Below, piece by piece: positions 1-64,000 of a stretch of 64,000 nt of DNA; within the stretch, counting starts at the first letter, position 1; each line of letters opens with the position of its first letter. The notes beneath the pieces were generated by a model that had not been told where the DNA came from, did not search any database, and worked only from the letters and a program-made list of their open reading frames with translations. The DNA comes from Seiridium cupressi. Lineage: Eukaryota > Ascomycota > Sordariomycetes > Amphisphaeriales > Sporocadaceae. Both the position numbers and the translations under genes were made by a program. The stretch is from contig JARVKI010000030.1 of assembly GCA_036674765.1 (NCBI GenBank), positions 124,001-188,000 on the forward strand, given 5' to 3'.

Positions 1-1148
1 ATGAGTACTACTCCGCAAGTGACGACTGTCGCTATCACAGTAGTCAATTCGGGTGGATCCCAGCGTTACTCGGTCCTTGCACCCAACACTATCAACGAGG
101 TGATCAGGTGTGATCCATAGTCATCCTCTACGTTACTACTAAACGGATCATTGGTGCTAACAAGGATATTTGTTAACAGTGCTCGTGTGTAGCTGATGGT
201 GTAACTATCAGACACTTACTGCGTATATAGGACAATGCCGCTTATGGGTTGCTCGCAACGGCGCACGACTTTGATTGATGCGAGAAAAAAGTGCCAGCGA
301 CGGCAATCCAATAAGTAGGACCATGAATGCAGGTGTGTGAAGTTGTTTTTCGAATTTAAGAAGAATTCGGTATGCTGACCTAAGATATGGTGCAGATAGG
401 CAACCCTCTCAAATAATCGCGTGGACTGAGAACCGAAGTGAAATAAATGGAAAGTTTATTTGAGGTGCCGTCAAGAGAAAGAAAGGTCGAAGATAAATTC
501 TTGTATGGCGGTAGACTGCCTGTATCTTGCATGCGCGCGCATTTGGGCGTGAGCAATACACCAGTATCCGATACCGACTAGCTATCAAATGTTCTGGCAT
601 CTGACCAAGACGTACCATCTCATCTCTTTTGAGCCTTGCGCCGGAAGATATGGTGACTCTTGACTAATGATCAGACCCACCCCAGTAATAAGACGAACAC
701 TATCCGAAAATTTCCTATTGTGGTAATGCCTAATGGAGGAATCCGCTGACAAAACTCGCTTACTTCTCTGCCACACATTTCGTTTCGTCCCTGTCTTCCG
801 TTCATGCAAATTTTTAATCCCGAAAAGGGTTTCATTACACATTATTTGTCGTTTTCATGTTTTTTCTGCAATCTCAGTGTTCGAAAGGGGATATGTGTTT
901 AGGTAAGTGAGACAATCGTAACTTATGAATTATTAGAAATGATGTATTGTCTATATTCCTGTCGTGTATTCCAAGACCGGGCACCCAGGTGAGTGGACAG
1001 ACATATAATTACGAGTAGTATCCACGCCAACAACTGTTTTTGATGCTTGACTATTATCAGACCTATCAAATCAAGAGTTCGACCACAGTCGTTCTACAAA
1101 GGTCCACCTATAGCCTGCTACTATACCTGCACTACCTCACCCATCGAT
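1..1148. other. Left-edge intergenic stretch
   Basis: No gene is recognised here. The window opens exactly on an ATG that starts a 39-codon frame (1-120), but it matches no family I know and has no clear splice continuation. The rest is AT-leaning with scattered short frames. It should hold the promoter of the hydrolase that starts at 1149. Confidence 0.4.
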
Positions 1149-2017
1149 ATGGCATCCCACCAGCCTGGCGAATGCTGCACCAAAGGATTCAGACATGAGT
1201 GCGTATCAGAAATCATTTTTATCACCGTTGAAAGTGCTGATTCCATGTAAGAGGTGTCCCCGGCGGCAAGATGGTCAGAGTCGCATCCCAATGGGACGGA
1301 TATCTCGCAATGCCTCCTAGTGAGGCCAAACTCAAAGATGCATTCGTGCTCTTCATACCAGACATTCTTGGCCTCTACAACAACGCCAAACTTCTGGCCG
1401 ATCAGTTTGCTGCAAGGGGATATCGATGCCTCATCATTGACGTAACGAATGGGGACCCTGTCCCGCTGAACTTCACCAGTGGCAGCTTTGACCTTGCGAA
1501 ATGGCTGGAGCAGGGCACCGATGGCAAGAACCCGCACACGAAGGAACATATCGACCCAATCGTATCGGCAGCTGTCCAATACATCAAGGAAGAGTTTGGG
1601 CCCAAGAAGATTGGAGCTGTAGGATACTGCTTCGGGGCAAAGGTATGCATTATACTTGTGCACGTCCCGTTACCCTGCTAATTTTAAACAATATAGTACG
1701 TCGTACGCCATATCACGTCGGAGATTGATGCAGGATTTATCGCACATCCTTCGTTCGTCGATGAAGATGAACTGGCTGCGATGAGCAAACCACTCTCTAT
1801 TGCCGCATCTGAGACGGACTCTATTTTCACGGTCGAGCAACGACACAAATCCGAGGAAATTCTTGCCGAGACTGGCGTACCGTATCAGATGAATTTGTAC
1901 TCCGGCGTATCGCACGGGTTTGCCGTGCGTTGTGATTTGAGTCAGAAGACCCAACGTTACGCCAAGGAGCAGGCATTATTGCAAGCAGTATCATGGTTTG
2001 ATCATCATTTCTCATGA
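1149..2017 (+). CDS. Dienelactone hydrolase family protein (AIM2-like)
   Basis: Predicted 253-aa alpha/beta hydrolase of the dienelactone hydrolase family, which uses a Cys-Asp-His triad; the substrate of fungal members is mostly unknown. Three exons join in frame: 1149-1198, 1252-1642 and 1697-2017, with introns starting GTGCGT and GTATGC and ending AG. The N-terminus has the family's paired cysteines followed by KGFRHE and GVPGGK. The nucleophile elbow is GYCFGAK (Cys143), the acid lies in ASETDS (Asp188) and the histidine in SGVSHGF (His220). Length and motifs are complete, so I expect a working cytosolic enzyme. The start was chosen because only this ATG joins in frame to the motif-bearing exon. 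A decayed relative lies at about 40.1-40.7 kb on the other strand. There is no sign that it belongs to the cluster beginning at 5.2 kb. Confidence 0.88.
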
Positions 2018-2627
2018 TTGGATACATTTTGGAGGCTATTTAGTCCTATTGTTTGGCGCCCTATGTTCCTTCCATCTGTATGTATTTCTTGCTCGTTAAA
2101 ATAGATATTTCCTGCTTTCGGTATGAAGTCCGGTCGTTTCATAATGGTACAAGCTGTTGATTGTTTGACGGTCGTATCAGGATGCAAAAATGACTTGACT
2201 AAATGGTGATCTCACCCTGGAATTTCAACATTGTGGTGGCCGATGTATCAAAGCTAACTTAGGGTTAACGTAAGCATGTTTGGGTGAATTATTAGCGTGT
2301 AAATTTTCTGCAACCAAGATTTTAATTTAAGGTTAACGCCTCACCTGGGTAGTTAGCTCTTATTATCCGGCGCTATTATAAGACTCGATATTAGTATTAT
2401 TTCTTTTCCGATATTTCAACATAGTAAAAAGCAATATTTCCAGCTTGTTTTGCTGAATTGCGCCCAAGACTGTCGCCTCGCAAAATGATACCAGCCATAA
2501 GCACAAGCCACTGCACGCCAACGTATCAATGACAGTACAATAAGAAGCTTACATATGCATGTACATACATTTTCACATTCTCGCTGCCGCACATTTATCC
2601 AACATCAGAACCCGAAGGCTAGACACC
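2018..2627. other. Intergenic, AT-rich
   Basis: I see no gene. It should contain the 3' end of the hydrolase and the promoter of the glycosyltransferase. An in-frame upstream ATG at 2559 would add 23 residues to the next gene, but its context is poorer than that at 2628. Confidence 0.4.
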
Positions 2628-3761
2628 ATGCCCGCTTCTGGATACCAAGCCCTCCACAATGAGGAGAGTGCATCTATTGGAATGGAGGATATGAGTTCAG
2701 AGAGTCAATCACCTCAGCTAGCTGCCTGGGATCAGATGCAGATCGGGAATGACAGACAACTGCATACGCGCAAGCAATGGTATGTGCAGAATTGGACAGA
2801 CCTAAGGTCCTGGACACATATACGGAAACGGCCATGCGTTGCCTGGCTAGGGGCACTGGTGCTCATTTGCTGGTGCATCTTCCAGTTCACTACTCTCTTC
2901 CACCCACGACAACTGCATTCGATATCATACAAACAGATAATGCAGCACAAGTCTCTTGTCTCTCGAAAGATGTGGCAAATACTTTTGCCCATGCCAGAGG
3001 ACATCCACGTAAACCCCGTCACGTTTGAGGAGCCTAGCGCCTGGATGGAGATGAATGCGGGCTATACGTATACACTTTTCGGAATTGACGGCGCGGCAGC
3101 ATTCCTGGAATCTCGGTTCCCGAATCAAACAGATTACCTGGAAACATTCAACAAACTGAGAAACCCGGGACTCAAGTCCGATCTTTTCCGGTACATGGTG
3201 TTGTACGCGGAAGGCGGCGTATACAGCGACCTTGACACAAGACCAAAGAAGCCTATCAACGAGTGGGTCCCAGAAGCATATAGGCCCACGGCCCGGCTTG
3301 TGGTTGGGCTTGAATATGATTCTCTCGGCGGCGAAGTGGGCGAGAGCTACACTTACCCTGTTCAATTTGCACAATGGACGATAGCAGCAGCGCCTCAACA
3401 CAATGTCTTTACTCAGATGATAGATCGGTGCATACAGCGATTGGGCGAGCTATCTGAGAAGCATGGCGCAGGCAATAGCGACCGAGGTCTATTGAACTCG
3501 AATGATGACGATGTCTTGAAGGCCACTGGACCAGTGGCATGGACAGAAATCATCTTTCAGGATATACAAAGGCAAGCACCCGAGATACAGAGCCTACAAG
3601 ACCTATCGAGGATGGAAGAGCCTAGACTGTATGGTGACATCCTTGTCCTTCCGATAAATGGGTTTGGGTCAGGGCAGCCGCATTCGGGAAGTGCGAGGTG
3701 GTTTACTCCGAAAGAAGCTTTAGTTACTCACCACGCTAAGAGCTCCTGGAGAATTGGTTGA
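2628..3761 (+). CDS. GT32-family glycosyltransferase (Och1-like, type II membrane)
   Basis: A 377-aa single-exon protein. A cytosolic tail of about 68 residues is followed by one membrane segment (about 69-91, starting CVAWLGALVL) and a lumenal domain. The catalytic region carries the GT32 signature: SDLFRYMVLYAEGGVY followed by the DxD motif SDLDTRP (Asp201 and Asp203). This arrangement is typical of Golgi alpha-1,6-mannosyltransferase-like enzymes that use GDP-mannose and Mn2+. The ATG at 2628 was preferred over 2559 because it lies in an ACC-ATG context and avoids an odd leader. The family is broad (Och1, Hoc1, inositol-phosphoceramide mannosyltransferases), so the acceptor cannot be named. 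It appears intact and has no obvious functional link to its neighbours. Confidence 0.85.
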   Translation: MPASGYQALHNEESASIGMEDMSSESQSPQLAAWDQMQIGNDRQLHTRKQWYVQNWTDLRSWTHIRKRPCVAWLGALVLICWCIFQFTTLFHPRQLHSISYKQIMQHKSLVSRKMWQILLPMPEDIHVNPVTFEEPSAWMEMNAGYTYTLFGIDGAAAFLESRFPNQTDYLETFNKLRNPGLKSDLFRYMVLYAEGGVYSDLDTRPKKPINEWVPEAYRPTARLVVGLEYDSLGGEVGESYTYPVQFAQWTIAAAPQHNVFTQMIDRCIQRLGELSEKHGAGNSDRGLLNSNDDDVLKATGPVAWTEIIFQDIQRQAPEIQSLQDLSRMEEPRLYGDILVLPINGFGSGQPHSGSARWFTPKEALVTHHAKSSWRIG

Positions 3762-5237
3762 GTAGTGTTTCCGATTTACACTCATCGAGCTGCCACCACA
3801 ACAGATGAGCAGTCAATAATGCATTACGACGTCGTTGCATTTCTACATCATCATCATCAGTCAAAATACATGCTTATATCGGTGTTTGGTCATATGGATA
3901 TGCGAACTTGGTGTACCGGTGGACGTCAAGTCGATCGCTGGCAGCATTTCGCTGATCAAAAATCTCGCTTGGTAGGCTTCAAGGACGAGAGGAGCGCACG
4001 ATGGAACTACAAAAGCATATAAGCCTTGCTGCTATGCACCATTGTTTTTGGCAGTTATCCTCGATGTGGGAGTTATAACTAGCAACAAGAAACGCATTGT
4101 TGGCACTAACGCCGGCATTGGTTTAATGTGCCACAAAAATTGTGTCATAAGCCTTTGGATGCGACGTACCGGCGTGGCACGGTTGAGAAAATGATGCATC
4201 ATTGGCCCCATTCCTCGACGTCCGCCTTCCCACGGCGCACTGATCATACACAAACAGGGGACACAGCGCACAGTAATGAGCCATGCAACCTGACCCCATT
4301 CGATGACCGCTGAGGCTTTGGGATTTAGGTTCTTCCACACCGTTCTCGATTCTGCCACATCCGTGAAATATCCAAAGGACGTCTGCATATATATATATGT
4401 CGTTGGAATATAGTCAGTCTCTTATAAGAACCCCGTTTAGCAGTCTCTTGCCTTTCCTGCCTGCATATTTGCCTTTGCGCCTGTGATATCCATGTGATAG
4501 TGTGATCCTCCACCGCCTCCTCCACCCGGAGCGTACCTGGTCGAGTTATTGGTATTCAATGAAAATCCATATAAAACCCACTTAGGCTATTGCGTGCACT
4601 CGCACAAGAATTCTGTAGTTGGCGTTAAGATTCATGCTACTGACTCTGTCGCTGAAAGATTTACGTCCGAGGTTAAGCGTCGTATCGATTTTCGCCTACT
4701 ACTGATAAGCCGATGAAACGGATACCATTACATTGGGTGGATGATAAGTACTTCAACAAGAAAGTCACGTTGAATGAAGGACAATTCAAGCTTGACTATG
4801 AGCCTGTATGCGGATTTGAGCCTAGTGCGTATCAAGTTCTGGGTCCGGAGAAGAGCCTGAATTCAGCAACTGGTAGTTGCAAGTGCTTCTTTATAATTTC
4901 CGTTATGTCTAGGTCTATATACACTAATAAGGGTAATCAGACATGCCCTGGCAAGAAGGCAAATCAGAGAAACTGCCAGACATGGATTGTCGAATCTGCT
5001 GACTAGCTTGCGCGGGACCACATATTCGATAAACCAGTGGCCGATTACCTTAGGACGATAGAGGAATGATCGCTTTAACGAAGGGTCTCACGGTTGAGTC
5101 TCCCTGACTAGGACTACGAGTACTAGGATAAGTTCTTAATATAACTGGATACTCCTCGCCAAAGAATACTGTCTGCCGATTGGACGTTGGCGCGGACTGA
5201 TTAGTATAAGTGACTGTGACTATTTACGCGAGCATGA
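3762..5237. other. Intergenic, no recognised gene
   Basis: Contains a short (AT)n run near 4388-4397 and several short open frames, the longest at 4713-5006 (97 codons) and 4032-4388 (minus). None shows a family motif. The right edge is where the NRPS relic breaks off just after its last adenylation-domain motif. No carrier-protein or reductase-domain sequence was seen here. Confidence 0.4.
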
Positions 5238-8200
5238 CTAATTACGATTCGAGTTCGTATCGCAGGGCAATGTATCTACAATGACCATCATGGCAGGTCG
5301 CATATAATCTGGCACGCGGAGCTCTTTGACGACACGTTTCAAAAAGCTTCTCTCTGCGGCCGGGGCGCCTCGTATACTCGCGTCTCGGGCTAGCAGGACG
5401 TGGGCCACAAGGAACTCAGTGCCCGCGTTGGTGTTCTGAGATACGGACTTGGGCTTTCGGACATGTACGACGGCATCGCTGACCTGGCCCTCAGCTGTCG
5501 CGAGGATCTGGGCCTCAATGTCAAGCATGTCAATGCGCAGTCCGCGCAGCTTGACCTGTGTGTCGCCGTCGATGCGGCCCTGTAGAATGAAATGTCCGTC
5601 CGACGCCCGCAGATAACCCTGATCGCCGCTGTGGTGTACCAGATCCCAGCCCCAAGCTTTGAACTCAGAACGGGCAAGACGGCCTTGCGGGAACCTCTCT
5701 GCTGTCAATGAAGGGTTGCCTACATAGCCATCGGCGATTCCAGCTCCTCCAAACAGGAGTTCACCGGGGATGCCGGCTGGCACGGGATGGCCTTGCGGGT
5801 CAACCACACGGGCTGAAAAGTTAGGCATAACGCGACCAATTGGAACGGGCATATAATTTACCGAGCCAGATCGATATAAGACCTCATGGGCATTAGGGAT
5901 CATGGTTTCCGTAGGCCAAATATACTAATGGCGCGGAGATCGGGCTTGTTCAACGCCTGCAGATGCTTGATGAGATTCAGACTGTAGGGCTCGCCACCAG
6001 AGCAGTGCCAGGCCCAGGCCGAGCTCCGTAGCGCTGCGGCATCGCCACCCTGTATCCAGGCGACCGACTCGCTCGGCACCGCGAAGGTGAAGGTGACCTT
6101 CTTAGACACTATGAGGTCGGTCAAGGACTTGGGGTCCCTGCAGGCTTCGGGGCCAGTCACTACAACGGTCCCTTTCGTGGCGAGACCGATGATCGCGCCT
6201 CACCACGAGACGTCGAAACTAAAGGCAGTTTGCTGCAGCACTATCTGCGGTGGCATTGGCCAGCGATGCAGGAGACTGCGGGCCGCGTTGACGACGACGC
6301 GATGCGGGATCGAGATGCCTTTAGGTACACCTGTGGAGCCACTGGTATAGATGATCATGGCCTCGTGTTTCAAGCTGTGATTGGTGACAGACGAGGTATT
6401 CTGAAAGTGATTAAAAGCCAAGGTAGAGACGTTGATTACGCGTACCGCATCGTTTAGAGCCAAGCCCGAGACAAGGGGCATTGTGGCATCGTGGATCAGC
6501 AGCGTGGTCAGTTGAGCCTCTTTCGCGACATCAGCCAGTCGCTGCAGACCCTGAGAGGTTTCCAACGGAACGTAGGTGTGTCCGGCCCGCCACACTCCCA
6601 GCATTGAGCAGATTCAGTCGACGTCGGGTTCATGAAGGATCCCAATTCTCGACTGGGCTGGAAGCCCGAGACCGTCCAGGCTTTTGCCAATGGCCGTCGA
6701 TCGCGCTTTTAGGTCAGAATAGGAAACATATCCACCTCGGCTGTCTTGAAGAGCCACTGCGTCTGGCTGGCCCACCGCGATCTCGTCGACCTCAGATACG
6801 AAACTGGAGTGGCCGAGCTCTAAAAAATCGCCTATATCAGGTCAGCTAGGTTAGTAGAAATCCTGGCTGATACGTGAACTTGAAAAAATGTGAAAGACAG
6901 ACCTTGACCAATCTCAATAGCTTTTTGTACCTGCGACTCGTTAAACATCTGGACTTGTCCAACGAGCAAATTGCTATTTTTTGTGAAAGCGTCAAGTAGC
7001 GACGTAAAGCACCCGAGGATGAGCTCCGCCTCCTCCGGACTGTACAGGCCTTCCTGGACAAGGAGCTTCAGCGAGGCCTCTCCGGTTGGGGTATCAATCA
7101 TCTCTACCATGACGTCGTAAGGCGTCTTGCTGAGAATGTCTTCCTTGCCCTCTAGGAAGCCGGTGCCGAACGGAAGCTTCTCGGTCACGTAGCGGTAATC
7201 GGTGAAGGCCTGGAAGAGAGGGCTGTGCGTGGCACTGCGCCGGATCCCTACGCGCTCCATGACGACGTCAAAGGGCACCGCCGAGTGGCCCAGAGCCTGT
7301 AGCACCTTGGTCTTAGTGGCCCGGACCAATGTCGCGAACGAGGTGTCTGCCCGAGTCGGCAGCCGCAGCGCCAGAAGATTAAGAAAATTGCCGACGCTGT
7401 CAATGGCTCCGACATCAGATCGGTTCGCATCCGCCATCCCAATGCAGACATCGTCAATGGCCCCCAACCGTGCCAACGTGACCTGCAGCACGGTGGTGTA
7501 GAGGTGGAAGGGTGTGACCTTGAGTTTACGAGCTGTCGTTTGTACCTGCCTCGCCACCCGCGCTGACACCCTTGTATCTAGCGTTCGGTTCGCATATGTG
7601 GTGAGCGATGGTCGCGCCCGCGACGTCTCGCTAGACACTCGCAGGATCGGAAGGGGGTCAGGCAGCACCGCAAACTCACCAGTCCAAAATGCCATATGCT
7701 CATCCCAACGACCTTTGTTGAGCTGGTCACGCTGGTGCTCTGCGAAAGCCGTGTACTGCACGCGCGGTGGCGCCGGTTTCCGACCGGAGTATACCTTGAT
7801 CACGTCTGAAATGAAGACGAAGGAACTCGTCGAATCCATGTTGATATAATGATACTCCACTAGAAGATGCTGCTAGGTCCTTGATGTCGATACAAGCAAG
7901 GCTCGCATCGTCGTGCCACGCTCGAGGTCGTAGACGGTGTTGTGCACCTCGCGGAACAGCCCATCGATGTCGGCGCTAGAGGCACTGGTGGTCTCCAAGC
8001 GCAGCGGGCTCCTCTTCATGACCCCCTGCATCGGCTGAGACCGGTCGTCGCCATAGTCGAAGAAGCAGGTTCGTAACGCCTCATGTCGGGCTGCAACTAC
8101 CTCGACGGAACGGCCGAAGGCAGCTACGTCCACCTCAGAGGAGATCTCGACGTGGCAGGAGATATTGAAAGCGTAGGGATCTTCCACGATTTGGCTCATA

Positions 8201-8520
8201 ACCCAGAATCGTGATTGACCGAAGGACATGGGAATGATCTTGTCAAGATCTGCGGTTTTCACTGGAGAGGAGGACTCCGACGTGGCCACGCTCTCCTCCA
8301 ATTCGTCCGAGACAGAGGGCGCCGGTGAAGTCGTGCTCGGTGTTGGTACTGCTGAGGCTGTTGTGGGGGTCGCGTTGCTAGGAGAAGCAGAAGGTTTGGC
8401 TGCTAGTGATTGTAAGGGGATGGCTGGGGCTATCTCGATTTTGTTGTCCTTGGCTTCGGGTTTCTGGAGAGCCTCTATCGGTATAGCGTCATCCTTGGAA
8501 TCCGGACTTAGGCTAGGCGC
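5238..8520 (-). pseudogene. PKS-NRPS hybrid relic: linker, C domain and A domain only
   Basis: Remnant of the NRPS half of a polyketide synthase-NRPS megasynthase. In transcript order it has a Pro/Ser/Thr-rich ACP-to-C linker (about 8520-8250), the condensation-domain start PMSFGQSRFW, the rest of the C domain to about 6903, and an adenylation domain to 5238. A-domain motifs include YTSGSTGVPKG (A3), GELLFGG, HHSGDQGYL and LRGLRIDMLDIEAQI (A8). A 71-nt intron (6832-6902) keeps frame between the C and A domains. Breaks: in-frame TAG at 7873-7875, TGA at 6614-6616, TGA at 6200-6202, and a frame change near 5900 inside the A5 region. The C-domain active-site motif reads HYINMDS rather than HHxxxDG. 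Nothing of KS, AT, DH, MT, KR or ACP lies upstream, and nothing of T or R downstream. Family and domain identity are clear. A product cannot be made from this copy. Confidence 0.9.
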
Positions 8521-8733
8521 CATGACAGGAGGCAGGCTCCAGCGGAGACTTTCAACCGCCTCATCACCCGAGAGAAGAACGCCAGCGAGCTCCGCCTGAA
8601 TCACTACCCTCCGGTTCCTGTATCCGCACTGCAGAGTGGACAAGTCTCGCGAATTTGGCCGCACTTCGACCTCGGTGTGATCACGCTGCTGTTTGCATCG
8701 TCAGTGGGCGGGCTGGAGATTGAGGACGGCAAG
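8521..8733 (+). pseudogene. 2-oxoglutarate/Fe(II) dioxygenase fragment
   Basis: A reading frame of about 70 codons encodes the centre of an isopenicillin-N-synthase-like dioxygenase. It includes [15 protein letters not shown], then the iron-binding H-x-D in [14 protein letters not shown], then VGGLEIEDG. An in-frame stop lies just upstream of about 8521, and the similarity ends at 8733 before a stop. Both the N-terminal half and the C-terminal half with the second iron histidine and the 2OG-binding Arg are absent. The fragment abuts the NRPS linker in the opposite orientation, so the joint is a rearrangement breakpoint. It probably comes from a tailoring enzyme of the same cluster. It is distinct from the intact oxygenase at 25.7 kb. 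Confidence 0.8.
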
Positions 8734-9034
8734 GTCTGCCAAGGAAAAGACAAGACAGTAGGCTAATAGACGTGGTTCGAGAGGGAACCGAACTTTCGGT
8801 CACATTTTCAACTCAACCGCCGCCAAGTTCGGGTCTGGGGGAGCCGGTGGAGTCCACACGCAGGGATCGGACCCATATCAGTTGTTGTTCGAACGCAACT
8901 ATGCGAAGATTTCATTCATTATGACAGTTGCATTTTAATAGTTGAAGGGACTTCAGTATTATTGAAATAACATTCCATATGCTCCCCTCTTCTTATTTTT
9001 AAACCGTACAAATTATTATACGGTGCAGCTTGCC
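8734..9034. other. Spacer before the P450 relic
   Basis: About 300 nt with no coding similarity. It should contain the original promoter of the P450. AT-rich sequence near 8930-9010 lies just ahead of the P450 ATG. Confidence 0.4.
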
Positions 9035-10465
9035 ATGGACCAATTGATTGACAAAACAACACTTGCCGCAAGCTTTGCGGCCGTGTTTGCAGTATACCTC
9101 ACATGGCTTTCCATATACCGACTTTTCTTCCACCGGGTCGCCCATATCCCTGGTCCTAAGCTCGCGGCCCTGACGTATTACTACCAATCCTACTACGACT
9201 TCTTCCCTTACCAGGGCCAGTTCATATTTCAACTTGAGAAGCTGCATAAGCGCTACGGACCCGTCATCCGCATGGGACCAGATGAAGTACACGTCAACGA
9301 TGCACGCTTCTATAAGGAGATGTACGGCTCGTCCACGCGCCGTCGCAATAAGTCACCCATCTGGTACTGGATGGAAGGCCTAGGTGCCGTGGGTGACCAG
9401 AGCATGTTCATCACGCTGGACCATGACCACCACCGGCTGCGAAAGGCAGGCCTGGGATCCTTCTTCAGCAAGCGCAAGGTGCAGGAACTGGAACCGCGCG
9501 TCAAGGAGAAGGTCCTACTGCTACGCCAGAGACTCCTGGAACGCGTCGGTGGTGCCGCGGTAGATCTCAAAGATGCCTTTGGAGGCATGGCATTGGACAT
9601 CATCACGTTGTACTGTTTCAATCGTTGCTTCGGAGCGCTGGACCGCCCAGACCTGGGCAGGGAGATGAGCCAGCTGATGGGTGTGGGCGTGAAGATTAAC
9701 CCGTTCGGTCGGACACTTCCCACTATAGCTCGTACAGTGATGCGCCTCCCCAAGTGGACGCTTAACTGGAGCGGCCTCGTGTCGACGACAGGAGACTTTC
9801 TGGCCATTGCAGACCGTTTGTCCTCCGAAGCTCGTAATGAGGCCATCCAGGATCTGTCCCAGGGTAAATATTCGCTGACGGATGATGCGGACTCACGCAC
9901 TGTATTTAACTCAATGATGCGTAGCGACGTCTTGCCGGAGCACGAGAAAACTGAGGCACGGCTTCAGGCCGACGGCATGACGCTGATCGCGGCAGGTTTC
10001 GACACGACCAGTCGGTCCTTGACCGTTATATTCTACCATCTGCTTACCAAGGATGCAATTCGCGACCGTGTCCTTGAGGAGATCCGTACCCTCATGCCGA
10101 CCCCGACCTCCCCACTGCCCTCAGTGGCACAGTTGGAGCAGCTCCCCTACCTTACGTGCATCATACACGAAGGCACACGCCTTGCCCATGGCGTTGCAGG
10201 TCGCTTGACCCGCATCGCCCCGGAGGAGGACCTGCATTACAAGGCTGGCGAGGGTCATGTCTACACGATTCCACGCGGCACCACCTTCGGCCAATCCTCG
10301 TACCTGGTGCACACGGACGAGTCCATCTATCCTCAACCAACAAAGTTCCAGCCCGAGCGGTACTGGAGCGAGGATTCGTCCAAGCCAATAATCATGCTAG
10401 CCAACATATGTGGTCTCCAATTGATATCGGGTGTGCATATTTTCAATTTGAATAATAAAGCATAG
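9035..10465 (+). pseudogene. Cytochrome P450, truncated before the heme loop
   Basis: Microsomal fungal P450 of the type found as a tailoring oxidase in secondary-metabolite clusters. An uninterrupted frame starts with an N-terminal anchor (about residues 8-30) and the proline hinge HIPGPKLAAL. It continues through the I-helix oxygen-activating motif AAGFDTTSR (about residue 318), the K-helix HEGTRLAHG (ExxR, about 378) and FQPERYW (about 438). From about 10380 the similarity stops and the frame runs into unrelated residues ending at 10465. The Cys-containing heme-binding loop (FxxGxRxCxG) is missing, so no functional P450 can be made. The frame upstream of the break is clean, which suggests loss by a rearrangement rather than gradual decay. 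I chose the ATG at 9035 over 9023 because relatives begin close to the anchor. Confidence 0.85.
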
Positions 10466-10808
10466 TAAACAGAGATCCGAGGAAGTTTTTTCTCAATATC
10501 CTTCTCATCGGCAAGTCGTGATGAGGATAGACAGTAGCATATGTCCATTATGAAGCTTTGAGTACACCCAAGTCTAAGAAAGCCCCCAATGCTAGAATCC
10601 TTTCTTTTCCGCCTTGACGAAATTACCTATACGGCGACCGAGGATTATAGTTGTGTTATAAGTGCGCTTCTTGGAACGATAAAACCAGATAACAGATAAC
10701 ACAAGCTGTTTTGTTTCTACATCGATATATTCAAGTCATGAAAGAGTGATACGTAGTTAGACCTCAGATCATACGAGTGCCGGATATGACTAAGTATCAA
10801 AGCAGGCC
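10466..10808. other. Spacer between truncated P450 and enoyl reductase
   Basis: About 340 nt, AT-rich, with nothing recognised. The missing heme-loop region of the P450 was looked for here on both strands and not found. Confidence 0.4.
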
Positions 10809-12084
10809 TCAAGAACTGACGGCAACGACTAGCTTTCTCGCACTCACATTACCCCGGTGAAGGTCCTCTAGTCCGCGGATGACAGCCTCCGGCCAGCCCC
10901 TTCCACCGCTGCCCTCCGGCTGTTCCACCGTGCTCGTAGGGTGACGCCTAAGCGACCCGGATCCCACAAGCGCTTCGGCCAGAGGATACCATACCCGGGC
11001 AAAGGCACGGGCTTCAGGGTCGGCTGGCTGGCTGTAGCCCTCGCCCAGCGTCAGCTCGCGCCCGAACATGACAGGGCCCATGACCCAACTGGGGCGCACC
11101 ACGCGGCGCGTCGATGCGATACTCTCCGGGTACTTTTCTAGTGCCACGTAGGCACCGCCGGTGCGCCCCAGCGCGCCGTAGCAGATCTGCGCTGACTGGG
11201 CGTTGCTGATGCAGTCTAAGGCCTGTGGTAGCGCTGACCATGTGTATCGCTTGATGGAGTCGGCGCATGTGGCCGAATGATAGTCCAAAGTGTGCACCGC
11301 TCCATACGACTTGACCAACTCTGCATTGCCAGGTGAGCATGTCGCGATGGGGACATATCCGGCGCTGTTTATTCGTGTTAATCGGCCATTTGCACTCCGT
11401 AACACGTACGGAGAGAGGAAGCCTTACAGTCTGAGAATTTGGAGGGCTATGGTTTCACAGGTGGTGCTACCTCCGTACACGAGCACGACCTTCTTGAGGC
11501 ATTACTTGCGAACCCGGCCATCCTGTTCGAAAGGCGAGATTTCAACGCTGTTCTTTGTCAATCGTAGCGTTGGCCATCTGCTGCAACCTGGTCATATCGA
11601 GGCCCATATTCCCCTTTCCAAAGAGGCAGAGCGCCACAGACCCATGCACGCTGCCATCAACCGAAGCTGCGGTCTCAAAGTCCCAGCTCGAAGGCATGTG
11701 ACACAGCATGACGGGGTCGGCTTCGACGAACTCGGCAAATGCTCCCCAGTCGCGGGCCCCAGGGTTACTGCCATAGACGACGCCGAAGACGCGGTCGCCG
11801 GGAGCCCAGCGACGCGGGATTTCGCATGCCCCAGGCTCCTCGTTGGCTTCCGAGCCGACCTCCTCCACTTCGCCGGCAAAGTCGCAACCAGCTGTCAGCC
11901 CAGCCGTCTTAACCCGTGCCGGCGTCCTGTGGTCCGTCGGATTCAGTGCCACGGCGCGCACGCGCACAAGTACCGACTTAGGGCCGCACTTTGGTACTGC
12001 GCGGTCGTGGCTAGCTTTGTGCCCGTCCTCAGCCGTGGTGATGACGGCCGTCTGCATTTCCGGGACTCGATACTCTAGACCCAT
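10809..12084 (-). pseudogene. Trans-acting enoyl reductase (LovC-like), probably disrupted
   Basis: Medium-chain reductase of the LovC/ApdC/CcsC type, which supplies the enoyl reduction missing from many fungal PKS-NRPS enzymes. The N-terminal part (12084 or 12057 down to about 11590) has VALNPTDHR, GCDFAGEVEEVG and APGDRVFG. The cofactor-binding region has VLVYGGSTT followed, across an intron (11365-11427, GTAAGG...AG), by AGYVPIATCSP and LDCISNAQS, then the C-terminus to 10809. Between about 11590 and 11470 the frame changes, and the frame leading into VLVYGG contains a TAA. A tiny 40-nt intron could bridge the frame change but not the TAA. I therefore call it a probable pseudogene. A misread base or an unusual intron is the alternative. 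Its presence beside the C-A relic supports a reducing PKS-NRPS origin. Confidence 0.75.
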
Positions 12085-13002
12085 GTTGAAGAAATATCGG
12101 GACTCGCTTTCTTGATTTATTTCGGGTGGGTGTGGTCCGTAGCGTGGTAACGAGAGCACCGCAGCCGCGACTAATAGAGCTTTGGCGGAGGCAAACAGAT
12201 GGACAAGCCCAAGACCGAGTAAAATTCTACGCCTGGGCTTATTTTGGCTCTTGTGGAAACAGCTTCGTAATGCATGCCGACTTGAAAGGTTGACTCGGTC
12301 GGTCAGTTTCAAATGCGCGGCGCGCATCCACCGACCGAGAGCGCGAAACCGGTGCCATTAGATCCTGTCCGACGTGCTGCGGGCGGGTAGTCAAGGACTC
12401 AAGCGATTGGCGAGACGCGAGGAGACTTGATCAGCTCTTTATATGACCAATTTTGGGCTCGGGTCAAACGAAGTGTGTCCTAATTCGATGACTAATCCAC
12501 AGACCTCCGGGCCGAAAGTTGTCAATCACGATTCAGACTCCGAATCTGGGAGCAAAGTAGGATCTAGGGCAGCAAGGAGATAGAAGGTTTGTCGAGTTTT
12601 CGATGAGCGCACAATCAGAACAGAGTACCATTGAATACTGTATTTACTTGTAGTCCGGGAATTATGGGCTAAATATTTCTCTTTTCACATGATGCCGTGA
12701 ACTCAACGCATGAGTCTCGCATTTCGTCAGTAAAAGAAGTCGTACATAGGGACTCTCATGAGTATAAATATTTTGTCTATAGAGTAATATGCCTCAAGGT
12801 CCTAGAATACAAGTGATTGGCGATTTCCCCATGTGCTTAGAGCTTCCGATCCATTCGTTCCGTTCACCCAAACTTTCCCTTAAATTATGCGGTCGATGCA
12901 GTCTCCTCCATCCATGCATTTCCCTATCAGTGAACAATACAGAGGTACCAATAGAGGCGGTAATCTTGTTGCCATGCCTGAGGGGCGGCGAATGCAAACC
13001 AA
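12085..13002. other. Intergenic between enoyl reductase and MFS gene
   Basis: I see no gene. A minus-strand frame runs upstream of the reductase ATG to 12327 but lacks family similarity and is probably untranslated leader. The 3' part holds the end region of the MFS gene. Confidence 0.4.
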
Positions 13003-14922
13003 TCATACCTTTTTCTCCGCATTGTTGATTCCCTCCGCCTTCTTCTTCTCCTCCAGCCCGAATTTTGTGTTAAGTTTGGAACGGAGTGTGACCTCTCTCT
13101 CCAACCAAACTAACAGCCACCCCAGCCCTGCGGTGGCAATACCTACGTACCAGACGGTTCGAACCGACTAAACCGATCAGTGAAGGCATTAAATTTGGAA
13201 ATGGGGAGGAACTCACTTTGCTGAAGATGTGGATGACTTTGGCACGAGAAGCTGGATCTTGGATACTGTCCAAGAAGTTTTGCGTAGCATACTGGTAAGC
13301 CTTGCCGCCCTGCAAGAACGAGGCCAAATTCGCGTCCGTCAAGGTCTCGGCGTTCCGGCGACACTCGTTGTTGAAGACGGCTGCGGGAATCGTGACACCC
13401 CAAACAGTAGAAAAGCCACGCACAAAGGTCCAGACACCGGTTGACAAGGTCACTAGGCTCTCTTCCAGTGGTGCTTGCATGGCTGGGAGGAGGATAGCTA
13501 TCATCAGACCTGAACCAATGGCACAGAGGAGCTGAAAGCAAGCCCAGGCGGCCGTGCTAGAATTCTCGTCAAGGAGACTGAAGAGGCCAAAGGAAACGGT
13601 GACGATGGTCATGCCGATGAGATGCAATGGCTTGTAGCGGCCCCATTTAGATAGTAGCGTCCCGCCGATGATGGCGAACGGGAATAGCCCGGCGAATAGG
13701 GGTAAGGCATCGACACCGGACATCAAGACAGATTTCCCCAACACTCCTTGAAGGTAGATTGGGACGAAGTAGAACGCCCAGTATGTGCAGAGGGTGGTCA
13801 GGAAGGTGACAGCGAGAACAGTGGCCGCTGTTCGCTCCAGAATGGCCCCTCGAGGAAGCGAAGGGTGCTTAGCCCAAACAAATTCGTAGGTCACAAACAG
13901 AGCCAGACCGACAAAGCCCATCACCAACGGTACGATCACTTGAGCTGACTTCCACTCATATACGGTTCCTCCCCAAGTGACCCCGATCAGGACGGAGACG
14001 GTGGATGCGATGAAGATTGCGTTGCCGGCGAAGTCAATGCGTGCAAGCTTTTCCTTCAAAGGGGAAGGAGCTGGTTTTGCCAGATGGAGAACGAAGAAAA
14101 GAGCCACGAGTGATGCTGATGTACAAGGATAGGTTAGAATCGATTCCCGGTTTCGTTGCCAAAGCGTATAGGCTGTTATGAAGAATAAGAGACTTACTTC
14201 CGCCAATAGGGACATTGATGTAGAATACCCAACGCCAGGTGCTGCGATCGGTAAGAATTCCTCCAAGGAAGGGACCCAAGGCAGCGCCAACAGCCGATAC
14301 CATCTGCACGATACCCATGTACTTGCCTCGCTCACGGAGTGGGACAAGGTCCGTGAGGACAATGTTGATCATAAGAGCGATACCACCACCACCAAGGCCT
14401 TGGCTAACATGTGACGAGTTAGTCAGAGCTGATATAAGAACAAACAAGCGAAGGAAAAGCTTACACGACACGGCCGCCAATCAGCATGGCTTGCGAGTTT
14501 GCACCACCACATATACCGCTGCCCAGGGTGAACAAAGCCACAGCTCCCAGAGTCAATATCCGGCGACCAAACACATTGCTAGCCTGTGCCATAAGCGGCA
14601 GCATCACGATGGTGGCGAGGAAGTAGGCATTGGGGACCCAGATGAAGCTGCTGCCACCTCCGAGGTCCCTGGTGACGGTGGGAAGTGCGCTTGTGATGAT
14701 GGTTCCTTCGATGGCAGAACAGAGCGCCGTGAACGACAGAGCTGCCACGATGGCCCAGAAGCGGAAGGAATGCGTTGTCTTGGCGGGTGGCTCCTCTGCC
14801 GGTTTGTCCTGGTCCGACGAGGCGGCAGCGGTATCGGCATCATCCCGATCAGGGGACTGGTACTTTTCATCCACGCGGGCCGCCTGCACGGATTCTGAAG
14901 GGGGGTGACTTTCAGCCGACAT
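13003..14922 (-). CDS. MFS drug-type exporter (DHA2-like, 14 TM)
   Basis: Predicted 575-aa proton-coupled exporter, likely in the plasma membrane, of the kind that exports cluster products. Four exons join in frame: 14465-14922, 14198-14403, 13217-14115 and 13003-13167, with introns GTAAGC, GTAAGT and GTGAGT, all ending AG. About 60 acidic, Pro-rich cytosolic residues precede the first membrane helix. The TM4 region contains GLGGGGIALMI, motif C reads GAALGPFLGG, and the antiporter-type loop is SNVFGRRILTL. The C-terminus ends in a Lys/Glu-rich tail. I find no stop or frameshift. This makes it the best-preserved gene of an otherwise broken cluster. Substrate is unknown; export of the former PKS-NRPS product is inferred from position only. 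Confidence 0.87.
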
Positions 14923-15414
14923 GCTGCAAGTTGGAAGGATGGGTTGGGGGTTATCTTGCAGCGATTATCCCATGAAAGTGGGATGAAGTCTGAACAGAAA
15001 CGGCAGTAGTGGCATAAGGTTCTTGTTCTTTGCCAGAGTTTTCGTTCTCTTTTGGAATGGGGATTTAAATGTTGTCGGCCACTTTCGGTCATATCCGGTC
15101 ACATTCGGCCACTTCGCAGGAACGGGACGAAAGCCTTGTCGGTTCAGCCTTGTCTGTCTTGCCGGTGCCTAAGATTTGGAGATCTAATAATAAGAAACTC
15201 GGCTTCGCATATTGTCAGTCGTGCAGGTCACAATGGTGGTAGTAGCCTGAACTTGTTTGGATCATTATATAGATGTTTTGTCTTGTTTGTCTACCCCACA
15301 TGGTTCCTATAGTACAGCAACTGCTTGCCTACACTAGTGCTGGGCGTTGATCTCTGCAATCTGCCACCAATCAGAGTCCCAGCCCCTACGTCCCCACAAA
15401 ACACATCCCCTACC
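14923..15414. other. Divergent promoter region (MFS / hydrolase)
   Basis: Shared upstream region of the minus-strand exporter and the plus-strand hydrolase. Around 15075-15115 the sequence carries spaced repeats of a cggccact/cggtcacat type (TCGGCCACTTTCGGTCATAT and the following copies). These could be regulator sites, although no binding site is proven. Confidence 0.35.
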
Positions 15415-16707
15415 ATGTATCCCTTCTTTACATATTCACCAAATCGTCACTACTTCGAATACAAATGGTACAATCTTGAGTTGCTGCGTTTGCTGGGTGC
15501 CGCACCCTACGGAGGCTGCGATGCTGCCGAGTTCCTGGAGCTCGTGGCCTCCCTTAAGCCTAATGACCCCCAAGACTGGAACCAGAAGTTCTTGGCCCTC
15601 GCTGAGCACATGCAGGCGAGCAGCCACATAGCGGCCGCCAGGACCGCCTACTTGCGGGCCAGCAACTACTTTCGCTACGCCCAGTACTTGTTCTCAGTGA
15701 TGCCCAAAAGCGACCAGCCGTTCTTCCTATCGCTGTACCACCGCAGCATCGCGAGTTTCGAGCAGGCGGCCAAGCTGATGGACCACGAGGTCCGTCGTCT
15801 TCAAATCCCTTTTCTGCCGCCCGAGTACGGCGCTGCATCCGTCACCATGCCAGCCTGGCTGCACCTGCCCCCACCCTCCCGGCTACTTGATGGGCGTAAG
15901 ACACCTGTCCTGATCTGCATCGGCGGCGCCGACTCAACTCAGGAGAAGCTGTACTTCCTCTCGGCTGCTGATGGGCCGGGCCTTGGGTACGCGGTGCTGA
16001 CCTTTGACGGGCCTGGACAGGGTCTTGTGCTGCGGGAGCAGGGCGTGCCGCTGCGACCTGATGGCGAGGTCGTCCTGGAAGCGGTCCTGGACTTCCTCGG
16101 CGCATACGCGGAGGAGCATCCCGAGGCCCGTCTAGATCTCGATGCCATTGCCGTGACCGGTCAGTCGCTCGGTGGCTACCTGGCCCTGCGCGCCTCGGCC
16201 GACGCGCGCATCAAGGCCTGTGTCGCCGTGGACCCCATCTATGACTTCTATGGCCTCGCCATGTCACGCATGCCGAAATGGTTCATTGGGCCGTGGAAGC
16301 GCAGCTACATGGCCGACTGGTTCGTCGACTATGCTGTCGTCGAGCATGCCAAGCTGGACGTGGCCACTCGCTATACTTTTGCCCAGGGCATGCAGATGTT
16401 TGGTTCCTACAGCCCATCGCAGATGATTCGTGACATGAGGCGGCACAGCTTCCGCCTCGACAAGACCACCCTCGCCAATGGCACCCGTGACAGCCGCGAT
16501 TACCTGGAGTGGGTCACTTGTCCTGTGTTGGTCACCGGGGCTGCCGGTGACCTCAAGCTGTTCTTGCCCGAGATGAGCACCTCGGCCATCATGGGGAATC
16601 TCGTTAACGTCCCGGAGGGCCAGAAAGAGTTATGGATTCCTCAGAAGTGGTCTGAAGGTGGGGCGCAGGCGAAATCCGGCGCCTGGCCTCTGCTCCAGCA
16701 CTGGTAG
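15415..16707 (+). CDS. Alpha/beta hydrolase of PKS-NRPS (cytochalasan-type) clusters
   Basis: A 430-aa single-exon FrsA-like alpha/beta hydrolase. It begins with an N-terminal helical cap (FEYKWYNLELLRLLG, ARTAYLRASNYFRYAQ) followed by the hydrolase core. Motifs are IGGADSTQE, TFDGPGQG, the nucleophile elbow TGQSLGGYLAL (Ser251), a likely acid in GAAGDLKLF (Asp379) and a possible histidine at the very end (His429). Such hydrolases (CcsE, PyiE and relatives) sit in cytochalasan clusters, where they act after release of the PKS-NRPS product; that assignment is from gene content and family resemblance. The ATG at 15415 (TACC-ATG) was chosen over the upstream in-frame ATG at 15325. The protein ends abruptly at LLQHW, so a short C-terminal piece may be missing. 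Otherwise it is uninterrupted. Confidence 0.78.
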   Translation: MYPFFTYSPNRHYFEYKWYNLELLRLLGAAPYGGCDAAEFLELVASLKPNDPQDWNQKFLALAEHMQASSHIAAARTAYLRASNYFRYAQYLFSVMPKSDQPFFLSLYHRSIASFEQAAKLMDHEVRRLQIPFLPPEYGAASVTMPAWLHLPPPSRLLDGRKTPVLICIGGADSTQEKLYFLSAADGPGLGYAVLTFDGPGQGLVLREQGVPLRPDGEVVLEAVLDFLGAYAEEHPEARLDLDAIAVTGQSLGGYLALRASADARIKACVAVDPIYDFYGLAMSRMPKWFIGPWKRSYMADWFVDYAVVEHAKLDVATRYTFAQGMQMFGSYSPSQMIRDMRRHSFRLDKTTLANGTRDSRDYLEWVTCPVLVTGAAGDLKLFLPEMSTSAIMGNLVNVPEGQKELWIPQKWSEGGAQAKSGAWPLLQHW

Positions 16708-17243
16708 GGGTATATTGGGAAACAACCATCTGAAACCATAACATCATTACCAACCTAATACGTTACTTTGGTATAACGGTCATCTACACCTCAACTAGCA
16801 CCGGGCCTTCAGGTTCCTAGACGCGAAGCTTGGCATCGAAAGGAGGCCAGTGAGAATGGGTTCCAAGAGCAAGAGATCTCCACGAATGGCTTTACTCATC
16901 TTTGAGATGTACCGGATTGGTTGATGAGGCCACGTGTTTGGGGTTGCGCAATAAATAGTTAATAATTTGACAAATCAATGAAAACTGTCTAAAAGCCGTC
17001 CTCCGATGTCAACGGGGTAAATCGCAAGACGGGGTTCACTGGCTTACCATCAAGGCGAGCCATGTGACCGTACTGTAGATAGATCTGTACCATGTCAACT
17101 CAATATATTACTATATGAGACTGCATAGCTTACCAAAAGTAGAGATTTATAAGTCTATTGCATAGAATCTAACCAAGTGGAAAGTTCCTAACTTGGCGTA
17201 TAGTACCGCCGCCATTGGCCACACGTCGGAATCTTCCTCACAT
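16708..17243. other. Intergenic / end of regulator relic
   Basis: Nothing recognised. The far end may contain further degraded C-terminal sequence of the minus-strand regulator, but its frame cannot be followed below about 17244. Confidence 0.35.
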
Positions 17244-17718
17244 CTACTTGGGGACAAAGATGCCACAGCCGCTCTTGATGCAGTTGCGGATGCGAGTGTG
17301 GGTCTGCTGGTACAGCTGGATGACGAAGTGCAACTGAAGGTCGGCGCAGCGGGCGAGGGAGAAGCCATCAACACTCAAACCAGGCGTCAGCAGATGCACG
17401 TCGCGCAGCTGTTGTTCGCCGTTCCGAACCGCTAGCAGGATGTCTAGGCTGCGCGAGTACAGTATCTCCAGCCGCGTGTAGCAGCTCAGCGCCAGCAATG
17501 TTGTCGACCGGTCGTGGCCCTCTGGGTTCGTCTGCCAGATCCGCGGCAAGATCTCTTTAAGCTCGTACGTCATATGTAGCAGCTTGCCAATGCCCAGGTC
17601 CGATACGCTGAGATCCCAGGGCGAGGTGGTGTTGTTGTCCGCCGGCGGCCCAGCTACACTTTAGCTTCTGTCCTCGGCAGCGACCACAGGCGGCTCTCTG
17701 CCCATTCGATTTGGCCAT
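17244..17718 (-). pseudogene. Collapsed Zn(II)2Cys6 regulator (AflR-like) relic
   Basis: Starting at 17718 the frame encodes the first half of a zinc binuclear cluster, ACGRCRGQKLKC, and then loses it: the second Cys-x2-Cys half is absent. About 25 codons later, in another frame, sequence typical of the C-terminal domain of AflR-type cluster regulators appears (LLALSCYTRLEILYSRSLD, and LSVDGFSLARCADLQLHFVI), down to about 17244. The long middle region is gone. This looks like a pathway-specific regulator of the adjacent cluster reduced by deletion. It cannot bind DNA as a normal zinc cluster. Confidence 0.7.
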
Positions 17719-20700
17719 GTTGTTGTCACGCACTCGGGGAAGCATCGCGTTGGCGGCGCCCAAGGCAAAAGTGGAGCGTCGTAGCAACAGATTGGGTAAA
17801 ACGCTGGGGTGGGCCTACCAGCATCAGCAGTGTTACACGAGGTAGATATAACCATTCCACGTTGTGCCAGAGAAATACGACCGTTCCACGTTGCGTGGCG
17901 GGGATCTCAGGAACCTTAAAAGGTGATTATAGTCACTTCTTCGTTGCGGGGGCTAAATATCATGTTGCGATCCCCCAGAGCCCCAACCCCGCGTTGGCAT
18001 TTGCAACACGAAGGCAAAGGTAGCACGCGAATCTTACATGCGTTTCCGCTACTGCACCGCCAACAGTGGCGGCGGCAATTGGGCGTCTCTTACGACAGTA
18101 CAGTACGGATGCCAAGAGCGCCACTTCCGTCAAGGGTTTAGCTAGCAGCATATTCAATCCTATAACACGCTCTATAAAACCCGCAACACCACCGTGCCTA
18201 TGGCGTGCTACTGAATGGATCGAGCCAACAGCTGGACCCTTGCCTAGACAAACTTCTCCATAACTCTAACAAAGCTTTTCGTTGCCGCCAGAGAAACACA
18301 GTAGTGGGGGTGGGATTCTGTACTGGCTAACACGACGGAACGAGTGCATGGCGTATCATCCCTTGACAGGATTGCCCTGTTGACGTTAAGCCTTGTGGTG
18401 GCCGCGTAAGTATATTATTGCCGAACCTGCAGGTGGGACTTTTGTGTCGGATTCTCATTGGGCCAGTGTCTTACAGCCCGGCCCTTCCTGCTGACCTCGC
18501 CTATCCTTTGGCTGGGATAGTCAAGCTGCAGAACGGGCGTCTCGCTAGGTGGACCTTGTATGGGTGGGTGTGTCATTAAGTACCTAGGTATATATGGTCT
18601 GACACGGCCATCATGCAGCATGCACATCGTATTGCGGCTTACCTTCCCTTTCCAAATGAATTGTTGATGGCTCATCGTAGATCCATGCCGCTGTACTGTT
18701 CTGATACTGGCTTACTAGCTCCTGCCAACGGCTCGGACCCGGCTATCGCACGGTGTCCCCTGCCTCATTCCTCCTGGTGCTCGCATCGTTCCATGCCGAT
18801 CCCTTCTAGGCTATGAAGGAATCCAGACTGCATATGCTGACCTGCAAAGTGCTGTTCGCCTATCCGCTTTGAGGCGAACGAGGTGTATATCGAAAAAAGG
18901 TGCTCCACAAATGAGCAAATCCTCAAGAATCATTTCACCAATGGGCTGTAGGAACTTTGCAACAAGAAATCCCTGTCGAACAAATGGATGCATGAGCGAT
19001 TTTCGATTTTGCTGACCACTTCTGGGAAGTTCGCTTCATCCTGCTGGAAGTGGCATCAATTACCCCTAAATCAGGTCATCTCTAGGATTTGTTGCAATTG
19101 TCATCGAATGACCTAGCATCATGATATTCAACTCATACATACCATCATGTGATCGTATCTGGTGTCTGCAAGATTGGGGGTCTTCGTATTTCGGAGCTCC
19201 GCGAGGTAGTGCCTATACACTTCAATACACTTCTTTCAATGACGATTGACGTTCTTTTTTCTAACTCTGAGCTTAGGCTTCCTGGGGAGTTCTTTCATTC
19301 GTCTGGTTTGCTTTGTATCGATACGAGATCTCATGTTAATTGCGCAACCTCTGACGCCGCTTCCTTGAACAAATGGTGTTTGTGATCGCCAAAAGTACGT
19401 GTAAGTAGGCCGGGGAGAAGGAAGTGGTGTTTACTGTGTGCTTACACAAGTAAGATTATGGTGCAGTATTCGGCGTCGGAGCCGAGACGCCTGTCGAAGT
19501 CAACTGATGCTGAGATTCAGTCTCCTGGTTTGGGAAATATGCAAGGGTATTGGGGGTATAATACTTAAATCCATGCAGGAATGGCGCGACTTTATATCAT
19601 CCGTGACGAACGGTATGAAGGGTCTGGGATAGATCCCAGCATCATCACACTAACGGATATACCCGCAAACCGCAAAGCTTGTCAAGCGGCTTACCCGAAG
19701 TTATACTATCTTGCGTTAGAGTGTCAGCAATCCTTTCAAGCCCCTGAACTACGGGCATAAGCTTACTGGTGGTTTTACAAACAAGAATCTGATTGGAGAG
19801 GAGGTCCATGTGGGGCGAATCGGTATAATAAAATAAACAGGGGCCTCGACCGCGATATATACGAGCTGACTAATTGAAGATCCGCAGTTCCATATAACGA
19901 CCCCCGATGGGATGAGGATTGGTTTATACTTAGTCGTGTCGCATCAGCTATCATCGGACTAAAGAAAAAAAAAAAAAAAAAAACCCCGAAATGCAATGTT
20001 TCAGAAGTAAGTGACGTAGCGGTTTAAGTACCACATCTGCCTTAATCAAAGCCTTTTTTAATGGGTCGCCAAGGATCACCTTCCCAGATACCATGGCAAA
20101 GGGCTCAGCATACGCGGGGTAGCTCAACACGAACATTGGGATAAATCTATCTCACACTCGATTATCTTCCCGCTGAAAGAATGCACCAGTCAATCAGCGA
20201 TTGTTTGGTATGCGACCGAGGTCCACTCCCAGTGATCAGCTGTTCCGCCAACATGTTCCCGCTCTCTGTGGTATTAGATTCCATGGGTACAAGAAAATGT
20301 GTTTCCGGGAAATAATCGCGGTACCCCACGAGCTCCGTCCAATGTCAGCATCGCTTACTACGTACAAGGTGCCTGGTTGGGCATGAACCACGTACCCGTA
20401 CTGGGCAAGGTTTACGTGCGCTGCCATTGGTCAAAAAGCCCAAACCCAATATTTGTGCCTCTGAACATGACAGACACCTGTTTGCCTGCTTATGCACCGT
20501 TGCTACCAACTTAAGCGAACTTGATAGCTTGTGGCTTATTCTCGAGTACAACCCGGAACCGGCTTTGTTTTGCAATATGACGGCCCTGGGTCAAGACGGT
20601 AACTTTGACGTGCCTGTAATTCTTGACTTGTTTCATGCCACCAATTAACCGTCTAGATGAAGAGTCTAAAGTATTCCGAACGTCCCGTGACCCTAATAGA

Positions 20701-21141
20701 TTTGACATTATTAGTGAGAACTATAGACCGTGTGCTGTTTATTTTGGCCGACGTATTTAAATCATGTCGCTATATCCAATCTCCGGGTAAAATGGGTGGA
20801 CTTGCAAAGCACGCAGCGGATTTCGCTTTCGGAACGGCGACGGAGCAAGGATTAGGACCCATGGTGGGTATACTAAGATACTCCGGTTAATATGCTCATG
20901 GCTATAAAATTACACTTCGCCTCATGCCAGCGTCGCAAACCTTCAGGAAAAAGATAAAATAAAAAAGAGCCAAACTCCCATTAAGGTTACTCGATATGAT
21001 GCCCGATACCAAAGACTAGACGCAGTCTGCGAGCAAGATCGAGCGCGAGACGCTTGATCAGCTTTATCTCAAACATTGTCCGGGCGTTCGCATTTCTCGT
21101 TTGGAAGTCCTATCTCCAGGAACTCCTTATATCACTCGTCC
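17719..21141. other. Gene-poor stretch
   Basis: About 3.4 kb without a recognisable gene. Short frames (for example 19149-19385 plus and 19951-20136 minus) have no family motif. A run of 19 A residues lies at 19965-19983. The sequence just before 21142 may be the degraded N-terminal part of the HET relic. Confidence 0.4.
19965..19983 (+). repeat. Poly(A) tract, 19 nt
   Basis: A single uninterrupted run of A inside the gene desert. No reverse-transcriptase sequence or target-site duplication was seen next to it, so there is no support for calling it a retroelement tail. Confidence 0.7.
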
Positions 21142-21900
21142 CGCGGCTTCCTTTACCTGTGGGTAGATGTGTTATGCATAATGTATGATGATCCGGACGA
21201 AAGGACGTCGGAGATCACGTATATGGATGAAATCTACTTCAACTTAGCCATCAACAATTCTGCAACAAAAGGGACACTGGAGAGGCTGGACTTTCAAATA
21301 AACCTTCTCCTCACTAGTCTATGCCAAATCATGGTCACATGCCACGTTGAAGCCGATCAATATTCGGAGTCGGCTGCCGAAAACTGTCGACTTTTTCCAG
21401 CAAAGGGCGTGTCAATAAATGCGGCTGGGTTTTCCAGGAACGAATGTTAGCGCCGTGCATTTTTTACTTCCCGGGAGACCACGTCTTCTGGGAATGTATC
21501 TCTTTGGAAGCATAAGAAGTTCTGCCGCGGGGTCTCTATGAGGTTGAATTTAATCTTCCCCCCAGAAGAATGGTCCGCAATGCATCAAAATCTTCATCAC
21601 GCCAGTCAAATGAGCTATGGTACGATAATCCCAGCGGATAGTCTCAGACGTCACTCAGCTTTCCCAACGATCAGCTACTCGTAGTATCCACAATTGCAAA
21701 GAGATATTGTTTAAAAATGGAATTTGAGCCATCCGAATATCTCGCAGGAATGTGGGAAAACGACTTGCCTTTATGCTTGCTCTAGAACCAAAACGAAATG
21801 TATCTTCTTTATGGCCAGTATTATGCACAAATAGACGCCGATTTTGCGCCATCATGGTCTTGGGCATTGTCACGGCCACAACCCGCTTACAGCGGATGTC
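21142..21900 (+). pseudogene. HET-domain (heterokaryon incompatibility-like) relic
   Basis: Several consecutive HET-domain signatures appear in order on the plus strand but in shifting frames. First comes YLWVDVLCIMYDDPDE with MDEIYFNLAI (about 21150-21260). Then comes GWVFQERMLAPCIFYF with HVFWECISLEA (about 21425-21525), followed by a stop. Then comes EYLAGMWENDLPLCLL (about 21735-21785), a TAG, and APSWSWAL (about 21845-21870). This order and spacing match fungal HET proteins, which trigger cell death on self/non-self mismatch. At least two stops and two frame changes separate the blocks, so it is a pseudogene. The N-terminus and any C-terminal partner domain are not recognisable. Confidence 0.82.
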
Positions 21901-23890
21901 CAGATCCCGGCATCCGCAACGGCGTCCCATAAGAAACATATAGCCGGAATACGGGATAATCACCCTATATTACCTAAATAATAGCGGTACCGAACCTAAG
22001 GAGGTTCGGTAGACTTTAGTTGTTCTGTGAACATACTCCTATTATCTTCTGCCATTTTGGACTCCCAACAATCTCAAAGGCATTAATCCTGGCTCCAGTC
22101 ATTTTTTGTTGAAATTTCAGAACTGGAAAGTGCGGCCAGTGTGTTGAGAACTCGAACAGACCGTCGGTCCAAAAATTGTTTCGATGGCATGATATCGTGC
22201 TCACTGGGTCTACGTGGACCGATGTATGGCATTTTCCGCCAATCTCTTGGTAACAACAACTCACGGATAAACATTAAAGATTATCATGGACCTGAAACTT
22301 TCGTGGAGCTTGGAACTCTTAAGTTTCAAAAGAAAAGATCAATCGTTGTTTTGTGGTATTCGAGATGACAGGCTGTCCTTGATTACTTTGGTATTGGACA
22401 GCAACTCTGGTCCTATGGTCTTCTCTTGTTTTGCGTTGCATTCGATCATAGCGCCGACAACGCTTCAGTTCGTGGCCTAATTCTACACCGAGCGAAATAG
22501 CCTGTCGTTCTTGCTCGGGTTGAAGCGTTCCGCGTCCATCATATGCGCCATTACAAGGACAGATATTGGAATATGGGTTCAACTGAAACTTCCGTCCCTG
22601 AGCACAGAGGAATACCTTGGATTTCACTCCAACGGCGCGAATATACCATTGAAACATACCAAGAATCGAAACTCTATCGAAGTACGATAACTAGGACTTT
22701 GGTTCCGCAAGCTCTTTAAATTAGGTTATGGTCCGAGAACGGTGAATTTCAATCAGACATCTCGGCAAACCGAAGTCCCTCTTTACAGCAGGCTTCTGTA
22801 TTCCCGTCCATGACGAGTTTGTGCTCGAGCTAGTTAGTTGGCGGAGTTACTCAAGTTCCGTTCCGACGAGTGCCCTCGCCTCGGACGCATTTGTAATTCC
22901 ATATCTAATAGATATCTGTAGTTTTCTTCTTGCATAGCTATGACGACGGAATGATCGACGAAGTCGACCCGGGAGCCCCGAGACTAGACTTAGTCCTAGT
23001 TCCTTGGAAAGCTAAAAGTTAGTGGGTCATTATTATAGTTACATACAGTAGGTAGTAGATACCGACTCCCTAAGAGATTTGCGCTAAAATTGCTTGCTTA
23101 TATGAACGTGGATGTGGGGCCCCCCAAAAAAGCAAAGATCTAGCCCAGGCCCTTACAAGTCCTCCCCGCCTCATTCGCAGATTGAGTAATAATACCAGTA
23201 TGCTTATCGGCCTATGGAGAGTAGGACGGCACGACCTCTTTCATTAATGAACAATCGGAAAAGGGCGAACTTGGTCGACTGACACTCCTCGGTTCAGTAC
23301 GGCATATCGAGTTGATGATATGTTCTACGTCAGTGGACCCACACAGCACGTGCAAGACCGTCTTGCCACCCATATTTTCGGGATAACGAACTCTTGAGTG
23401 CCTCGGGACTATCCTGGCCTACGTCGTGTCAGTGGATAGTTACGTGTTTCGAGATCAATATGATGCGAAAACAACATGTGGGGGTTTGGACGTGAGATGT
23501 GGCGTAGTTCTGACGTCAGTAATAGCCACAATTGGATTCTGGAGCACACGTCTGGAATGGCACAATAGACGTAGTTTCAGGCGGCGACGTGCAGCGTATG
23601 ATGACCCCGCGATGCCTTGTTTGTGGACCGTTGTCTGTCAGCGGGCACAGCGAAAAAGATTACCCCTCTTTGCGGGACATTTCTTCCGGGCTAGGACAAT
23701 CCCTGTTCTAAATGACGTTGCTCGAGTTCCATATGACTGCCCCTAGTGGGGATCGTTGCCTGATGCATGCAACAACCGTAGGTTGAAGAGGCCTCGAATC
23801 ATCAAGTACCAAGTACCATTCTTGTTTCGGTGCGGTGATATCATGAGTCCATCTGGTAGCGCTTGAATGGACCACAGATCCAAGAACAAC
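21901..23890. other. Gene-poor stretch after HET relic
   Basis: The first part may be degraded C-terminal sequence of the HET gene. Frames at 22319-22657 (minus) and 23426-23746 (plus, 106 codons) have no recognisable motif. The end of the stretch is the promoter of the Grg1-like gene. Confidence 0.4.
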
Positions 23891-23896
23891 TATAAG
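23891..23896 (+). promoter_or_regulatory. TATA box of the Grg1-like gene
   Basis: TATAAG lies 119 nt before the start codon. It is followed by a leader rich in CAATCTCAT and CAACATCAA-type repeats with few G residues. This layout is typical of highly expressed stress genes of filamentous fungi. Confidence 0.5.
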
Positions 23897-24009
23897 ATAG
23901 CTCACAAAGCAGCCATTCTAAGCTGGATCTCAATCTCAATCTCATCTCACATCTCGCATCAACATCAACAAATCACACTTCCACCAAACACACTCAAACT
24001 ACCATCACA

Positions 24010-24371
24010 ATGGATTCCATCAAGCAAGGTGCCAACTACGTCGCTGAGAAGGGCCAACGTACGTAAAACCGTTCCCTCATCTGCACGCTGCACACTCCGT
24101 CGTGGGCGTCGTCGACTACTTTGTATCAACTGATACTAACCGGTCATTTATAGAAGCCACTTCCGGCCTCTCCAAGGAGGGAAACAAGGAGGTTGCCAAG
24201 GACTCCAACGCATCCGTTGGCACTCGGTGAGTGCCACTGCTCCATATCATATCTGGCTTACGTGACTAATATATTCTCTTCAGTGCCTCTGCTGCAAAGG
24301 ACGCTGTTGGTGACAAGGCCAACGAGACCGGTCACAGCGCCAAGGGCTCGGCCCACAAGGAACAGATCTAA
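24010..24371 (+). CDS. grg1: Glucose-repressible / stress protein Grg1 (CCG-1) family
   Basis: A 69-aa, highly charged, cysteine-free protein. Exons 24010-24058, 24154-24226 and 24284-24371 join in frame (introns GTACGT and GTGAGT). The first intron has a textbook branch point TACTAAC at 24134-24140. The product begins MDSIKQGANYV and contains ATSGLSKEGNKEVAKDSNAS and ASAAKDAVGDKANETGHSAK, the hallmark of Neurospora grg-1/ccg-1 and its Aspergillus relatives. These genes are induced by glucose loss, stress and the circadian clock; the biochemical role is unknown. All splice sites and the full length are present, so I regard it as a live gene inside a gene-poor stretch. The symbol is a family name, not proof of orthology. 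Confidence 0.92.
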
Positions 24372-25708
24372 AGGACTTCAATCCACGTGATCCTATGGAA
24401 GATGTCATTGTGCATACAGACTTCCAAGGTCGATGGAATAATTTACAGATATAACTCTTATAATATGTAGTACTATTGAAACCATCATAAATCTTCGCGA
24501 ATTAGATATGCCTATTTTCGTACGAAAATTATTCCGCATATTTGACTATTATGCCTGATATGTCCCCTGGTTCCGTATTCGATGGTCGATGCCCGACAGA
24601 TGAAGAGTCAGGGATAATATGGAAATAGTATACTATTCTCATTGAAATGAAAAGCTTCAACCTTTGGATCTTTACCTGGGCCACTTTATCCGCTCGAAAA
24701 ATTCACGTGGTCGGTTGTGGGACAAGGAATAAACAACAGTGAACGAAATGCCGCTGTTGCTCTTGAGCCCGTTATATCAAATATAAAAACAAATACTTTG
24801 CCTTTCTGAAACCCTTGAGAGTCGTATTGAATTGGACACCAGCTCCAACTGGTAAGAACTTGTAATCTAAAATGTTTTTGGTATTCTTTCTATACTACTG
24901 AGAGGTGTTGTGGAAGATATTTACTATGTCCCCTTATAACCAACGATTTTTGATTCCTCAACGCAATTTTTCAAAAGCCGATGTCATGCAATGAGGACTG
25001 GTATTATGTCTGACACTAATGTGGGAAAATAGCATAAAGATACTTGATATCTCAAACCCCATGTCAAAGCGATATCGTTTCTTATTCAATGTTTTTACTG
25101 CGAACAGCCCATGCCAAGACCTGATGTGCCACAATGGGAGGGCCTACATTGTAGTGCTAGGGCCCCACTGAGCTAGAGCAGGCGGCACCAGCTGAACCCA
25201 TTAGTTCGATAAGCAGCCCGTCCGCTCTTCGGGAAGAGGAGGAATCCGTCCTTCCACACCACAATACTATTACCCGGCTCCGGCTGTACATTAGGCGCCA
25301 TTTTCATACGAAGAATGTTGCCTCTTAACCACCTCCAACAATGTTATTTACGCTAGCAAGTTCTTCGAAGGTTAAATATAAAGAGCCTCAAGGCCAGACC
25401 TACGAGCATAACATATTTGCCTACCTCGTTTTCCGACGAGATTCGACGGTCTGGCAAGACGGCACCCTGTCAACCCTTTTGGACAACACATTCGATCGAG
25501 AGAACTAGTCACTAAAACAACCAAATTCAACTTTCTCCACATGCAATAGCTCGTCATATCGTTGAAAGAAGCAGCCACTAAATGGTTTGGTTTATATGCA
25601 GTCTAATTTCAGCTGAGGTTCCTGAGACTCGCTGATGTATGCGTACCTGGCTCCAGTATATTAGCCCTAGTGTTACTTAAATTGTCTTGAACTACCTACC
25701 CAATCCAC
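24372..25708. other. Intergenic between grg1-like and oxygenase genes
   Basis: AT-rich 3' region of the Grg1-like gene followed by about 1 kb in which no gene was recognised. The frame at 25372-25578 (minus) has no motif. Confidence 0.4.
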
Positions 25709-26827
25709 TCATGACTGTACAGGTACAGGTCTTCCACCTTTGCTTTCCGCAACGGCGTCTCCGCGCTTCAAAGCCATGGCCTTTTTGACCTCCCATTCCC
25801 AGGCAGTCAAATTTTCATCCTCGACGTCCTCAGCCGTCGCAGGACTGCCAATCACTCTCCTCATGCTAGCACTACGCTGTGGTCGAACCAATAGAGCCAG
25901 ACTGTAACGATCAACAGAGCGCTGTTGACCGGGGGCGTAATAGACACGATGGACGTTGCTCCGTAGCAAGCCCGCCGTCCACTGGACCATGACATCGCCG
26001 AGGTTAACAATCAAGCAGCCCGGTTGCGGACGCACCCAGAGCCAGGCATTTTCGTCCGTAGCGGCCTTACCAGGCGCGAGGATCTGTAGACCACCGAGCA
26101 CGTTTGCGAGGAGTGTGACAGTACCAAAATCGCTGTGGTGAATCATACTAGTACGAAGGTCTGTGGGGTCTGGGCTTGCGAATGATTTGATGATACGTAC
26201 GACTGTGCCGGACTGCTCGCTGGGACTTTGTCGGGATGTAAACGTATCCTCCGGTAGGTCTAATTGAGTCGCAAGAGTGGAACAAACATCTGCAACTACA
26301 GCTTGGCCGTGCTTCAGAAATGCCTGGTATATTGGCAGATGAGACTTAAGAAGGGGCGGGATTTGTTGCATTGGAGTAGTTCCCATCAGACCGTCCTGGC
26401 CCATGTTGAACCATTCAAACCGATCAGGCTCATCCGTTTCGGTCTTGGCCTGACCACGTGGTTTAAAGCTAAGGATATGAGAACATGCTACACAATTGAG
26501 ATTCTCTCAAATACAAAGGGATCTTGCTTACCCAAGGAAACTCTTGGGTATGTCATGAAGGTACTGATCCATCAATTCCCGAGGGAGATTGAAAAGGTCT
26601 TTGCCTACTCCGAAAAGTTGATCAATTTCTTCTGTCATAGCCTCACCAAATTCGTCATTGCGCAGGTCTAGAAGGAAGAAACCAAGCTCTTGACAGGCTG
26701 CAAGCAGCCTTTTAGCGGCTGTTCCATCTTTTGCTCGAAGGTCAGCCAGAGGGATGGTATGTATGGGTGCAGTCTCAACTTCCTCGGGGAAAGGGGGAAC
26801 ATCGATGAAGAGTCTTTCGGAGGCCAT
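25709..26827 (-). CDS. 2-oxoglutarate/Fe(II)-dependent oxygenase (IPNS-like)
   Basis: Predicted 351-aa soluble oxygenase of the isopenicillin-N-synthase-like superfamily. Two exons, 26532-26827 and 25709-26468, join in frame (intron GTAAGC...TTAG, 63 nt). The N-terminal DIOX_N region has CQELGFFLLDLRND. The jelly-roll core carries the H-x-D iron ligands in HHSDFGTVTLL (His210, Asp212), the second histidine in SNVHRVYY (His272) and the 2-oxoglutarate-binding RxS in DRYSLALLV (Arg286, Ser288). GGLQILAP is the usual strand after the first ligands. All catalytic residues are present, so it should be active; the substrate is unknown. It stands alone in this window. It is not the source of the fragment at 8.5 kb, whose sequence differs. 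Confidence 0.9.
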
Positions 26828-29345
26828 GATTGGTCTACCCTTGGCAACTCAAGAGAGGTTTGGTGAACATGAAAAGAATGGAAGGCTAAAAAGCAGCGCA
26901 GCTATCGCTTTTGTCTCGCCATATGTTGGTCGCTGTGCCACAATGTTCAGAGGTGCTGATTGGATACTCACCTAGACCCCACCGAATCAGCCCACACCCC
27001 AGACGCGGAGGCTTACATAGCTATGTACCTACATACGGTGATCTGACATTGAGAATATTGTCACACTGACGAGGGACCGGATCGTCGGAAAACCCAATTC
27101 AAAGCAAAAGAACACTAGCCTCGGGGCTCATCAGAGATTTAGCAATCACCCAAACCAGAGTCACGTAAGTGAAACCGCGGCACACAAGAAAGTCACTGTA
27201 CAGTACAGGCGACACAAGGAACAGAAGCGTTTCCTGCCTGTAACTCAGAGAATTCCTGGAAGATCTACCTGGCAGCTGAGGATGCACCATCTTTTCAGCT
27301 GGCTGCTTTTTCAACGATTACACCCGGGGCATGCATCATGCATGTTATCTTTACACGTGCGGTTCCACGTTCCGAGTCGCGGTGGATCTACACACCAACC
27401 AATAGATCCATCAGATTGTGCTCGACATATCAGCTTGTCAACCTGAATGCAAGGTAGATCTAATACCCTATTGCCATTGGTGCACGGGCCGAGAGTTCTA
27501 TGCTGCATGATGGAGACCGTAGACACGTGTGGGATTTGTATGCTTGCCTGCGGTCGATTGCATGATCCTCCAAGGGACAAGAAATCCTTCTGGATGGCAT
27601 ATACTTTGTCATTCCTGTCAGCGCTTAGGGGCCACCAACGCGGTGCGAGGGGACTACACAGTACTATGCGACTATCTAACACGGTCCAGTCGCCTGAGCG
27701 GTCTTTGATTAACGGCTCTGGGAATTCATTCTTTCGCGCTTCCCAATTTATTACTGGGGAGAAGGTCAGTGATCGGAGATTGCAGACATTGTTTCCATCA
27801 AGAGCACCTGGCAGCCTGAACCCTCGGTGTCTGTCTCCGTATTTAGAGGCTGGCGGCTCGGCACGGATCCCTGCGCCTCACTCCGAGCCGCGCACATCCC
27901 ACCCTCTGGGCAACAGGTTATAGAACATGACGATCTAAGGATGATGGTTGAGCGCGGTGGTATTTGAGCTGAGAATCACTTCTTCGGTGCTTAGGAATGA
28001 ATATATTGAGTTCAACGACACTATATCTCCGTCTTATCGCTGCTGCCTCGGAATGATACTTATGGTCAGAGAAGCGGCTGGGCTCCGTGGCGATAAATTC
28101 AACACAGTGTGTTTGAGATCGTGCGATTGTGACGAAGACACACGAGGTACCCTCTGCTGTACTATACGACATCACCGAACAAACCAGCTGTCACCTGGAA
28201 GAGCTAGTTCCAGGAAATGATAAGATCCACCGGAAGGTAATTCTGATGTCGCCTAGCATTGTCTAAACGTTCACTCCCTGAGCGGCTGCTGCTCGCGCCA
28301 GGTAATTTGCCACTTATACAGCCAGTCCACGCATCGAGGAGTTATCATATACGACATACCTCACACGATCCGCCAAACAGCACTTGTCATCAATATGCCA
28401 AACCTGATTTGCGCGCTATGCAGAAACCATCCTCTACACTAGCGTGCTCTAGCGTTGGCGCACAAGGTGGTTTCTGAGGACGGCAGGTCCATGTATACAT
28501 TATCATATCAGTATATTGTAGCTTGGAAGACAAGGAGTACCTGTGGTACAAAGTAGTCAGGGAGGGGGGGTTTCCTGCCATGATAGCAAGCCATTGCTTG
28601 TGGCTAAGCTCTGTGCACTTAGACAGGCGCACCGACTGGAACCATCGAATTTGACGATTTAAGTTTTTGTCGTCTATAGTATCAAATCGATCAAAATTCG
28701 AGCTTCATTATAGACGTTTGCTAGATAGCGTGCTTGATTGGCTTGATCACAGAGGATCTTAGAGTATTAGCCGCGAGGTCAGCTGCAGTTTGAGGCTTAT
28801 CAGTTCTTCAGCTAACTACATGTATGTAGACTAGTTGGATTCATTGCATAAGGTGACCTGCGTTGGTCAAGACAAGTCTGTGTTGTGTCTTCGTGCCCCC
28901 AACGTATACATCCTGAGTTTTGGCCTGGCGATGTCTATACAGGGGGCCTCGCGCTCAAAAACAGCAAACTAACCATATTCTCAATTGAGCAATTTGAAGC
29001 AATGGTGCCTGTACAAGGTTGTAGCTACTTCTATATAATTATGTATTTATTTGTGAAACTAGTGAGCGTACACATGTATGGCTGGACAAGAGATAAGATA
29101 GAGATAAGCAACTTGGAATCCCAGCCCTTGTCATGTGGTTTCCTCCCCCACTATCGTTTACCCTGGTCTGCTTTTCGCAACTTCGCTGGGTTTTCCCTGA
29201 GAGTGCAGATACGTACTGTACGTAGTACAAAAACAACGAATCGCGCATCGCTTCTTCCCGCAGATCAGTAAGATAGTCACGTTATTGTATTGTCTTTTCC
29301 CGACCAATTTTCTATTTCCTGTCGTAGGACTAGACAATCAGTATT
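26828..29345. other. Gene-poor stretch
   Basis: About 2.5 kb with only short frames (for example 27447-27923 plus and 28885-29271 plus) that match no family and show no convincing splice continuation. The last 150 nt are the upstream region of the eS21-like gene. Confidence 0.4.
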
Positions 29346-29668
29346 ATGGAGAACGATAAGGATGATCTCGTTGAACTGTAAGATAGAAAACCACCGTGCT
29401 TCTCGTTACCACCCCGGTAATAAACTTTAGTTAGGTATGTTCCGAGAGAAAATGTAGCGCATCGAACCGCATCATTTCCGCCAAAGACCACACCTCCGTC
29501 CAGATTTCCGTCTCCAACGTCGGTGAAAGCGGTCACCTCATCCCCGGAGACAACAAGTTGTACGCACTCTGCGAATTCGTTCGAGGTATGGGAAAGGCAG
29601 ACGACGCCCTAAACCGACTTGTCAAGCTGGACGAATATGTCAAGAGCATTTGGAGCGATACGCGATGA
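29346..29668 (+). pseudogene. Diverged copy of 40S ribosomal protein eS21
   Basis: Exon 1 (29346-29377) encodes MENDKDDLVEL, matching the eS21 N-terminus. After an intron (GTAAGA...TTAG, 29378-29434) comes YVPR, then C-S-A-S-NRIISAKDHTSVQIS, then YALCEFVRGMGKADDALNRL to a stop at 29668. Without one 2-nt excess the length would be exactly 87 codons plus stop, the normal eS21 size. The excess is a duplicated GA at about 29445-29448, which shifts frame in the middle of the conserved YVPRKC block. An alternative acceptor (AG at 29447-29448) would restore frame but drop the four residues YVPR. The second half differs notably from the usual eS21 sequence. The intron is retained, so this is a DNA-level duplicate rather than a processed copy. 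Either a pseudogene or a diverged paralog; a base error would make it intact. Confidence 0.75.
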
Positions 29669-30971
29669 ATCAGCATGGGAAACGAAACGAGACTGAACTA
29701 CGATACCCCTTGCAGCACTCATGATAGAAACAATAACGCTCGGCCAATCCGACAGTAGCAGGTAGCTACGTAGACAGACTGTCACTGGGAAACAACAGTG
29801 TGCACGTATTTACAGGAGGCGGATGCCAAGTTTGACTGCGGATTCCGAGTGCATTGGGCGTACCAGAAACAAGAGGCAAGGCCATGGCCCATCCCAAGCT
29901 GAGCCGAATGTCGTTGGCATCACAGGTCGGATTGGGATGCAATGTATTGCCCTCGCTCTAGATTGGTACGAGTGTTACTTGGGTGTACCACTTACTTGCG
30001 ACCCGTGTCACAGTATACAAAGCCTATTACAGCCTTGACAGCCTTTACAGCCTCTGCTAACACTTCCGTGTTAGCGGCATTTTTGGTGCGGTGGCAGCTA
30101 CGACAACCCGTAGACCAGATGGAATTTTTCCAAACCTGCATACCTAATTAGAGGCTTGAATATAGACATGGTATAGGACTTCATCAGGCCCGTCCCAACT
30201 TAAGCCCATTGTCGACTACGTTCGATAGCTTGACATAAACCTCTGGACCTTCAGCAATCGGCAGGAGACAAGGCGGTCCGGAACTCAACAACTTAGAAAC
30301 CAACAGCACTTTGATACCCTGCTCGTTGCTATCCGACTATTGCGAGCATCATCGCGATTAAGGGCCGGTCATGCTACTTTCATTTCCCCTTTACGGGTAT
30401 ATCAGTAGTCTCTGGGCTTAAGCAGCATTTGAAGCAGCTCAATCGATCCCGAGTAACTGGTCTCCGGTGGGCTACTCTTCGTATTCGACCTCCAGAGTCG
30501 CTGACCACCTCATTATAAACTTTTAGACCACGAATTTGTGTAAAACCGACCCGGCACCTCATTCAATGCTTAATCGCCATCTAATTTCGCTCTTTCTTTC
30601 ATCGATGTAACACGTTACCGAGCCATATACTTGGGATGCGTCAAACAGGTTAAAACAACAGCTGCAATTAAACAGCGCCCGCGTGCCTTTTGTTCCGTTG
30701 ATGACATTGTGCTTAGACGTGATGCGAGATAGAGATCAATACGACTGTCTTCCCATACGAAATTATACTGCCAAGGTATGGTGTCTTTGATGAATTATGG
30801 ATAGGGCTCACTGGGTCATCCTTATTCATCCGAAATAACATTTCAATTGATATAGCTTGAATTCAGGTCACTCATAGAGTAGACAAATGAAGTCTCGCTG
30901 GACCGTATCTACCCAGATGGTCTGGATATGCATCATATTACGGTTTGAGTGTAAAGTTGTGCTCAAAAATC
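29669..30971. other. Intergenic with a hairpin and short tandem repeat
   Basis: No gene recognised. The only structured sequence is the repeat and hairpin block at 30027-30075. The right edge is the 3' region of the MFS gene on the minus strand. Confidence 0.4.
30027..30075. repeat. Three 9-nt repeats followed by a perfect 8-bp hairpin
   Basis: TTACAGCCT-like units occur three times in tandem (30027-30053). They are followed at once by GCTAACAC-TTCC-GTGTTAGC (30056-30075), an 8-bp perfect inverted repeat with a four-base loop. It could be the end of a decayed mobile element or a transcription stop for a short transcript. The sequence alone does not decide. Confidence 0.6.
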
Positions 30972-32703
30972 CTATAATACATATCGAAAGTTGGGTCCGT
31001 AGTTTTCCGACGCAGGTTCGTACCTTTCACCCTTTATCACCAGGCCATGCTTACGGTCAAGTCTGGCATTTTCCCAACAGAGGAGGAATCTCTGGGTCAG
31101 AGCCAAGATAGCCGAGAAGAACATGAAGGCGGCACATATGCTCATGCCCTCGACGTACCTGGGAGACTGGCTGGTTGGAAACACATTGGTACCCAAGAAT
31201 GGACCATATTGGCCAACTAGGTTGATGAGGACAATGGACATGCCGCGTCGGGAATCACTGCCTTGATTATCTGCAAAATAGAAAATTTGTTAATGATATC
31301 TCTTTGATTTTCTCCAAGGTCCACTTACTCAGAGTCAGTCCCAAGATATTGGGAATGGTCGCAAAGACACCTGCAGAGGCTAAGAAGGTGGCAAAGTAGC
31401 GGACGCCGACAGTATCGACACAAGCGAGAATGATGTAGCCGATGCCTCCAACAGCCGAGGTGACGAAAAGAACGAGACACCGCTGCTGTGTTCTGTCTGC
31501 AATCCACGTAGTGATCAAGGCGAACAAGAATGCCGCAAACGAGGGAGGTGCCGACAGGCCCTGAGCATCGATAGCGGTATAGCCCATATCTTCAAGAATG
31601 GTCGGCAGGAACACGGGGAGGCTGGAATAGCTGACATTTCCACAGAAGTACATGAGACCGCAGATCCATGCCTTGACATCGATGAGCAGAGGTGGAACCT
31701 CTTTCAGCTTGAATCCTCCAATCCTAGCGTTTGCATCCGTTCCGACTTGTCGCATAGCCCTAGCACGTACCACTTCCTTCTCCCCGGCATTCAAGAATCG
31801 CGCCTTCTCTGGCGAGTCAGGGATGAAGAAAAACGCGATTATTGCCATTGCGACGGTCGGAAGCCCTTCGACGAGGAACAGCAGGCGCCAGTTAGAAAGA
31901 TGTGCATGTCCGCTGGTAATACCATAGGCCAGAGCACCAGAAAAAGTAGAAGCTAGTGGGGCTGCGGATGCGAATAAACCGCAGCGAAACCCGATCTCAT
32001 GCCGAAGGTAGAAGAAAGACAGAAGATAGATGATCCCAGGGCTGGTCGTGATACCTGTCAACAAACGTCCGGATGCTGCAGCGATTTGTCTCTGCGTAGA
32101 GCCACAACTTACCCATAGCATGCTTCGAAAGCACCGAGCAGAAATCGAAGTGCCATCATGCCATCCCAGCTCTGTGCTCCGCTTTGCACCGTGGCAATCA
32201 GGCCCCTGTGTGACGGTCAGATTTCACGCGCAATGACCATGATATCTCGGGTCAGACTCACCATCCAAATACGACGACAGTTCCAACGAGGTGCGGAGGG
32301 AAGATCTTCCAAAGCACCACTCCAAACTCGGCAACAACATAGGCGATATAGAATATGTTGATGAGCCACTGATATCTGTTGCCAACGAGATTGAGGTCTT
32401 GGCTCATGCCAGCGATCTTGGCATTGCCTATATTCCCTCGGTCGAGGAAGGCCAGCATATCTTTGTAAATTGTTAGTGTGCGCGTGGCTTGGCGGATTGC
32501 TGACATATTCCAGTAGGCTACTCACATAGCACGAAGAATAGTGTCATTAAGTTCAAGTCAAGCTTACGGACGACGCGCGCCTCCTGAGCTTGACTGTAGT
32601 TTCCGTCAAAGGGCAATGCGTCGGCTGATCCACCGGGCTGTACAGCTATGGACTCACCAGCTTCCAAACCGGCGATGGACTGCTCCTTCTTTGATGAGCC
32701 CAT
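30972..32703 (-). CDS. MFS transporter, anion:cation symporter (allantoate permease-like) family
   Basis: Predicted 493-aa, 12-TM plasma-membrane uptake permease for small organic acids or vitamins (Dal5/Tna1/Fen2-type family). Five exons join in frame: 32526-32703, 32262-32460, 32113-32205, 31329-32041 and 30972-31270, all with GT-AG introns. Key blocks are VVRKLDLNLM with FFVLY before TM1, MLAFLDRGNIGNAKIAGM, FLLGAFEACYG joined across an intron to PGIIYLLSFFY, and the cytosolic loop with FFFIPDSPEKARFLNAGE. It ends with the usual hydrophilic tail YGPNFRYVL. I chose the acceptor at 32042-32043 because it alone restores the TM4-TM5 motif. There is no break, so it is likely functional; the transported compound is unknown. 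Confidence 0.88.
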
Positions 32704-34492
32704 TTCTCTTGAGCCAGAGAAGAGCAGTGCGGCTAATGGAGTCCTTCTTGCAACTGATGCAATGCTGTACTGTCACAGTTGATAAAGGTGTGAAGTAATA
32801 GGGAACAGGAGACACGGATCAATCAGGCGAGGGAAGAGTGAAAGGCCTGTTTGGGCAGGGCTAAGCTAATATGTCCAAGTCGCTTTTTGGTAGACTAACA
32901 AGATAACTTGACAGGGTTATGAAAGAGATGTGACTTCTAAACTCTCTTGTGATCTGACGGAGGCTTTCTCAGCCTGGTTCTTAGATACCAGGCAAACCGG
33001 TAACCGAGCAACGGTCAGAAGTTTTTCTTTTCTGCGTGCGTGCGTCGACACTGGAACCATGGAATCTAATCGCAAATCCCGGCAATTTCATCCATGCCTG
33101 TGTGTATTGGGTAAAGACAATGTTAAATTCATTGATTACATATGTACACAGTTAAATTTAGGTCAATACCGCCACCTACCTTGACAGCTACATATACCCA
33201 GCACTACCAGCGTACCAACCAACGGCCTTTTAGTGGTTCACTACGAGACTCGGGTTACGGGGCACCTGTGGTGGCTCCAGCGGGGTTTGGGGGAAAGCAA
33301 GGCCCACAGCACGGGTCGAGCCTTTCCAATCGGATAACACTGACATGCATCCATCACTCCCCCAACACGTTCTACGTCCGCGCATGAAGTGCACGTCGGC
33401 AATGGAGGTTAGGGCCGGGTGCAGATGCTTGTCTCCCCGGGACCACCATGCTCGGATCCTTCTGAATCTTATTCTTTCCCCACCGCTGCGAAAGATCTTT
33501 CCGTTTAACCATGCCTTCTACATGCTGATTGCCTTCACCATCTGGTCCTGGGTGATGTAGGTTACTAGCATAGCTCCATCATCTCGGTCAAATTACGGTG
33601 GTCACCTATCACTCTACCTATTTGATTTGATGCTCAGCCTGGTCAAGCTGGTCCCCAGGGTCTCATCAACATTTGCCTATTGGGTGAGACTGCGCGTCTC
33701 CAAGTCAGCTCAAGCTGATCCTTTCCACACCGGTCTTCCCTGGCAGGCAAGCTGATCTGACATGCCGAACAACTGGCTCAAGGTGGTAGGTTTGCGTTAC
33801 ACGGCATGTGAGTACCACGCTACTCCCGCAGTCGAACACCACATGGCAATCAGCGTCAACGGCGGAAGGATGGGGTGTGTGGTACATATACCACCCCGTT
33901 CGATTTCGCCATTGATGGACGATTGATTCGGCACGGTCGCCTGCCCAAAACCGTAGCTTTTGGTACACTGGCACGCTATGGACGGAGCTCGCAGCTTCAC
34001 GCCCGGTTTCACTGGCATGCAACATATCTAAGGCGATGATGATTACCAGTCGCCCTTACTGGCTGCCTTGCACGGGGAACAAACAAAAGTCAAAACTTTC
34101 CGCCAATCCGTTCATGGGGAACCCTAGTCATGGAAGTTTCTACCCAACCGGTCCCATGCTGACAGCTGACTGCATACATTGGTACTTTGATGCCGCTTTA
34201 TACGAAAGTAGCCAGGAAACCCCCCGTCTGGCTGTTTCAGCAGTACTGTTATCCCACGGAAACGCTCTCCCTGGTATGTAATAACCAATAAGCTTGGTGT
34301 TCCTCCGCCTCAAATGAAAGACAAGCACCATCACCCCAGCAGGAATTGCGCCCGATGGCACTCAACTACTCCCTCGTCTCGGAGTTTTTTTCTGTTTACA
34401 GAAATTGAAGCCGCGACACACAACTTATCATGAAGACTTAACCATATATCCATATATCCTATCTTCTGAAGCCTTCCACATGTTGCGTTGTG
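32704..34492. other. Intergenic, divergent promoter region
   Basis: About 1.8 kb between the minus-strand permease and the plus-strand rhodopsin-domain gene. Short frames only, none with a family motif. Confidence 0.4.
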
Positions 34493-36149
34493 ATGCCTTC
34501 ACTTGAGCTCACTGCGGAGCAGAAAGCCCATGCCGACGAAACCCGACAGCCGGAACTCTGGGGCTGGCTGATTTGCTTCATTGTCATCTGCAACATCTTC
34601 GTCATTGGCAGGCTATGGGGAACGTGGATATCAGTTTCGAATCGTTCGCGCGTCATTGCCGAAGACATATTCATCGCCTTGAGTGGAGTGAGTAGTACAT
34701 TCCCGGGGGTTTTCTTCATTCTAGGGACTTATGCAGTCACCAGGTGCTCCTCAATGTCATCATCGCCAACTTGATGTTAGCGACGCGTTACGGACTTGGC
34801 CTGCATAATTATGCCGTCAACGCGAAAGATGACAACTATCCATCGAACTTGTCGAAAACATTCATGGTAAGTTGCATCGGGCACATAGACAGCCCTCGAG
34901 GTTATTGTTCGATTCTGAGTATGGGCTGATACTACGCTTGTGGAAAGCATGTCTGGATTACCATGGTTCTCATGAGTAGCTTCTTCGTGTGCATCAAGAT
35001 GACGCTACTCCTCTTCTATAGACGGCTATTCATACTTTCGTCGACAGGCATGCGCTTCTTTTGGTGGGCAAACCTGGTGTACATTCTACTATGGTTCTTC
35101 GGCGGAACCTGTTTCTACCTGTTTCAGTGTAAGCCAGTACAGTGGTATTTTCTTCAATACTTTGCCCGTGCTGGCAAGCCCGTACCGGGAAACATGACTG
35201 GCCAATGCGATGCTACGACTGTCCTCCATGTTTCTATGCCGATGATTTTCAGCCTCATTTCCGATGTCTCTCTACTAGCTCTGCCGATTTGGGCTATATG
35301 GAATCTAAGACTGGAAAAGAGAAAGAGGATGGGGTTGATAGCTGTCTTTGGCATCGGTCTTGTCGCTTGTCTGCTGGAACTAGCGCGCATTCTAGCACTC
35401 ATCATTGACACAGATGATAAACTGGATCCCAGTTGTGAGTCGTTGTCCCACCATCTCAGGAATTTCCGAAGGATCCTTTCTGTTGCTTCCTCAATCATGA
35501 TCTCTTGGTTTTCTGACACCTGTCGCATACAGATGGCGTTGCCGTGTTCCTGATCCTCACAGCGGCCGAGGAGACCACAGCAGTCGTGTGCGCGTGTCTG
35601 CCCGTTATCGGACCCCAGTTGTACAAGTACACCAAGTCATTCCGGCGCAGGAATCGAACCAGCCACTCCTATGTGAAGAGCGCAGTGCCATCGAGCTTGG
35701 ACGTGACAAGCGGGGGTAAGTCCGGTAGCCGGAACTGGCGGAGTAAACACAGTTTCCGGCGCGTCTTCAGCGTAAATCATATTCCGACGACGATGGGCGC
35801 TGGGTTGACGAGGCTCGATGGCACGGAGGTCGGCGATCACATTCACCTGACTAGTATAGAGGCGAGCCGGCCGATGTCGAGCCCGAATCACAGCGACGGC
35901 GGTCTTGAGCCGTCGAGAACCCGCGAAGATGACGTCGAGAGGGGAGGGTTTCGTTCGCAGAGAACTCCTAGCGATACAAAGGGAACGCGGAGAGCGGAAC
36001 CCCCGGCATCAAACACGATCCATGTACGTACGGATGTCGAAGTGGAAGTAGGCCAGAGGACCGGGAGTCATCGCAGCCCAAGGCGTTTATCTTTACAAGC
36101 CCTCTCCTCACCAGAATACCCAAAGGTTCGAGCCTACCATGAGATATAG
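34493..36149 (+). CDS. Fungal rhodopsin-domain integral membrane protein
   Basis: Predicted 473-aa protein with seven membrane segments at about 22-43, 55-80, 108-130, 141-166, 197-225, 234-257 and 270-291, then a basic, Ser/Arg-rich cytosolic tail of about 175 residues. Exons 34493-34687, 34744-34866, 34948-35434 and 35533-36149 join in frame. Family marks are the CKPVQWYF block, DVSLLALPIWAIWNLRLEKR and GIGLVACLLELARI. Such proteins are very common in Pezizomycotina and are relatives of Pth11-like receptors, but this one lacks an N-terminal CFEM domain. A sensing role is assumed for the family; no ligand is known. Intact as read. It is followed by the divergent context of a ribosomal protein gene, so no pathway link is evident. 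Confidence 0.85.
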
Positions 36150-36959
36150 ATCCCACAACACTTGATCAATAAGACATGATAAACAATGAGGGAACGAAAT
36201 ACGCAGCTGGTGATAGGGCGAGATGAGCTGAGCAGTCAGCTTTGGTCAGCTCTGCTGTCCAAGAGCTGGCGATGCCTGGTCTCTAGCGCGATCAGAGATT
36301 CATAAGCCCAAGCAATAGCCTAACAGCTGGATAAAACCGTAGCAGTCGTATGCCTCCACACCCACCTAGCGGTTTGATTCGCCGACTTAGCCGGTTATTA
36401 ATGGTCTGTAGATCCTCTCCACTGACTTGGTTGGAGCGCTCGTATGGCTGGCAATGCGCTTCTAAGCTTTGTGGCTGAATAATCTCGTCATAGAAACAAG
36501 CAGTTATACCTGTAGATCACGCGCCTGCATTGCATACATTATAGTGATAAGTTGGACTTATAGAGTATATCATATATCCTAGTGCGGAAGGTACTTTCTC
36601 CCTTCGAACCGACCCGTTGTTTAATATAAGCTCATGTTGACAGCAGCCTGGGCATGCCTCGAGTTATTCTGGCTGAATGCTTTTCCCCGCCATAGTGGGA
36701 TAGGCGATAAAAGCAACCATCCAGGATGATAGCTCTTATCGATAACAACAGATACCCACTCACTGCCCGTGTTATGGACGCACAGCGGGCCACTTTCAGG
36801 GCAATTCAAGCAAAATCCCCCCACACCTGTTTGCCAACTCGGGCAACTGCAGCCAGCAATTTGCCAACTCAACCTCACAACGCACATCAAGAACCACCCT
36901 ACCGTACGTTGATACTCTATCTACGACCTGCCATTTTCACTTACCAAGCATAGGCAATC
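36150..36959. other. Intergenic; promoter of eL14 gene
   Basis: About 800 nt without a gene. The last 200 nt, with CA-rich sequence and GCAACTGCAGCCAGC, is presumably the core promoter and leader of the ribosomal protein gene. Confidence 0.4.
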
Positions 36960-37504
36960 ATGAGTGCCGCTGTTGAAGGACTAAAGTGGCGCAACGTTGA
37001 GGTTGGACGTGTTGTCCTCCTGCAAGGCGACCACGCCCAAGCCGGCCAAGTCGCCGTCATTGTTGGTGAGCATTGATCTGTGTTTGTTGCATGGCACACG
37101 GGCTAACGCAGACAGAAATCGTTGACCACAAGAGAGTGGGTTCACCCGCCGACAGCATCCCGAATCCCGGCAATTGACAATATCTCTAGTTCCTCGTCGA
37201 CGGCCCCGCTGCTTCTGCCGAGCTCGCGGTCCCCCGACAAGTCGTCGCTGCCTCCGATGTTCTGCTGACCGATATCACCATCGAGAACCTGCCCCGCGCT
37301 GCCCGAACCGGCACCGTCCGCGCCGCCTGGGAAAAGTCAGAGGTCGATGCGAAGTGGAAGAACACCTCGTGGGCCAAGAAGATGGAGCAGTCCCGGAAAC
37401 GAAAAGCTCTGACCGACTTCGACCGCTTCAAGGTCCTACGCCTCAAGAAGCAGCGTCGCTTCGAGGAGCGCAAGGCTCTGTTGCAGGTCCGCGCTTCTGC
37501 CTAG
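36960..37504 (+). CDS. rpl14: 60S ribosomal protein eL14
   Basis: A 146-aa component of the large ribosomal subunit. Exons 36960-37065, 37116-37135 (a 20-nt micro-exon coding for IVDHKR) and 37190-37504 join in frame. The N-terminus WRNVEVGRVVLL and the block FLVDGP, then the coiled basic C-terminus WAKKMEQSRKRKALTDFDRF with RLKKQRRFEERKAL, are diagnostic of eL14. Intron positions near the start are typical of fungal ribosomal protein genes. Length is normal and there is no disruption. This is a housekeeping gene and marks a conserved island among relics. Confidence 0.93.
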
Positions 37505-38722
37505 AGGTATCGAGTCGAACCACCTGGCAGCACGGCTCTGGCTCAGATTCGAGCGAACCCGCCTAAGACATCCATCCGTGAATCCCCTAGCACGGCTGAC
37601 CAGTCGAGCTCTTGGCACTATACTTGCGATTAGGAACCTCCGAGCAGCGTGTTTAGCTTGCACGGCAGTCCGTTTTGGTCTATCGATCCTACCGCTGATT
37701 TCACGGGGAGAAGGTGCGGCAGGCTTGATCCATAGCGAGTAGTTCGTGTCAAATCCATAAAGGTCACTCATCCCGGCGTAAGAGCAGTGCTGAGTCTTGG
37801 TGAAAAAAAAAAAAAACGCAAGAGATTAGGATCACCAGACCAATTACGTTCGCGCCACTAGAGAGCCATTGCTCAAGTCTTGCTGGACAACACAAAGTGG
37901 CGGATCATGTCGCAGCGATCTCCCAGAACGTTGACGATAATTTATGCACTTATGGACCGCAGCCGACAAGCATGGTATCAGAGCTGCTGGTCGTCCTGGC
38001 CTTTCCGGCAAGAGGCGCGAAGAGAACGGCTCATGGTACCGCGGCTCTTATGCCTCTACCCTTACAGTGCTATTGCACCCTGCAAACAGACACATTAATT
38101 GCAATCCTTACTTCTGGGTAAGTGTGGTATGCACAGTAACTACAGCATGCGTGTAATTTGAATAAAGAGATCAGGAGTTTCTGTCTGCCGCATCATAATA
38201 TACTTGAACCCTGCTCACCTTGGTTTTGTTAACATCTATCTGCGCTTATTACACCTCTTCAAAATACCATCTCCAGGACTTAGCATCCGCAAGGCCAGTA
38301 CCCTGACGACGATGAGGGAGAGTGGTCATTCCTCGACCATGATTTCTTACCACTGTGGGCCGGCCGAAATGAGTTCAGCCGATCCAGCTTTAACTAGATT
38401 TGTTGCTCAACCTACAATCTTTTAATCCTCATAAGGTAATATAACGGTCATAAATCCAGGCTCTAGCGACAATGCGTGACCACAACATGTAGCAGGACAT
38501 CCATGCATAGCTTCCTCTCAATTGCTACTAACACATTACGTTTGAATGCAACATTCTTGTCCCTATGAGAAGGTTCAAACTTAGGGGCGTTTGGTTCAGC
38601 ACGAGTGCTACGCACTGTAATGAAGAATATCAAGAAGTATGCGAACTTAAAAGGGGCTGTGCCTAAGCTGTCAAAATGGCCATTGGCAGTCAAGAACCTC
38701 AGTTCAACTTCAACTTCAAGAC
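37505..38722. other. Intergenic
   Basis: 3' region of the eL14 gene, a 14-nt A tract at 37803-37816, then about 900 nt of short frames (37880-38156, 38204-38425) that match nothing I recognise. Confidence 0.4.
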
Positions 38723-39760
38723 ATGACGGTAAACCTTTCGATCCTCCGACTTTCTTGCGCTGCTCTTTGCCCAGCGGCCGGTGTCACTGCCGTTTCGGCG
38801 CCCGCAGGATGCCATAAACTGTCTTCAGGTGTCGACTGCCAACGTTCTGGGAGCGACAGGGAGCGATCTCCGGCGTGCAGAAACAGAACGACATCGCAGT
38901 TTAGGTCCTCTGCCGGACTACCACAATGGCGCGACTTGCGACGCCGATGTACAACAAGCCGCCGCCCGATTCGCAACCTCGTGTGGCGTCCGCATTTCGG
39001 TGAATGCGACCGGCCACAACCAGCTGAGATACAATATCGTTGGCTCGGGGCGGATCGACGACATTTCTTTATTGCAAGGTGCTCGGTTGTCGGCATCTTT
39101 CACCCCAATAGCTGAGGGTGTCCAGAGCCCTGAAATTGATGAAAGTCTAGAAACAATCACCCTGTAGCCTGGCGTTCAACTGACCGTCACTCTCGATACA
39201 GTTCTTGACACGTGTATTCTATCCCTAGTAGGCGGTACCCATGGTCAGTATATTCCATGGTCTTTCCTCTTGCTTTCGTTCCTAACTCGAAACAGCTGGA
39301 GTAGCAGCAGCTGGAGGCTGGGGACAGAATGGCGGCTGTGGTCCCCTGACTATACTGCATAGTTTTGGCGTGGACTAATGGCTCGAGGCCAAATTAGTCG
39401 TACCATATGGCCAGCTGAGAGTAACTGACGAAGTCTCAAATTCCGATCTCTTATGGGCCGTCAGAGGTGAAGGTGGAGGTACTTTCGGTATTGTCGTGGA
39501 AGCCACCTGGAACTTCATCCCAAGACACCGGTCCTTGGTTACCATTGGTACATTAACTCCACCCTAACGTCCAATGTAGCAGACGCTACAGACAGTCGAA
39601 TATCTATAAGCGAAGCAATGGCGTATTGGTTCTTACAGATACCAAACGTTCATAAGAAAGGCATTTCGGCTTATTTCTACGTATTTCCTGATAATATCAG
39701 CTACCACGCTATCTATAGGGGCGAGCATACCAACGTACAAAATACGAACTCAATATGAGG
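38723..39760 (+). pseudogene. FAD-linked (berberine-bridge-like) oxidase relic
   Basis: A secreted FAD-dependent oxidase of the BBE/PCMH type in several broken frames. A signal-peptide-like start (MTVNLSILRLSCAALC) precedes, in another frame, CDADVQQAAARFATSCGVRI with ATGHN (the FAD-binding fold). Further on, AAAGGWGQNGGCGPLT, LHSFGVD, a stop, then VPYGQLRVTDEVSNSDLLWA and VRGEGGGTFGIVVEATW give the flavin-binding core in the right order. A later block ISEAMAYWFLQIPN fits the substrate domain. Stops and frame changes are scattered, and the C-terminus ends near 39.76 kb, so it is a pseudogene. Such oxidases act in secondary metabolism or sugar oxidation. Confidence 0.8.
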
Positions 39761-40119
39761 ACCAATTCTTATGAAGATGTAGTCATTCCCTAGTATAACT
39801 CCCTTCCAGACCAAGCACTTCCTGTTATAAGGGTGCAAGGACTCTTCAGCATGGCCGACGGGCGGCCAGAGCGCGTGGGTGCACCTACGAACCACGGAAT
39901 TATTTTGTTCGATAGCCATTTATTGAATTCGTCTCACATATAAAGCTTAGACCTTATATGCTCTCTGCGAGTTAGCGGGAGGAACTACGGCTTCCTGATG
40001 TCGGGCAAGACTTAAAGGTGTCACCAGCTGCCAAAGCTAACGGAACGGCGAAACGAATGGTGCTTCGAACCATTTCAGGAACTTTCAGTCCAGAAGGGGG
40101 AACTGCAAAATGTGCATCA
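39761..40119. other. Spacer between two converging relics
   Basis: About 360 nt with no clear similarity. It may include the lost C-termini of both the oxidase relic (plus strand) and the hydrolase relic (minus strand). Confidence 0.35.
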
Positions 40120-40670
40120 ATCAAGGGTTAATTGCCCCTGACGGTGGCCGGGTCTGCACAAAGCTTCAAGGTCTACATTCCGCACCAGCAGAAGGCCGCG
40201 ATGCCCAGCTTTTTGTTGCGCCAAGAAGTCGACTTGTGCCGCGCGAGTGTAGCCCAGCACGCGCTGGGAACACGTCCCTGGTGCGTATTACGAATGGGAT
40301 GAAAATCCCATCATGCGCATGATGGTCCCAATGCGCTTTAGGTGGGCCCAGTTGTTCTACCAGGCCACGGGATCCGGGACTATATTCATGAGCTCCAGCG
40401 AGTTGACCGGGACTCCACCGCCCAGGATGATATCCGGGATGAGTACGCGACAGCCCGTGGAAGTGGCGTATATGCATCGACGAGCAGCTTACTGTTCGCG
40501 AGGTTGAAATCGAATGCGTCCGTGAAGAAGATGATCGTGGCCTTGGAAATCTGTGGTGAAGCCTAGCCAGCGATATACGTCCACATACCATAGAGTGTGG
40601 TGATCTCTCCGGTGGGTTCTACCGACCAGGCGGAGCCGGCGAAGCCGGCGAAGCAATCGGGACACGACAT
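40120..40670 (-). pseudogene. Second dienelactone-hydrolase relic
   Basis: From an ATG at 40670 the frame reads MSCPDCFAG and then GEITTLYGMWTYIAG to an in-frame TAG. It resumes with FFTDAFDFNLANSKLL and, after a 2-nt shift, STGCRVLIPDIILGGGVPVN and SLELMNIVPDPVAW. Near 40160 a block with FCWCGM, a stop and KLCADPATVRGN marks the nucleophile elbow. These are the landmarks, in order, of a dienelactone hydrolase distinct from the one at 1.1-2.0 kb. Two stops and at least one frameshift break it, and the part with the catalytic Asp and His is missing. It lies tail-to-tail with the FAD-oxidase relic. Confidence 0.8.
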
Positions 40671-41587
40671 TGTCTACCTACGATTAGTTTGTCCGAATTT
40701 ACAGCTCGGTCTCGGAAAGGCCAGTAATTGGGTGCTGCCATGCTCTTTGCTAAACCAGCTTCTCTTGGCGATCGCTACCCCTGTGGATCTGACCTGCAAC
40801 GGCAGCGGCAGCAACGTGTTTGGCGCGGTGATGCGCTAGGACTTCCAGATATGTTGTCGTTGATGCACTCACTATTCACTCATAAATGTACGCACAAGTT
40901 CAGCCTCGTTCATAGGTAAAATGATAACATGAAAATCAAATTAAGGGGCCTATGAACCAAATTTAAGCAGATAATTCGCACTTGCACGTGTACGAAGGAG
41001 AAGTGATGCATCAAGTCGACTGAGCTATAGAAGCAGATCCTGTTGCCTTCAATATTCGCAGTCTATCTCGCGAAGGTGCTATGGACTCGTATAATACCTC
41101 CAGACTGCCTGAGCCAGTGAAAAGGGGGTCTCGAGCCAGAACGGGTGGTTCTTTGGTGATACGTATGCTTCCTCTTCCTACTCCATTGCCTTCCCCGATG
41201 TCGGTACGCATCAAACCGCTACTCCAGGAGCAGCACATCGATGACTTCGACTGGCCGTGTTCACACGCCGCTTCCAATGTCTCCTCGACTTGGGGCGAGC
41301 AAGTCATCTACACCACAAACCGGCAGAAACACTCAGGTCGCGTCGTGGATCCGGGTTTCCTGGTGAGTAAAATACCGTTATGTGGCCGTTGTACCACCGA
41401 AATTGAGGTATCGAATATAGTTGTTAAGGGCTCTTTACTAGAGTAGCAATTGTCTGTATTTAACCCACGACTTCTCCCCCACAGCGTAAAGTAATATTAT
41501 TAGATCCGTGCTATGGGCCTTTAAAGCTCAAACCGACAATAGTCATAATCACAACAACAGTAATTATGAGTGCTTTAACATATATCC
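40671..41587. other. Intergenic
   Basis: Only short frames. The 121-codon frame at 41081-41446 (plus) shows no family motif and is not called. Confidence 0.4.
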
Positions 41588-42266
41588 TTGTCTCCCACTG
41601 ACTATTTGCTCCGCTCCGCTGCGACTTCCGGCCCCACCCGTTCCCTTCAACTCTATATCAATAGCAATTGTTCCCATCCGAAATGTGACGTGATGCCACT
41701 GCCATCAGGCCAATGCCTAGAAATTGGGATGGCAGTTGCCATCATGGCTACCGAAATCCCTGACTGCGGTGATAGTGCTGCTACCCTCATCATATCGGAC
41801 TTGAACCACTGTCAAAAAGCCTCAATTTGGCCCGTACCAAGTACTTCATCTACCGGTCAATGCCTTACACTCTGTTGAGGGCTGAGTCTTAGCTCCGCTG
41901 CCTTCGTTTGTCAGTCTGGTAATCACTCCCAAGCATCGTCCGCAACCTATATACCTACCAGCACCATTGCGTCTGTAGGAAAACCTAATCCCGTCTCATC
42001 CGACGGACAAATTATCATACCAACGCAGCAACAAACGGTAGCTGGGCCGCATCTGACCAAGCTCTCGGGTGGCTCTGTAGGTGTGGACAACCAAAACGGA
42101 TCGAACGAGAGCGGTACCTATCGCCGGATTAGCCATTGCCTTGCTAGGTGTTTGTTACGCACGAAAAGCTGTCATATTCCAGAAGCTTAGGTGGACGCCA
42201 GCGGACCAAGATGGATCTCCACCACCACCTCATGAGATTATACCAGAACAGAGAAAACAAAGTTAA
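41588..42266 (+). pseudogene. Relic of a Cys- and Ser/Thr-rich single-TM surface protein
   Basis: The first part (41588-41878) encodes a Cys-containing ectodomain-like stretch with CDVMPLPSGQCLEIG, IPDCGDSAATLIISD and TGQCLTLC before a stop. After it, in another frame, comes a Ser/Thr/Gln-rich stalk (SATYIPTSTIASVG, IIIPTQQQTVAG). Then, in yet another frame, a short hydrophobic stretch (IAGLAIALLGVCYARK) and a charged tail appear. This order matches fungal wall- or membrane-anchored surface proteins of unknown function. The two frame changes and the stop make it a relic. I do not recognise the exact family. Confidence 0.45.
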
Positions 42267-43616
42267 GAAAGAAATTGCAAACCTTCCCATTAATGGCTAC
42301 TAAAGTTTCTGTAAAACAATTTGGTAGATGTCTATTAGCTTTCCTTTGGGCCGCCCGGATGTTATCACCGGTTTTTAAACTGATGTGGCCCACGGTCTGA
42401 TGCGTTTACCCTTTGTTTCCGCCCCGTGTTACTCGAAGGCTGTATTCTACTTTCTTCTTTAAGCTCTAAGCTTTTAATATGTAACCGGGTGGCTTTTCAA
42501 GGGCCGAAAATAATTTTAAATAAAATTGTTTATTTTAAGTTTTGAATGTTAGACTTTAAGAAGTATAGGAGGTAATTCGGAAGAAGTTAAACAAGTCTCA
42601 CGTATGAAGAATATGTACCATTATGGTGCAATGGTTTTTTTTTTCTTTGCTGGCTATTGATTTGAATATAACGTTGCACGAATTCTTATCCTCTAATTAG
42701 CACAATATCTTACCGACTCGTTGCAAGTCTATTCCTATCATATCATTTGTGATAGTTAATATCTTAATCGAGTAGGTTAATTCAACAGTGCTTCTTAGAT
42801 GATTAGAAGTGTTTCGTTTGAGGCAGTAGCTCAAAAAGACATGCTGTGCCCCTACCGCAGAATTCATGCACAGACAAGAAAAAAATGAAAACAAGCCGCC
42901 CAGGTGTGGGGTAGTGATTCCAATATCTGGACCCATTTCAAGTGTGGACTACGTCGCATCAGTACTGCACCTGCAAAGAGCACTTCGAGTTTGCCTCATG
43001 AGTCAGGACGCCGATAGAATCCTACGTTGAGGCCGTGTCGCGAAATATATGCCATGGGAATACCCAAGACACCAGGACCGGGCTGGCCCCTGTTGGTATA
43101 TCAACCACAAGGATAATGATAAGCCGCTGTCAGCTGTGGTGATCTCCAATCGAGTGGAAACAAGCTTTGCTGCCAAGGAAAACCCTGTGCATAGAAAATT
43201 AGCGATTACTGGAAATGATAATTGTCAATGGATTCAGAAGCCCTACATTTGTTTCTATCTTTCCGCAATAGTAAAATTTGCAAGACAGAAGAACACCCTC
43301 GAGCAGGGAGATACGTTAACGATAAAAATGGCGGTGCCGAGCCGTACAGAATTGTAAAAGCAGAGAGATATTCAATCAAATTCAGAAAGCTAGGTATACA
43401 CTAAGCCAAGGAGAAAGACCTATAGATACTATTGAAGGGTTCTCAAGGCTCGCTCTTGCTTATTCACAGCCTAATTCTACTACGCCACATTCAAGTGCCT
43501 CAGCTCATAAATCATACATTTTGGTAAGTGAGGAGGTATGTACTTTCCTAGCCAAATATTGTGCCCGCAACACAGCGCGTGCCTTACTACACGCATCCGA
43601 AACTCCGTCGCATATA
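42267..43616. other. AT-rich gene-poor stretch
   Basis: Strongly AT-rich around 42450-42800, with homopolymer T runs. Short frames at 43049-43404 match nothing I recognise. Confidence 0.4.
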
Positions 43617-43925
43617 TCAAGGAGTTGTTGCTATCGTAATGCCCAGAAATGAACGGGAATGACTTCTCACCCTCGTCCAGTGGGATATTTCAGCACGTCG
43701 TGTCTGTTGGGATGGAAGCACCCGTATCTTGGCAGAGGCAATCCGCAGATGGGAAGACAACCATAGGTAAACCTCCACGGAATCGCCACGGCCTTGGGAG
43801 CAGTCGGTATCGTCAGAGAACTGTGCCCAGTAGCCAGCCTGTATGACAATAGCATTCGCTGAGGCGGCGAGGATATAGGGACTAGCGCCGCAACGATGAT
43901 GGCAATGGTCCTGGTGATAAACATA
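43617..43925 (-). pseudogene. Possible small secreted protein relic
   Basis: One frame starts with a plausible secretion signal (MFITRTIAIIVAALV). A second frame continues with ANAIVIQAGYWAQFSDDTDC and SQGRGDSVEV, and a third with CLCQDTGASIPTDTTC before a stop. Read together this resembles a Cys-containing small secreted fungal protein broken by frame changes, but I cannot name a family and chance is possible. Confidence 0.35.
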
Positions 43926-44036
43926 CATGTGCCAGGGATTTGGTACGACTTTCGTGGAACAGGTAGAATCCGCAGCCATCTCTAAACTAATGTTCCTCAA
44001 TTTACCATTTCCCTCTTGGACCTGATCCAGGCACAC

Positions 44037-44609
44037 CTTCTGTCTCTACCATAAATATGTGTTTTGCGCATGGTTCTTTCCTGAAAGTTGTTGTTGTTCA
44101 GAGCAATCTTCTCCGAATTCAGCTCAACCTTTAAGAGTTCATGCCCTTCCTTCGAACATATAATGCAATTTAACATAGCTCTGATTATGGGCAGATCTGC
44201 GCCACTACGTTGCCTCATCCCGCGCTACCGACAATTTGTGATGTTTTTATCCATTATATCCTACATAAGCCTCTCCTTTGCGCAATCAGTACCTCAACAC
44301 AATGGACATGCCAGCAGGTCAAGTCTTCATCTATTCCATTTTTATGCACTCGCCGTCCGCGCAGACCTGAAAAATGGCATCTCCAGACTATCATCGACTA
44401 TTCACGTTACTAGATCCATGCATACTTTTCATCACTTTCCGGAACTTCCACCCGAGGTGCGCATTAAAATTTGGCATTTAGCAGCGGAGCGCCAGCGCAT
44501 CATCAAAGGGCGCTTGCGAAACCGCGTGCTTATAGAACTATTACTTGTCGTGTTAATATAAAAAGAAGAGAGAATCACGATGGTTGGGGTCTCAACTGAC
44601 ACGGGGCTC
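44037..44609. other. Intergenic
   Basis: Contains a 157-codon plus-strand frame (44088-44561) whose composition looks random and which has no motif. It includes the 3' flank of the archaemetzincin gene. Confidence 0.4.
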
Positions 44610-46004
44610 TCATCGTATTGATGGTGTGGCTTGAAGAGTTTCCAGACGCGCTCGCGCCCAGGCGCCATACCCTGCAAATAAGCCAACGTGTTTCCACTTG
44701 TTGCAGAGCTTGACTAGAGACTCGTAGCGTTCAGTCACGTAGGCCTCTTTCTGCAATTCACCGCCCGCCCGTAATTCCCCAGCCACTGCATGCGTGATCT
44801 TGCTAAGACATACTGGGCACAAGTAAGGTGGTTGCCGCACGTCTTCCGCCATGCCCGCTGTGCCTTGCATCACACAAGCAAAGTAATTGCAATGGCCGAT
44901 CCCAAAACAGTGGCCAAGCTCGTGAGACACCGTCCGTACGAGGCGAGAGAACCAGAGACCTTGGCTAAATTCAGGGCCTACGCTTGGAATGGCATTCTCG
45001 GCTGCGTCGATCGCGGCCCGAATTGGTGATGACATAGGGGGTAGCCGTGATGACGCCTCGTTCACGATCTCCATATACTCTCCTTTGCAGAGACTATCGA
45101 TGTGAGACTTACAATGAGACAACGGCCACATATGTGCGCGATCAATATCTTCGAATTCATCAAGCAGTGGATGATATCGTGCTGTGGATACAACACAGAC
45201 TCGACTGCCACCATATGCTCTCCCACAACAGAAGTCGTCGTCCTCATCTTCGTAAAGGTCGTGATCTACTAGGAGTATGATTGCATAGGCGTCCTCGGGA
45301 AGCAGTTCAATCGCCGCGTCTAGAATGTCTTCCAGGTTCAACTGCCCCGAGAACAGCCCGTCCGGCGACGGCCTAGCTCGGACGCGCGTACAATTGTTTC
45401 CTCTAGCCAGCCCAACATATCTTTCTTTGCTCCCTGGAGTTTTATGAGACCACGGGACGAATTTCAAGTGTTCTCTGAATGGCTTGACAGTCATCCCGTG
45501 ATAGAACGCAGAAAGGTAATCGATGAAGTCCTCGTCAAGCAGCACTCCGCCATTCTCGGATGCTGTCGCAGTCTTGATCTTACGACGACCATTTGGAAGC
45601 TTTGGCTCAAGCCAGGCCTTCATATGCCGCATCTGCGCGGTGATGTGCGGCACAGCAGCCACGTAGAGGGTCTTCTGCCTCTTGGTCGGCTTGTTGCGGT
45701 GACCCTCCAACAGCCAGGATCGGAAACTCTGACAAGGGTCCTTGGGATCCAGAGCCAGGTGATCACCAGGTAGAACCAAAGGACCCGGAAAGGCGACTGA
45801 GAGCTCTGTGGCAGACCTTGCAATATTGGACACGAGAGTCCTATCCCCAACTCCTTTGGCCACCAACGGATTGCGACCGGATCTGGTCATGGCTGCTAAT
45901 CGCCGATCGGCATCAGGGCGCTGAAAGCCCGCTACACTAGCGTATGCCGAAGTCTCATGTTGCAGTTCGGCGTGAGGACAGCACTTTGACTTGGGCATTG
46001 TCAC
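44610..46004 (-). CDS. Archaemetzincin-family zinc metallopeptidase (AMZ-like)
   Basis: A 464-aa single-exon protein. The metzincin zinc site is HELGHCFGIGHC (His361, Glu362, His365, His371), followed by the archaemetzincin-specific cysteines: C372, C377 and a C-P-V-C pair (C396, C399) that bind a second zinc. The methionine turn is represented by CVMQGTAGM. The N-terminal third is Arg/Lys-rich and not conserved in kind. The middle has the LVDHDLYEDEDDDF and GRAYGGSRVCVVSTARY core that precedes the active site. Archaemetzincins are intracellular peptidases with unclear substrates. All ligands and the general-base glutamate are present, so I expect activity. The start could also be the ATG two codons later. 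Confidence 0.9.
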   Translation of the reverse strand: MTMPKSKCCPHAELQHETSAYASVAGFQRPDADRRLAAMTRSGRNPLVAKGVGDRTLVSNIARSATELSVAFPGPLVLPGDHLALDPKDPCQSFRSWLLEGHRNKPTKRQKTLYVAAVPHITAQMRHMKAWLEPKLPNGRRKIKTATASENGGVLLDEDFIDYLSAFYHGMTVKPFREHLKFVPWSHKTPGSKERYVGLARGNNCTRVRARPSPDGLFSGQLNLEDILDAAIELLPEDAYAIILLVDHDLYEDEDDDFCCGRAYGGSRVCVVSTARYHPLLDEFEDIDRAHMWPLSHCKSHIDSLCKGEYMEIVNEASSRLPPMSSPIRAAIDAAENAIPSVGPEFSQGLWFSRLVRTVSHELGHCFGIGHCNYFACVMQGTAGMAEDVRQPPYLCPVCLSKITHAVAGELRAGGELQKEAYVTERYESLVKLCNKWKHVGLFAGYGAWARARLETLQATPSIR

Positions 46005-48271
46005 TGCAATGGCGGGCGGGGGAATGCGATCAGACAGTAACCCTATAACACTTCAAGTATGAGTGAAGAAAGGGAATTCAGTCTGCGGCGAGGCATAATC
46101 AGATGGAACCGGCATGTTAAAAGCGCGTGAGCTAGTCATAGTCATCATCGGTAGTGCTTAGGCAGAAGCCCGTCGCGATAAACAGACGCGACCTACCATA
46201 GTGGGGCACACCGCCAACACAATTGGCACTGCCACCTGCTATTTAAAACCCCAATAGCGACGCAAATGAAATTGTTTCAAAATTGATCAGGTTTCCATAC
46301 AAATCTACCTTTCACATTGTATCAGGTACGAATCATTCTTTGGTAGTATGGTAGTTGCTTTAATTACCATTGCCTCACAGAACCAAAGTTTGGCAGTAAT
46401 TAAGTGTCATTTATAGTTCGAATAATATGCCTAGTATTTACAATCAGCCTGGTGATTATTCATGATCACTCAAGAATTTTCTTAATTACCAGCTAATTGT
46501 AGATGACGAACCGTCTGTACTCAAGTATGGATGACCGGCACCATCGAGAGATCCATCATACGTTGGGCACTTTAGTCATCAGATGACTTATCACCAACGT
46601 GCCACCGAGTACGCCTGAGTAAGGTTCTATGGGCATGAGTAACAACATCTACACTAGTCCATCGACGCCAGAAGCACAAGATTACGTGGCCAGCGCACCA
46701 AGTAATGAAGCAGCCAAGAGCGAGAGCTTCATGCTATAATCCAACATCGATTCAAGCTTGGAGGATGGACCTGTCTGTTAAAGCGAGGATGTCTGGGACG
46801 AGTTCCAACTCCCCAGCCAATTATTCGTGAAGGCTGTTTCCCATGAGCATAGGACGATCGAGGCTCCTATTTAAGTGAGTGGCTTGCGAGTTACGATACA
46901 GCTGCCCTGCAAAAAGTTGAGAACTTAATTGCTGATGGTATGAGTAAGCATCTGTGATCGCTCTGAGTCCGAGGCTCTGGTTTCATTTTACGATGCTGGC
47001 GGACCATCTATTGGAGAGATGAGGAACCAATGATACTACGCGGACTAGGCTATACTGGGCGAAGAAATTGTAAAGCGCTGATGCTTCTATTATTGAAAGT
47101 TGTGAGATATTGATTCGTGTTCACAGGGGTCTGTTAGCTGCGAACCGTCGCCCAGTCACCTAACCTGTACACATACTTCCACCACCGTATATGACCATCA
47201 GCCGTCGAATCGATCTTTTCAAGACCCCGAATTGACCATGGTTTTCATGGCATCGGTGCTGTACTCTCTGTTACTATCAGCATTGTGGCAAAGGCGTCTC
47301 AATAGCATATTTCTTTGGACAACCGCATAATTGATGGTACGACGGCCCATAGCGACGATTTTAGTGTGATTCATGTAAGATTCGAGGGTAAATGGCCATT
47401 GCCTGTTCGTCCGAAATAAAATAATAGGATATGACTGAGTATTACCTTAACTTGCGTTGTATAGCAGTATTTGATGTGTAGCTTAGCCACTGTCACCAGG
47501 ATATAGACTAAACCCGAGGACCCGGGGCGAGTATATATACCATGCACGTCTGTAAGCTTTGTGTGCCATGTCTCTCTACATTGCCACGTCACTGCTTGAT
47601 AGGGGCCAGCCCAAAGCCTTTGACTTTTCCGGCTTTCATCAATATTAGCCATTCCCCGAAGAAAGCGGTCCCCTGCGGTTGGCATTGACAATCGCCAGAT
47701 TAAAATAGCTACTTTGGAAACGTATCTGCTTATTCTTTGCTACGTGAGAAAAATTCGAGTGAAATCAACCGAGATGGTAGAGCTTGGGGCACTGTTGAGG
47801 GCAGTCATGGAAGGATCATCCATTAAATTTCTTTGCCAGAACCAATCTGGTTTCAGTCTGATAGAGACAGAATGCGCATTTCATCAGTAAGTGGTGCGCG
47901 GCGGAGAGTTGAGATCATATGTCGACGCCTCACTTTCAAAAGAGTTAGGATTGACGATAACACCTATCTGGAAGTTTCGAGGTTCACAGCGTGGTGGACG
48001 GGTGTGCGTGCAGTTGCAACTGGTCCCACGAAGCCGTTCCGATCACCGCGGAATCGGAAAGCAGTGGGGTCGCGGGGTTGCCAGCAGCAGGCGGATAGCG
48101 CCGGCATCTGCCCCCGCGCTGTTACGGTTTGAGAGGCAGCTTCTTGCTGGCGTAGCAGAAAGTATAAGTCGGAGACCTTGCAACGCAGCTCGTGGTTCTC
48201 GGTGATATCAATCGAATATTGCTACCTGCTAGAGTTCGTCTAGGCCTCGTGAAAGGCAAATACCTATCAAA
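46005..48271. other. Gene-poor stretch with a possible unidentified coding relic
   Basis: Mostly AT-rich. From about 46627 a plus-strand frame (MGMSNNIYTSPSTPEAQDYV) continues, through several in-frame stops, into SNIDSSLEDGPVC, SEDVWDEFQLPSQLFVKAVS and later EALVSFYDAGGPSIGEMRNQ. The composition looks like a real but decayed protein of no family I know. Nothing else is recognised up to the fumarylacetoacetase promoter. Confidence 0.3.
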
Positions 48272-49600
48272 ATGTCAACCTGGGTCCCAGATGTGTCGCC
48301 CGAGAGCCCATTCTCGTTGGCTAATATTCCCTTCGGCATCATCACAACGGAACACGACTCGACAAAACGCGCTGCAATTGCAATCGGCTCATACGTGGTG
48401 GATCTTAAGGCGCTGTCGCAATCGAAGAGTCTCATCCCGGGGCAGGATGATGTATTTAGCCAACCCACACTGAATGCCTTTGCGGCTTTAGGCAGGTCAG
48501 CCCATCGGGACGTGCGCAAGGTACTACAAGACATTCTGGCCTCTGATACAAAGTATGCCGAGGCATTAAAGGACAACGAGGAATTGCGCCAGAAGGCCTT
48601 GATCCCCCAGAATAAGGTGAAGCTGCACTTGCCCATGAGCATAGGCGACTACACGGACTTCTACGCCGGCTACAACCATGCGTACAACGTAGGCGTCCTG
48701 TTTCGAGGACCGGCCAATGCTCTGCAACCCAACTATACACACCTACCTGTTGGCTACCATGGACGTGCTTCCAGCATCGTGGTCTCGGGGACGCCCATCC
48801 GTCGGCCGTGGGGACAGATCCTGCTCGACCCGACTGCTGAGCCGAAACAGCCAACAACAGCCCCATGCAGGCGACTGGATATCGAGTTGGAGCTGGGATG
48901 CTTCATCTGCAAGCCAAACCCGCTTGAAGATCCCATCGCAGTTGAAGATGCAGAGGAGCACATCTTCGGTTATGTGTTACTAAACGATTGGAGTGCACGG
49001 GATATCCAGGCATGGGAATACGTGCCGTTAGGTCCCTTCAACGGCAAGAACTTTGCTTCGACGATCAGCCCCTGGGTAGTCCTTGCAGACGCGCTAGAGC
49101 CATTCCGAACAAAGGGGCTGGAGAACAAGACGCCTCTCCAGGACTATCTGAAGGAGGCCAAAGAAGAGACAGCTCTCGATATCAAGCTGGAGATTGACTT
49201 GACTAGTAAGTCGACTTTGCTCTCGGGGATATGAATAACGCAATGCTAAGAATAGACAGCGCCCGAAGGTGACACAACCACGATAGGCACCACCAGCTCC
49301 AAGCATCTGATGTGGTCGTTCCCACAAATGATCGCGCATCATACGCTAGGAGGATGCAACCTCAACACAGGGGATCTGCTGGGGTCAGGCACAATCAGTG
49401 GCACAGAGCCTTCTGAGAGAGGAAGTCTGCTGGAGATGAACGAGGGCGGGAAGAGGGATATTATGATTGCGGGGATGAACGTGCGCAAGTTCTTGAAGGA
49501 TGGCGACACCGTAACACTGCGTGGTGTATGCGGGAAGGAAGGCGGGAAGGTGGGCTTTGGTGATTGCACGGGAACCATCTACTCTGCCATCCAGAGATAG
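48272..49600 (+). CDS. fahA: Fumarylacetoacetase
   Basis: A 424-aa cytosolic enzyme that splits 4-fumarylacetoacetate to fumarate and acetoacetate, the last step of phenylalanine/tyrosine/homogentisate breakdown. Exons 48272-49205 and 49260-49600 join in frame; I used the acceptor at 49258-49259, which gives LTTPEGDTTT. Motifs: SIGDYTDFYAGYNHAYNVG with Asp129 (metal) and His136 (catalytic base), PVGYHGRASSIVVSGT, RRLDIELELGCF (metal-binding glutamates) and LLNDWSARDIQAWEYVPLGP. The C-terminal half has GGCNLNTGDLLGSGTISG. All residues are present. The usual partners (homogentisate dioxygenase, maleylacetoacetate isomerase) are not in this window. A zinc-cluster regulator follows on the same strand at 50.5 kb. 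It could be the only copy or a secondary one. Confidence 0.93.
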
Positions 49601-50478
49601 ATGATCCTTGACCGATGGGCTGATCTGGTATGAATTGGCGAGAGCCGGAAGCCGCTTGACCCCACTGCTAAGAGCTTTCAAGCCCATGCGAGTATTATTA
49701 GCTGCATTCCACTTTGAAGAGACCAACACGGAAGGATTGAGACATTAATATGGCTAGGTGCAAAAAAATATCGTGCACGCAAGTCCATCTCCAGCGGTAG
49801 GGGTTTGGTCTGGGGTGTCGGGCATGCAGCGCTGTTGGGATTCTGCCTCGAGTTGATGCATGGTCGTGCCCATCGAGCCCCTGTGTTAGGGCTCGAGCCG
49901 GCGAATCGGAAATTGTTTTCATCACGACAAAGTCTAGTGGACGCCCATAGTCAGGGATTAACCACATGGCAGGTCAAGCGGCTGAGTGGAAAGCTGAAAG
50001 CTGCAGCACGTCCCCGGCCTCATTAGCCTGGTTTATAAATCTGCGTACCATGTACAATGAATGCATCCTTCAGGTAAGGCTGTTCATCAATATTGACCCA
50101 GGAGGCCACCATCAAGCGCTCCTCGAGTGTTCATGACTGTGACGTATGTGCACTACACAAAACCACGATGATATATTTTGACAGATTCTCCAAGGATGGA
50201 GTGACAATAAACAATCCAAGCCCCACCCACCGAGACAGCCCCGAGGGTGAGAGAGCGTGTCACGTGATCATGGAGAGGATCCTAGGATTAACGATCAACT
50301 TGCCAATGCCGAAGCAACCCCTGTCCTAGGCGGAGACGTAGCGGAATTCGCGGATCACCCTCGAAATCTCAGATCATTGACGGGCGGAGAAGCGCCTCGC
50401 CAACAATTGGAACACGCGCAGCCAAACACGACGAGGAAGGGCGACTGTCGAGCAGACAAAGAGCGAGGGGAATCAGGA
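49601..50478. other. Intergenic
   Basis: About 880 nt. The regulator's frame extends upstream to 50257 without an ATG before 50479, so part of this stretch is its leader. No other gene was recognised. Confidence 0.4.
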
Positions 50479-53232
50479 ATGGATCTCCTGGAAAACCAGG
50501 TCAACGACCTGAAATACCTTAGCCAGAGCGCCATCACCCCCCTGGCCGAATCGACTTGCTTCACGCCGCAAAGCGCTGCCTCTCCCGTTTCCGCGGTCGG
50601 CCATAATTCCGCGCAGCATCACCAGCAGGGTCAAGCTTCGAGCTCATCCGACAACAATGCAGCCACAGCTGCTGGCCACAAAAGAAAGGATATAGATGAC
50701 AGCCCCAATGCCGGCAGTAAGCAGCAGAGGAGCAAGCGCAATCGGTACATCTCCATCGCCTGGTAAGTCGGACTGTTCTCTGGCGTTGCTGCAGTCTTCA
50801 CGTGGTTCTTGGCCTTCGGTCAAGGTCAATCGAGACAAGTGCTCTCTCATAACACTTCACCCGGTCCCACAGAATCCCTGGCAGCTGAACCTTGACTGCT
50901 ATCGATTCAACTGTCAGCTGTGGCTCTCATTTTCTCGGTTGTATATCTATGCTGGGTCGTGGTGCTAATATCATCCCCGTCGCAGTAACGAATGCAAGCG
51001 TCGCAAGATCAAGTGCAACGGTGAAACACCATGCCAGCGATGCGGCAACCTCAACCTGCAATGCCTTTACGCGCCGAACTGCTGTACCAACAACTTCAAA
51101 GACTCAGAGGAGTTCAAACAGATGAACAACACCGTCTCTCGCCTCCAAGAACAGGTCGAGACCTTATTCAGCAATCTCAATGCCCTCCGCTCTGAAACCT
51201 TGCAGCTAGCCCCCATCCAGGCCCACGATAGATCATTGCCTCTGCCCGCTACAGCGACTGCAGGAACACCGTCTTCCTCAACGTCGGGCGGCCCTCCTCA
51301 CCGAACCGATCTTGCCCTTACCCGACAGCCTCCTGGCTTCAGAGGTCCTACCAGCACAGACTTCAGTCTCGACGTCGCCAAGAATACTCTCCACAAGATG
51401 GGATATAGTAATTTGGGAGAAGAGGTGCCTGACGACAATGCTACTTCCCAAGACGGGACGCCGGGAACCTCGCCAATGCTGGCACCACTTGGGACCCAAC
51501 AGCAACAGGCCTCCCCTGATCCACTATGGGAGTTTGACAAAGACGAGATGATACGACTGTGCCGGGTATACGAGGAGGAGGTTGGCATCATGTACCCGGT
51601 GGTCAGAGTCGAGACGGTCGTGAATCATGCCAAAATTCTGTCTTCGTGGATGGAGGCTGCAAGGAAGCACTTTCTAAACGGCGGACCGCCTGCAGCTCAG
51701 GGTCACGGCATATCGGACCACAAGACTATAATACTCAAGCTGGTCATGTGTAATGCTCTGATCATTGGGGAGGAAGCTGACAGTAACAAGGCCATTAGGC
51801 TTTTGGAAAGCATGCGGCCCATACTGGACAGGATGCTCATGAGCGACCCCAGTGATGTCGGAAACCTGCCCCTTTTAGCTCTGCTGGGCGGCTATCATTT
51901 CCTGGCTAACGACGAAGTACTGGCCTGGAGGGTCATTGGACAATCTCTGCGACACTGTATCGAGCTCGGTCTCCACCGACGAGAGGCCATCTTGCGAATA
52001 CCTGACGAAGAAGACCGCCGCAACGCTATACACACATTCTGGAGTTCGTATGTCTTGGACCGTAGGTGGAGCTTCGGTACAGGTCTGCCATATGTCGTGG
52101 CAGATGATGAGATTGACCCGAATCTTCCCCTGCCGGTAAGTGATCGCGATTCTCCATTGTCTTGCGCCCATTTGACTTAGACAACTAGGATCAACACCCA
52201 TATCTCGTAGCCATGATATCGTATTCGCAGTTGAGCACTAAAGTGTGGCGCCTTGTCAGGCACTTCGAGCCCAATATGGCAATCGATCTCCGCCAAAATG
52301 ATATCGAAGAGCTTGACCATCAAATCAAGCAATGGTACACAGAAGTCCCGGCAGAAGTCCAATTGCAGCTCCCAGATTGGGAATCAATGCCGCCTGATAT
52401 CAAGTCGCCAATGCATTCACAGAAAGAATACAACATCCAGCGTCTTCAGATCTGGACCTATTTACGTCTCAACCAAATCCGAACCTGGTTGCACATGCCC
52501 ATTCTGCACACCCATAGCAGTATCATGGAGAACATCCGCGGCGCTGAGCGAGCTGTCAAACTTGCTCAAAATACGATCAAGTACCTGACTCACCTCAATA
52601 GCACAACGAACATCTATCGCAAGATCCAAGTCTTCTACCACCAGTTCCTGGCATCAGCCATCGCTGTCTTGTTTCTCGCTTCCTGTCATGCTCCCGTCAA
52701 CTTCAGTGCCGCTTGTCGCGACGAGTTCTACATGGCTCTTGAGCTCGTCCGCGACCTCAGTACCAAGTCTTGGGTTTCGCAACGGCTCTGGCGTACCATC
52801 AAATCTCTCAAGGAAGTTGCGCCACGACTTGGGCTTGCCGAAGCCGACGATCCGCACTCCAGTGCTGCATTGGCCATGGCTGGATTGGCCACGGGACATC
52901 TTGCGCAGGCGCCTACAACCCCAGCAGGTTCTGCTGCCCCATTTGCTAGGCCCGTGCCGACGAGTGCACCAGGCAGTGCCGTGCCAGTGGTCGATGGCGC
53001 ACAAAATGGATGGCAGATCTCCAATGAGATGTCGAGAATTTTTGAAGGTTACACGGGCATGAACGGCTTCCCGCCGCCTGCCCTTGACCCAATGGGAGAA
53101 CCGAGCCGTACGGGTACCGAGCTGACGCAGCCTGTTCCCGCTGACGATGGCGCGCCAGTCGGGCCTTTTGGTGTTCCCGTGTCAGGACCTCCGATCGGAA
53201 GTGTTTATAGTCACTTTAGGGACATGTTCTAG
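50479..53232 (+). CDS. Zn(II)2Cys6 transcription factor with fungal-specific domain
   Basis: Predicted 825-aa nuclear regulator. Exons 50479-50762, 50986-52135 and 52189-53232 join in frame (introns GTAAGT of 223 and 53 nt). The zinc cluster CNECKRRKIKC-NGETPC-QRCGNLNLQC (Cys95, 98, 105, 111, 114, 121) has the canonical spacing and is split by the first intron just before its first cysteine. It is followed by a short coiled segment (MNNTVSRLQEQVETLFSNLN) and a Ser/Pro-rich linker. The fungal transcription-factor domain spans about 280-700, with the signature LRHCIELGLHRRE and DRRNAIHTFWSSYVLDRRWS. The C-terminus is Pro/Ala/Gly-rich. The first ATG in the frame was used. Targets are unknown; the nearest metabolic genes are fumarylacetoacetase and the MDR oxidoreductase. 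Confidence 0.88.
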
Positions 53233-53450
53233 ACGTGACTTTCGGGCTGGGGATGTGGTTGTGTACTAATACGTTGATACACTGTACTATACGTGCTTCT
53301 TGTTAGCGTTATATATTTGGAGTTCACTTGGCAGCAGTATCAATGATTTAGACTGTTCGTTTTTTTCTTGCTTTTAACCCCTTTCTGAAAACACCTGCCC
53401 CTAATGGGTCTACTTCTCAATTTCCAACCGTAAGAGTCGGGTATCTAGCA

Positions 53451-53870
53451 CTATTTCTTACGTACGAGCTGGCGCCTGGCCGTTTGAGCGTCTAGGCATG
53501 CTAAAGTTATGTTCGATGTACCTTTGACAGCGGACTCTCGAGTGAAAGATTGGCGACCATCGATATCTAGATAGTCGCCAGAGAGATGTGCAGGCCACTC
53601 AATCTGCTCGGCTCGGCTTATGCATGAGTCTGCGTGGCTAATGGCAGATTCATGAAGTAGCGAGTAGGGCTTTGGCGTGTTGGAAATGGGTAGAGCCTGA
53701 AAGGCAAACGAGACCGTAGCACGATGACTTTCCACTATAATTTCTTTCTCGACGCTTACGCTGTCAAGTGCAGCGAGTTGTGAAGGACCTTCCGGGTCAT
53801 GCGAGTGTACAGCGAGCGATTCTGCGGAAACTTGCCTCAAGACTGGGTTGCCAGTTTGATCAGAGCGGAA
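53451..53870 (-). CDS. 3' exon of an unrecognised gene, no start codon
   Basis: A clean 139-codon frame on the minus strand opens right after a good acceptor (TATGTAG at 53871-53877) with FRSDQTGNPVLRQVSAESLA and runs to a stop at 53451. It includes ESHRATVSFAFQALPIS and KPYSLLHESAISHADSC. It has no in-frame ATG at all. It therefore looks like the last exon of a gene whose upstream exons I cannot find: an ATG-led frame near 54051 (MASREGRTRSYAA) does not join it in phase. The composition is protein-like and I do not recognise the family. It is either a truncated gene or one with unseen small 5' exons. Confidence 0.4.
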   Translation of the reverse strand, partial: FRSDQTGNPVLRQVSAESLAVHSHDPEGPSQLAALDSVSVEKEIIVESHRATVSFAFQALPISNTPKPYSLLHESAISHADSCISRAEQIEWPAHLSGDYLDIDGRQSFTRESAVKGTSNITLACLDAQTARRQLVRKK

Positions 53871-54908
53871 CTACATAAGAAATTCAGGTGTCAGATGCAA
53901 TATTTGACTTTATTGTCAACAGCTTCGGAGTGAGCTTCCCCAGACACACATCGTGATCACATATTGCACGCTTTGAGAACGTCGCTACGGCGGATGCGCG
54001 ATTGTTACATGCTGCATAAGACCTCGTGCGTCCTTCCCGGGATGCCATCGTGTGACCCCTTGGGGGTGGGCGAACTACATGTACCTAAGGCCTGGGATCC
54101 CTTCATGTCGCAATAGGTGCCTCTAGGCACGATATTTCAGCACCAAATGCGCCTTAGCGTAAAGTTTCCAGGGCCCGCCCGGCGACGCGTAAACCTGAAT
54201 CAATGCCCCCCAGTCCTTGTGCCACGCCACATAATGTAGGTTTAACCAATTAATCTATTTTAGGCAATGGCTGCCTGTGCTCATTCTTGTTTTGGTCCAG
54301 TATATGAGGACTCTTGGGACAGGTAGCGTGATTCCTGTGAATTCATCTTTCTCGCTCTCATTCCATCGCTCGCTGACCAGGTCAGTATCACCATCGCACG
54401 GGCTGCTTGTTCACTATACGCTTAAGATCTATGGGATAATCCCAAGGCCATTACACCGGCCCGTAGGCATTGTTACTCGTCTTTTCGGGAAGTCCATAAT
54501 GCACAAAAGTCTCTATTAATATCGCTCTGGGATTTGTAGGCAAAGAGCGCGGTTTGTAAGGTGCTCATCAATATCTCTCTGTCAGGAATAGCTCGTGTCG
54601 CAAGATGCCAAGCTGAGTTCAGTAACTCTTTCGAAGACTGGGATGACAACAGCAGGGTTTCCAACTCACAGTCATGCAACGGATCAAGTGCGGAACACGA
54701 TTCGGGGTCTATCCGATTCACGCAATCGTCATGTCCGCTCAATCGGAGTCATCCGGTAGTGCGTCCGATTTTATCATTGTCCGGCACCGATCTCCAGGCG
54801 ACTTGCATATTTGAATTGGCTCGTCGTTTCATTGGGGCTGGACTTCACATGAACGTAGAGACTGGAAAGACACAGAGTACAGTGTACCCCCCGAGCCGAG
54901 ATCTCAAG
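53871..54908. other. Intergenic and upstream region of the MDR gene
   Basis: The MDR frame is open back to 54561, but the 116 codons before 54909 have no family similarity and are probably untranslated leader. Nothing else is recognised apart from the possible lost exons of the 53.5-kb gene. Confidence 0.4.
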
Positions 54909-55955
54909 ATGAAAGCAATTGTACTACACGCTCATGGTGGTCCCGAGTCCCTCTCCTACGAAGAGGTCCCAGACCCCATCCCGGCGGCTAATGAAGTCCT
55001 TATTCGCGTCATAGCAACTGCTCTGAACCATGTCGACATCGACGTTCGCAACGGGACATCAGGTGTGGAGTCGAGCCAGAGTCTCCCTCATGTTCCCGGC
55101 GTCGACGCCGTCGGAGTCGTACAGTCTGTTGGGTCCTCCGTGTCATTGTGGAAGGAAGGAGACCGAGTGGCACCACACTTCATTTTGCCATGCAGCAAGT
55201 GTCCCAACTGTCGTGGCGGTCGGGAGAATATCTGCACAGCCTCAAAGATCCTTGGACTTACCCACTGGGGTGGATATGCAGATTTTGTGTGCGTTCCCGA
55301 GCATAATCTCGTCGGGATTCCTAATGGTGTAGGCCTCGATGAGGCCGCTGCGGGGATGACTCCATTTTCGACAGCCTGGGAGGCACTGATCGTCACGGCG
55401 GGCTTAAAGGCCGGCGAGACTGTGCTGATTACCAGCGCTGGCGGCGGCGTAGGCAGTCATGCAGTGCAGGTCGCTGCACTGGCCGGGGCCAAGGTCATCG
55501 CGTGCGCTGGGGCCGATTATAAGATCGAGCGGGTTAAGGAGCTTGGTATGGCGGACGAAATCGTGAATTACAAGAAGGAATCATTGGTTGCAGGCGTTAT
55601 GAGGGTCACTGGAGGAACGGGGGTCGACGTGGCCTTTGACGGAATCGGTGGGCAGATCCTCAAGGACTGCATTCAGTGTCTGACCGATGGCGGTCGCATC
55701 GCGAGTATAGGAGCCCACGGCGGTGAGGTGGTGGACATTGACATGATACAGTTCTTCCGAAAGCATCTGACCATGCATGGCTGTGGGCGGTCGACCAGGG
55801 GGACCATGGCGAAAGTTCTGGATTTGATGGCTAGGCGCAAATTGGTGCCCATCGTCGACCGAAAGTACCCATTGAGGCAAGCAAAAGATGCGCATGAGGT
55901 GATGGAGGGACGAGAGTTCTGTGGAAGGATCCTACTTCTACCCAATTGCCAATAG
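54909..55955 (+). CDS. Medium-chain NAD(P)H oxidoreductase, zinc-dehydrogenase type
   Basis: A 348-aa single-exon MDR enzyme. The N-terminal GroES-like domain has VLHAHGGPESLSYEEVPDP and ALNHVDIDVRNG. The four-cysteine structural-zinc lobe is LPCSKCPNCRGGRENIC. The Rossmann domain has TSAGGGVGSHAVQVAALAGA and DVAFDGIGG, and the C-terminus ends with FCGRILLLP. The ADH catalytic-zinc ligands are replaced (NHVD in place of the usual Cys motif and GVDAVG in place of GHE), as in quinone-oxidoreductase-like members that keep only the structural zinc. It probably reduces an activated carbonyl or enone with NADPH; the substrate is unknown. The ATG at 54909 fits relatives. It is different from the LovC-like reductase at 11 kb. 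Confidence 0.87.
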   Translation: MKAIVLHAHGGPESLSYEEVPDPIPAANEVLIRVIATALNHVDIDVRNGTSGVESSQSLPHVPGVDAVGVVQSVGSSVSLWKEGDRVAPHFILPCSKCPNCRGGRENICTASKILGLTHWGGYADFVCVPEHNLVGIPNGVGLDEAAAGMTPFSTAWEALIVTAGLKAGETVLITSAGGGVGSHAVQVAALAGAKVIACAGADYKIERVKELGMADEIVNYKKESLVAGVMRVTGGTGVDVAFDGIGGQILKDCIQCLTDGGRIASIGAHGGEVVDIDMIQFFRKHLTMHGCGRSTRGTMAKVLDLMARRKLVPIVDRKYPLRQAKDAHEVMEGREFCGRILLLPNCQ

Positions 55956-56568
55956 TTCCTTGCATATCGGTTAGCTGGCCCGATGCGTTATCATACGGCC
56001 AAACGTGGGGAGCGTCGCGTGGGCGTTCTCGTAGGCACAATACAATATCCGACACAAACGACGGTAGACGCGCCCTCTTCAACGGCAAAATAAGTTTAAA
56101 AGTATTGTGTAATAAATTCAAAGTGGCGCATTAAACCTTGTCATTTCTTTCAATGCCAAATGGACGGTATAGTTGGACTGATAGTTTGCTACTATGCTGC
56201 AATATTGTCTGGAGCGTGCATGTTTGCTGAGATGATATGATGCGGCTTGGCGTCAAAACAACGTGGCATTTCTTTTTGGCAGTCCGCTAACTCGCGCCTG
56301 GGAATAACGGGTACCAAGGCAGACTTTACCACCAACTCATTTCCCGACGAGGCGCAGGCGCGTATAGATACAGCAACGACGGAACTTTGAGCCGACATCG
56401 TCTGTATACTGCCCCAATTTGATTTGCCAAGTCGCTTAATTACTGCACGTCCCTTCGATATATACCTCGTGGTATACGCTGCACTGCTATTTGCAAAGAT
56501 GCAGCGGTTGCAAATCCCAGGTCCCACGAAACTCGGACACTAGTCCGGGATGAAGCAGGTGGAACCAA
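55956..56568. other. Intergenic
   Basis: About 610 nt between two plus-strand genes, containing the 3' end of the oxidoreductase and the promoter of the F-box gene. No gene seen. Confidence 0.4.
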
Positions 56569-58134
56569 ATGGCGTCTCTGCTCGATTGCCCCGAGGAACT
56601 CCTAATCTGCATTTTTGATTCGACGCCACGATCTGGGCTAAGGTCACTCTCGTTGGTCAACCGGCGCATGCGTCAGAGCGTTGAGTCCTACTTGTACACG
56701 ACTGTCGAGTTCCTCTGGGAGAACGTTTATGAGCCCACTCCGATCCCGTTATTTCTCAGGACTATTATACGCAGGCCAGAACTAGGAAATCGGGTGCGAA
56801 GTCTTGCGCTCAGAGGGACCGCTCTATATCCGCCCCCGCATGAGCGAAGTCTCCCATGGGAAGGGGAGTCCCCTCCGAAGGTCATTATCGATGAAGCTGT
56901 GAACCAAGAATTGATTGCAGCAGTAAAGGGAACATACGTGTGAGTGCATAGCACCTGGAGCCCTTAGACTAGCTTGGCTGTTTAGGGACTTGCAGGAGCT
57001 TCTACATATTGCTTCCACATTAGACTTCTGTTGGGGATCGAGAAACTTGGAAATCCTAACTAATCAGACAATAGTTCGTTCAAAGATTTGTGGATATGGG
57101 GACTCCGCTCTAGAACGATGGATGCCTTTGTGGCTCTGCTGCTTTCGCGACTCCCTAACCTCGAGAAATTCTATTATGGTCCGAACTTTGCCGGCGATAC
57201 CCAACTCACCGGCATGATGCTGAGAGCAGCTCTGTGCGACAACAGCCGTCAACAATTCAAGCAGGAACTGCCCGAATTCGTTCGCCTGGAGGAGGTGACA
57301 TGGTGTGGTGCCGTGGACCCGTGTTTCCGTAACAGACCCGTCAATACTCGCGATGCATTATCCATATTTTACCTTCCCAACGTGAAGCGAGTGGAGGCTC
57401 ATATCGCAGAACCAATATCTTTCTCCTGGCCTGCTGGTGCACCGGATCCTTTACATCTCACGTCACTGGACCTGACTCATGTCCCCGAATCACTACTCGA
57501 GGAGCTCCTCAAGGTCACGCGAGGGCTCAAGTCACTTCGGTGGCGCTGGTATCATACAGATACGGGTCCTGAATCCAGCCTAAACGAGGAACCGATACAC
57601 GAAGATATTACAATCAACCTCGACCGATTCATGATGGCCATGTACCACGTCCGTAACACCCTCACAGAGCTAACGATATACGGCGGGGAAGACACGGGCG
57701 ACGAAGCGATGAGCGATAACCGTCCAGATCTATCAATACAAGGTTCCCTACGCGGGATCGTTCAATTCGACAAGCTGGTTAAGTTTGAGGTGCCAGTATC
57801 CTTACTCATGAGCCCTTTTGAGGAGGTTCATTCCGACATCCAGATAGAGGGTGTGCTGCCGCCGAATGTCGAAGTCCTTCACATCAAGGATGACTCCGAA
57901 TACTATCCGACCGAGTGGGACGGCGAGAGCCTTTTTCCTCTCATAGAATCATGGCTGAGGAGCGGTCATTGGAAACAAGTCAACCCGCATCTCAAAGGGT
58001 TTTCAATGGCGATAGCTTCTCAATCCCCTGCGGGTGGTTGGAGCCCGTTCTTGAGCCAATCAGTCGAACAAATGTGCAAGGACGCTGGCATTAGGTACGA
58101 TTTCGCCAAGTATGATTGGGAATTTGGTTCATAG
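56569..58134 (+). CDS. F-box domain protein
   Basis: Predicted 476-aa protein, probably a substrate adaptor of an SCF ubiquitin ligase. It opens with an F-box: SLLDCPEELLICIFDS, then LRSLSLVNRRMRQSVESYLY (residues 3-45). The rest is a leucine-rich-like fold with repeated predicted strand-loop units (for example LPNLEKFYYGPNF, LTSLDLTHVPESLLEELLK, LTELTIYGGEDTG) and an end at DWEFGS. The best splice model has an intron from GTGAGT at 56940 to an AG at 57073-57074 (135 nt), giving exons 56569-56939 and 57075-58134. A second model with an extra small exon is possible because part of the intron also reads plausibly. Proteins of this type expand rapidly in fungi and the targets are unknown. Confidence 0.82.
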
Positions 58135-58791
58135 AATCAATTAAGACTTGTAATCCCGTGTTCGTACGGCGCGTTATATATTTCGATCATGTTTCATGAT
58201 TTGGAACAATGAAATTACTCGAGTAAGTTAAGCGCATTATGAACTGAAGTCGTTATATTACAGAACTTTCCATCCCACTATACTTTCTAAACAGAGAAGA
58301 GCTGCGTCTCCAACCACCACCGTTGAACGCCTCTCGAATGTCGCATGGAAATTATAAGCCGTAAGACAGAAGGAGCAGATGATCTAAATGAAAGAGGATT
58401 TGTAAAATTACATTGTCCTTCAGTTCCTAAGCATATCAGTGTATGTTCCCATTTCCTCGTGACTTGTCATCGCGTTCGTGCAGTGTGTAGCGGTCATCTC
58501 TCCCCTCCTCCACTAGCTCCTTCGCAATCTTTTTTTTTTAATCTCGTAAAAGAAAGTGGGTATATGATGATAAGTACAACGTGACGCAAGCGTCACCATG
58601 GTTTAAGCACCATCCCTTTAGAACGCGTCAGGAATTCGCATTCGAAAGATACATGTGTATATGACTATTGACGTGGAAAGCAGACATGGTATACAATTCC
58701 ATGACCCTAAATGCACGGAAGGGAAGAGAGGACTCGAGGGGTATATGAGCGTGCAGAGGGGCGGAGGAGAGAAGGAAATAAGGGGGAGCAC
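58135..58791. other. Intergenic
   Basis: About 650 nt, with the 3' end of the F-box gene (plus) and the 3' flank of the minus-strand motif protein. If that protein is spliced at its GTGAGT, its last small exon should lie here, but I could not place it. Confidence 0.4.
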
Positions 58792-59220
58792 TCACAGCAA
58801 AGCCAGTGTCAAATCACCGTGGATTCTGGCCTTCAGCGTAACCTCAACCTCGAGGTTGAGATCTAACCTCAGCCTCAGGGTGTCGCTACCACCACCACCA
58901 CCACCCTTGTCACCACCGCCGGCCACGTTGCTCAGTGCGCCCGTCGCGCCATTGGCTAGGCCGCCCACCGTCTCACCGGCATTGCCTACCGGCAGCATGT
59001 CTCCTGCGCCGCCTAAGCCGCCGAGAGGACCACCATCACCTTGTTGTTCCTTGCCCTTCTGCTTGGTTTTCTGGCCGCGGCGGCGCGGCGGTGGTGCTTC
59101 TTCTTCTTCCGAGTAGTCGTTCTCGTCATATTCTGAATAGTCACTCTGTGCCGGCTTGCGGGAGGCATTGCGGCGTTGTTGGCGGCGGTTGGCCGGCTTC
59201 GAAGGTGATCGTGAAGACAT
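58792..59220 (-). CDS. Low-complexity protein with conserved C-terminal motif (paralog A)
   Basis: A 142-aa protein, basic and disordered at the N-terminus (Arg/Gln/Ser-rich, then an acidic SEYDENDYSEEEE, then PPPRRRGQK), followed by a Gly/Ala-rich region with a run of Gly. It ends with a compact motif of about 28 residues, LRLRLDLNLEVEVTLKAR followed by IHGDLTLALL. The same motif, with only Arg/Lys and Val/Ile changes, ends the protein at 61294-62242. The stop TGA overlaps a perfect donor, CT-GTGAGT, at the same codon position and phase as the donor in the paralog, so the true end may lie in a further small exon. I recall similar C-termini on disordered fungal proteins but cannot verify a family. 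The function is unknown. The N-terminal part looks like a flexible carrier for the motif. Confidence 0.72.
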   Translation of the reverse strand: MSSRSPSKPANRRQQRRNASRKPAQSDYSEYDENDYSEEEEAPPPRRRGQKTKQKGKEQQGDGGPLGGLGGAGDMLPVGNAGETVGGLANGATGALSNVAGGGDKGGGGGGSDTLRLRLDLNLEVEVTLKARIHGDLTLALL

Positions 59221-59926
59221 CTTGTGTATTATTTGTGGTTGCTCAAGTCAAATTGACTATGTGCGTTTCCTTGGAAGGTTTCGCGAAGAGACAGTGATTT
59301 TTTATAGAATATGAATATCAAAGGGTAGACTAGTAGAAAGATGCACTACGCTACAGGAGAGTATTTACATAGGACGCTCGTTGCGATACGAAGCAGGGCA
59401 AAAGGCGGCGAGCAGAACTTGCTCGAGACTATACGTCATACGGGTATTCCCAGCTGTGGCAGAGGAGGTGACGAACCCTGTTTTCAAGCAGATCGAGTCT
59501 TGCCCAAGTAATAGCCATGCGAATGGGAGCATGTCCTTGTCGGTCATGTACGCCGTAACAAGTATCGAGAACGGACAATGACTAGACCCCACTTGCCTAT
59601 CCAAGATTCATGTACGTTGCCCCCCTGCTGTGGGGTGGCTAGATTTACATCATAAACCACCGGGGCTGCTAGTCATGAACAGGGGTGATGATCCGGATGG
59701 AGACAGTGGAGTCGATCCCCATAGTGCTGCGTGTCACCTTTCCCTGTTTCTGAGGCTTGGAAGGCTGGGCTGGTACAAGTCACTGGATGTACCGTGGCCT
59801 TGACACTTGTATCGAAACGTGAACGTCTTGATTGTGAAAGAAAAAAAAAACTGAACCCTGCTTCGCCCAACTCCTGCGCTGGAATGTCAACATAGGTACA
59901 TCGATAAACATTCTAGAAAGTCCCCG
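59221..59926. other. Intergenic
   Basis: Upstream region of paralog A and downstream region of the 208-aa gene, both on the minus strand. No gene recognised. Confidence 0.4.
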
Positions 59927-60621
59927 TCACTTATCCCCGCTGCCACCTACCATCCGGCTACTCACACCTAGCTGGAGCTCCCTGTGTAAGCTAATGTCTA
60001 CAACCTTCAGGGGAGCAAGCCTCTCTTTTAAGGTTTTGGTCTTGTCGTGATAGATGGACCACTCGCCGTCCTTCCCTTCGACTGCGAAGAAATACGGCGT
60101 TTCCTCCAGCACCAGCCATTCCTCGTTCTCAGACCAGTTCCAAGGTCCGATGATGTGCCCTACCGTCTCACCGCGAGGACCATGACGTAGCTCCCCAGTA
60201 TCCTTGTGCGCGTAGATCCAGTGGAGCGCCGGAGGATCATCCGATGCCATGGAGACTAGACCCTGATGCTTCTCTTCAGATGGGTAAGGAAAGTAGAAAC
60301 CGTTGAACCTGTAGCCTGAAACAGGATGTGCGGGGTGGTCTAGACACAGCTATTCAACCGTTGAATGAGCCTAGTTCGTCTATGTCTATCATGTTCGTTC
60401 GAGGGGGAGTAGTTTACCTTGTTGTCTTTGAAGACCACGTTGGCCGTTTGTATGCCGACTTTAGGGTCGACTGCGAAGCCAGCAGTCATATAGAATTTGA
60501 TTCTTTCTTTGGCTTGTTGGTTTTGCTTCTTTTGCGCGTCGATGGCTTCTGCGACACCGATAACAGTGGGTATGGCATCGATCACCAGTAGGCCGAGAGT
60601 GCTCAGGGCAAGAAGCGCCAT
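59927..60621 (-). CDS. Unrecognised 208-aa protein
   Basis: Exons 60418-60621 and 59927-60349 join in phase (intron GTAAAC...TAG, 68 nt). The N-terminus is hydrophobic (MALLALSTLGLLVIDAIPTV, a possible membrane or signal segment), followed by a short amphipathic stretch with AEAIDAQKKQNQQAKERIKF. The C-terminal half has an aromatic-rich, probably beta-structured domain: LHWIYAHKDTGELRHG, VGHIIGPWNWSENEEWLVLE and PYFFAVEGKDGEWSIY. The regular W-G-P-W pattern suggests a defined domain, and I think relatives occur in other filamentous fungi, but I cannot name it. It sits between the two motif-sharing genes, on the same strand as the first. Confidence 0.7.
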
Positions 60622-61293
60622 ATCGTAAAGCAGCCTGCCGACTGGTGTGCAGGGGAATGCCGGGAATGATGCAGCCAGAGTAGGCAGTGTATGGGTAGAA
60701 CGGCAATGGGGAGGTGATCACCTTATGCCTATGCGTGCGCGCTCAAGACGGCTCTGGCAATTCAGAGCCGGGTGTTCAGGGGACTCGGGGCGTCGAACTA
60801 TGGCAGTAGACACGGCTAGATGTACACGGCCAAAAGAAAACAAGCTTTTTGCCGCGGTTGACAGCTAATGCGATTCAAGTCGCGGTGGGATTCTATGGGG
60901 TATGATCTCATTGCCAGCGCCGCACTAGTCGGGGTGGGTATAAAATGGGGACTGGTATAGGGAAGTACCGAGAAGTCACTGGGCCTTCAATAGCATGTCG
61001 CCTCTTGTACCCTGGTCACGGCATGGATCGCTGGATCAGCACTGGTCAATGACTTGATTCCGGGGATAGTTTCCACTAGGCATTGCGTCACTCCTCGTGA
61101 GGTTAGCCAGAGAGAAAAGTCGAGACAATCCTGATATTGGCGAAATGCGTGGAATAAAACAATAAGTGTAGCCGCTAGTGCTTGCGTACATTCCAACACA
61201 ACTTCTATATCCTGAGCCGTTGTAAATCACTTGACCACACCCAAAGTAAACCTTGCCCTTGAATATTTGCCCAATTCATACAAATCAATCATC
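60622..61293. other. Divergent upstream region
   Basis: Lies between the minus-strand 208-aa gene and the plus-strand paralog B. A consensus TATAAAA on the plus strand at 60939-60945 lies 349 nt before the paralog B ATG and may be its promoter with a long leader. No other gene was seen. Confidence 0.4.
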
Positions 61294-62242
61294 ATGAGTT
61301 CGCAAGACGAAAACAAGAACACCCCCCCTCAGGAGGAGGCCGAGGAAAACCAGCAACAGACAGAACAACCAGCCGGCGACAGTGCACAGCAGGAAGAGCA
61401 TGCCGAGACAGATCAGCAAAACGACGACAGTACGAAAGAGCAACAAGACGGCCACGATGGCGTAGAGCAGCGACAAAAAGACGGCGAGGAGAAGCCCCAG
61501 GAAGACAAGCCCCAGGAAGACGAGCCCCAGGAGAAGCCCCAGGAAGACAAGCCAGATCAGTCCTCAAAAGCCCAGGATGGCACCAAGCAAGAGGAGGCCG
61601 ACGACGACAAAGACAAAATCAAAGAAGAGAAGACCGAGGACGACGATGCCAAGGCTGCCTCTGAACCTCGCTCACCATCACCCAAGAAGGAGGTCAAGAA
61701 GGAGTCCAGTAGAGGACCGAAGAAACAGCGCGCTGAATCGAGGCAGCCCGCCGAGTCCAAGCAGCGCGGCGAGTCCAAGCGACGCGATGTTGCCACAGAC
61801 GAGAAGCCGCGCCGCAGGCGCCGCAATGCGCCGTCGTGGATGAGCGAGCAGGAAAACGACGATTCGGCCAACGAGAAACAAGTTGCGCCCCGCCGCCGTA
61901 GACAGGCCAGCAGACAGCCCCAGCAAAACCAGCAGCAGCAGCAGCAGCAGCAACAGCAATACCAACAGCAACAAATGCAGATGCAACAGATGCAGCAGCA
62001 GCAACAGATGCAGGAAAAGGACGACAGTGGCCAGAACCCCCTCAAGCTCCGCTTGGACCTGAATCTGGAAATCGAGGTAACCCTCAAGGCCCGTATTCAC
62101 GGTGACCTGACTCTTGCACTCTTGTACGTACTCTTCCTGCCCTTGACTTCCCCCCTTCCTATGCCCTGTGGTTTTGGGATTAGCACTCGCTCTCTAGCAT
62201 GTCAACATCTCACTAAGCATTTGTTTGCGCAGAGAGACGTAA
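61294..62242 (+). CDS. Low-complexity protein with conserved C-terminal motif (paralog B)
   Basis: About 279 aa. From the ATG at 61294 the first 110 residues are very Glu/Gln/Asp/Lys-rich with imperfect PQED(K/E) repeats. A Lys/Glu/Ser-rich and then Arg-rich part (RRRRRNAPSW) follows, then a glutamine tract, and finally LKLRLDLNLEIEVTLKAR with IHGDLTLALL. The frame continues as a read-through to 62262, but a good donor (TT-GTACGT at 62124) interrupts it in the motif's last codon. Splicing to the AG at 62231-62232 gives a three-codon tail and a stop at 62242; splicing to the AG at 62279-62280 is an alternative. Everything before the motif is predicted disordered. The motif is shared with paralog A at 58.8 kb although their other parts are not alignable. 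Function unknown. Confidence 0.72.
61919..62014 (+). repeat. CAG/CAA repeat coding for polyglutamine
   Basis: An imperfect CAG/CAA tract inside paralog B, with a run of about ten consecutive glutamines, then Gln/Met-mixed units. Such tracts vary in length between strains and often occur in proteins that phase-separate or aggregate. Confidence 0.85.
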
Positions 62243-64000
62243 ACATGTCATTGTCTCACTAAGTAATTTTCTTACGCAGTGAGTGATCTCGGCTTCACTT
62301 TTTTCTACTCTCCTTTTGGGAGAGGCCACCAATTTCCGTCCCAACCTGGAAGCACTCGCTCCTGGTATCTTTTGGGGCGTCACAAACACTGACCAAAGAA
62401 AAAAAGTAACTAATAGCGACTGTCCAATAACAGTGATGGCATCTAAGCTCGCCTTGCTTACTGTGAGCCAATGGGGGAGGGGGCGTGATGCAAGGATGCG
62501 CTGACGTTGCGAGCGCACGTGTTCGCTCTGGCGCTGGTTTGGTTGTTTTTATTATTCGCTTGGAGTCTGCGCTAGGCCATCGAATTTAGTTAACATTTGT
62601 ATGAGTATTATGACCAGTCCGGTACATAGAGGGCTCAACGCCAATGTACAATAATACCATGTCGTAATGGTTGGATACTTGCCAATATCGTTTTTCCGAG
62701 GCCGCCGTGACAAAGTCGCTTACTTGGCAGCCATCAGCACCCAGATAGCGCTGAGAAAGAGGTCGAACAAGCGGCTGGCGATGCCGCTATAGGAACATGG
62801 AAGGGGGCTTGTCGTCGCTTGCGTGGCCTTCCCCGCAGGGGGTCCCCAGGGGTTCATAGAGCACCGAGAAGCTGGTGATCTTGAAGGGGTGCGGTTGAAA
62901 TCAAGTTTGCGTTTCACACCAGAGCCGCTAGGGTGTGCTAACTTGATGCAAGTTAGCTGTCAAAGCCATATGTCTACAATGTACAGGGCGCTGCTAGTTG
63001 ACCGTATTCCGGGACCAGCGGCACCAGCTTAAAGTTTATAGCGTTAAATTAGCCACATTCTCAGGTAGCCACAGCGGTGAGCAGCGCTGGGGTGAGCCGA
63101 TACGAATTGACTTTTCAATGCGCCTGCGGCGGGGTGGGGGAAATTAAAAAATAAAAATAAAAATATACCTTCAGAAAGTGAATCGGTACTTGGCCAACAT
63201 CTATTACGTCTTGACGAATATGTGACGAGAATGAATACCAATTGGCACGCCAATCACAAGCACATCCCGCGTGCATCGAGCCGAAGGGAATCCCGCAACC
63301 AATTGCGGTCCTGCCACGATGGACATGGTGCAGCCACAACTCAATTTGATAGCGGGGTTCCAGCGGAATGGTTTTGCTTTGCCCCCTGACTGCCAAGACA
63401 CTTCAGGCGACCGATCTGTTCTCCCAGCGCATTTGACTTCTGCTACAGGTGCTGTAAGTTTTTCGAGCGCTCTGCATTTCGCGTTTTGGGATATTCTCCT
63501 GCAGCTTCCCGTCTCCGGCCATGGCCCCAGGCGCTCGGCTGTACATACCACAACCTTAATAAGAAAGCTTTGTGCTCAGCGGTGGAAGATAGAGTTTCGT
63601 TGCACCCGTATTCCGCCGTACCACGAGACCCCCAAAGCCACTTTGCACAACCCACTCGTAGCGCGGATATTCGCTTGATCTGGTGCCACCTGCAGTGGCC
63701 TGTGGTCTGTGTTTGCGGCTTCTTTTCCCCCACAGTGTGACCAGAGCGCCCCGAGACACACTGACCCAGACACGACCCAGACACGACCCAGATCCACGTT
63801 TCGCCTCCCGGGAATTAATTAAGCTCCTAGGGCAGCTCTGCAACGTTTTGGAGCCACGAAAATTCGTCAACCCCATTATCGATAGTTTGTTACTCATCAA
63901 CTAAAAGTGCCTGATTTGAAGTACGCCACAGTCGTGCCACATCATGGTAGCCCAAGTCCTTGGCACCTTTCAATACTGTTGTAGCAAGCCGTGCCGTCGC
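62243..64000. other. Right-edge stretch, no recognised gene
   Basis: About 1.75 kb. The start is the intron and 3' flank of paralog B. Beyond 62.6 kb only short frames without motifs appear. An AT-rich AAATAAAAATAAAAATA tract lies near 63147 and an 11-nt tandem repeat at 63763-63795. Confidence 0.4.
63763..63795 (+). repeat. 11-nt tandem repeat, three copies
   Basis: GACCCAGACAC occurs twice exactly and a third time as GACCCAGATCC. It is short and lies outside any recognised gene. Confidence 0.8.

Follow-up and report, generated by a model that had tools for sequence, protein, structure and literature searches.

A conserved 28-residue C-terminal peptide, tentatively a strand-forming assembly tag, in an unnamed family of small fungal proteins

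A pair of motif-bearing genes

The window, a stretch of 64,000 nucleotides that occupies positions 124001-188000 of contig C30 in a genome of 45.4 Mb and 228 contigs, contains two genes on opposite strands that encode low-complexity proteins sharing a 28-residue motif (Table 1). Gene A consists of an acidic stretch, an Arg/Lys cluster, a G-rich linker and the motif, and gene C of an acidic N-part, the sequence RRRRRNAPSWM, a Q-rich linker and the motif. The intron predicted in gene C splits the codon of the motif's last Leu, and the predicted second exon, whose end at 62242 is also the end of the interval delimited in the preliminary description, would give the protein an -LALLET end that is also found in the database proteins P0010, P0013, P0018 and P0020. 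Gene A carries a donor-like hexamer at a position equivalent, as judged by eye, to the donor of the predicted gene C intron, and its frame, when read unspliced, likewise stops directly after the motif. The two proteins had been described as having the same 28-residue end and as lying 2 kb apart; the motif is indeed terminal in gene A, but in gene C the predicted second exon adds Glu-Thr after it, and the separation holds for the gene starts (~2.07 kb) but not for the motifs, which are ~3.2 kb apart.

Table 1. Position and strand of the genes, motifs and open frames discussed in the text (window coordinates).
Feature	Position	Strand	Remarks
Open frame, Abhydrolase_6	15313-16704	+	Pfam
Open frame, 2OG-FeII_Oxy	25712-26506	-	Pfam
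Open frame, MFS_1	31270-32223	-	Pfam
Open frame, Fung_rhodopsin	34930-35550	+	Pfam
Open frame, Peptidase_M54	44613-46052	-	Pfam
Open frame, FAA_hydrolase	48233-49231	+	Pfam
Open frame, Zn-cluster transcription factor	50969-52177	+	Pfam
Open frame, zinc alcohol dehydrogenase	54540-55952	+	Pfam
Donor-like hexamer GTGAGT, gene A	58790..58795	-	Overlaps last Leu codon and stop; by eye
Gene A, type A, coding region	58795..59220	-	ATG 59220; 142 aa; TGA 58794-58792
Gene A, 28-residue motif	58795..58878	-	LRLRLDLNLEVEVTLKARIHGDLTLALL; at C-terminal end
Gene between A and C	59927..60621	-	208 aa; predicted intron 60350-60417, by eye
Gene C, type C, exon 1	61294..62124	+	ATG 61294
Gene C, 28-residue motif	62041..62124	+	LKLRLDLNLEIEVTLKARIHGDLTLALL; last base is also first base of predicted intron
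Gene C, predicted phase-2 intron	62124..62232	+	gtacgt...gcgcag; by eye
Gene C, predicted exon 2 and coding end	62233..62242	+	Completes Leu, then Glu-Thr-stop; by eye

The gene of 208 aa that lies between A and C gave no match in a Pfam scan and is probably not part of the motif module. A precomputed PF28325 label is attached to its relatives P0158, P0159, P0163 and P0164, which in deposited models are continuous with type A, and the occurrence of such joined models in Monosporascus, Verticillium and, by eye, Colletotrichum (P0024) suggests conserved adjacency of the 208-aa gene and type A rather than a real fusion. In carriers P0140 and P0157 the models continue into segments with the labels PF02666 and PF04082, respectively, and these joins, together with those involving PF28325, are probably fused gene models and not family architecture. 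Three further, distant matches to the 208-aa gene lie on C12, C198 and C17 of the same genome. Linkage of A and C in another species is also suggested, because the type A protein P0006 and the type C protein P0124 are both listed with a longest contig of 183299 bases. Positions 1-58000 of the window hold 22 open frames of at least 200 aa, ten of which were scanned with Pfam, and eight of these matched enzyme, transporter, receptor or regulator families.

At the protein level the motifs of A and C are identical at 26 of 28 residues, and at the DNA level five of those 26 residues are encoded by identical codons and 57 of 84 bases are common, with six, one and 20 differences at codon positions 1, 2 and 3. 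Because synonymous sites are saturated (pS 0.98, against a dN of 0.086) and most codons differ, the motif peptide is under old purifying selection and was not homogenized by gene conversion; recent gene conversion or duplication of the motif is excluded by the same saturation. The preliminary description had remarked that most third positions differ and had postulated strong purifying selection on the peptide, and both statements are borne out, the synonymous sites being far from equally conserved.

Carriers of the motif and their shared layout

The motif is not limited to the two copies in the window. Three different short queries agreed in locating four copies in the genome, namely A, C, a type B copy on C4 (L003) and a type D copy on C45 (L004), and since the 28-residue query finds them at E values of 4.2e-11 to 8.9e-7, the sharing of the motif is not due to chance. 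All four copies are C-terminal in their open frames, which are 138 to 348 aa long. A type A protein query of the protein database yielded 151 proteins with E no higher than 1, the best 120 of 151 being used, and with the C-terminal 40 residues of type C as query 64 of 65 candidates were confirmed. Among the matches listed, 163 of 164 distinct proteins carry the motif, P0121 being the exception, and these numbers, along with the low dN, uphold the earlier claim of a strongly constrained C-terminal peptide borne by many low-complexity proteins. The chain terminates no more than three residues past the motif in 87 of the 163 database carriers; a further 54 have YV or xV tails that resemble unspliced intron sequence, and the YV... 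tails, found in 46 of 163, resemble a donor left unspliced.

Species names indicate that the carriers are mostly ascomycetes, together with Pleurotus and Backusella circina; Aspergillus, Penicillium, Tirmania and Trichoglossum are among the names, and the higher groups presumably include many Sordariomycetes and also Orbiliales. Backusella (P0133) is the only Mucorales carrier among the matches listed. The species names among those matches, from a search that was not directed at yeasts, include no yeast. As candidate prokaryotic and viral relatives, 39 pattern stretches in bacterial and archaeal genome contigs and 43 in viral contigs were considered, and tblastn confirmed none in either set.

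The sequences preceding the motif (N-parts) were compared for 167 carriers, 163 from the database and four from the genome, and fell into 44 groups with masking and 22 groups without masking, which are probably not independent lineages, the masked and unmasked sets likewise not being independent of each other. When one representative per group was scanned for eight-residue windows with at least five Arg or Lys, an Arg/Lys cluster was present in 38 of 44 masked groups (6.4 expected from shuffles) and in 17 of 22 unmasked groups (4.0 expected), and absent from six and five groups, respectively. The median distance between cluster and motif is 58 residues for the 44 groups and 52 residues for the 22 groups, and the spread of this distance, with the rightmost of tied windows taken, is 12.3 and 10.6 as compared to shuffle means of 50.5 and 53.7; the spread is 27.3 versus 60.1 in shuffles if the leftmost tied window is chosen, and 21.7 versus 55.7 if ties are broken at random. 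The N-parts themselves range from 71 to 325 residues in the 38 cluster-bearing masked groups. They are poor in aromatic residues, and in A, B and C also in aliphatic residues; the proteins are probably disordered. Type A linkers, for instance those of P0010, P0087 and P0108, contain a repeated VGxTAGGLVNxATGALGGVAG-like stretch, which might form an amphipathic helix with an 11-residue period, as in synuclein or LEA proteins.

It had been proposed that the proteins have unrelated low-complexity N-parts. Low complexity and fast change are indeed seen, but not unrelatedness, since 17 of 22 groups have an Arg/Lys cluster at a distance of ~55 residues from the start of the motif. As this cluster is shared, and as a donor-like sequence falls, by eye, in the codon that closes the motif in A, B and C (though not in D), common descent is indicated rather than a tag placed on unrelated genes. 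The pattern suggests one duplicated gene family, in which the low-complexity parts would drift fast and the C-terminal module, ~90 residues long, would retain its layout. Gene A and its closest relative among the matches listed, P0003 of the sordariomycete Neoarthrinium moseri, are identical at 70 of 111 aligned positions of the N-part and at 27 of the 28 in the motif. Across one Mucorales species, Pleurotus and many ascomycetes, a 28-residue peptide barely changes and other parts of the protein change almost freely. Because the motif is near-invariant while the rest drifts, it must do something specific, and it looks like an assembly or docking tag.

Known families and other C-terminal motifs

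The family is unnamed, with no convincing match in Pfam, the PDB or the literature searched. Nothing in Pfam came near the cut-off for A or C; an alignment of 54 members including A (A2) touched three Pfam families through one member each, with a best E of 0.0025. The motif alone had no match in the PDB, and the best E of the A2 profile there, 0.093, is not convincing. None of twelve motif strings, and none of six locus tags or accessions, occurs in the text of the open-access papers searched.

The cargo proteins of encapsulins and microcompartments, although different in other respects, also have a terminal tag that is short and conserved; those tags are bacterial, the likeness is one of description only, and to our knowledge there is no shell for the 28-residue motif. 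Septal-pore targeting, offered as a guess in the preliminary description, finds no support, as no paper searched contains any of the motif strings, localization evidence was looked for and not found, and one carrier, Backusella, belongs to the Mucorales. Hyphae of Mucorales are largely non-septate, and this carrier makes a septal-pore role, itself a guess, less likely as the ancestral one. The septal-pore proteins SPA of Neurospora and SPP of Aspergillus oryzae, both filamentous fungi, in many cases contain disordered parts, and show an Arg bias, but according to the parts of the source that describe them their disordered regions avoid Lys and Gly, whereas Gly makes up 22% of the gene A N-part, and those same parts, unlike what is found for the carriers here, mention no shared C-terminal motif (PMC10023807).

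The amyloid signalling motifs of filamentous fungi (HET-s/HRAM, PP, sigma and PUASM) resemble the motif of A and C in being short, C-terminal and found in proteins of neighbouring genes, and the HET-s unit, in the relevant parts of the sources, has 21 residues versus 28 here (PMC5485727, PMC9815663). By the definition taken from these sources, the effector's motif recurs at the N-terminus of an NLR, the gene of which usually neighbours that of the effector, and the partner has a HeLo or another effector domain. That the motif is a new member of this class, shared by an NLR-effector pair of the HET-s/HRAM, PP or sigma kind, would agree with the short, C-terminal and strand-like motif of the two neighbouring genes and is nevertheless very improbable, for A and C have no NLR or HeLo match in Pfam and the B and D frames have none by eye. 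More generally, Pfam found no HeLo or other effector domain in A, C and the 54 A2 members, and nor did inspection of B and D by eye; no N-terminal motif copy on an NLR was seen, all four genome copies being C-terminal; and a search of the protein database for carriers of 484-1540 aa gave one candidate, and none scored. The motif family lacks the defining features of NLR-linked amyloid motifs for which it was tested.

Strand, docking and helix models for the motif

Conservation was counted over 65 distinct 28-mers, one of which is an out-of-register duplicate from P0123, and appears higher than it is because the database matches contain exact 5-residue words of the query: L5 is found in 65 of 65, L7, N8, L9, L15 and L25 each in 64, L3, D6, A17, G21 and D22 each in 63, and R4 and H20 each in 62. 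Among the more variable positions of these 28-mers, position 10 holds E or D and position 18 mostly R or K; V or I occupies positions 11 and 13, with one and two exceptions, respectively, and there is one exception each to T, Q or E at position 14 and to T or E at position 24. Covariation among motif positions amounts to at most 0.23 bits and is confounded by lineage. Both faces of the motif are conserved, R4, D6, N8, E12, K16, H20, G21 and D22 as well as the leucines.

In the motif of gene A all 14 odd positions are nonpolar (L, V, A, I or G), and the hydrophobic moment has its peak at 180 degrees with 0.934, a value reached by none of 20000 shuffles; at 100 degrees it is 0.033, which 98% of shuffles equal or exceed. 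We infer from this alternation of nonpolar and polar residues the pattern of one long beta-strand, and the motif is tentatively read as a C-terminal beta-strand assembly tag of a widespread fungal family of small proteins. In addition to the strict alternation, this reading draws on the interchange of V and I at positions 11 and 13, the near-terminal location of the motif, the near-constant spacing of the Arg/Lys cluster, the presence of four carriers in one genome, and the conservation of both faces, which suits an interface. The proteins usually consist of an acidic or low-complexity N-part, the Arg/Lys cluster, some 50 residues of linker rich in Q or G, and the terminal 28 residues as the presumed strand, which would not fold alone but would do so when several strands meet, whether from the same protein or from other carriers. 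A small beta-core would result, from which Arg-rich arms could project as a multivalent binder of, for example, RNA or an acidic membrane; beta structure, self-association, disorder and binding by the arms all enter this strand-assembly reading as presumed parts. That the strand assembles disordered Arg-rich proteins into an undescribed beta-cored hub or condensate, near-invariant from a Mucorales species to Ascomycota, is a more far-reaching version and a rather doubtful one. If the motif is an assembly tag, it would represent a common fungal rule for gathering disordered proteins and might be of use as a tool.

Several results do not favour strand assembly. Strand registers showed no significant charge complementarity, 46% of shuffles doing equally well. 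Moreover, positions 14, 16 and 24 differ between type A (P0061, P0063, P0067, P0072 and P0082) and type C (P0140, P0141 and P0150) of what are presumably Hypocreales, so that carriers need not strictly match. Such slightly different residues would be expected if each type had to fit a receptor only, and a docking peptide, taken up as an added beta-strand by one conserved fungal receptor that co-locates the carriers without their self-association, is a possible alternative. Docking would also account for a C-terminal motif with both faces near-invariant in distant fungi in spite of varied linkers, but with 28 residues the motif would be a long beta-augmentation peptide and no receptor was identified, the fungal genome searched being the window's own. 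Strand assembly is for now favoured, with docking to a common receptor close behind.

An amphipathic element that binds lipid, at a membrane or lipid droplet, might also show an alternating pattern. The Arg/Lys cluster could aid such binding, and type A could in addition enlist the V/A/G/T-rich stretch repeated in the linker. Lipid binding is nonetheless improbable, as the polar face is kept residue by residue (D6, N8, E12, D22), which lipid would not require.

Structure prediction gave no reliable model. The AlphaFold2 model of the window protein has a mean pLDDT of 54.4 (~60 over the motif) and no DSSP assignment, and supports no structure; in the model of the two-motif protein P0123 (mean pLDDT 51.7, pTM 0.28) the motifs are not paired as strands and helices at 170-197 and 417-437 cover residues 9-28 of both motifs, with block pLDDT values of 82-92 in the first and 59-73 in the second. 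The modelled helices speak against the strand reading without being conclusive, and would fit a motif whose last two thirds form a helix that acts as a helical dimer or binding element. This possibility is likewise given a low probability: the moment at 100 degrees is no higher than that of 98% of shuffles, the strict alternation and the nearly invariant Gly-Asp within the stretch are at odds with a helix, and the mean pLDDT of the P0123 model is low. P0123 is from Aspergillus terricola var. indicus, and P0069, from Pleurotus ostreatus, likewise has two motifs in a single deposited protein; both may be tandem carrier neighbours merged by gene prediction, in which case they would echo the clustered pair of A and C in the window.
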